This document shows positions 1-43,031 of a stretch of 43,031 nt of DNA, one piece after another. Made by a program: the position numbers and the translations under genes. The stretch's first letter is position 1. Each line of letters opens with the position of its first letter. Source of the DNA: Cyanobacteria bacterium M_DeepCast_200m_mx_001 (GTDB lineage Bacteria; Cyanobacteriota; Cyanobacteriia; PCC-6307; Cyanobiaceae); assembly GCA_016882415.1 (NCBI GenBank), contig VGQL01000005.1, positions 1 to 43,031 on the forward strand. Direction: 5' to 3'. The notes under the pieces are model-generated. The model did no database searches. It was given only the letters and a program-made list of their open reading frames with translations, and was not told the origin of the DNA.

Positions 1-511
1 ACTGCACGCTGTCTTGAGGGAGGCGCGTCAGCTCTGAATCCACCTGGGCAAGGCGCTTGAGCACCAGGCAGAGATCGAGGGTACTCAGTTCGCCGTCAAC
101 GCCCCATTTCAGACAGGTGCGCCCCAGAGGCAGGTGCGGCTTGTGGGATCAAAGCTCCTGGGCGCATTGGCCCTGGGGAGATGGGTGGAGTCCGTCATGG
201 CGGACCTCCGTGGTTGTAAGTGGATTGATTGGTCCTGCGGATGCGATGGCGATGCCCCCAGCTGGGGGGGATCTCAGCTCGATCCCAGGATTCAGCGGGA
301 GCGTTGATGGATCCAGTCCTGCACATGACCCAATAGGCCGCTGTGCTGCTAGCCCCCCCCGCTGTTGCACGGGATGCTGAGCCAGCGCCAGCTCGTGCCG
401 CACATCCTCGGCGCAGAGAGCCGCGTCGTTGTCGACGTCCTCACCGCTGTAGAGCAGATGCATGACGCGATCGGGATCGAGATCCAGGGCGGCCGTCAGT
501 TCTCCTAGCTG

Positions 512-1043
512 ATGCAACTGGCCTGCGGCGCCGCCGTCTCCGTGAAGGGTGACGGCAGCGGCACCCAGTTCAAGCTGGGCCAGGCCCTGCACCAGGACCG
601 CCCCATCCCCGTGGCCGGCGCCGGCTCGGCCGTGCGGGTGGCGTCATCCCCCGCCAGCTGGGCCCAGGCCCCGTCCGCCGCGCAATACGCCCACATCAGC
701 ACCGACGGCCCCTTCCGCGCCGATGTGGCCTCCGGCAGCGACCTGCCCAGCGGTGATCTGCCCAGCCGCCGCCGCATCGATGGCACCCCCGCCTATGGCT
801 TCCGCAGCCAGGAACTGCTGGTGTCGAGCCCCACGGCCGGCGCCGCCGGTGAGGGCAGCCGCGTGGTGACCATCACCGCCACCGGCATCGCCAACAACGC
901 CTTCGTGCGCCATGGCGCCTACACCACCCGCGTGCCCTTCAGCCGCATGAATGAAGCGCTGCAGCGGGTGATCCGCCAGGGCGGCCCCGGCTGCGGCCCA
1001 CCAGGAGGCCCCCAAGCCCCGCAGCCGCGCCAAGAAGGGCTGA
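512..1043 (+). pseudogene. C-terminal fragment of a phycobilisome linker-like protein with a CpcD-type domain; apparent frameshift near 978-987
   Basis: Segment 'SRVVTITATGIANNAFVRHGAYTTRVPFSRMNEALQRVIRQGG' resembles the CpcD domain. No linker N-terminal domain lies upstream (in-frame TAG at 506-508). A plausible tail 'APAAAHQEAPKPRSRAKKG*' sits in a different frame and ends at 1043. Confidence 0.5.
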
Positions 1044-1085
1044 GGCCCCGCCCGCAGCCTGCGCCCCGGCCTCAGGGCCGGGGCG

Positions 1086-2654
1086 TCAGCCGCCGGCCTG
1101 GGGATCGGGCCAGGCGTCGTGGGGGATCCGCGCGCGGAACAGATCCACCAGCTGCTCGAGTACCGCCTCAATGCTGAGGCCGTCGGTGATCAGCTCCACG
1201 GCATCCGCCGCCTGGGTGAGCGGCGCCACGGCGCGGCTGGAATCCAGGTGATCCCGCTCCGCGATCTGGGCCTCCAACTCCGCCAGGGCGGGCACGGCAA
1301 AACCCCGTTGCTGAAGATCGAGGGCGCGGCGTCGCGCCCGCTCGGCGGTGGTGGCGGTGAGAAACACCTTCAACTCCGCATCGGGGAACACCGCCGTGCC
1401 GATGTCGCGCCCCTCGGCCACCAGGCCGCCGCGCTCCCCCATGGCCTGTTGCTGGCCGGTGAGGGCGGTGCGCACGCAGCCATGGGCCGCCACCACCGAC
1501 ACCTGGCCGGTCACCTCCGGCGAACGGATCGCCTCGGTGACCTCATGGCCATTGATGCGCACCCGCTGGCCGCCGCTGGCGGCGGTGCTGAGCTCCAGCT
1601 GGAGCCCCTCCAGCAGCGGTTCCACCGCACTGGCATCGCTGGGGTCGACGCCGCTGCGCTGCACCCACCAGGTGACGGCCCGGTACATGGCGCCGGTGTC
1701 GAGGTAGATCAGGCCGAGCCGTTCGGCGAAGGCGCGGGTCACGGTGCTTTTGCCCGCGCCGGCGGGGCCGTCAATGGCAACGATCGGGGCTCGGCTCATC
1801 AGAAAGACGTGATCAATCAGGCGGGTGGGGCCGCAGCGGGCCGCCGCCGCCAGCAGGGTGAGGCCTGCGGGCTGGTCACGGGGCTGAAGGCTGTGGGCGT
1901 CGGTCGCCTCCACATAGTCCACCACCAGCTGCTCCCGCTCCAGCTGCCCGCGCACCTGGCTGAGCAGCACCGGGAGCGTTGAGGGGGCCTGCGTGGCCGT
2001 GACCCCCCGGGCGGCTGCGGCCAGGATCCGCGGTAGGGCGGCGGCCCGCTGCCGTTGATCCGCGTCCAGGTAGCGGTTGCGGGAGCTGAGGGCCAGGCCA
2101 TCCGCCTCCCGCTGGGTGGGGCAGCCCTCCACCTGCACCGGTAGCCCCAGGTCGGCCACCACCCGGCGCAGGATCACGAGCTGCTGCCAATCCTTTTCGC
2201 CCAGCAGCAGGCGATCCGGCCGGATCAGGGCCAGCAGCCGCACCACCGCCGTGGCCACCCCCGCAAAGTGCCCGGGCCGCTGGGCGCCGCAGAGCCCCTG
2301 CTGCAGCCCTTGCGGCGGCTCAATCCGGGTCAGATCCGCCACCCCCTGCGGATAGAGCTCCGCGGCGCTGGGGGCAAACAGCGCTGCGGCTCCGGCGTCG
2401 GCCGCCCGCTGCAGGTCGCTCGCCAGGCTGCGGGGGTAGCGATCGAAGTCTTCGTTGGGGCTGAACTGCAGCGGGTTCACGAACACGCTCACCAGCACCA
2501 GGGGCTGGCCCGTGCCGCGCCGGCGGCCGGCGCGGTGGATCAGGCTCTCGTGGCCGCTGTGCAGGGCCCCCATGGTGGGCACGAAATGCAGCGGTCCCGG
2601 CCCACGGCCCGCCAGCCAGCGGCGCAGTTCAGCGGTGGTCTGCAGCAGCTGCAC
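1086..2654 (-). CDS. panC/cmk: Bifunctional pantothenate synthetase / cytidylate kinase
   Basis: N-terminal half is PanC-like ('FVPTMGALHSGHESLI', 'LLLGEKDWQQLVILRRVVADL'); C-terminal half is Cmk-like ('IVAIDGPAGAGKSTVTRAFAERLGLIYLDTGAMYRAVTW', 'EGRDIGTAVFPDAELKVFLTA'). Confidence 0.95.
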   Translation of the reverse strand: MQLLQTTAELRRWLAGRGPGPLHFVPTMGALHSGHESLIHRAGRRRGTGQPLVLVSVFVNPLQFSPNEDFDRYPRSLASDLQRAADAGAAALFAPSAAELYPQGVADLTRIEPPQGLQQGLCGAQRPGHFAGVATAVVRLLALIRPDRLLLGEKDWQQLVILRRVVADLGLPVQVEGCPTQREADGLALSSRNRYLDADQRQRAAALPRILAAAARGVTATQAPSTLPVLLSQVRGQLEREQLVVDYVEATDAHSLQPRDQPAGLTLLAAAARCGPTRLIDHVFLMSRAPIVAIDGPAGAGKSTVTRAFAERLGLIYLDTGAMYRAVTWWVQRSGVDPSDASAVEPLLEGLQLELSTAASGGQRVRINGHEVTEAIRSPEVTGQVSVVAAHGCVRTALTGQQQAMGERGGLVAEGRDIGTAVFPDAELKVFLTATTAERARRRALDLQQRGFAVPALAELEAQIAERDHLDSSRAVAPLTQAADAVELITDGLSIEAVLEQLVDLFRARIPHDAWPDPQAGG

Positions 2655-2719
2655 GGCTGGTCTCCGCTGCGCCGACCCTACCGAATGGGCCGCGCTGCAA
2701 CGGGCGTCCGATGGCCAAC

Positions 2720-2746
2720 AAAAAAGCCCAGGGACTGGCCCTGGGC
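2720..2746 (-). terminator. Intrinsic terminator downstream of rlpA-like gene
   Basis: On the minus strand, GCCCAGGG-ccagt-CCCTGGGC is followed by a T6 run. Confidence 0.8.
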
Positions 2747-2774
2747 GTGCGCGCAGCGGTGCAGCGACTGTGGC

Positions 2775-3308
2775 TTACTGCAGCACTTCGAGTTTGACGT
2801 TGGCGGTGCCACTGGCCACCACCCCCAGCTCGCTTGCGGCGCCATGGGCCAGGTCGATCACCCGATGGCCGTGGAAGGGGCCGCGGTCGTTGATCCTCAC
2901 CACGGCGCTGCGGCCGTTGTGGAGATTGGTGACCCGCACCTTGGTGCCGAACGGCAGGTGGCGGTGGGCGGCGGTGAGGCTGCCGCGACGCAGCACCTCG
3001 CCGCTGGCGGTGCGGTTGCCATAGAAACCGGGGCCGTACCAGCTGGCTTGGCCGCGGCTCACGGAACGCACTTTGCGCTCCAGGCTGGGGGCATTGGAAG
3101 GGGTTGCGATCGGCAGGGCCGGCGCGGCGGGCTTGTTGAGCGGCAGCTCCTCGGTGGATGGACTGGCCTCGACGTTGCGGATGGCCAGTTCGATCGACAG
3201 GGCACTCTCAGGGGCGGCCACACGACCCGTGGTGGCGAAGGCCGGGGTCAGGGCGGAGCTGCCGGAGAGAAGGAGGGCGGAACCGCCTAGGAGGACAAAG
3301 CGACGCAT
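2775..3308 (-). CDS. rlpA: Septal ring lytic transglycosylase RlpA-like protein (double-psi beta-barrel)
   Basis: 'GQASWYGPGFYGNRTASGEVLRRGSLTAAHRHLPFGTKVRVTNLHNGRSAVVRINDRGPFHGHRVIDLAHGAASELG' is the typical RlpA DPBB sequence. Confidence 0.9.
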   Translation of the reverse strand: MRRFVLLGGSALLLSGSSALTPAFATTGRVAAPESALSIELAIRNVEASPSTEELPLNKPAAPALPIATPSNAPSLERKVRSVSRGQASWYGPGFYGNRTASGEVLRRGSLTAAHRHLPFGTKVRVTNLHNGRSAVVRINDRGPFHGHRVIDLAHGAASELGVVASGTANVKLEVLQ

Positions 3309-3574
3309 AACAGACGGAACTCGCCGCGAAACTCGCAGCCGTCACTGGGAAAGACGTGACCCGCCGGCAGAGGAACCAATCAACACTTGGAAAGAAGTTA
3401 TTGATGGGAACTGCTAGCGGAGTTCCTAACGGGAATTGACGACGCAGCAAACGTAAGGGACCCCGCGTCGAGATTGGATCACAAACTGCTGACGAACCAT
3501 TGATCAGCATTTGCGATCACATTTGCGGATCAGGGGCTATCGCTGGGATCTCGACGGTCCGCGCAGCTTGAGTT

Positions 3575-3615
3575 TGATCAGCAGCCGTAATCGGCTTAAT
3601 AAGCTCCGCTGATCA
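3575..3615. repeat. Nested inverted repeat (putative hairpin/cruciform) between rlpA and purM
   Basis: TGATCAGC (3575-3582) pairs with GCTGATCA (3608-3615); inner AGCCG-TAAT-CGGCT (3583-3596). Confidence 0.6.
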
Positions 3616-3707
3616 GAAAATGTGCCGATCTGGCTTTCGTCCACCCCCATGGCGGCGTTGGGGCGGCGTGCCGGGGCAGGATCAAGGCAGATGGTTGCCT
3701 TCCGGGC

Positions 3708-4745
3708 ATGGATTACCGCACTGCCGGCGTTGACGTGGTGGCCGGCCGCGCCTTTGTGGAGCGCATCCGCACCAGCGTGGAGTCCACCCGTCGGCCGGAG
3801 GTGCTGGGCGGCCTGGGGGGCTTTGGGGGGCTGTGCCGATTGCCAGCCGGGATGCGCAAACCGCTGCTGGTGTCCGGCACCGATGGGGTGGGCACCAAGT
3901 TGGAGTTGGCCCAGGCCCATGGCCGTCACCACGGTGTGGGCATCGATCTGGTGGCCATGTGCGTCAACGACGTGGTGACCAGCGGTGCCCAGCCGTTGTT
4001 TTTCCTCGATTACATCGCCACCGGCAAGCTGGCGCCGGAGGCCATGGCGGCCGTGGTGGAGGGCATCGCCGATGGCTGCCGCCAGAGCGGCTGTGCCCTG
4101 CTGGGGGGTGAAACGGCGGAGATGCCCGGCTTTTACGGCGCCGGCCGCTACGACCTGGCCGGCTTCTGCGTGGCGGTGGTGGAGGAGGACGAACTGATCG
4201 ACGGACGCCGGGTGCAGGCCGGCGATCAGATCGTGGCGGTGGCCAGCAGCGGCGTGCACAGCAACGGCTTCAGCCTGGTGCGCCGCATCCTCGAGCTGCA
4301 TGCGGTGGGGGCCGAGTTGCCCCTGGAGCCTGGCGGCCCGGCGGTGCTGGATGCGCTGCTGCAGCCCACCGTGCTGTACCCCTCCCTGGTGGCGGCCCTG
4401 CTGGCGGCGCCGGTGGAGCTGCACGGCATGGCCCACATCACCGGCGGCGGCCTGCCGGAAAACCTGCCGCGGGCGCTGCCCGAGGGGGTGCACGGCTGGA
4501 TTGATGCCCACAGTTGGGAGCGCCCCGCCCTGTTTCGCTGGTTGCAGGAGAAGGGGGAGGTGCCGGAGGCCGACCTCTGGAACACGTTCAACCTCGGGGT
4601 GGGCTTCGCCCTGGTGCTGCCGGAGGCGGCTGTGGAGGCGGCCCTGGCGGTGTGTGCGGACCAGGGCCATCGCGCCTGGCGCCTGGGGGAGGTGCGTGCC
4701 GGCGCGGCACCGCAGGATCAACCCCTGGCCGGTTTACCGACCTGA
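3708..4745 (+). CDS. purM: Phosphoribosylformylglycinamidine cyclo-ligase
   Basis: '[20 protein letters not shown]...[14 protein letters not shown]...[31 protein letters not shown]...[13 protein letters not shown]' is diagnostic of PurM. Confidence 0.97.
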
Positions 4746-4951
4746 GCAGGGCCCGCCCGGGCCGAGAATTGCTTCAACCTGAGCATCCCTTCCCGTTTTC
4801 TTCGGAAACGCTGTCTAAGGTGCGCGCATCGTGGGACACCAGCCCAGGTTGGCTGTCGCACCGCCGCTGACGTCACATCCCTGACCAAGCAAAGACGGAT
4901 TCGGCCCTGGCCCGGTTCGCCTTCTTTTAAACAACAGATACCGCAATTGTT

Positions 4952-5710
4952 ATGGCCTTCACTGGCTCACCTGCCCCGCTGGCTGCGGGATCCCCATCGT
5001 TCGCTGGCTCGGCGGCAGTCAATCGGGCCGCCCGGCTGACCCGCCGCCGCAGCTCCGCCGGTCCGGTGCCCCCCAATCGGCCCGTGCGGCCCCGGGAGAC
5101 CTACCCCGCCCGCAACGGCGTGCGGCCCACCTTTCTCACCCTGCGGGACCACGGCAAGGTGTTCGTGGCCGACCTTCCCCGACTGTCCGACGGTCAGCTG
5201 GCCAACGTGGGGGGGGAGGCCCGTGAGGTGCTCGACAGCCTGATGCGTCGGCTGGAGCAACTGGAGCAGCCCCTGCAGCTCACTCCCCAGGAGCAGGAGA
5301 CCCGCATTCGGGCCGCCACCAAGCGCGACGTCACCGAGCGGTTCATCCGGGCGGTGGAGGAGGAGCAGGAGCAACGCCGCACCAACCCGGCCCTCAAGGC
5401 GGCGGCGGGCGAATCCCTGGCGCGCACGTTCCTGGAGCTGGCCCGTCACCGCCTGCCGGGCTCCACCTTTGATTCCCTGCTGCAGGAGGCCCTGGCCGCC
5501 TGCGACGACAGCGCCCCTGCGGCCGAGACGGCCGCGCTCGACACCCCCCAGCCCGAGGCAGCCCAACGCGAGATGGCCGAGGCCCCCCGCCCCCGGGTGG
5601 TCACCCTGGTGCGCCACCCGGTGGAGGAGCAGCCCCAGCGGCTGCCGGTGGTGCTCACCCCCGATCCATCCCCCGCCATGGGGGAGCCGGCCCTGGACCA
5701 GGCCATCTAG
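4952..5710 (+). CDS. Conserved hypothetical protein
   Basis: 252-aa ORF with a charged, helix-rich, coding-like translation ('RPTFLTLRDHGKVFVADLPRLSDGQLANVGGEAREVLDSLMRRLEQLEQ'); no family recognised. Confidence 0.7.
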   Translation: MAFTGSPAPLAAGSPSFAGSAAVNRAARLTRRRSSAGPVPPNRPVRPRETYPARNGVRPTFLTLRDHGKVFVADLPRLSDGQLANVGGEAREVLDSLMRRLEQLEQPLQLTPQEQETRIRAATKRDVTERFIRAVEEEQEQRRTNPALKAAAGESLARTFLELARHRLPGSTFDSLLQEALAACDDSAPAAETAALDTPQPEAAQREMAEAPRPRVVTLVRHPVEEQPQRLPVVLTPDPSPAMGEPALDQAI

Positions 5711-5728
5711 GCGCCTTCGCGCGCGCGC

Positions 5729-6733
5729 TCAGGCGCTCTGGAAGGGGTTGGCCGGCATGCGTGCCGCACCCTCCGCCAGCACCAGGGCATCCAGCCGCTC
5801 GCGTTCGGCCGGGCTCAGCTCCCAGCTGAGGGCGTCGGCGGTTTGATCCACCTGCTCGGGGCTGCGCAGCCCCGGGATTGGCATCGCCCCATGGGCCCGG
5901 CACCAATTGAGGGCCACCGCCACCCGGCCCCCCGGCCGCCCCTGGGCGAGTTCCGCCATGGCCTGCCGCAGCGGCCTGATCTTGGGCCCCAGCCGCCGAA
6001 ACAGGGCCCCCCGCGGCCCGGCTGGGGCCCCCTGGCTTGGGTCATCGCCGCGGCTCAGCAGCCCCAGCGCCAGGGGGCTGTAGGCGATCAGGGCGATGCC
6101 CAGCTCGCGGCACACCTCCGCCACCCCGCCGCTCTGGATGGGTTGGGGTGCCAGCAGCGAGAGCTGCACCTGCAGGCTGCGGATCGGCACCCCCTGATCC
6201 GCCAACCGCCGCTGCAGCTGGCGCAACCGCTCGGGACCCACGTTGGAGACCCCCAGGCTGGCCACGGCCCCCTCCCGCACCAGATCCGCCAGCCCATCCA
6301 CCAGTGGGCCCTCCTGCCAGGGGGCATAGCGGGCGGTGCTCCAGTGCAGCTGCACCCGGTGCAGCCGCCCCTGCAGCCGTGCCCTGGAGGCGGCGAAGGC
6401 GCGGCGGTAGCCCTGGCGGCCCAGGCGCCAGGGGAAGGGGGCGAGCTTGGTGGCGATGCAGAGCCGCCCCTGGTGCAGGGGGCTGGCGGCGGCGGCGAAC
6501 TGCCCCAGCAACGTTTCACTGCGGCCGTTCAGACGACCGGTGCCGTAGGAATCGGCGGTGTCAAAAAACAGCAGATCCCGCTCCAGGCAGCGGGCAAAGG
6601 TGGCCGCCAGCCGCGGGTCGTCGCGCTCCGGCGCATAGCCCCAGAGAAACTGATTACCCCAGGCCCAGGTGCCCACACCGATGCCGGGTTGGCGGCTCTG
6701 GCTTGCCATGATCGAAGCCACTTGGGCCACCAC
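5729..6733 (-). CDS. Aldo/keto reductase family oxidoreductase (start may be 6709)
   Basis: 'DTADSYGTGRLNGRSETLLGQF', 'CIATKLAPFPWRLG', 'LGVSNVGPERLRQLQRRL', 'IALIAYSPLALGLLSG'-like motifs of the AKR family. Confidence 0.93.
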   Translation of the reverse strand: MVAQVASIMASQSRQPGIGVGTWAWGNQFLWGYAPERDDPRLAATFARCLERDLLFFDTADSYGTGRLNGRSETLLGQFAAAASPLHQGRLCIATKLAPFPWRLGRQGYRRAFAASRARLQGRLHRVQLHWSTARYAPWQEGPLVDGLADLVREGAVASLGVSNVGPERLRQLQRRLADQGVPIRSLQVQLSLLAPQPIQSGGVAEVCRELGIALIAYSPLALGLLSRGDDPSQGAPAGPRGALFRRLGPKIRPLRQAMAELAQGRPGGRVAVALNWCRAHGAMPIPGLRSPEQVDQTADALSWELSPAERERLDALVLAEGAARMPANPFQSA

Positions 6734-6911
6734 TGCGGTGAATTCTCAACCTCGCTCCGCCCGTGCTGAAGCGGCGCCGCCGGCGCCCAACCGGGCCGTG
6801 CCTGAGCCGCCTCCCCTTCCCGCCGATCCGGTGCTCTGCGGCCACTGCGGCCGCACCGCCAGCAATGGCCTGGTGTGCATCGGCATGTGTGTGGCCGATT
6901 CGGGTTACTGA
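6708..6911 (+). CDS. Small Cys-rich protein, putative zinc-ribbon-like (start uncertain; alternative GTG at 6738)
   Basis: C-terminus 'VLCGHCGRTASNGLVCIGMCVADSGY' carries CxxC...CxxxC; ORF ends just before the next gene. Confidence 0.55.
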   Translation: MIEATWATTAVNSQPRSARAEAAPPAPNRAVPEPPPLPADPVLCGHCGRTASNGLVCIGMCVADSGY

Positions 6912-6915
6912 GCCG

Positions 6916-7410
6916 ATGGTGCGCCCCCCGCTGATTGCCCTGCTGCTGTTGGCCGCGGCGTTCACCCCCGCCGCAGGGCGGGCCCAGGGCTTTGGCGACA
7001 GCTTCGGCCGCTGGCAGCAACAGCCCCGCAGTTGCCAGCTCGGGTTTCCCGTGGGCGGCAAGGCCAACTGCCGATCGGTGCAGCTGGATCAACGCAATCC
7101 GCTGGTGCTGCGCCTGAGCCTGCTGGCCCCCGGCCCCCTCCGGGGTGGCTTACAGCAACTCACCCTGGCCGGGCAGCTCCAGGAGGGCAGTGAGCCCATG
7201 CCCTGCCGCCAGGGGGTGTGTGAGCTCAAGGCGCCCCTGCGGCTGCAGCTGGCCAGCGTCAGCGAGACCCAGTTCGATGGCCGTGGCCTGGCCCAGGGGG
7301 TGCCGCAGATCACGCCGGTGCAGGGCCAGTGCCGCATCGATCCCAGCACCATCCGCTGCGAAGCCCGTTCCGAGCGGGCCAGCCGCTGGACGGTGAACCT
7401 CAGCCTCTGA
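6916..7410 (+). CDS. Secreted hypothetical protein
   Basis: ATG at 6916 followed by a signal-peptide-like N-terminus 'MVRPPLIALLLLAAAFTPAAGRA'; paired cysteines. Confidence 0.7.
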   Translation: MVRPPLIALLLLAAAFTPAAGRAQGFGDSFGRWQQQPRSCQLGFPVGGKANCRSVQLDQRNPLVLRLSLLAPGPLRGGLQQLTLAGQLQEGSEPMPCRQGVCELKAPLRLQLASVSETQFDGRGLAQGVPQITPVQGQCRIDPSTIRCEARSERASRWTVNLSL

Positions 7411-7435
7411 GCCGCTGCGCAGCACCGGGCGAAAG

Positions 7436-7506
7436 AGGCGGCACCCAGATTCGAACTGGGGGTAAAGGATTTGCAATCCTCTGCCTTACCACTTGGCCAT
7501 GCCGCC
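7436..7506 (-). tRNA. tRNA-Cys (GCA)
   Basis: Minus strand GGCGGCA...TGCCGCC acceptor, anticodon loop TTGCAAA, GTTCGAATC T-loop; about 71 nt. Confidence 0.95.
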
Positions 7507-7548
7507 GACCGGGAGCAAACTCCCAGGGCGGATCGTATCAGTGAAGGG

Positions 7549-8787
7549 ATGGCCGGCCGGCTGCTGGTGCTGAGCAACGGCCACGGGGAGGACCTGATCG
7601 CCCTACGGGTGTTGCAGGCCCTGTTGCGGCGCCATCCGCAGCTGGAGATCGCCGTGCTGCCGCTGGTGGGGGAGGGCAACGCCTACGCCCCGCTGGAGCG
7701 GGTTGGCGCCCTGCGGCGCATCGGCCCACGCCGCAGCCTGCCCAGTGGGGGCTTCAGCAACCAGAGCCTGCGGGGCCTGCTCTCCGACCTGGGGGCCGGC
7801 GTGCTGACCCTGAGCTGGCGCCAGTGGCGGCTGGTGCGCCGTTGGGGCCGCAGCGGGGATCCGGTGCTGGCGGTGGGGGACCTGCTGCCCCTGCTGCTGG
7901 CTTGGGCCAGCGGGGCCCCCTACGGCTTCATCGGCACTCCGAAAAGCGATTACACCTGGGCCAGTGGGCCCGGATCCGCTGGGCTCGCGGCCGTCTATCA
8001 CCGCTGCAAGGGCAGCGAATGGGACCCCTGGGAATGGGCCCTGCTGCGCCCCCACCGCTGCCGGTTGGTGGCCCTGCGCGATCGGCTCACCGCCCGCGGC
8101 TTGCGGCGCCATGGGGTGGCGGCCCTGGCCCCCGGCAACCCGATGATGGATGGATTGGAGCCAGACCCCCTGCCCGAGGCCCTGCAGGCCCAGCGGCGGT
8201 TGCTGCTGCTGGGGGGCAGCCGCATGCCGGAGGCCCTGGGCAACCTGCGGCGTCTGCTGCAGGCCCTGGAGGGTTGGCGGCCGCCAGGCTCCGTGCTGCT
8301 GCTGGCCCCCTGCGGGTCCCGCCCCGAGCCAGCGGAATGGGAGCCCCTGCTGCGGGGGCTGGGGTTTGCGCCGCAGGCGGTGCCCGCCGGCAGTGGCGCC
8401 GCCGCCTGCTGGGGCCGGGGCCCTGTGCTGCTGCTGGTGGGGCCCGGGCGTTTTGCGGCCTGGGCCGGCTGGGCGGAATTGGCCCTGGCGGCGGCGGGCA
8501 CCGCCACGGAGCAGGCGGTGGGCCTGGGGGTTCCGGCCCTGTCGCTGCCGGGGCCCGGCCCCCAGTTCAAACGGGGCTTCGCCGAGCGCCAGAGCCGCCT
8601 GCTGGGGGGTGCCGTGGCGGTGTGCCGCACCCCAGGGCAGCTGCGGGATCGCCTGGGGTTGCTGCTGCAGGATCCCTCCCTGCGGGGCCAGCTGGCGGCC
8701 ATCGGCCGTCGGCGCATGGGGCCCTCCGGCGGCAGTGAGGCCCTGGCCCAGCTGGTGGCGGAGCGGTTGCTGGGCCGGGCGGGATGA
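7549..8787 (+). CDS. Lipid-A-disaccharide synthase-related protein (LpxB-like glycosyltransferase)
   Basis: 'LLVLSNGHGEDLIALRVLQALLRRHPQLEIAVLPLVGEGNAY', 'YGFIGTPKSDYTW', 'ALAPGNPMMDGLE', 'GTATEQAVGLGVPALSLPGPGPQF' match the cyanobacterial LpxB-related family. Confidence 0.88.
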   Translation: MAGRLLVLSNGHGEDLIALRVLQALLRRHPQLEIAVLPLVGEGNAYAPLERVGALRRIGPRRSLPSGGFSNQSLRGLLSDLGAGVLTLSWRQWRLVRRWGRSGDPVLAVGDLLPLLLAWASGAPYGFIGTPKSDYTWASGPGSAGLAAVYHRCKGSEWDPWEWALLRPHRCRLVALRDRLTARGLRRHGVAALAPGNPMMDGLEPDPLPEALQAQRRLLLLGGSRMPEALGNLRRLLQALEGWRPPGSVLLLAPCGSRPEPAEWEPLLRGLGFAPQAVPAGSGAAACWGRGPVLLLVGPGRFAAWAGWAELALAAAGTATEQAVGLGVPALSLPGPGPQFKRGFAERQSRLLGGAVAVCRTPGQLRDRLGLLLQDPSLRGQLAAIGRRRMGPSGGSEALAQLVAERLLGRAG

Positions 8788-8818
8788 TGGCGGGGTGCCC
8801 GCACCGCCGCCGCGCCCC

Positions 8819-9076
8819 ATGGCCGCCCCCCAAGACAAGGACTTCGCCACCGCCTGCGGCCGGCTCGCCAGCAGCCTGAGCATCAGCCTGGCCGCGGCCC
8901 GCCGCAAGGTGGATCTGGTGGCGGCCCGGGAGGGGGTGCGGGACAACGCCGGCAAGCTGCTGATCGCCCAGCGGCTGATGCTCGAGGCCCAGGGGGTGGG
9001 GGAGCAGTCGCGTCAACTGCTGGATGTATTGCTGGAGGCGGTGCAGGAGGAGGCCAACTACATCGGCGACGACTGA
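8819..9076 (+). CDS. Conserved small hypothetical protein
   Basis: Coding-like 85-aa ORF 'MAAPQDKDFATACGRLASSLSISLAAARRKVDLVAAREGVRDNAGKLLIAQRLM...'; fits between neighbouring genes. Confidence 0.65.
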   Translation: MAAPQDKDFATACGRLASSLSISLAAARRKVDLVAAREGVRDNAGKLLIAQRLMLEAQGVGEQSRQLLDVLLEAVQEEANYIGDD

Positions 9077-9092
9077 CTGACCCCCAGGGCCC

Positions 9093-9848
9093 TCAGGAGC
9101 GGTGCTCGAACACCGCCCCGAAGCGGCCGCGGTCGAGTTCGGCGATCACCGGAATGCAGGCGAAGCTGCGCTGGGCCAGGCTCAGCCGCTCCTCCCGCAT
9201 CAGCATCTGCACCAGTCGGTCGCGGGCCGGCAGCAGGTAGCGCACGTCGTTGGCGGCATAGGCCAGCTGGGTGTCGCTGAGCTCCTCCACCCGGCCCCAG
9301 TCGCTGCTTTGGGCCCCCTTGTCGAGCTCCACGCCGCAGAGCTCCTGCACCAGCTCCTTGAGCCCGTGGCGGTTGGTGTAGGTGCGGGCCAGGCGGCTGG
9401 CCACCTTGGTGCAGAACAGCGGCGCCACGGCGATGCCCAGCCCCTCCCCGAGGGCCGCCACATCGAAGCGGGCGAAATGGAACACCTTCTCAATCGCGGG
9501 GGCCTCCATCAGCTGCCGCAGCAGGGGGGCCTCGCTCTGGCCCCGGTGGATGCGGATGCAGCAGACGTTGTCGTGGGCATCGCTGAGTTGCACCAGGCAG
9601 AGGCGGTCGCGGCCGTGCACCAGGCCCATGGCCTCGGTGTCCACCGCCAGGGCCTGGGCCCCGGCCAGCAGGCCGTGCCATTCGGCGTTGAGGTCGTGGT
9701 CGAGCACGGCGAAGCGGGCCGGGCTCGAGCCCGCCGCCGGCGCGCTCGCGGGGCCGACGCTGGTGGGGAAGCTGCTCACGGATGCGGGGCGGGGATGGGG
9801 CCATCGTCGCGGATGGCTCCACCGCGGCCTCCTAAAACCCAACATCAC
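9093..9848 (-). CDS. rnd: Ribonuclease D-like 3'-5' exonuclease (actual start may be internal)
   Basis: 'LAVDTEAMGLVHGRDRLCLVQLSD', 'KVFHFARFDVAALGEGLG', 'LAYAANDVRYLLPARDRL' match DEDDy exonuclease motifs. Confidence 0.9.
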   Translation of the reverse strand: MMLGFRRPRWSHPRRWPHPRPASVSSFPTSVGPASAPAAGSSPARFAVLDHDLNAEWHGLLAGAQALAVDTEAMGLVHGRDRLCLVQLSDAHDNVCCIRIHRGQSEAPLLRQLMEAPAIEKVFHFARFDVAALGEGLGIAVAPLFCTKVASRLARTYTNRHGLKELVQELCGVELDKGAQSSDWGRVEELSDTQLAYAANDVRYLLPARDRLVQMLMREERLSLAQRSFACIPVIAELDRGRFGAVFEHRS

Positions 9849-9910
9849 CTTTCGCTGTTGGTGCTCACGCTGAGACGGAGCTAGTTGGTGGATAGAGCCC
9901 GCCCACCGCC

Positions 9911-10399
9911 ATGTCCAGCCGCGAAGCCCCCACCCGCCGTCTACCCCTGCCCTCGGGCCTGGGGGGCATCCGGGCCTTCTTTGATCAACCGCCGATTCAG
10001 CACCTGGGCCTGGAGCTGGCGGTGTGCTGGATCCTCGAGTGCCTCCTGCAGCAGGACAGCTACCCCACCGCCTTGATGCACGGGCTGGCGGAAGCCCACC
10101 CCAAGCTGCGCCTCTCGGAAACGGTGCTGCAGCAGGCCCTCAGCTTCCTCGACCAGGACGGTGCCATCAGCAGCTACTCCCAGCGCTGCCCCAGCCGCGG
10201 CCGTCCGCGCCGCATGCTGCATCTGCTGGATGACCACCGCGTCGCGGCCGAACAGCTGATGGACCCCTGGCACCATTGGCTCGACGAGAATGAGCACGAG
10301 CTCCACAGCGGACGTCATGCCACCGGCCCTGGGTTCCACCCTGTTGCTCACGCTGCTGCTGGCCATCGGGCTGGTGTTCTTCCTGCGGGCTGCCAGTAA
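9911..10399 (+). CDS. PadR-like winged-helix transcriptional regulator
   Basis: 'LAVCWILECLLQQDSYPTALMHGLAEAHPKLRLSETVLQQALSFLDQDGAISSYSQRCPSRGRPRRMLHLLD' resembles a PadR wHTH domain; the tail overlaps the next gene. Confidence 0.65.
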   Translation: MSSREAPTRRLPLPSGLGGIRAFFDQPPIQHLGLELAVCWILECLLQQDSYPTALMHGLAEAHPKLRLSETVLQQALSFLDQDGAISSYSQRCPSRGRPRRMLHLLDDHRVAAEQLMDPWHHWLDENEHELHSGRHATGPGFHPVAHAAAGHRAGVLPAGCQ

Positions 10400-10871
10400 G
10401 GACCGCACCACCGTGGTGGAGGTGCGCTCCTCCAAGCCGCCGCTGGTGGTGCTGCCGGCCCTCAGCACCTGGCTGCAGCAACGGGGCTGGCGCCAGGAGG
10501 CCAACGACCCGGACCGCCGCCTGCTGCGCTTCAGCGGCCAGGTGGAGGCCTCGGGGCCGTTGGCGGTGCTGCTGTCGCTGCTCGGGGGTGTCGGTGCCGG
10601 TTGCCTGGGCCTGGTGCTGCGTCAGCTGCTGCCCGCCCTCGGCTGGTGGCCGCTGCTGCTGGTGGGCCTGGGGCCCCTGGCGGGCTGGATTTACCGCCGC
10701 CGCGCCGCCCGCCCCGAAACCGTGGAGCTGCGCCTGATCAGCCACGACGACGCCACCGGCAGCGCCCTGCAGCTGCGGGCCCACCGCGATGAGCTGATTG
10801 CCCTGGAGCTGGAGCTTGGCCCCAGCCTGGGGTTGTTCAGCGATGGTGATCTGTTGAAGTCGCCGATCTGA
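10317..10871 (+). CDS. Cofactor assembly of complex C subunit B-like (CCB1/DUF3529-like) membrane protein
   Basis: 'LGSTLLLTLLLAIGLVFFLRAASKDRTTVVEV' N-terminus plus a second pair of TM segments; start could also be 10290. Confidence 0.65.
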   Translation: MPPALGSTLLLTLLLAIGLVFFLRAASKDRTTVVEVRSSKPPLVVLPALSTWLQQRGWRQEANDPDRRLLRFSGQVEASGPLAVLLSLLGGVGAGCLGLVLRQLLPALGWWPLLLVGLGPLAGWIYRRRAARPETVELRLISHDDATGSALQLRAHRDELIALELELGPSLGLFSDGDLLKSPI

Positions 10872-10905
10872 GCCAGAGTGGCGGCTGCCTGCCGCCGGTG
10901 GTTCG

Positions 10906-11712
10906 ATGGCCAGTCCCCGTGGGCTCCGCCGCAGTGCCCTCTCCGCGGGGCTGGTGTTGTTGTGCCTGGGGCTGGCGGCGGCGGCCCAGGCTCCGGCTCC
11001 AGGCAGCCGCGATCCCCTCACCGGCGTGCGCAGCCGCCTCAGCCGCGATTGGGTGGGTCAGCGCCAGGAGCCCACGGATCTGCCGATCTTGGTGATGGCG
11101 GGCCATGCCGACTCCCAGGGCATCGCCGGCGCCGGCACCGGCGGAGCGGCGGTGGATCTGCACGGGGCCCGGCCCATGCAACGGGGCATCCGCGATGAGC
11201 TCTATTGGAACCTCGCGGTGGCCCGCCGGGTGGTGGCCCTCGGCCTCCAGCGCGGCCTCAACATCCGCTTCTACGACCCGCCGCAGCGCACCATTCACGA
11301 CGGCGACGATCCCCGCACCAACTGGAGCGTGGGCAAGGCCCATGCGGCCGCCGGCGGCTATGCCCTGGAGATCCACTTCGATGCCTATGGGCCCGATGGG
11401 GTGGGATCCGGCGTGATCCCGGCCCTGCATCGGCCCTTCAGCCGCCTCGATGAAAGCCTGGCCCAGGCCTTCGGTGGCTACCCGCAGCAGTTCCGCGGCG
11501 GCCTGGGGGGGCCGCGCCGCGGCATCACCCTGCTGGAGATCGGCAAGCTCGAAGCCCCCCTGGAGCCCGCCTTGCGCAACCCCGGCTCCCGCGAGCGGGC
11601 CCTGGCGGCCATCGCTGAGCGGGTGGTGGCCGCCCTGGAGCAGGGCCTGGGGCGTCAGCCGGGCGTGGCGTCAGTCGACGGCCGCGTGGGGTTGGCAGCG
11701 GGCGACCAGTGA
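10906..11712 (+). CDS. N-acetylmuramoyl-L-alanine amidase-like (Amidase_3) secreted protein
   Basis: Signal peptide; '[12 protein letters not shown]', '[11 protein letters not shown]' and '[16 protein letters not shown]' correspond to Amidase_3 metal-site positions. Confidence 0.6.
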
Positions 11713-12774
11713 GTCGTCCTCCAGCCAGTTCTGGGGCCGGGTGAACACCTCGGTGAGCAGGGCCTCACGGCTGCCGGCCTCGGGTTTGTAGCCGTATTCC
11801 CAGCGCACCAGCGGCGGCAGCGACATCAGGATCGATTCGGTGCGGCCGTTGGTCTGCAGGCCGAAGATCGTGCCCCGGTCAAACACGAGGTTGAACTCCA
11901 CGTAGCGGCCGCGGCGGTACAGCTGGAACTGGCGCTCCCGCTCGCCGTAGGGGGTGTTGTGGCGCCGCTCGGCGATCGGAACGTAGCTGGGCAGGAAGGC
12001 GTTGCCGCAGGCGCCGGCCAGCTGGAACAGCTGCTCCCAGCCCAGGGGCTGCGGGCCCACCCGCTCCCCGGCGGCGGCGGCGGGGCCGCTGGGGTCCTGC
12101 CCCTTGTAGAGCACGCCGCGGGGGTCCTGGTAGTCGTAGAAGATGCCCCCCACGCCCCGGGTTTCACCGCGGTGCTTGAGGAAGAAGTATTCATCGCACC
12201 AGGGCTTGAACACCGTGTAGAGAGCCGGGTTCACGCTGTCGCAGGCCCCCTTCAGGGTGCGGTGGAAGTGCTTGGCGTCCTCCAGGAAGGGGTAATAGGG
12301 GGTGAGGTCGGCGCCGCCCCCAAACCACCACACCGGCCCCGCTTCGAAATAGCGGTAGTTGAGGTGCACCGTGGGGATGTAGGGGTTGCGCGGGTGCAGC
12401 ACCATCGAGGTGCCGGTGGCAAACCAGCGGTGCCCCTTGGCCTCGGGGCGCTGGCTGAGGATCGAGGGGGGCAGCTCGGAGCCCTCCACCTCGGAGAAGT
12501 TCACCCCCCCCTGCTCGAACACGCGGCCGCCGGTCATTACCCGTGAGCGCCCGCCGCCGCCCTCCGGCCGTTCCCAGCTCTCCTCAGCGAAGCGCCCCAG
12601 GCCGTCCAGTTGCTCCAGGCCGGCGCAGATCGAATCCTGCAGCCCCATCAGCAGCGCCTTGGCCCGCTGCCGGGAGTCCGCCGGGGGGGCCTCCAGGGCT
12701 GGAGCTCCGCCGTTGGCGCCTGGGGCGGTGCCCTTCAGCTGGGCTTTGGTGCGGGACAGCAGGCCCTTCAACAT
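11671..12774 (-). CDS. hemF: Oxygen-dependent coproporphyrinogen III oxidase
   Basis: '[16 protein letters not shown]', '[25 protein letters not shown]', '[15 protein letters not shown]', '[31 protein letters not shown]'. Confidence 0.98.
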
Positions 12775-12933
12775 CGGCGGTTCGACCCCCACGGGGCCAT
12801 GGCAACCCCCTCACCTTTTCAGCCCGGGTGGCTTCGGCACAAGGGGCCGAGAGAGTTCGTGATCCCGGCGCCGCCCCGCCAGCCGGGCTCCCTGGCCAGC
12901 GCTTTTAGGATCCAGCCACCCCCGCCACCCCCG

Positions 12934-14046
12934 ATGGCCAGCGCAGATCAGGCCCTCAGCCAGGCCATCGCGGCCCTCGAGCCGCTCCGCGATGCGGGCA
13001 GCGGCCGCAGCCTGCTGGAGCTGCAGTGGATCCAGCAGGTGCGGGTTCAGAACAACCGTGTGGTGTTTCGCCTGGCGTTGCCGGGCTATGCCAATGCCCA
13101 GCGGGAGCGCATCGCCGCCGATGCCCGTGGCGCCCTGCTGCAGCTCGGCGGCATCGAGGACGTGCAGATCGAGATTGCGCCGCCCCCCAGCCCAGCCCCC
13201 CAGGCCGCACCCCATGGGGGGGCGCCGATCGGGGCCGCTGGCCATGGCGGCGGCGGCCCGGAGCGCCAGCCGATCCCCGGCGTGAAGCAAGTGATCGCCG
13301 TGAGCAGCGGCAAGGGGGGTGTGGGCAAGAGCACCGTGGCCGTGAACCTGGCCTGCGCCCTCGCGGCCAGTGGCCTGCGGGTGGGCCTGCTGGATGCCGA
13401 CATCTATGGCCCCAACGCCCCCACGATGCTGGGGGTGGCGGATCAGACCCCGCAGGTGAGCGGCGGCGGCAATGAGCAGGTGCTCACGCCGATCGAGAGC
13501 TGCGGCATCGCCATGGTGTCCATGGGGCTGCTGATCGATGCCCACCAACCGGTGATCTGGCGGGGCCCGATGCTCAACGGCATCATTCGCCAGTTCCTCT
13601 ATCAGGTGGAGTGGGGTGATCGCGACGTGCTGGTGGTCGACCTGCCCCCCGGCACCGGCGATGCCCAGCTCAGCCTGGCCCAGGCGGTGCCCATGGCGGG
13701 GGTGATCATCGTGACCACACCGCAGATGGTGTCTCTGCAGGATGCGCGGCGCGGCCTGGCGATGTTCCAGCAGCTGGGGGTGCCGGTGCTGGGGGTGGTG
13801 GAGAACATGACCGCCTTCATCCCGCCCGATGCACCCGACAAGCGCTACGAGCTGTTCGGCCGTGGCGGCGGCAGCCAGCTGGCCCGCGAAAGCGAGGTGC
13901 CGCTCCTGGCCCAGCTGCCCATGGAGCTGGCGGTGGTGCAGGGCGGCGACGCTGGTCGCCCGGCGGTGCTGAGTGCGCCGGAGTCGGCCACCGCGGCCGC
14001 CTTCCGCGACCTGGCCCAGCGCCTGCCCGTGGCGACGGGCGCATGA
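12934..14046 (+). CDS. mrp: Mrp/NBP35-family iron-sulfur cluster carrier ATPase
   Basis: 'VIAVSSGKGGVGKSTVAVNLACALAASGLRVGLLDADIYGPNAPTMLG', 'VVDLPPGTGDAQLSLAQ', 'GVVENMTAF'. Confidence 0.96.
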   Translation: MASADQALSQAIAALEPLRDAGSGRSLLELQWIQQVRVQNNRVVFRLALPGYANAQRERIAADARGALLQLGGIEDVQIEIAPPPSPAPQAAPHGGAPIGAAGHGGGGPERQPIPGVKQVIAVSSGKGGVGKSTVAVNLACALAASGLRVGLLDADIYGPNAPTMLGVADQTPQVSGGGNEQVLTPIESCGIAMVSMGLLIDAHQPVIWRGPMLNGIIRQFLYQVEWGDRDVLVVDLPPGTGDAQLSLAQAVPMAGVIIVTTPQMVSLQDARRGLAMFQQLGVPVLGVVENMTAFIPPDAPDKRYELFGRGGGSQLARESEVPLLAQLPMELAVVQGGDAGRPAVLSAPESATAAAFRDLAQRLPVATGA

Positions 14047-15332
14047 CCCTGCTGGGGCTGCCGTTGCCGGGGTCCCGCCGCGGCCGCTTCTTCGCCCCTG
14101 GGCGCCGCCGCCGCCGTTGGTTTGACGGCGTGGACAAGCTGCTCTGGTGGATCCCCCTGGGGATGATCTTCGTGGCGGGGATCCTGATCGCCAGCACCCA
14201 GCGCCAGGCCGGCTACGCCGATTGGTACCAGCACTGGATCACGGCGGCGGTGGGCCTGGGCATCGCCCTGCTGCTGGCCCGGGTGCCGGTGGAGAGCATC
14301 ACCCGTTGGCCCTGGGTGATCTATGGGGCGATGGTGGCCAGCCTGATCGCCGTGCGCGTGGTGGGCGTGAGCGCCCTCGGGGCGCAGAGCTGGATCAACA
14401 TCGCCGGCTTCCACGTGCAGCCCTCCGAATTCGCCAAGGTGGGGGCGATCCTGCTGCTAGCGCGGGTGCTGGGGCGCCACCCGGTGGAGCGGCCCGTCGA
14501 CCTCCTGCGCCCCGTGGCGATCATCGGCCTGCCCTGGCTGCTGGTGTTGGTTCAGCCCGATCTGGGCAGCTCGCTGGTGTTCGGCGCCGTGCTGCTGGTG
14601 ATGATGTTCTGGTCAGGGATGCCCGGCGCCTGGGTGCTGCTGTTCATCTCGCCGGTGGTGAGCGCCATCGTGGCCGGCGTGCTGCCGTGGCTGCTGATCG
14701 CCTGGATCCCAGCCATGGGCTATCTGGCCTGGAAGAGCCTGCCCTGGAAGCGGCTGGCCCCCCTGGTGGTGGTGGCCATCGAGGCGGTGTTTGCCCTGGC
14801 CACACCTTTCCTGTGGAACAACTTCCTGCAGCCCCACCAGCGGGACCGCCTCACCCTGTTCCTCGACCCCAACAAGGACCCCCTCGGCGGCGGCTATCAC
14901 CTGCTGCAGAGCACCGTGGGCATCGGCTCCGGGGGCTTGTTCGGCACCGGCCTGATGCAGGGGCACCTGACGCTGCTGCGCTTCATCCCGGAGCAGCACA
15001 CCGACTTCATCTTCAGCGCCCTGGGGGAGGAAACCGGCTTCCTTGGCGCCACGCTCGTGGTGGTGGGGTTTGTGGTGTGGATCTGGCGGCTGCTGCAGAT
15101 CGCCGGTAAGGCCCGCAGCGATGTGGAGTCGCTGGTGGTGGTGGGCATCGGCGCCATGGTGATGTTCCAGGTGGTGGTGAACATCAACATGACCATCGGC
15201 CTCGGACCGATCACCGGCATCCCCCTGCCGTGGCTGAGCTATGGCCGCTCGGCCATGCTCGTGAACTTCATCGCCCTGGGTCTGTGTGCCTCGGTGGCCC
15301 GTCGCGCCGGCGCCGGCACGGGGCGCTGGTGA
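14043..15332 (+). CDS. rodA: Rod shape-determining protein RodA (SEDS glycosyltransferase)
   Basis: 'GAQSWINIAGFHVQPSEFAKVGAILLLAR', 'QPDLGSSLVFGAVLLVMMF', 'GSGGLFGTGLMQGHLTLLRFIPEQHTDFIFSALGEETGFLG'. ATGA overlap with mrp. Confidence 0.96.
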   Translation: MTLLGLPLPGSRRGRFFAPGRRRRRWFDGVDKLLWWIPLGMIFVAGILIASTQRQAGYADWYQHWITAAVGLGIALLLARVPVESITRWPWVIYGAMVASLIAVRVVGVSALGAQSWINIAGFHVQPSEFAKVGAILLLARVLGRHPVERPVDLLRPVAIIGLPWLLVLVQPDLGSSLVFGAVLLVMMFWSGMPGAWVLLFISPVVSAIVAGVLPWLLIAWIPAMGYLAWKSLPWKRLAPLVVVAIEAVFALATPFLWNNFLQPHQRDRLTLFLDPNKDPLGGGYHLLQSTVGIGSGGLFGTGLMQGHLTLLRFIPEQHTDFIFSALGEETGFLGATLVVVGFVVWIWRLLQIAGKARSDVESLVVVGIGAMVMFQVVVNINMTIGLGPITGIPLPWLSYGRSAMLVNFIALGLCASVARRAGAGTGRW

Positions 15333-16732
15333 TGGGGGATCCGGCCGCCGGCACGGTGCCCAGCTCCGCCGGCTGCCTGGCGGCCCTGCGGCGCGAGCTG
15401 GCCCAGGGTGACGGCCCCGGCCGCGGCGATGAGGACAGCGTGCGGCGCCAGTGGTGGGCCGCCCTTGCCACCCTGCAGGACGATTTCCTGCTGCCCCTGG
15501 GGCCCCAGCGGGGGGTGTGGCTGGCGGCTCCCCTGCCGGCCCTCTACGAACCGGCCCTGCTGCAGCAGCTGCAGGGTTGGGTGTGGACCCCGGCGGAGCT
15601 CGGGGATCTGCTCCAGCCCAGTGCCCCGCTGTTGCCCGCCACGGGCGTGGCCGCGGCGGCCGCCGCCGCCGGCGGGGGCTTTGAGCGGCTGCCGCTGGAG
15701 GAGGGCGATGGCACCGATCCCCTGTTGGTGCTGATCACGCCGCGGCTGCAGGTGGCCATGGCCCTGGTGGGGGAGGAACGGGCCCGCCGGCTGGTGGTGC
15801 AGTTCGAGCCGGCGGCCCTCTCGGCGGCCCTGACCCGGCTGGATGAACGGCTGCAGCGCACTGATCCGGCCCAGGCCCAGCGGCTGCGCCAGGCGATCCA
15901 GGCCCTCGGCCCCCTGCAGAACGACCCCCAGCGGGTGCCGCAGTTCTGGCCGCGGCTGGCGGAGCGGTTGGCGGCCATGGCTCCGAGCCTCACCCTGCAG
16001 CCCCTGGTGCACCGGGCCAGCGGCGAGGCCCGCGGCGGCGGATCCGCCGCCCCCAGCAGTGAGCTGGCCCTGCTGGAGGCCCTCACCCACGAGGTGCGCA
16101 CGCCCCTGGCCACGATCCGCACCCTGATCCGCTCGCTGCTGCGCCGCAGTGATTTGCCCGACCTGGTGCGGCAGCGCCTGCAGCAGATCGATGGCGAGTG
16201 CAGCGAGCAGATCGACCGCTTCGGCCTGATCTTCCTGGCGGCGGAGCTGCAGCGGCAGCCCGCCGAAACCGGTGAACAGCGCCTGGCCCGCACCGATCTG
16301 TCCCAGCTGCTGCATCAGCTGGAGCCCCTGTGGCGCCAGCAGCTGCAGCGCCGCAGCCTGGGGCTGGAGCTGGCTGCCGCCGCCGACCTGCCGCCCGTGC
16401 TCAGCGATCCGGCCCGCCTGGAAACGGTGCTGGGGGGGCTGGTGGATCGCTTCAGCCGCGGCCTGCCCGCCGGGGCCGTGGTGGCCCTCAGCCTGCAGCC
16501 CGCCGGCGCCCGCCTCAAGCTGCGGCTCAGCGCCAGCGCCGAGGCCCTGGCGGCAGAGGATCAACCCGGCGGCGTGGAGCGGGTGGGGCCGGTGCTCAGC
16601 TGGAACCCCGGCACCGGCAGCCTGCAGCTCAGCCGCCAGGCCACCCAGCGCCTGTTCCACAGCCTGGGGGGGCGCCTGGCGGAGCGCTCCGGCAACGACC
16701 TCACCGTGTTTTTTCCGGTGGCCGGCGCCTGA
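15332..16732 (+). CDS. Two-component sensor histidine kinase-like protein with a degenerate ATPase domain
   Basis: HisKA H-box 'LLEALTHEVRTPLATIRTLIRSLLRR'; C-terminal HATPase-like region lacks recognisable N and DxGxG boxes; ATG overlaps rodA stop (TGATG). Confidence 0.8.
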   Translation: MGDPAAGTVPSSAGCLAALRRELAQGDGPGRGDEDSVRRQWWAALATLQDDFLLPLGPQRGVWLAAPLPALYEPALLQQLQGWVWTPAELGDLLQPSAPLLPATGVAAAAAAAGGGFERLPLEEGDGTDPLLVLITPRLQVAMALVGEERARRLVVQFEPAALSAALTRLDERLQRTDPAQAQRLRQAIQALGPLQNDPQRVPQFWPRLAERLAAMAPSLTLQPLVHRASGEARGGGSAAPSSELALLEALTHEVRTPLATIRTLIRSLLRRSDLPDLVRQRLQQIDGECSEQIDRFGLIFLAAELQRQPAETGEQRLARTDLSQLLHQLEPLWRQQLQRRSLGLELAAAADLPPVLSDPARLETVLGGLVDRFSRGLPAGAVVALSLQPAGARLKLRLSASAEALAAEDQPGGVERVGPVLSWNPGTGSLQLSRQATQRLFHSLGGRLAERSGNDLTVFFPVAGA

Positions 16733-16844
16733 TCGGGCGGGTTTGTTGACGGGTGTGAAGACCCTGGCGGGGCGGCCTGTTCGGCCCAAAACACGGTGCT
16801 AGCTTCCGAGCGAAACGGTCTGCCGACTCCCCTCCGGAACAGCC

Positions 16845-17279
16845 ATGGCAACGAGTGGTCAACTGAGCGGTCAACTTCCGAAGTACATCGGCAGCACGGG
16901 CGGTTTGCTCAACGCCGCGGAAACCGAGGAGAAGTACGCGATCACCTGGACCAGCGCCAAGGAGCAGCCCTTCGAGCTCCCCACCGGTGGTGCGGCCCAC
17001 ATGAATGAGGGCGAGAACCTCATGTACTTCGCCCGCAAGGAGCAGTGCCTGGCGCTCGGCACCCAGCTGCGCACCAAGTTCAAGCCCCGCATCGAGGACT
17101 ACAAGATCTACCGGATCTTCCCCGGCGGTGACACCGAGTTCCTGCACCCCAAGGACGGCGTCTTCCCCGAGAAGGTGAACGAGGGCCGCAAGATGGTGGG
17201 TCACAACGCCCGTCGCATCGGCCAGAACGGCAACCCCGCCTCGATCAAGTTCACCGGCAAGAACACCTTCGACGCCTGA
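16845..17279 (+). CDS. psaD: Photosystem I reaction center subunit II
   Basis: '[84 protein letters not shown]'. Confidence 0.99.
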
Positions 17280-17319
17280 TTCCGGCGTCGCCTGGAATTC
17301 AGGCCAACCTCTATAAAGG

Positions 17320-17344
17320 CGGGGCCAGGCGCCCCGTTTTTTTT
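17320..17344 (+). terminator. Intrinsic terminator of psaD
   Basis: CGGGGC-caggc-GCCCCG followed by T8. Confidence 0.9.
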
Positions 17345-17361
17345 GCCTGCCTGTCGCTGTG

Positions 17362-18894
17362 ATGCCATCCCCTGATCGCGCCACTGTTCTGGCTCAGGCT
17401 GAGGCGGGCTCCAGCTTCATTCCCATCTGGCGCACCTGGCCGGCGGATCTGGAAACCCCCCTCACCACCTGGTTGAAGGTGGGGGCCGGCAGCCGCCACG
17501 GGGTGCTGCTGGAGTCGGTGGAGGGGGGCGAACGCCTCGGCCGCTGGAGCTTTGTGGTGAGCGACCCGCTCTGGACCCTCACCGTGCGGGGGGACCAGGC
17601 GGAGCGCTGCTGGCGTGATGGCGGCCGCCAGGCCCTGCAGGGCAACCCCTTTGATCTGCTGCGTGGGGCCCTGGCCCCCTACAGCGCGCCGGCGATTCCG
17701 GGGCTGCCGCCGCTGGGACAGCTGTTCGGCTTCTGGGGCTACGAGCTGATCCGCTGGATCGAGCCCAGCGTGCCGGTGCACCCCACCGATCCCGATGGCC
17801 CCCCCGATGGCTGCTGGATGCTGGCCGACAGCCTGCTGGCTTTCGATCAGGTGAAGCGGCAGATCACCGCCGTGGCCTACGTGGATCTCGCCCACGGTGA
17901 TCGCACCGCTGCGGCGGTGGATCAGGCCTATGGGGCCGCTGTAGCCCGGCTGGATCGCCTGGAGCAGCGCATGCACCAGCCCCTGCCCCCCGGGGTGGCC
18001 CCCCTCGACTGGCGCGATGACCCCAGCCTGGAGCTCCCCACCCGCAGCAACCGCAGCCGTGAGGAGTTCGAGGCGGCGGTGCTCACCGCCAAGGAACACA
18101 TCGCCGCCGGGGATGTGTTCCAGCTGGTGATCAGCCAGCGGCTGGAAACGGAGGTGCAGCGTGAGCCCTTTGAGCTCTACCGCAGCCTGCGGATGGTGAA
18201 CCCATCCCCCTACATGGCCTTCTTCAATTTCGGCGGTTGGCACCTGATCGGCTCCAGCCCCGAGGTGATGGTGAAGGCGGAGCCCATGGGCGATGGCAGC
18301 GGCCGGGTGAAGGCGTCCCTGCGGCCGATCGCCGGCACCCGCCACCGCGGTGCCGACGCCGCGGAAGATGAGGCCCTGGCGGCGGATCTGCTGGCGGACC
18401 CCAAGGAGCGCGCCGAGCACGTGATGCTGGTGGATCTGGGCCGCAATGACCTGGGCCGCGTGTGCGTGCCGGGCAGCGTGCGGGTGAGCGAGCTGATGGT
18501 GATCGAGCGCTACTCCCACGTGATGCACATCGTGAGCGAGGTGGAGGGGGTGCTCGACCCCCAGCGCGACGTGTGGGATCTGCTGATGGCCTCCTTCCCC
18601 GCCGGCACGGTGAGCGGCGCCCCCAAGATCCGCGCGATGCAGCTGATCCACGCCCTCGAGCCCGACGCCCGCGGGCCCTATTCCGGGGTGTATGGCGCCA
18701 TGGACCTCAGCGGCGCCCTCAACACGGCCATCACCATCCGCACCATGGTGGTGCTGCCGGCGGCCGGGGGGGGCTGGCGCGTGCAGGTGCAGGCGGGGGC
18801 GGGGCTGGTGGCCGATTCGGTGCCCGCCTCCGAATTCCAGGAAACCCTCAACAAGGCCCGCGGCATGCTCAAGGCCCTGGCCTGCCTGGCATGA
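17362..18894 (+). CDS. trpE: Anthranilate synthase component I
   Basis: 'FEAAVLTAKEHIAAGDVFQLVISQRLE', 'LIGSSPEVMVK', 'RPIAGTRHRGADAAEDEALAADLLADPKERAEHVMLVDLGRNDLGRV', 'FPAGTVSGAPKIRAMQLI'. Confidence 0.97.
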   Translation: MPSPDRATVLAQAEAGSSFIPIWRTWPADLETPLTTWLKVGAGSRHGVLLESVEGGERLGRWSFVVSDPLWTLTVRGDQAERCWRDGGRQALQGNPFDLLRGALAPYSAPAIPGLPPLGQLFGFWGYELIRWIEPSVPVHPTDPDGPPDGCWMLADSLLAFDQVKRQITAVAYVDLAHGDRTAAAVDQAYGAAVARLDRLEQRMHQPLPPGVAPLDWRDDPSLELPTRSNRSREEFEAAVLTAKEHIAAGDVFQLVISQRLETEVQREPFELYRSLRMVNPSPYMAFFNFGGWHLIGSSPEVMVKAEPMGDGSGRVKASLRPIAGTRHRGADAAEDEALAADLLADPKERAEHVMLVDLGRNDLGRVCVPGSVRVSELMVIERYSHVMHIVSEVEGVLDPQRDVWDLLMASFPAGTVSGAPKIRAMQLIHALEPDARGPYSGVYGAMDLSGALNTAITIRTMVVLPAAGGGWRVQVQAGAGLVADSVPASEFQETLNKARGMLKALACLA

Positions 18895-20066
18895 GCGCAG
18901 TGACCCCCACGGCCCCACCGTTGCTGCTCAAGGGGTTCGAGGTGGAGCTCTACACCGGCCGGCCCGACGGCACGGTGGTGGGTTGCTCCGCGGAGGCGGC
19001 CGCGGCCCTCAGCGGCTTTGTCACCGAACCCGACTGCCGCAACCTCGAATACATCACGCCGCCGGATGCTCGCTACGGGCGGCAGCTGGAGCTGTTGCTG
19101 GAGCCGCGGCGCCGCCTGCGGCCCTGGTTGGCCGAGCGGGGCCTCACCCTGCTGCCGGGCAGCACCCTCAGCACCGGCGACAGCCACCGTTTTGATCGTT
19201 CGGATCCCGGGAACCCCTATCACGGCTACATCGAGGCCACCTACGGCACCCGGGTGGTGACCGCCAGCGTGCACATCAACCTGGGCCTCACCGACATGGA
19301 GGCCCTGTTTGCGGGCTGCCGCCTGATGCGTTGTGAGGGGGCCCTGCTGCTGGCCCTCAGCGCCAGTTCCCCCTTCCTCGATGGCCAGAGCACTGGAGCC
19401 CACTCCCAGCGCTGGCTGCAGTTTCCCCTCACCCCACCAGAGGTGCCCCTGTTTGAGAACCACGGCCACTACATCGCCTGGATGGAGCAGCAGCTGCAGC
19501 TGGGCAGCATGCAAAACGTTCGCCACCTTTGGACCTCCGTGCGCCCCAACGGTGATGACCGCCCCCACGACCTCAACCGGCTGGAGATCCGCATCTGTGA
19601 TCTGATCACCGATCCGCTGCTGTTGCTGGCGGTGACCGCCTTCGCCGAACTGCGGCTGCATCAGCTGCTGGCGGATCCCCAACGCCACGACCCCCTGCGC
19701 GCCAGCCGGCTGGATGCCGCCGCCCTGGCTCAGCTGGCGGACGCCAACGACCGCGCCGCCGCCCGCAGCAGCCTGGAGGCCCCCCTGCGCCATTGGCGCA
19801 GCGGCGAGTCGATTACCGCCCGCACCTGGCTCGCCGGTGCCCTGGAGGAGATGGCCCCCCTGGCCCGTGAGTACGGCCTCGAGGCCTGGTTGGCCCCCCT
19901 GCATGCCGTGCTCGAGCAGGGCAATCAGGCCATGCAATGGCTGGTTGCCCACCAAGGCGGCACCGCCGTGGCGCCCCTGATTGCCGCCGGCGCGGCGGCC
20001 ATGGCGCAGCAGGAGGCGCAGCTGAATGCGGACTTGGCGACAGAACGGTTTGGCCCTTTGGGATGA
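18891..20066 (+). CDS. gshA: Glutamate--cysteine ligase, cyanobacterial type
   Basis: '[23 protein letters not shown]', '[38 protein letters not shown]', '[30 protein letters not shown]'; ATGA overlap with trpE. Confidence 0.93.
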
Positions 20067-23000
20067 TCATGGTTCGCTTCGCTGACGACTTCGCCTCCAT
20101 GGGGCCCACCCTCGCCGCCACCGAAGCGACCGGCGCCGTGCCTGGAGCGGCCCCGGGGCCTGCCCCTACCGCGGCGGAGCTGGAGGCCACGCGGCCGCGG
20201 CTGCTGGCCGAACGGCTGGAGCTGGTGGAAGACCTCTGGCAGACGGTGCTGCGCAGCGAGTGCCCGCCCCAGCAGGCCGAGCGCCTGCTGCGCATGAAGG
20301 AGATCAGCAGCGCCATCGAGGGCGGTGAGCCCGATGCGGGTTCGGAGGCCGCCACCGACGAGATCGTGCAGCTGATCCGGGAGATGGATCTGGCGGAGGG
20401 CATCGCCGCCGCCCGGGCCTTCTCCCTCTATTTCCAGCTGGTCAACATCCTCGAGCAGCACATCGAGGAGGACAGCTACCTCGCCAGCCTGCAGGCCCAC
20501 CATCCGGAGCACCTCAGCGACCCCTTCCTGCCGCCCCTGGCGGCCCAGACCGAACCGGCCACCTTCCGCGAGCTGTTCGCCCGCATGCGGGGCCTCGGGG
20601 TGCCGCCCGCCCAGATCGAGCACCTCCTGCAGGAGCTGGAGATCCGGCTGGTGTTCACGGCCCACCCCACGGAGATCGTGCGCCACACCATCCGCCACAA
20701 GCAGCGGCGGGTGGCCTCCTTGATCCAGAAGCTGCAGCACAGCCAGCTGCTCAACCTCGACGATCGCCAGAGCCTGCGCCAGCACCTGCAGGAGGAGGTG
20801 CGGCTCTGGTGGCGCACCGATGAACTGCACCAGTTCAAGCCGTCGGTGCTGGATGAGGTGGATTACGCCCTCCATTACTTCCAGCAGGTGCTGTTCGGGG
20901 CCATGCCGCAGCTGCGGCAGCGCATCCGCACCGCCCTCAACGCCAGCTACCCCGATGTGCAGCCCCCCGGGGATGCCTTCTGCAGCTTCGGCTCCTGGGT
21001 GGGCTCCGACCGCGATGGCAACCCCTCGGTGACCCCGGAGATCACCTGGCGCACCGCCTGTTTCCAGCGCCAGCTGATGCTCGAGCGCTACCTGGCGGCG
21101 GTGGGCGACCTGCGCGACCAGCTCAGCATTTCCATGCAGTGGAGCCAGGTGAGCGCCCCGCTGCTGGAATCCCTGGAGATGGACCGGCTGCGCTTTCCGG
21201 AGATCTACGAAGAGCGGGCCGCCCGCTACCGGCTGGAGCCCTACCGCCTCAAGCTCAGCTACGTGCTGGAGCGGCTGCGCCTCACCCATGAGCGCAACCA
21301 GCAACTGGCCAGCGCCGGCTGGGAAACCCCCTCCGACACCCGCCCCGCCCTGCCGGAATTCGGCCAGGGGGCCCTGGCCCCGGCGCCCGCCCCGGAGCTG
21401 CACTACGCCTCGGTGACCGAGTTCCGCAACGACCTGGAGCTGATCAACGACAGCCTCTCGGGCACCGGCCTCAGCTGCGAACCCCTGGACAACCTGATCG
21501 CCCAGGTGCACACCTTCGCCTTCTGCCTGGCCAGCCTCGACATCCGCCAGGAGAGCACCCGCCACAGCGATGCCCTCGATGAACTGAGCCGCTACCTGCA
21601 GCTGCCGGTGCCCTACGGCGAGATGGAGGAGCCCCAACGGGTGGAGTGGCTGCTCACCGAGCTGCAGACCCGCCGGCCCCTGATCCCCCCCTCGGTGCAG
21701 TGGAGCCCCGCCACCGCTGAAACCTTCGATGTGCTGCGGGTGGTGCAGCGGCTGCAGCAGGAATTCGGCAGCCGCATCTGCCGCACCTATGTGATCTCGA
21801 TGAGCCACACGGTGTCGGATCTGCTGGAGGTGCTGCTGCTGGCCAAGGAGGCCGGCCTGGTGGACCCCATGGCCCAGCGCTCCAACCTGTTGGTGGTGCC
21901 GCTGTTCGAAACGGTGGAAGACCTCAAGGCCGCCCCGGCGGTGATGGAGCGGCTGTTCTCCGAGCCCTTCTACCGCCAGCTGATCGCCAGCATCAGCCCC
22001 ACCGGCAAGCCCCTGCAGGAGCTGATGCTGGGCTACTCCGACAGCAACAAGGATTCGGGCTTCCTCTCCAGCAACTGGGAGATCCACCGGGCCCAGATCG
22101 CGCTGCAGCAGCTGGCCAGCGGCCACGATGTGGCCCTGCGCATCTTCCATGGCCGCGGCGGTTCCGTGGGCCGCGGCGGTGGGCCCGCCTACCAGGCGAT
22201 CCTGGCCCAGCCCAGCGGCACCCTCAACGGCCGCATCAAGATCACGGAGCAGGGGGAGGTGCTGGCCTCCAAATACTCCCTGCCGGAGCTGGCCCTCTAC
22301 AACCTGGAAACCGTCACCACCGCGGTGATCCAGAACAGCCTGGTGACCAGCCATGTGGATGAGACCCCCAGCTGGAATGAGCTGATGGTGCGCCTGGCGG
22401 CCCGCTCCCGCAGCCATTACCGGGCCCTGGTGCATGACAACCCCGATCTGGTGGCCTTCTTCCAGCAGGTGACCCCCATCGAGGAGATCAGCAAGCTGCA
22501 GATCTCCAGCCGGCCCGCCCGCCGCAAGAGCGGCGCCAAGGATCTCTCCAGCCTGCGGGCCATCCCCTGGGTGTTCGGCTGGACCCAGAGCCGCTTCCTG
22601 CTGCCCAGCTGGTTTGGGGTGGGGGCGGCCCTGCAGGAGGAGCTCGACGCCGACCCCGGCCAGCTGGAGCTGTTCCAGCAGCTGTACCAGCGCTGGCCCT
22701 TCTTCCGCATGCTCATCTCCAAGGTGGAGATGACCCTCTCCAAGGTGGACCTCGACCTGGCCCACCACTACGTGCGTTCCCTGGGGCGGCCGGAGTCGCG
22801 CCAGGCCTTTGAGCAGATCTTCGACACCATCGCCGGTGAATTCGTGCTCACCCGCGACCTGGTGCTGGCGATCACGGGGCACCGCCGCCTGCTGGATGGT
22901 GACCCGGGCCTGCAGCTGTCGGTGGAGCTGCGCAACCGCACGATCATTCCGCTGGGCTTCCTGCAGGTGGCCCTGCTCAAGCGCCTGCGGGATCAGAACC

Positions 23001-23125
23001 GCCAGCCCCCCATGAGCGAAGCGCCCGACCGCGAAGACGGCCGCACCTACAGCCGCAGTGAACTGCTGCGGGGGGCGCTGCTCACCATCAACGGCATCGC
23101 CGCCGGCATGCGCAACACCGGCTGA
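20063..23125 (+). CDS. ppc: Phosphoenolpyruvate carboxylase (start 20063 or 20069)
   Basis: '[21 protein letters not shown]', '[20 protein letters not shown]', '[25 protein letters not shown]', '[19 protein letters not shown]', C-terminal '[13 protein letters not shown]'. Confidence 0.99.
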
Positions 23126-23135
23126 GGGGGCCCGT

Positions 23136-23615
23136 TTGCTCGATTCCCTGTTGATCCCCTTCCGCGGCCAGCCCCAGCCCCCCCAGCTGCCGCCCGGTTA
23201 TGCCCTCGAGCCGGAGGCACCCCCGCGGGGGGAGGAGCTCAACGGGCTGCTGGTGCTCTGCGGTGAGCCCTCCCGTTCGCCCCAGCGCCTGGAGCGGGCC
23301 CTGGCGGCCAGCGCCTGGCAGTTGAGCCTGCGGGCCCCCGGCGGGCAGCTGGTGGGCTTCGTGCGGGCCACCAGCGATCAGGCCCTCAACGCCAACCTCT
23401 GGGATCTGGCGGTGGATCCGGCGGAGCCCGCCGCCACCCAGCATCTGCTGCTGCAGGTGCTGGTGCACACCGCCCTGGGGCGCCTGCGGCGGGAGTTGCC
23501 CGGCTGCAGCGTGTCGGTGGCGGCCCCCCAGGGGGCCCTGGAGACCCTGCGCCAGCATGGGTTTGTGGTGGACCCCGGCGGCATCCGCGCCATGGGGCTG
23601 CGGCTGCAGGCCTGA
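23136..23615 (+). CDS. GNAT-like acetyltransferase (TTG start inferred)
   Basis: 'LVGFVRATSDQALNANLWDLAVDPAEPAATQHLLLQVLVHTALGRLRRELPGCSVSVAAPQGALETLRQHGF' has a GNAT-like fold signature; no ATG/GTG at the expected N-terminus. Confidence 0.7.
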   Translation: MLDSLLIPFRGQPQPPQLPPGYALEPEAPPRGEELNGLLVLCGEPSRSPQRLERALAASAWQLSLRAPGGQLVGFVRATSDQALNANLWDLAVDPAEPAATQHLLLQVLVHTALGRLRRELPGCSVSVAAPQGALETLRQHGFVVDPGGIRAMGLRLQA

Positions 23616-23627
23616 GGGCCAGCCATG

Positions 23628-23656
23628 AAAAAAGCCCCGCTCAAACGAGACGGGGC
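23628..23656 (-). terminator. Intrinsic terminator downstream of tRNA-Arg
   Basis: Minus strand GCCCCG-t-CTC-GTTT-GAG-CGGGGC followed by T6. Confidence 0.85.
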
Positions 23657-23689
23657 CCCAGGGCTGAGGGAGAGCGGCTGATCGGGCCA

Positions 23690-23763
23690 CGAGCATGGAG
23701 GGACTCGAACCCCCGACACTCAGAACCGGAATCTGATGCTCTATCCAACTGAGCTACATGCCC
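23690..23763 (-). tRNA. tRNA-Arg (CCG)
   Basis: Minus strand GGGCATGTAGCTCAGTTGGATAGAGCATCAGATTCCGGTTCTGAGTGTCGGGGGTTCGAGTCCCTCCATGCTCG; anticodon loop TTCCGGT. Confidence 0.96.
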
Positions 23764-23819
23764 ACGCGGGATCAGCTGCCCCACGGGCCTTACCTTAGCC
23801 CTCAGACGGCCCCAGACCC

Positions 23820-24941
23820 ATTCGGCTGCATCGCCTGGAGCTGCGCCAGTTCCGCAATTACGGCGCGCTTGAGCTGCAGTTGGAGGCGCCGCGGCTGTTG
23901 GTGATCGGCCGCAATGGCGAGGGCAAATCCAACCTGCTGGAGGCGGTGGAGCTGCTGGGCAGCCTGCGCTCCCACCGCTGCAGCAGCGACCGCGATCTGA
24001 TCCGCCAGGGCCAGCCGGCGGCCCTGATCGCCGCCAGCTGCAGCGACGGTGACCGCCTGGAGCTGGAGCTGCGCCGCCAGGGGGGGCGCCAGGCCCGCCG
24101 CAACGGCCGGGTGCTGGAGCGCCAGCACGAGCTGATCGGCCCGCTGCGCTGCGTGGGGTTCAGCGCCCTGGATCTCGATCTGGTGCGGGGGGAGCCGGCC
24201 CTGCGGCGCCAGTGGCTCGACCGGGTGGTGTTGCAGCTGGAGCCGGTGTATGCCGAGCTGCTCAGCCGCTACGGGCGGCTGCTGCGACAGCGCTCCCAGT
24301 TGTTGCGCCGCGGCCTGGCCCAGGGGCAGCTGCAGGATCTGCTGGAGGCGTTCGACCAGCAGATGGCGCTGGTGGGCACCCGTCTGCACCGCCGCCGCTT
24401 GCGGGCCCTGCGGCGCCTGCAGCCCCTGGCGGCCCAATGGCAGGGGCGCCTCAGCGCCGGCCGGGAGGCGCTGGTGCTCCGCTACCAGCCCGGCGCCAGC
24501 CTGGAGGTGGAGGGGCCTGAGCCGGAGCAGGAGGGCCCCTGGCGGGACAGTCTGTTGGAGCAGTTACGGGCCCAGCGGCCCGAGGAGCTGCGGCTGGGGC
24601 AGTGCGCCGTGGGGCCCCACCGCGATGAGGTGGCTTTGGAGCTGGGGGACCAACCGGCCCGCCGTTATGGCTCCGCCGGCCAGCAGCGCACCCTGGTGCT
24701 GGCCCTGAAACTGGCGGAGCTCGAGCTGGTGCAGCAGCTCTGGGGGGAGCCGCCCCTGCTGCTGCTCGACGACGTGCTGGCCGAGCTGGATCCCGACCGT
24801 CAGCAGCTGTTGCTGGAGGCGGTGGGGGAGGGGCACCAGTGCCTGGTGAGTGCCACGCACCTGGGGGCCTTCAGCGGCGGTTGGCACCAGCGTTCGCAAC
24901 TGGTGACCGTTGAGGCAGGAATGCTGCGGCTCGGCCAGTAA
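23820..24941 (+). CDS. recF: DNA replication and repair protein RecF (5' end uncertain; possibly an ATT start)
   Basis: '[52 protein letters not shown]', '[18 protein letters not shown]', '[20 protein letters not shown]'. Conserved N-terminus begins upstream of the first canonical start (TTG 23880). Confidence 0.93.
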
Positions 24942-24967
24942 GGTGTTGGGCTGTTTGCCTGGATCTG

Positions 24968-25447
24968 ATGACCCAAGCGGCCTGCCTCCACCCCAACCCG
25001 GGATGGACCGGAGCTGAGAGCGCTTTCTCCAGTAGCCCCCAATCACCCAGTGCCACCGACATGGTGGGTAAACACTGCATCCTCGAGCTGTACAACTGCG
25101 ATCCCGCCAAGCTCGACGACGAAGCTTTCCTCAGGAACGCCATCACCAGCGCTGCCAAGCGTGCTGGCGCCACACTCCTGAATCTGATCACCCACCGGTT
25201 TGACCCCCAGGGTGTGACGGGGCTGGCTCTGTTGGCCGAATCCCATATCTCCATCCACACCTGGCCTGAGTCGGGCTATGCCGCCGTGGATGTGTTCACC
25301 TGCGGTGACCACACCATGCCGGAGCGGGCCTGCATCGTGCTCAGTGAAGAGCTCGACGCCGGCAACTACAAGCTCAAGAGCTTCCGCCGCGAAACCCCCA
25401 GTTCCGTGGCCGGCGCCGAACGGGAACCGGCCCTGGCGGCCGCCTGA
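24968..25447 (+). CDS. speD: S-adenosylmethionine decarboxylase proenzyme
   Basis: '[80 protein letters not shown]'. Confidence 0.96.
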
Positions 25448-25467
25448 TCCCGACGCTGCACCGCTCG

Positions 25468-25492
25468 CCCCTCCTTCAAGGAGGGGTTTTTT
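25468..25492 (+). terminator. Intrinsic terminator of speD
   Basis: CCCCTCCTT-c-AAGGAGGGG followed by T6. Confidence 0.9.
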
Positions 25493-25513
25493 ATGGCGAG
25501 CCCGCGTTGCGGT

Positions 25514-26362
25514 TCACCCCCGCAGGCTGCGGTTGAGCTTGCCGCTCACCAACCCCTCCAGGTCCACGCTCACGGCGTTGAACCCTTGCTCCAGAAAGGC
25601 GCCCACCAGGGCGCTGCGCTGGGCCGGATCGACCCAGCGCTGCAGGGCGCCGGAGAGCTGATCGGCCGGCAGCTCGATGCGGGCCGCATCCCCCTGGCTG
25701 CGCACCCTCACCTGCGGCCAGCCCTGTTGCCGCAGCCAGGCTTCGGCGGCCGCCACCCGCTGCAGCCGGGAGGCGCTGATCGGTTCGCCGTAGGGGAAGC
25801 GCGAGGCCAGGCAGGGCTGGGCGGGTTTATCCCACCAGGGGAACCCCAGGGCCCGCGAGAGGGCCCGCACCCCGGCCTTGTCGATGCCCAGCTCCGCCAG
25901 GGGGGAGTGCACCCCGGCCTCCTGGGCCGCCGCGATGCCCGGGCGGTGGTCCCCCAGGTCGTCCTGGTTGACCCCATCCAGCACCACCGCCTGCGGTTGC
26001 TCCTTCCGCAACGCCGTCAGCAGCCGGTGCAGTTCCCGCTTGCAGGCGTAACAGCGCTGGCTGGGGTTGCTGCTGTAGGCCGGGTCGTCCAGCTCGGCGG
26101 TGGCGATCTCCCGGTGGCGCAGGCCGATCCACTGGGCCTGCAGCTGGGCCTCCTGCCGCAGGTGGGGCGCCAGGGCCGGCGACACCCCGGTGACCGCCAG
26201 GGCCCGCTCCCCCAGCTGCTCCGCGGCGATCGCCGCCACCAGGGTGCTGTCCACGCCGCCGGAGTAGGCCACCAGTGCCGAGGGCAGGGCCGCCAACCGG
26301 CTGCGCAGCTGCTCCAGTTGCTGCGCCTGGCCGGGGCTCAACGGTTCGAGCGGGCGGAACAT
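25514..26362 (-). CDS. larE: ATP-dependent sacrificial sulfur transferase LarE-like
   Basis: 'LVAYSGGVDSTLVAAIAAEQLG' PP-loop, 'NPSQRCYACKRELHRLL', 'DGVNQDDLGDHRPGIAAAQEAGVHSPLAELGIDKAGVRALSRALGFPWWDKPAQPCLASRFPYG'. Confidence 0.92.
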   Translation of the reverse strand: MFRPLEPLSPGQAQQLEQLRSRLAALPSALVAYSGGVDSTLVAAIAAEQLGERALAVTGVSPALAPHLRQEAQLQAQWIGLRHREIATAELDDPAYSSNPSQRCYACKRELHRLLTALRKEQPQAVVLDGVNQDDLGDHRPGIAAAQEAGVHSPLAELGIDKAGVRALSRALGFPWWDKPAQPCLASRFPYGEPISASRLQRVAAAEAWLRQQGWPQVRVRSQGDAARIELPADQLSGALQRWVDPAQRSALVGAFLEQGFNAVSVDLEGLVSGKLNRSLRG

Positions 26363-26443
26363 GGCGCGGGCCAGGCCACGGGCTGAGGGGTTTGATCCTG
26401 GCAGGGCCAGCGCCGTTAGCATCGGTTCCCACCGACCTGCTCC

Positions 26444-27682
26444 ATGGGCCCCAGCACCCAGTCGCCGCAAAACCAGGCGCAGCGGGGCCAGACCCAGCGG
26501 GCCCAGACCCAGCAGGGCACCGGCCGTGGCATCGGCATCCGCACGGCCGCCGGCGCCAACGAGCGCAGCCATGGCCAACTGCACGTCTACGACGGCGAAG
26601 GCAAGGGCAAGAGCCAGGCGGCCCTGGGGGTGGTGCTGCGCACCATCGGCCTCGGCATCTGCGAGCAGAAACAGACCCGCGTGCTGCTGCTGCGCTTCCT
26701 CAAGGGGCCCGGCCGCTCCTACGACGAGGACGCCGCCATCGAGGCGCTGCAGCAGGGCTTCCCCCACCTGATCGACCAGGTGCGCACCGGCCGCGGCGAC
26801 TTCTTCAGCGCCGATCAGGTGACCCGCATCGACATCCAGGAGGCCCAGCGGGGCTGGACCATCGCCAAGGGGGCCCTCGCCAGCGACCTCTATTCCGTGG
26901 TGGTGCTCGATGAGCTCAACCCGGTGCTCGACCTCGGCCTGCTGGACCTGGAGGAGGTGGTGCGCACCCTGGCGGCCAAACCGCCGGGCATGGAGGTGAT
27001 CGTCACCGGCCGGGGTGCCCCCCGGCCCCTGGTGCAGATCGCCGATCTCCACTCCGAAATGCGGGCCCACCGCCGCCAGGATCGCCTCCAGGGTGTGGAT
27101 CTGCCGGAGGCCGACCTGGCCAGCGCCGGCCTCGATGGCATCGAGGTGTACACCGGGGAAGGCAAGGGCAAATCCACCAGCGCCCTCGGCAAGGCCCTGC
27201 AGGCCATCGGCCGCGGCATCTCCCAGGACAAGAGCCACCGGGTGCTGATCCTGCAGTGGCTCAAGGGGGGTAACGGCTACACCGAGGACGCGGCCATCGC
27301 CGCCCTGCGGGAGAGCTACCCCCACCTGGTGGATCACCTGCGCTCCGGCCGCGATGCCATCGTCTGGCGCGGCCAGCAGCAGCCCATCGATTACGTGGAG
27401 GCGGAGCGCGCCTGGGAAATCGCCCGCGCCGCCATCTCCAGCGGCCTCTACAAAACGGTGATCCTCGATGAGATCAACCCCACCGTCGACCTGGAGCTCC
27501 TCCCGGTGGAGCCGATCGTGCAGACCCTGCTGCGCAAGCCGGCGGAAACCGAAGTGATCCTCACCGGCCGCTGCAAGCACCCTCCGGCCTACTTCGATCT
27601 GGCCAGCGTGCACTCGGAGATGGTGTGCCACAAGCACTACGCCGAGCGCGGCGTTGATCTCAAGCGCGGCGTGGATTACTGA
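26444..27682 (+). CDS. Tandem-domain CobO/BtuR-like (cob(I)yrinic acid a,c-diamide adenosyltransferase) P-loop protein
   Basis: Two copies of the CobO signature: 'VYDGEGKGKSQAALGVVLRTIG...VVVLDELNPVLDLGLL' and 'VYTGEGKGKSTSALGKALQAIG...TVILDEINPTVDLELL'. Confidence 0.88.
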   Translation: MGPSTQSPQNQAQRGQTQRAQTQQGTGRGIGIRTAAGANERSHGQLHVYDGEGKGKSQAALGVVLRTIGLGICEQKQTRVLLLRFLKGPGRSYDEDAAIEALQQGFPHLIDQVRTGRGDFFSADQVTRIDIQEAQRGWTIAKGALASDLYSVVVLDELNPVLDLGLLDLEEVVRTLAAKPPGMEVIVTGRGAPRPLVQIADLHSEMRAHRRQDRLQGVDLPEADLASAGLDGIEVYTGEGKGKSTSALGKALQAIGRGISQDKSHRVLILQWLKGGNGYTEDAAIAALRESYPHLVDHLRSGRDAIVWRGQQQPIDYVEAERAWEIARAAISSGLYKTVILDEINPTVDLELLPVEPIVQTLLRKPAETEVILTGRCKHPPAYFDLASVHSEMVCHKHYAERGVDLKRGVDY

Positions 27683-27709
27683 GCCGGCGGGTCAGCCCCC
27701 GGCGGATTG

Positions 27710-28882
27710 TCAGTAACGGGGCACGCTGGGGTCCACCTCCTGGCTCCAGGCGTCGATGCCGCCGGCCACGTTGATCCCCTCGATGCCATGGCGCTTGAGG
27801 GCAATCAGCGCCTTGGCGCTGCGGCCCCCGAGCTTGCAGTGGGCGTAGAGGGTTTTACCGGCGGCCAGCTCGCGCACTCGCTCCACGGCGGTGCCGTTCT
27901 CGATCTGATCCAAGGGAATCAGGGTGGCGCCAGGGATCACGGCGATGTCCGCCTCGGGGGGGTTGCGCACATCGATCAGCACCAGGCCGGAGCGGTCGCC
28001 GTCGAGCAGCTGCTTGAGCTGCCCCACGCTGATGCTGTCCACGGCGCCGGCCTCCTCCTGGCCGGGGGCGCTGCCGCCCACACCGCAGAACTCCTGGTAG
28101 TCGATCAGCTTGTCGATCACGGGCCGCTCCGGGTTGGGCCGGAGCTTGAGCTCGCGGAACTTCATCCCCAGGGCATCGAACAGCAGCAGGCGGCCGCTGA
28201 GGGTGGTGCCGATGCCGGTGATGATCTTCACCGCTTCGGTGGCCTGGATCACGCCGATGATGCCGGGCAGCACCCCCACCACGCCCCCTTCGGCGCAGGA
28301 GGGCACCATGCCCGGCGGCGGCGGCTCGGGGAACAGGTCGCGGTAGTTGGGGCTTTCGGCATCCAGGTTGAACACCGTGGCCTGGCCCTCAAAGCGGAAG
28401 ATCGAGCCGTACACGTTGGGTTTGCCCAGCAGCACGCAGGCGTCGTTCACCAGGTAGCGGGTGGGGAAGTTGTCGGTGCCGTCGCAGACGATGTCGTACG
28501 GCCGGATGATCTCCAGGGCGTTCTCGCTGGTGAGCGCCGTTTCGTAGAGGTCCACCTGGCAGTGGGGGTTGATCTCCAGGATCCGGGCCTTGGCGGATTC
28601 GATCTTGGGTTTGCCCACCCAGCTGGTGCCGTGGATCACCTGCCGCTGCAGGTTGGAGTGATCCACCACGTCGAAATCGACGATGCCGATGCGCCCCACG
28701 CCGGCGGCCGCCAGGTAGAGCAGCAGCGGCGAGCCCAGGCCGCCGGTGCCCACGCACAGCACGGAGGAGGCCTTGAGCCGCTTCTGCCCCTCCATGCCCA
28801 CCTCCGGCAGGATCAGGTGGCGGGCAAAACGGGCCACCTCATCGGGGCTGAGCTCGATGCCAGTGGTGTCGGGGGGAAGCAT
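27710..28882 (-). CDS. moeB: Molybdopterin-synthase adenylyltransferase MoeB/ThiF-like E1 with C-terminal rhodanese domain
   Basis: 'SRHLILPEVG'-like N-terminus, 'VLCVGTGGLGSPLLLYLAAAGVGRIGIVDFDVVDHSNLQRQVIHG', 'DGTDNFPTRYLVNDAC'; rhodanese 'LVLIDVRNPPEADIAVIPGATLIPL...LYAHCKLGGRSAKAL'. Confidence 0.94.
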   Translation of the reverse strand: MLPPDTTGIELSPDEVARFARHLILPEVGMEGQKRLKASSVLCVGTGGLGSPLLLYLAAAGVGRIGIVDFDVVDHSNLQRQVIHGTSWVGKPKIESAKARILEINPHCQVDLYETALTSENALEIIRPYDIVCDGTDNFPTRYLVNDACVLLGKPNVYGSIFRFEGQATVFNLDAESPNYRDLFPEPPPPGMVPSCAEGGVVGVLPGIIGVIQATEAVKIITGIGTTLSGRLLLFDALGMKFRELKLRPNPERPVIDKLIDYQEFCGVGGSAPGQEEAGAVDSISVGQLKQLLDGDRSGLVLIDVRNPPEADIAVIPGATLIPLDQIENGTAVERVRELAAGKTLYAHCKLGGRSAKALIALKRHGIEGINVAGGIDAWSQEVDPSVPRY

Positions 28883-28911
28883 GGAAGCGGGGCGCAGGGC
28901 GAACCGGCTCC

Positions 28912-29403
28912 CTACTCTCCCAAATCCCCGGCCAGGGGCTCCAGCGGCAGGGGCAGGGGCAGGGGCTCCGGGGCGGCGGCCCCCTCCGGCCCGGGCGGTT
29001 CCGGCAGCCACCAGGCCCGCAGGGGCTCGGCCTCGGCCGCCAGCCCACTGCGGATCAGCATCAAGGTGGGCCCCAGGCAGAGCTCCCGGTCGCTGCGGGA
29101 GGGAATGGCCGCGCTGCTGGGGTGGCTGTGGGCGGCCCCCAGCACCTGCAGGCCCCGCTCGCGCACCCACCGCTGGGCCAGCAGCTGCTCGCGGGGGTCG
29201 AGCTGGAAGTGCCGATCCCGCTCGGCGGCCGGTTCCCAGCGGTTGCAGCAGGGCCAGATTGCCTGCACCAGCAGGGCCGGGCCGCGGCGGCTGCCGAGCA
29301 CCAGGGCGCAGCCTTCCTGGGGCCTGGTGGCCAGCACGGTGCGCTCCAGAACGATCAGGCAATGCCCACTGAGGAGCACGCGCTCTGGCGTTGATGCACC
29401 CAC
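28912..29403 (-). CDS. JAB/JAMM (Mov34/MPN/PAD-1) metalloprotease-like protein
   Basis: JAMM motif 'GAAHSHPSSAAIPSRSD' with upstream 'PQEGCALVLG'; adjacent to moeB. Confidence 0.88.
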   Translation of the reverse strand: MGASTPERVLLSGHCLIVLERTVLATRPQEGCALVLGSRRGPALLVQAIWPCCNRWEPAAERDRHFQLDPREQLLAQRWVRERGLQVLGAAHSHPSSAAIPSRSDRELCLGPTLMLIRSGLAAEAEPLRAWWLPEPPGPEGAAAPEPLPLPLPLEPLAGDLGE

Positions 29404-29435
29404 ACCGATACCTTATGCCGAAGTCAACCCGGCCG

Positions 29436-29813
29436 ATGCCCACCCTGATGACCGACGAGACCACCGATCTGAAGGATCAGGCCAGCAGCGGCGGCGACGA
29501 GGCCGGCGCCAGCTTCACCGAGCGCTACAGCGAAGTGCTCACCAAGGTGAATGAAACCCTCGACAAGGTCGACTGGGGCCAGATGGGCCGCATCGGCAAG
29601 GGTGTGGGTGTGCTGGTGGTGGTGATCGTGGCCCAGGTGCTGATCAAGGGGGTGATCGACACCATCAACCTGCTGCCCGTGGTGCCCGGCCTGCTGGAGC
29701 TGCTCGGGCTGGTGGTGGTGGGCCAGTGGAGCTGGCAGAACCTCACCACCAGCGAGAAGCGCTCGGCGGTGATCACCAAGGTGCAGACCCTGCGCAAGGA
29801 GTACCTGGGCTGA
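29436..29813 (+). CDS. CAAD domain-containing membrane protein (start uncertain: 29391, 29415 or 29436)
   Basis: 'FTERYSEVLTKVNETLDKVDWGQMGRIGKGVGVLVVVIVAQVLIKGVIDTINLLPVVPGLLELLGLVVVGQWSWQNLTTSEKR' matches the CAAD pattern. Confidence 0.88.
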   Translation: MPTLMTDETTDLKDQASSGGDEAGASFTERYSEVLTKVNETLDKVDWGQMGRIGKGVGVLVVVIVAQVLIKGVIDTINLLPVVPGLLELLGLVVVGQWSWQNLTTSEKRSAVITKVQTLRKEYLG

Positions 29814-29837
29814 GCCCCGGGAACCCCTGCGGCGGCC

Positions 29838-30758
29838 TCAGGCCGTGAGCTCCAGTAGGTGGCTGATGCTGGCCTGCGCCTGCCGCCAGTAGCCACCGCC
29901 GAACAGGTTGGCGTGGTTGAGCTGGTGGTACAGGTTGTAGAGCTCCACCCGCTGCCGGTGCCCCTGTGGCAGAGGCCAGGTGGCGTTGTAGCCCGCGAAA
30001 AAGCTCGCGGGGAATCCGCCGAACAGCTGGGCCATGGCCAGATCCACCTCCCGGTCGCCCCGGTAGACCGCCGGATCAAACACGGCGCCGCCGCCCCCCT
30101 GCAGCAGGGAGGCATTGCCACTCCACAGGTCGCCGTGCACCAGGCAGGGCTCGGGCCGATGGGTCCCCAGCCAAGTGGGCAAGCGCTCCAGCAGGGTGTC
30201 GGCCCCGGGCAGTTGGTGGCCTGAGGCGGCGGCCCACTGCAGCTGGGGGGCGAGGCGCCGCTGCTGGAAGAAGTCGGCCCAGCGGCTCATCCAGCCATTG
30301 GGCTGGGGCGCCGAGCCGATGAAGTTGTCGCGCCCCCAGCCAAAGCCTGGGCCCGACTGGTTCAGGCTGCCGCGGTGCAGCGCGGCCAGCTGGGCCCCCA
30401 GCTGCCACCAGGCGTGTTCATGGCTGCCGCCGCCGCCCTGGCCCGACTCGAGCTGCAGCCACTCCAGCACCAGCACCGCTTCCCCTGCGGCCTCCCCCAC
30501 CGCCAGGGGCTGGGGGATCCGCAGCTCCGCAGCGGCCTGGTGCAGCGCGGCCAGCCCATCGGCCTCCGCCTCCAGCACCGGCAGCAGCGCCGCCCGGTTG
30601 GTTTTGGCGAACAACCGCCGCCCATCCGCCAGCTGCAGCTCCCAGGCGCGGTGGATGCAGCCGCCACCCACCGGCCGCTGCCCCTGGAGCTTCACCCCCA
30701 GCTGGTGCTGCAGCCAGATCGCCAGGGTCACGCGTTGGGGAAGACGCGCTGCCAGCAT
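29838..30758 (-). CDS. Fructosamine kinase family protein
   Basis: 'PVGGGCIHRAWELQLADGRRLFAKTN', 'FGWGRDNFIGSAPQPNGWMSRWADFFQQRRLAPQLQ', 'CLVHGDLWSGNA', 'VFDPAVYRGDREVDLAMAQLFGGFPASFFAGYNATWPL'. Confidence 0.94.
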   Translation of the reverse strand: MLAARLPQRVTLAIWLQHQLGVKLQGQRPVGGGCIHRAWELQLADGRRLFAKTNRAALLPVLEAEADGLAALHQAAAELRIPQPLAVGEAAGEAVLVLEWLQLESGQGGGGSHEHAWWQLGAQLAALHRGSLNQSGPGFGWGRDNFIGSAPQPNGWMSRWADFFQQRRLAPQLQWAAASGHQLPGADTLLERLPTWLGTHRPEPCLVHGDLWSGNASLLQGGGGAVFDPAVYRGDREVDLAMAQLFGGFPASFFAGYNATWPLPQGHRQRVELYNLYHQLNHANLFGGGYWRQAQASISHLLELTA

Positions 30759-30777
30759 GCCGCCAGACAGGGGCGCC

Positions 30778-32313
30778 ATGGCGGAGCGTTGCGATGTGGC
30801 GGTGCTGGGGGGCGGCATCGCCGGCCTGACGGCGGCGGCCCTGCTGGCGACGGAGGGTCTGGAGGTGGTGCTGCTGGAGGCCCACAGCCAGAGCGGCGGC
30901 TGCGCCGGCACCTTCCGGCGCGGGCCCTACACCTTCGATGTGGGTGCCACCCAGGTGGCCGGCTTTGAGCCCGGCGGCATCCACCGGCGCCTGATGGACC
31001 ACTTCGCGCTGGCCTTGCCCGGGGCCAGCCCCCTGGATCCCGGCTGCAGCGTGTGGCTGGCCGGGGAGACGGCACCGATTCAGCTGTGGCGCGATCCCCA
31101 GCGCTGGGCGGCGGAGCGGCGGCGCCAGTTCCCCGGCAGCGAGCCGTTCTGGGCCCTCTGCGCCCAGCTGCACCGCAGCAGCTGGGCCTTCGCCGGCCGC
31201 GATCCGGTGCTGCCCCCCCGCAACCCCTGGGACTGGCGCCAGCTGCTGGCGGCCCTCGACCCCGGGGTGATCGCCAGCGGCCTGTTCACCGCCGCCAGCG
31301 TGGCCGATCTGCTGGCCCTGTGCGGCTGCGGCGGCGATGGCCGCCTGCGCCGTTTCCTTGATCTGCAGCTGCGGCTCTATTCCCAGGAGCCCGCCGCCGG
31401 CACCGCCGCCCTCTACGGCGCCACCGTGTTGGCCATGGCCCAGGAGCCCCTGGGCCTCTGGCATCTGCAGGGCTCCATGCAGACCCTGAGCGCCTGCTTG
31501 GAGCAGGCCCTGGCCCAGGCCGGCGGCCAGCTGCGGCTGCGCCATCGGGTGCAGCGGCTGCGGCGTGGGGGGGATGGTTGGCTGGTGCAGGGCACGGGTC
31601 CGGCCCAGAAGCCCTTCCAGTTGCAGGCGGACCAGCTGGTGTGCAGCCTGCCGCCGCAGCTGCTGCCGGAGTTGCTGGCGGAGCCGCTGCCCCGCGGCTA
31701 CGGCCAGCGCCTAGAGCGTTTCCCGGACCCCTCCGGTGCACTGGTGCTCTATGGGGCGGTGGAGCGGGACCGTCTCCCGGCCGGGTTGGGGCTCCATGCC
31801 CAGCTGGAGTGGGACGACCCGGGCAGCCTGTTCGTGTCCCTCAGCGCCGAGGGGGACGGCCGCGCCCCGGTGGGCCAGGCCACGGTGATCGCCAGTGTGT
31901 TCACCCCGGCCCGGCCCTGGTTTGGCCTAGAGGAATCCGCTTACCAGCGGCGCAAACAGCGGGCCCTCGAGGGGATGCAGGCGGGATTGCGGCAGCTGTT
32001 GGGGTTGGCCCCCGCCGACTACCGCCACGTGGAGCTCGCCACCCCCCGGGGCTTCGCCGGCTGGACCGGCCGCCCCTATGGGTTTGTGGGGGGGCTGGGC
32101 CAGCACCCCAGCCGCTTCGGACCCTTCGGCCTGGCCAGCCGCACGCCTTTACCGGGCCTGTGGCTGTGCGGCGATGCCATTCACCCCGGTGAGGGCACCG
32201 CCGGGGTGAGCCTCTCGGCCTTCACCGCCTGCCGTCAGCTGCGGGCCGCCCAGGGGGCGGAGCTGCGCCTGCGCCCTGCAGAAACTCGGGCCGCCGCTGC
32301 TGGCAGCGGCTGA
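30778..32313 (+). CDS. crtD: CrtD/CrtH-like carotenoid desaturase/isomerase, probably C-3',4' desaturase (start 30757 or 30778)
   Basis: FAD-binding 'CDVAVLGGGIAGLTAAALLATEGLEVVLLEAHSQSGGCAGTF'; C-terminal 'LPGLWLCGDAIHPGEGTAGVSLSAFTACRQL'. Subfamily assignment is less certain. Confidence 0.85.
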   Translation: MAERCDVAVLGGGIAGLTAAALLATEGLEVVLLEAHSQSGGCAGTFRRGPYTFDVGATQVAGFEPGGIHRRLMDHFALALPGASPLDPGCSVWLAGETAPIQLWRDPQRWAAERRRQFPGSEPFWALCAQLHRSSWAFAGRDPVLPPRNPWDWRQLLAALDPGVIASGLFTAASVADLLALCGCGGDGRLRRFLDLQLRLYSQEPAAGTAALYGATVLAMAQEPLGLWHLQGSMQTLSACLEQALAQAGGQLRLRHRVQRLRRGGDGWLVQGTGPAQKPFQLQADQLVCSLPPQLLPELLAEPLPRGYGQRLERFPDPSGALVLYGAVERDRLPAGLGLHAQLEWDDPGSLFVSLSAEGDGRAPVGQATVIASVFTPARPWFGLEESAYQRRKQRALEGMQAGLRQLLGLAPADYRHVELATPRGFAGWTGRPYGFVGGLGQHPSRFGPFGLASRTPLPGLWLCGDAIHPGEGTAGVSLSAFTACRQLRAAQGAELRLRPAETRAAAAGSG

Positions 32314-33133
32314 GGCGCCCCTCCAGCTCCCCCCAGTGCTCCTGCTGCACCAGCTGCTCGAGCCCCTCCAGCTGCCGGCGGTACTGGCCCAGGGCCGCCA
32401 GCACCGCCTCCCGGTTGCTGCGGGCCATCAGGGTGCCCAGGGCCGGGTTGCCGCCGCCGATGCGGCTGGTGTCGGCGAAGCCGCTGGAGGCCAGTTGCCG
32501 GGCCAGCTCGGCGGTGCCCCCATCCGCTTCCCCGGCGGCCGCCTCCAGCAGCGCCGCGCTCACCAGCACGGGCATGTGGGAGATCAACGCCACCGCCCGG
32601 TCGTGTTGCTGCGCCCCGCAACAGAGCCAGTGGGCCCCCACCAGCTCCGCCAACTGCCGCACCTGCTCGAGGGCATCGGGATCGGTGTCTGAGGCCGGGG
32701 TGGCCACCCAGGGGCGCCCGGCAAACAGCCCGCTGATGCCCGCCTCCACCCCCGCCTCCGCGGTGCCGGCCATCGGATGGCTGGCCACAAAGCGGCCATG
32801 CCAATGGCGCCAGCGCTCCAGCACCGGCGCTTTCACCGAGCCCACATCGGTGATCACCGCCCCCGCCGGCAGCGCTGCCCGGAGCTCCGGGGGGGGATCC
32901 AGCAGCCGATCCAGGGGCAGGGCCAGCACGATCAGCCCGCAGGGCTCCAGCACCGCCGGGTCGGTGTCCACCCGGTCGGCCAGGCCCCGCTCGCGGGCCC
33001 GTTCGGCCGTGCTGGGCCGGTGCACCAGGGCCCGCACCTCCAGGCCCTGTTGGCGCAGGTCGAGCCCCAGGGAGCCGCCGATCAATCCGAGGCCCACGAT
33101 CCCCACGGGGCGATCGCGCCAGCTGGTGGTCAT
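32222..33133 (-). CDS. tyrA: Prephenate/arogenate dehydrogenase
   Basis: 'VGIVGLGLIGGSLGLDLRQQGLEVRALVHR', 'VITDVGSVKAPVLE', 'FVASHPMAGTAEAGVEAG', 'HDRAVALISHMPVLVSAALLEAA'. Confidence 0.94.
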   Translation of the reverse strand: MTTSWRDRPVGIVGLGLIGGSLGLDLRQQGLEVRALVHRPSTAERARERGLADRVDTDPAVLEPCGLIVLALPLDRLLDPPPELRAALPAGAVITDVGSVKAPVLERWRHWHGRFVASHPMAGTAEAGVEAGISGLFAGRPWVATPASDTDPDALEQVRQLAELVGAHWLCCGAQQHDRAVALISHMPVLVSAALLEAAAGEADGGTAELARQLASSGFADTSRIGGGNPALGTLMARSNREAVLAALGQYRRQLEGLEQLVQQEHWGELEGRLSRCQQRRPEFLQGAGAAPPPGRPAADGRR

Positions 33134-33174
33134 GGCTGAACAGTGCGCTGGAGCCAGCTTCCTACGATTCGCGG

Positions 33175-34608
33175 ATGTTGGAAGCCCGCGCCCACCAACA
33201 GCTCAAGGACCTCCTGCGCCAGGAGGGCGACGCGCGCTGGCCCCATCACCTCACCCTGAGCCGCCTGGTGGCCCGCAGCCTGCGCCGCGGCGACCAGACC
33301 CTGGTGCGCTTGGCCCCCGGTAGCGACCCCAGCTGGCTGTTGGGGCTGCTGGTGCCCCTGGCCCTGCATGACGGGCCCGTGGCGCTGCTGGTGAGCCCGG
33401 CGCTGCGCCAACGGCTGCTGCAGGTGGAGCTGCCGCGGCTGGAGGCCGTGGGCTTGAACCTGCCCTGCTGGGAGGGGGCCACCGCACCGGAGTCGGCGCG
33501 GCTGTGGTTGCTGCAGCACGACCAGCTGGTGGCCGCCTGGCGCGCCGGTGGCCTGGCGGAGCGGCAGCTGCTGATCCCCGAGGGGGAGCTGCTGCAGCCG
33601 CTGCTGCGCCAGGCCCTGGGGGTGGTGATCGACACCCCCCACTGGGAGCAGCTGCGCCGCAGCCTGCCCGCCGCCGCCGCCAGCCTGCTGCAACTGCATG
33701 AGCGCCTCAGCCGCCGGGTGCTGGCCCGGCCCTGCGGCCCCCAGCAACGGGTGGCCATCAGCGCCGAGGAGGAGGCGCCGCTGCGGCAACTGCTGGCGGT
33801 GCTCTCGCCCCTGCCGGACCCCTGGCCCGCCTGGTTGGCCAGCGGCGGCGACGGCTGGACCAGCTGGGCCCAGGTGACCCCGGCCCTGTTGCAGTGGCAG
33901 TGGCACCGCCAGCCCCTCGATCCCCTGGCGGTGTTGCCCGCCCTGTTGGAGGCCCGCGGGGTGGTGCTGGTGGGTCCCTGGTCCCAGGGGGTGGCGCCCC
34001 TGCCGGGCTTCAGCCCGGCGGTGCAGGTCAGCCTGGCGGACCCGCCGCTGCTGGATCCCCTGCCCCTGTTTGCCCCCGCCGCCCAGGCCCTGCCCAACGC
34101 GCCCCATTACCCCGCCCACCTGCTCGACCAGTGCCGCAGGCTGGTGCTGGGGCAATCGGGTCTCACGGTGGTGCTGCTGGACGACGAGGGGCTGCGGCTC
34201 GGGCTCACCAGTGCCCTGGCGGCGGAGTTTGGTTCGCGGGTGGGCCACGAACTCACGGCCCCGGAGAGCAACGGCGTGCTCTGCTGCAGCTGGGGTTGGT
34301 GGTTGCAGCACCAGCCGCGCCTGCCGCTGCCTTGCCAGATCGTGGCCGCGACCCTGCCCATCGCCAGCCTTGAGGACCCGCTCACGGCGGCCCGGGTGGC
34401 GGCCCTGCGCAGCCAGGGGCGTGATTGGTTCCGGGAGTTGCTGTTGCCCGAGGCCCTGGGCCGTCTGCAGCAGGCGGTGGCCGGTGTCCGCCGCAACGGC
34501 GGCCGACTGGCGGTGCTGGATGGGCGGCTGCGGCGCCGGGGCTGGGGCCGCCAGGTGCTGGAGGCCCTGGAGCCCTGGGTGGATCTGCCGCGCTTGCGGC
34601 CGAGCTGA
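33175..34608 (+). CDS. DinG/XPD-like helicase-related protein, apparently lacking Walker motifs
   Basis: C-terminal 'GRDWFRELLLPEALGRLQQAVAGVRRNGGRLAVLDGRLRRRGWGRQVLEAL' resembles the DinG C-terminus; no GxGKT or DEAH found in the translation. Confidence 0.55.
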   Translation: MLEARAHQQLKDLLRQEGDARWPHHLTLSRLVARSLRRGDQTLVRLAPGSDPSWLLGLLVPLALHDGPVALLVSPALRQRLLQVELPRLEAVGLNLPCWEGATAPESARLWLLQHDQLVAAWRAGGLAERQLLIPEGELLQPLLRQALGVVIDTPHWEQLRRSLPAAAASLLQLHERLSRRVLARPCGPQQRVAISAEEEAPLRQLLAVLSPLPDPWPAWLASGGDGWTSWAQVTPALLQWQWHRQPLDPLAVLPALLEARGVVLVGPWSQGVAPLPGFSPAVQVSLADPPLLDPLPLFAPAAQALPNAPHYPAHLLDQCRRLVLGQSGLTVVLLDDEGLRLGLTSALAAEFGSRVGHELTAPESNGVLCCSWGWWLQHQPRLPLPCQIVAATLPIASLEDPLTAARVAALRSQGRDWFRELLLPEALGRLQQAVAGVRRNGGRLAVLDGRLRRRGWGRQVLEALEPWVDLPRLRPS

Positions 34609-34645
34609 CCGCCCTTAGCCTGGCGCCTGCTGTGATCCGGAGCCG

Positions 34646-34891
34646 ATGGGAGAGGCCAAGCGCCGCGCTGAACAGGGGTTGCCCGCGCGCCCCAAGCCCC
34701 CCAAAGCGGTCCCCCAGGACACCTCCCCCCGCATTGCCCCCTGGCTGCCCCTCACCCAGCGCCAGGGGGAACGGTTTGTGCAGCTCACCACCCGCGGCGC
34801 CTGGATCGGCATCGGCTCCCTGGTGGTGTTCTGGATCATCGTGCGGTTCATTGGTCCGGCCGCCGGCTGGTGGACCCTGGCGGACGGTTGA
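34646..34891 (+). CDS. DUF2839 domain-containing protein
   Basis: 'MGEAKRRAEQGLPARPK...RGAWIGIGSLVVFWIIVRFIGPAAGWW' is a short cyanobacterial protein of this family. Confidence 0.8.
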   Translation: MGEAKRRAEQGLPARPKPPKAVPQDTSPRIAPWLPLTQRQGERFVQLTTRGAWIGIGSLVVFWIIVRFIGPAAGWWTLADG

Positions 34892-34924
34892 CGGTCTCCG
34901 GTCTGCGTTGATGGGGATCGGCAC

Positions 34925-35009
34925 ACATGGGCGCCGAGCGAGTATTTCTACCCACGCAATTCTGAAGAAAACCTTAGAATTGCCCGATCAATCGCTCGTC
35001 CGCCCATGT
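34925..35009. promoter_or_regulatory. Three-tier nested inverted repeat spanning the start codon of the DUF1815 gene
   Basis: ACATGGGCG (34925-34933)/CGCCCATGT (35001-35009); CGAGCGA (34935-34941)/TCGCTCG (34992-34998); GCAATTCT (34956-34963)/AGAATTGC (34976-34983). The ATG at 35006 lies in the outer arm. Confidence 0.7.
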
Positions 35010-35344
35010 TTGCGCGTCTCGCCGAGCACTATCGCTCCGTCGTGGCTGACCTGGTGATGAGCCTGCGGGCCCTGGCCGATGGTCTGCAGCGCCAGGGGTT
35101 GGCCGCCACCTGCTATGTCTGCGGCGACGAGCGCCAGGGCCAGGGGGCATCGTTCGTGGCCGACCTGGGCGATGGCCACATGGTGCGCTTTCTGGTGTCG
35201 GATTACGGCATCAGCTGGGTGGAATCCCGCAACGGCCACGAGCTGGTGAAGCTTGAGGGGGCTGAGGCCATTGCGGAGCTGGGACGCCTGGCTGAGTCCC
35301 TCAATCCCGCCGCCGCCGCCGCGGCAGCCCTGGCCCAGCGCTGA
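35006..35344 (+). CDS. DUF1815 domain-containing protein
   Basis: 'MFARLAEHYRSVVADLVMSLRALADGLQRQGLAATCYVCGDERQGQGASFVADLGDGHMVRFLVSDYGISW' matches the cyanobacterial DUF1815 family. Confidence 0.85.
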   Translation: MFARLAEHYRSVVADLVMSLRALADGLQRQGLAATCYVCGDERQGQGASFVADLGDGHMVRFLVSDYGISWVESRNGHELVKLEGAEAIAELGRLAESLNPAAAAAAALAQR

Positions 35345-35404
35345 GGCTGGGCCCAATGGCCGGGGCCGCGATGACGGCGGCTCCGGGGCGCTGGTGGGTG
35401 CCCT

Positions 35405-36571
35405 TCAGCTGGCGGCTGGCAGGGTTTCCGCTTCGCCACTGGAGCTGGCGCCTGCCGCCGCCAGCCGCGCCGCCGCCGCCGCCACCGGCTTGAGGGAGTC
35501 GGTGGTTTCGCTGAGCTTCTGGCGCACCTGGGCTTCGATGCGTTCCTTCTGCTCGGGGTTCTGCTCCAGCCACGCGATGGTGTTGTCGCGGCCCTGGCCG
35601 ATGTTGTCGCCCTCGTAGCTGTACCAGGCGCCCTTGCGCACCACCACACCGTTTTCCTCCGCGAGGTCCAGCAGGCAACCCAGGGTGCTGATGCCGCGGC
35701 CGAACAGGATGTCGAATTCGGCGATGCGGAAGGGCGGCGCCACTTTGTTTTTGGCCACCTTCACCTTGGCGCGGATGCCGTATTCCTCCGTGCCGCGCTT
35801 GAGGGTCTGGATGCGGCGGATGTCGAGGCGCACCGAGGCGTAGAACTTCAGCGCATTGCCGCCCGTGGTGGTTTCCGGGTTGCCATAGGTGACGCCGATC
35901 TTCAGGCGCAGCTGGTTGAGGAAGATCACCGTGCAGCCCGATTTGCCGATGTTGCCGGTGATCTTGCGCATGGCCTGGCTCATCAGGCGGGCCTGGCTGC
36001 CCACCGCCAGATCCCCCATCTCCCCTTCGATCTCCGCTCGCGGCGTGAGGGCGGCCACGGAGTCCACCACCACGATGTCCACCGCGGCGGAGCGCACCAG
36101 CTGATCCACGATCTCCAGGGCCATTTCGCCGGTGTCCGGCTGGGACACCAGCAGGTTTTCGATGTCCACCCCCAGGGCGGCGGCGTAGACGGGATCCAGG
36201 GCGTGCTCCGCATCCACGAAGGCGGCCACCCCACCGCGCCGCTGCACCTCGGCAATGGCGTGCAGGGTGAGGGTGGTTTTACCGGAGCTCTCCGGGCCGT
36301 AGATCTCCACCACCCGGCCCTTGGGGTAGCCGCCGCCGAGGGCCAGGTCGAGGGTGAGGGCGCCGGTGGGGCTGGTTTCCACCCGCATGCGGGAGGCGTC
36401 GCCCAGGCGCATGATCGAGCCCTTGCCGAAGTTGCGCTCGATCTGGTTCAGCACCAGGCCCAGGGCCTTGTCGCGCTCCTGGTGGCCGGCGCCGCTGGCG
36501 TTCGTGCTGCTGGTGCCAGTGCTGCTGGTGCGGCTCGCCCGGGTGTCGGTGGTTTTGTCGTCGGCAGGCAT
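35405..36571 (-). CDS. recA: Recombinase RecA
   Basis: '[70 protein letters not shown]', '[21 protein letters not shown]'. Confidence 0.99.
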
Positions 36572-36710
36572 GTCTGCGAAGGCTGAGGAATGGGGGGCTG
36601 GGGCGGGCCGCGGTGCGGACAGGCCGGTGGAACCGGACCCATCCTCGGCGACCTCCCTTCAAGAAGTGCCACCGCAGGCGCCAGGTGTTCCGCCGGAACC
36701 ACCCGGCTGT

Positions 36711-36724
36711 AGTACAGGCGTACC
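36711..36724 (-). promoter_or_regulatory. Putative LexA (SOS) box upstream of recA
   Basis: Minus strand GGTACGCCTGTACT fits the cyanobacterial LexA consensus RGTACNNNDGTWCB, about 140 nt upstream of the recA start. Confidence 0.6.
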
Positions 36725-36732
36725 CTAGCGGC

Positions 36733-37482
36733 TCAGGGCCAGTCCGCCAAGGGGCGTGCGAACTGCTGCGCCTGCAGCAGCGTGATGCCCTCCGGGAGCC
36801 CCTCGGCATCCCCGGGGCCCAGGTATCCCCACGCCACCAGAAAACAGCGCACGGTCTCCAGGCCGCTGGTTCGGCGCACGGCCTCCAGGGTGGGGCGGCG
36901 GTCCTCCACAAACCACAGCGGTTCAGCCCCCTCGGCCCTCAACCGCAGCAGCACCTCCGGCTTGCTGCCCTGCTCATGGCCGTACACCGCCAGGGGGTGA
37001 AGCCCGTAGGCCTCCAGCAGTTGGCGGGCGAAGGCGCCCCCCTTGGTGGTGAGCACCAGCCAGTCACTGCCTTCGGCGGCCAGGGCCGAGAGCCGCTCGA
37101 TCACCCCCGGGTAGGGCCGGTGCAGCGCCAGCCAGTGCACAGGGTCGCGCTGGATGGCCCCATGGCGCAGCTGCTCCAGGCAGCTCTGCAGGCGCTCCGG
37201 CTCCAGCCCCCAGCGCCCTAGGGCGTCCTGGGTGCGGCCGGGGTAATCGTCCAGGTAGGCCTGCAGATCGAGGTCTGGCCGGGATAGCTCCAGGGCCGTC
37301 AGCACCATTTCCCAGCCCTTGTGGATCAGGGGGCGCAGCCGGGCGAAGCCGGGCGGGGCATCGGGGCTGAGCTGGCAGCTGGGGCAGAGCGCCTGGGCCG
37401 CCGCGCGGGCACTCCACCAGTACTCGGCCATGCCGTCCACCAGCACGCCGTCGAAGTCGAACACCAGCAGAGGCGCTGCCAT
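36733..37482 (-). CDS. HAD-superfamily hydrolase
   Basis: 'LLVFDFDGVLVDGMAEYWWSA', 'WLVLTTKGGAFARQLLEAYGL', 'LWFVEDRRPTLEAV'. Confidence 0.9.
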   Translation of the reverse strand: MAAPLLVFDFDGVLVDGMAEYWWSARAAAQALCPSCQLSPDAPPGFARLRPLIHKGWEMVLTALELSRPDLDLQAYLDDYPGRTQDALGRWGLEPERLQSCLEQLRHGAIQRDPVHWLALHRPYPGVIERLSALAAEGSDWLVLTTKGGAFARQLLEAYGLHPLAVYGHEQGSKPEVLLRLRAEGAEPLWFVEDRRPTLEAVRRTSGLETVRCFLVAWGYLGPGDAEGLPEGITLLQAQQFARPLADWP

Positions 37483-37508
37483 GCCGGCTGGGGCGGAGGG
37501 ATTCAAAA

Positions 37509-37580
37509 CTGGGCCGCTAGGATTCGAACCTAGGAATGGCGGGACCAAAACCCGCTGCCTTACCACTTGGCGACGGCCCA
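37509..37580 (-). tRNA. tRNA-Gln (UUG)
   Basis: Minus strand TGGGCCGTCGCCAAGTGGTAAGGCAGCGGGTTTTGGTCCCGCCATTCCTAGGTTCGAATCCTAGCGGCCCAG; anticodon loop TTTTGGT. Confidence 0.96.
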
Positions 37581-37692
37581 ACGCGCTGCACGGAACGGGC
37601 GCCGAAGCGTCGATTCGCGAGCACCCAGATAGTTACCCACAGCGGGTCGACCTTCGTCAATCGGGCGGTGCCGGTGCTGCGGCCGCCAGGCC

Positions 37693-39467
<1,775 letters not shown>

Positions 39468-39483
<16 letters not shown>

Positions 39484-40472
39484 GGCTCGATCAGCCCCTG
39501 GGCCAGGGGTAGGGCCTGCCGCCAGAGGTCGGGTTGCTCCCGCAGGGGGGCGCCCCGCCGCTCCGCCTCCTGCAGCAGGGGCTGCAGCAGCCGGCGGGCC
39601 ATGCCGCCGAAGGCCACACCCGCGGCGCCGTCCCCCGGCGCCAGCAGCCCCAGCGTGCTGCCATTGGTGCCGCCCGCCAGCTGCAGGGGGCCCGGCGGGG
39701 CCCAGGGGCGCACGGCCCGCAGCAGCTTCACGGCCGCATGGGCGGTGCCGGCCCCCACATCGCCGCTCATCGGCCGCCCATCCAGTTGCCAGAGCACCCG
39801 CAGGCCGGCCTGCCGCAGGGGGGCAAACCGTTGCCAGAGCTCCGCCGCGAGCCGCTCAGGCCCCACGGGGCCCGCAGGGCCCTCCGGGCCGATGCTCACC
39901 GCCAGCCGCCGCAGGCCAACGCCGCTGGCCAGCACCTGGGCCAGCCGGGTTTGAAAGGCGTCACTGCGCCCGGGCTGGGTGTGCAGTTCCACCGCCTCCG
40001 GCCGCAGCTCCGCCAGCAGTTGCGGCACCGCCCCAGGGCTCAGCAGCTGGGGCGCCTCCTCGATCAGCCCCAGGGGGCAGGCCGGCAGGCAGCGGCCGCA
40101 GCCATAGCAGCGCTCGGCGATCACCCCTCCGCTGGCGCCGATGGCCAGGGCCGGGCAGACCCGCTGGCAGGGGCGGGGGCAGGTCGCCGGGCACCGCTGG
40201 GGGTCGAACCGGGCCTTGCGGAAGTGGGGGTCTTCGCCGTCGCTGAGGCTCACCATCAACCACGGGGCCTCGGCCCCTTGGCCCTGGGCCCAGGCGATGC
40301 CACGGCGGGCGGCGCTGGCCACGGCCGCATCGGCCGCCACATCAATGCAGTGCACCCCCGCCAGGCTGTAGAGGGCGCAGAGGTCTTCGATGGCGGCCAG
40401 ATCCTGGTTGCTGGCGCCACAGATCAATTTCACCCAGCGGCCGGCGGCCAGTGCCGCCTCGGCCCGGCTCAA
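39468..40472 (-). CDS. ldpA: LdpA-like iron-sulfur protein (circadian input factor family)
   Basis: '[36 protein letters not shown]', ferredoxin-like '[18 protein letters not shown]' and '[16 protein letters not shown]'; TTG start overlaps ndhN stop (TTGA). Confidence 0.88.
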
Positions 40473-40939
40473 GCCGCCTGGGCGAGCACGCTGGCCAGGG
40501 GTTGCCAGCGCAGGGCCCGCGCCCCCCCCAGTTCCACCACGATCTTGAGGCGGGGTTCGCGGCGGGTGAGCTCCAGCAGCGAGGAAAGTTCCGCCCGGGA
40601 GAGCACCTGCCCCTCCAGCAGCCACAGCACCACTGGCGCGTTGCTGCCCTCCAGCAGATGCCCCAGTTGGGGCGCGGCCATCTGCACCTCGCCGACGGCG
40701 GCGCCGCGGCCCACGCTCTGGTGCCCCAGGTGGGGCGGCCGCACCCCGTGCAGCTGCAGCAGGAAGGCCTCTGGATCCCCAAGGCCCCGGGCCGAATTGA
40801 TCTGGGCCCGGTAGCCGGCGGCCCGCAGGCGCCGCAGCAAGCGGGTTTCAGCGCCGCCCTCCAGGGGGGCGTACAGCGCCAGGGCCCCGGCCCGCTCCAG
40901 CTCCTGGCGGAAACCGCGGCCGGTCAGCAGCAGGGGCAT
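40469..40939 (-). CDS. ndhN: NAD(P)H-quinone oxidoreductase subunit N
   Basis: '[72 protein letters not shown]'; upstream of ldpA as in other cyanobacteria. Confidence 0.9.
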
Positions 40940-41023
40940 GGGGGCGGGACAACGCTGCGGCAAGTCTGGCAGCAGGGTTCGGCATTGGGGGAGGGGGAAG
41001 GGTGGTGGGGTACCATCGACGAC

Positions 41024-41077
41024 TGTGCAATTGCAACCTGTGCCCGTCCGCTAGCCGGGCCTCCAGCGCATTGCACA
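41024..41077. promoter_or_regulatory. Predicted stem-loop in the rplC upstream/leader region
   Basis: TGTGCAAT (41024-41031)/ATTGCACA (41070-41077) enclosing GCCCG (41042-41046)/CGGGC (41056-41060). Confidence 0.5.
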
Positions 41078-41365
41078 AGGTCGCCAGTGGTGGCGGCCTT
41101 CCCGGGCCCGTGTGGTTCTTCTGAGCCGCCGGGATACTGCTCCACCCCCCCAGATCGCGGACATCCTGTCCCTGATCCGGCCGGAGCAAGTCCCAGCCCC
41201 CGCTGTCTCGGCGCCGCTAGCCCAACCGAATCTTCCGCCTGCCCGCCCGGCTCCGCCCGGTGCTGCAGCTGCGATCCGGCCCAACTGCGCAACGCGATTC
41301 AGCCACGCCACACCTGCGGCTTTCAGCCCCGGGATGTGGTGGTCCCGCTGGCGTCTCTTCTCCTT

Positions 41366-42013
41366 ATGTCCATCGGCATTCTTGGGAAGAAACTGGGCAT
41401 GTCCCAGTTCTTCGACGACGAAGGCAGATCCATCCCGGTCACCGTGATCGAGGCGGGCCCCTGCCGCATCACCCAACTCAAAACCGACAGCACCGACGGC
41501 TACACCGCCGTTCAGCTGGGCTTCGGTGACATCCGCGACAAGCTCGTCAACAAGCCGGCCAAGGGTCACCTGGCCAAGTCCGGCGATGAGCTCCTGCGCC
41601 ATCTGAAGGAATACCGCGTCGACTCCGTCGACGGTCTGGAGCTGGGCGGTGCCATCACCGTGGCCGCCTTCGAGGAGGGCCAGAAGGTCGATGTGAGCGG
41701 CGACACCATCGGTCGTGGTTTCGCGGGCTACCAGAAGCGCCACGGCTTCAGCCGCGGCCCCATGACCCACGGTTCCAAGAACCACCGTGAACCGGGTTCC
41801 ACCGGCGCCGGCACCACCCCGGGCCGCGTCTACCCCGGCAAGCGCATGGCCGGCCGCTATGGCGGCAAGCAGATCACCACCCGTGGCCTCACCATCCTCA
41901 AGGTGGATGCGGAGCGCAACCTGCTGGTGGTCAAAGGCTCGGTGCCCGGCAAGCCCGGCGCCCTGCTGAACATCCTTCCCGCCAAGCGGGTGGGTGCCAA
42001 GGCCGCGAACTGA
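41366..42013 (+). CDS. rplC: 50S ribosomal protein L3
   Basis: '[37 protein letters not shown]...[41 protein letters not shown]'. Confidence 0.99.
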
Positions 42014-42024
42014 GGAGAACAGAC

Positions 42025-42660
42025 ATGGCTAACTGTGTTGTTCGCGACTGGCAGGGCAAGGAGGCCGGCAAGGCCAGCCTCGACCTGAAGGTCGCCAAGG
42101 AAACCACCGCCAACGACCTGATCCACCGCGCCGTGGTGCGTCAGCTGGCCCATGCCCGACAGGGCACCGCCAGCACGCTCACCCGCGCTGAGGTGGCCGG
42201 CGGTGGCCGCAAGCCCTACAAGCAGAAGGGCACCGGTCGGGCCCGTCAGGGTTCGATCCGCACCCCCCTCCGTCCCGGTGGTGGTGTGGTGTTCGGGCCC
42301 AAGCCCCGCACCTACAACCTGGCGATGAACCGCAAGGAGCGTCGCCTGGCCCTGCGCACCGCCCTGATGAGCCGCCTGGCGGACATCACCGTGGTGAAGG
42401 GGTTCGGCGCTGGTCTGGACACCCCCAAGACCAAGGAAATCACCGCCGCCCTGGGCCGCTTCGGCATCGCCGATGGCGCCAAGGTGCTGGTGGTGCTGGA
42501 TGCCCCCAGTGAGGTGGTGCGCCGCTCGGTGCGCAACCTTGAAAAGGTGAAGCTGATCGCCGCTGATCAGCTCAACGTGTTCGATCTGCTCCACGCCAAC
42601 GCCCTGGTGGTGAGCGAGGAAGCGCTCGCGAAGATTCAGGAGGTCTACGGCGATGACTGA
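42025..42660 (+). CDS. rplD: 50S ribosomal protein L4
   Basis: '[70 protein letters not shown]'. Confidence 0.99.
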
Positions 42661-42955
42661 ACGCTTTAACGGCCGTCTGGCGGATGTGATCCGCCGGCCG
42701 CTGATCACCGAGAAGGCCACCCGGGCCATCGAGCAGAACCAGTACACCTTCGAGGTGGACCATCGGGCCGCCAAGCCCGACATCAAGGCCGCCGTTGAAC
42801 AGCTGTTCGACGTCAAGGTCGTTGGTGTGAGCACCATGAACCCCCCGCGTCGCACCCGCCGCGTGGGCCGTTTCGCCGGCAAGCGTGCCCAGGTGAAGAA
42901 GGCGGTGGTGCGCCTGGCCGATGGCAACGCCATCCAGCTCTTCCCTGAAGCCTGA
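42653..42955 (+). CDS. rplW: 50S ribosomal protein L23
   Basis: '[58 protein letters not shown]'; overlaps rplD 3' end. Confidence 0.99.
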
Positions 42956-42970
42956 GGGGTTTAACGAATC

Positions 42971-43031
42971 ATGGGAATCCGTAAGTACCGCCCCATCACC
43001 CCCGGCACCCGCACCCGTGTCGCCAGCGACT
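42971..43031 (+). CDS. rplB: 50S ribosomal protein L2, 5' end only (cut by window end)
   Basis: 'MGIRKYRPITPGTRTRVASD' after rplW. Confidence 0.95.
   Translation, partial: MGIRKYRPITPGTRTRVASD

Follow-up and report, generated by a model that had tools for sequence, protein, structure and literature searches.

A conserved promoter and a shared operator-like palindrome, rather than an RNA switch, as the best reading of a nested inverted repeat before a cyanobacterial DUF1815 gene

The described systems closest to the region before the DUF1815 gene are class II activator promoters, RNA thermometers and translational riboswitches, and the PedR regulon. The absence of a canonical -35 box is compatible with activator-dependent promoters. 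Our locus resembles a class II activator promoter in having a TANNNT -10 box at a near-fixed position before the gene, a palindrome at about -41 and a weak -35 region; it differs in a spacer block, GAAGAAAA, that occurs only before DUF1815, and its start site and factor are predicted. With RNA thermometers and translational riboswitches it shares a long stem that would pair the ATG, in one genome only, but conservation and covariation are lacking and the likely transcription start lies within the repeat. In Synechocystis PCC 6803 the thioredoxin-switched LuxR-type regulator PedR activates chlL, chlN and chlB and represses ndhD2, and ndhD1 is listed as an RpaA target in PCC 7942 (PMC13421787). 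In Fischerella a DUF1815 ORF is preceded by a mapped start site, so such a gene can have its own promoter (PMC5580265).

We analyzed a window of 43,031 nt from Cyanobacteria bacterium M_DeepCast_200m_mx_001 (contig VGQL01000005.1); the relevant features are collected in Table 1. DUF1815 is present in all 25 genomes of the genus and in most other cyanobacteria sampled. The ATG at 35006 is likely the true start because a conserved N-terminus of the MFARLAEHYR type begins there across the genus. Ten of the 12 other family genera sampled (G025-G036, mostly small genomes) lack the gene and, since nearly all other cyanobacteria sampled have it, this absence is, judged by gene content, a lineage loss. 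A sequence search returned no solved structure for DUF1815. The stop codon of the DUF2839 gene lies about 115 nt upstream on the same strand with no terminator between, and many congeners likewise have a readable DUF2839 3' end ahead of DUF1815. Farther upstream, positions 33175-34608 of the window encode a protein of 477 aa that matches DinG/YoaA-type helicases over its last 80 residues. No further domain was detected in it at the threshold used, and it is possibly a degenerate helicase.

Table 1. Features of the DUF1815 upstream region, in window coordinates.
Feature	Position	Strand	Remarks
DUF2839 gene, 81 aa, upstream	34646..34891	+	PF10999
Outer left arm ACATGGGCG	34925..34933	+	pairs with 35001-35009; missing in the closest relatives (L002, L003)
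Middle left arm CGAGCGA	34935..34941	+	pairs with 34992-34998; without conservation
Operator-like palindrome (T/C)GAGTA-TTTC-TACCCA	34939..34954	+	core GAGTA-N4-TACCC at 34940-34953; between middle and inner arms
Conserved core promoter block CACGCAATTCTGAAGAAAACCTTAGAAT	34953..34980	+	from the alignment of 27 genomes
Inner left arm GCAATTCT	34956..34963	+	within the conserved promoter block
-10-like hexamer TAGAAT	34975..34980	+	TAGGAT in most relatives, TATGAT in L027; TANNNT nearly invariant
Inner right arm AGAATTGC	34976..34983	+	overlaps the -10 box
Predicted transcription start	34987	+	inferred from the -10 box ending at 34980
Middle right arm TCGCTCG	34992..34998	+	similar CGCTCG in L002, L005, L008 and L017 without a matching left arm
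Outer right arm CGCCCATGT, holds start codon	35001..35009	+	relatives have a similar gene 5' end and no matching left arm
DUF1815 gene, 112 aa	35006..35344	+	PF08844, E 2.7e-44

The preliminary description reported three nested perfect arm pairs with 24 paired positions at 34925-35009, an ATG inside the outer right arm and no T-run. Direct reading and a script that found the arms again (9 + 7 + 8 bp, strictly nested) bear this out, and a terminator scan downstream of the repeat gave neither a terminator nor a T-run. The predicted RNA fold is strong: a 116-nt stretch reaches -45.7 kcal/mol, compared with -29.4 in shuffled sequences (z -4.8), and a 90-nt stretch has a z of -6.4. First-order random sequence would give 0.5 nested triples per Mb with 24 or more paired positions; the source genome has four, this repeat included, in a sample of 383 kb (the window plus 340 kb from outside it), or about 10 per Mb. 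With fold energy adjusted for GC content, about ten other places in the 383 kb are equally or more extreme. The repeat is real, fairly rare and beyond what composition gives, but it is not unique in this GC-rich genome. A mobile element or repeat family was considered and rejected, as the 90-nt unit occurs once in the source genome and other matches are short pieces.

Comparison with relatives separates the arms from the sequence around them. We aligned the 90-nt region of 27 genomes: the source, 24 of its congeners and members of two other genera. None of the other 26 has the outer or the middle left arm, not even L002 and L003, the closest relatives, whose DUF1815 proteins are 93 and 91% identical. 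Folding the RNA, a check of the kind that the preliminary description had proposed, gives a strong fold in the source genome, but the 26 relatives fold like shuffled sequence (z +2.1 to -2.2), leaving the exceptional fold to the source genome alone. When the three-tier structure is imposed on the alignment, 56.8% of cells are paired, compared with 57.1% after column shuffling, and double changes are no more common than in shuffled columns. The inner helix pairs in 71.5%, more often because its columns are conserved in sequence. RNAalifold predicts zero pairs as a consensus structure for the 27 genomes, the repeat has no Rfam match (the window gives tRNAs only), and the start codons of the relatives do not share a mode of sequestration.

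The conserved element of the region is a block ending in a -10-like box. About 25 nt ahead of the ATG, all 25 congeners carry CNCGCAA-NN-CTGAAGAAAA-NN-TTAGGAT or a variant, and CNCGCAANNCTGAAGAAAANNTTAGGAT or slight variants of it keep a near-fixed distance to the ATG in all of them. Between the genes, conservation is highest in TTAGGAT/TTAGAAT and the A-rich block just upstream. Recognizable forms persist in the two further genera (GAAAGAAAACTTTTAGGAT in L026, GAAGAAATCCTTATGAT in L027), and GAAGAAAANNTTAGRAT occurs once per genome, solely before DUF1815, in 14 of 16 congeners tested. Within the genus the spacer block (34953-34980) hardly varies, and it is specific to DUF1815. The position of the TANNNT hexamer is conserved, as in a sigma-70-type promoter; a canonical -35 box 16-18 nt upstream was not found, nor did a scan find a sigma-70 consensus promoter. 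The best reading of the conserved feature is a -10-like DNA promoter of DUF1815. Because its predicted start is near 34987, transcripts from this promoter would lack the left arms, and the predicted transcript shows no unusual structure (z 0.10).

The same region holds a palindrome that is shared with other promoters. It is centered about 28 nt ahead of the -10 box, near -41. At DUF1815, this palindrome, (T)RAGTA-N4-TACYCA, is kept as GTA-N4-TAC in 13 of 25 congeners and is missing or degenerate in the other 12, so the promoter does not depend on it. When the region served as a DNA query, AGCGAGTATTTCTACCCAC-like matches (95 to 100% over 19 nt) appeared in G000, G008 and G009, located between thrB and ndhD1, both genes being named by sequence recognition. 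The ndhD1 promoters of the genus contain RAGTA-N4-TACYCA forms such as AAGTAGAAATACCCA and GAGTACAAATACCCA. TRAGTA-N4-TACYCA occurs at 33 places in the 25 genomes, compared with 5 for the reversed control, and 27 of these precede ndhD1 (16), DUF1815 (4), chlL (4) or psbD (3); the places left unexplained are about as many as the control gives. In 121 family genomes the strict form TGAGTA-N4-TACTCA occurs at 54 places, compared with 10 control matches, and among 30 loci examined 25 are ndhD1 promoters and one is chlL. The palindrome is thus enriched and placed before orthologous genes, as a group of operators would be. Most congeners, and members throughout the family, have it before ndhD1 (L034 at G000:C16, ~18650-18676, L035, L036 and L041-L065), and in some congeners the palindrome also precedes chlL (L088, L094, L099, L103) and psbD (L100, L108, L110).

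The arrangement of the palindrome varies between promoters. Some ndhD1 promoters have the same spacing, in their case to TAGATT; several others have a shorter one, and because their palindromes lie closer to the -10 box, one mode of action cannot explain every site. In G000, G008 and G009 the ndhD1 palindrome belongs to a larger dyad, GTATTTCT-N8-AGAAATAC. This longer dyad was rejected as the wider motif, being present solely before ndhD1 of these three genomes. NtcA sites have the spacing GTA-N8-TAC, and with GTA-N4-TAC here an NtcA site was rejected as well. We tentatively propose, at slightly less than even odds, that TGAGTA-N4-TACYCA marks an undescribed picocyanobacterial regulon that covers ndhD1 family-wide and chlL, psbD and DUF1815 in parts of the family. 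If so, the DUF1815 protein would join a light- and redox-responsive photosynthesis program. The presence of the same palindrome at ndhD1, and at chlL and psbD in some relatives, makes it probable that the source genome and about half of its congeners control DUF1815 together with genes for photosynthetic electron transport and chlorophyll.

We consider it likely, with a probability of roughly 0.8, that the region is a DNA promoter of DUF1815 with TAGAAT as the -10 box, a start near 34987 and a factor bound to the palindrome, and that the nested left arms are private to the lineage and have no needed function. RNA polymerase would use the -10 box, and the conserved CNCGCAA and spacer block would occupy the -35/spacer region, where a canonical -35 hexamer would otherwise lie. 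A dimeric transcription factor on GAGTA-N4-TACCC, possibly a LuxR-type regulator such as PedR, would modulate the promoter from a class II activator position. The inner arms would derive from promoter sequence, and the outer and middle left arms would have arisen in this lineage alone, by chance or as a template-switch copy of the right arm. The hairpin itself is probably an incidental, private by-product. Against this promoter reading stand the missing -35 box and consensus promoter, and the terminator-free gap after DUF2839, across which read-through transcripts carrying all arms could form. The preliminary description had offered a DNA operator/promoter as its second possibility: the promoter with TAGAAT is supported, with its conserved distance to the ATG, and there is an operator-like site in the palindrome near -41, but the three-tier repeat is not that site.

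The first possibility in the preliminary description was a 5' leader RNA switch, with transcription starting upstream of 34925, at a promoter of its own or as read-through from DUF2839, and a three-tier stem that hides the ATG and opens in response to heat, a ligand or a protein. The strong predicted fold does pair the ATG, and read-through from DUF2839 could supply such a leader. However, the outer and middle stems are missing in every relative, and neither covariation, an Rfam family nor common start-codon sequestration was found. In L016, L019 and L020 DUF2839 ends about 70-75 nt before the DUF1815 ATG, so there is no room for the left arms outside DUF2839. The covariance analysis, which the preliminary description had suggested, found neither compensatory changes nor retained arms in sister genomes, and this outcome is the first half of what it had said would refute its proposal. 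We regard such a switch as very unlikely, and a tempting candidate is removed for lack of support; an RNA role through read-through transcripts is possible in this lineage only, with comparative support absent. Still less probable, and close to negligible, is that the whole dyad serves as an operator for a DNA-binding protein. Its symmetry does surround a promoter, but relatives that retain the promoter have not kept the arms, and the full 90-nt unit occurs just once in the source genome. Under the promoter reading, the outer arms probably came about by accident in this lineage, perhaps through a template-switch mutation. That one or two such quasi-palindrome events made the outer and middle arms by copying the right side leftward concerns their origin and is compatible with a promoter; we hold it to be conceivable, if on balance doubtful. 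In comparison with L002, the left flank carries eight substitutions in a 13-nt block of equal length, bordered by an identical CACACAT and an identical 36-nt stretch. The new block is a near-perfect reverse complement of the right arm, and the right arm resembles that of relatives (CGCTCGATCGCCCATG in L002), so the block is possibly the signature of a template switch, with chance as the alternative. On the other hand, the left flank is highly variable across all congeners, and a one-base offset between the two arm pairs means that a single clean event is insufficient.

The promoter with its shared operator motif is testable and links the DUF1815 protein to NDH-1, chlorophyll and photosystem II genes. 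For the factor, PedR is a candidate only. That this thioredoxin-controlled LuxR-type protein binds TRAGTA-N4-TACYCA, making DUF1815 answer to photosynthetic electron flow, seems rather unlikely to us. The palindrome targets overlap in kind with its PCC 6803 targets, chlL/N/B and an ndhD gene (PMC13421787), and the half-site TGGGTA agrees with TRGGY, the core of the published motif RWWTRGGYNNYY. The source genome and the five congeners tested encode a small LuxR-type protein with C-terminal cysteines, PedR-like as judged by size, domain and cysteines only. However, the flanks of the published motif do not fit, so that the match is partial, the PCC 6803 target is ndhD2 and not ndhD1, and DUF1815 and psbD are not among the targets in the review (PMC13421787). 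The assignment of ndhD1 to RpaA in PCC 7942 also argues against PedR. The PedR-like proteins (L116 at G000:C3 ~23700-23960, and L117-L121) carry ICRDGFNCC near the C-terminus, and in several genomes their gene lies about 5 kb from an ndhD paralogue.
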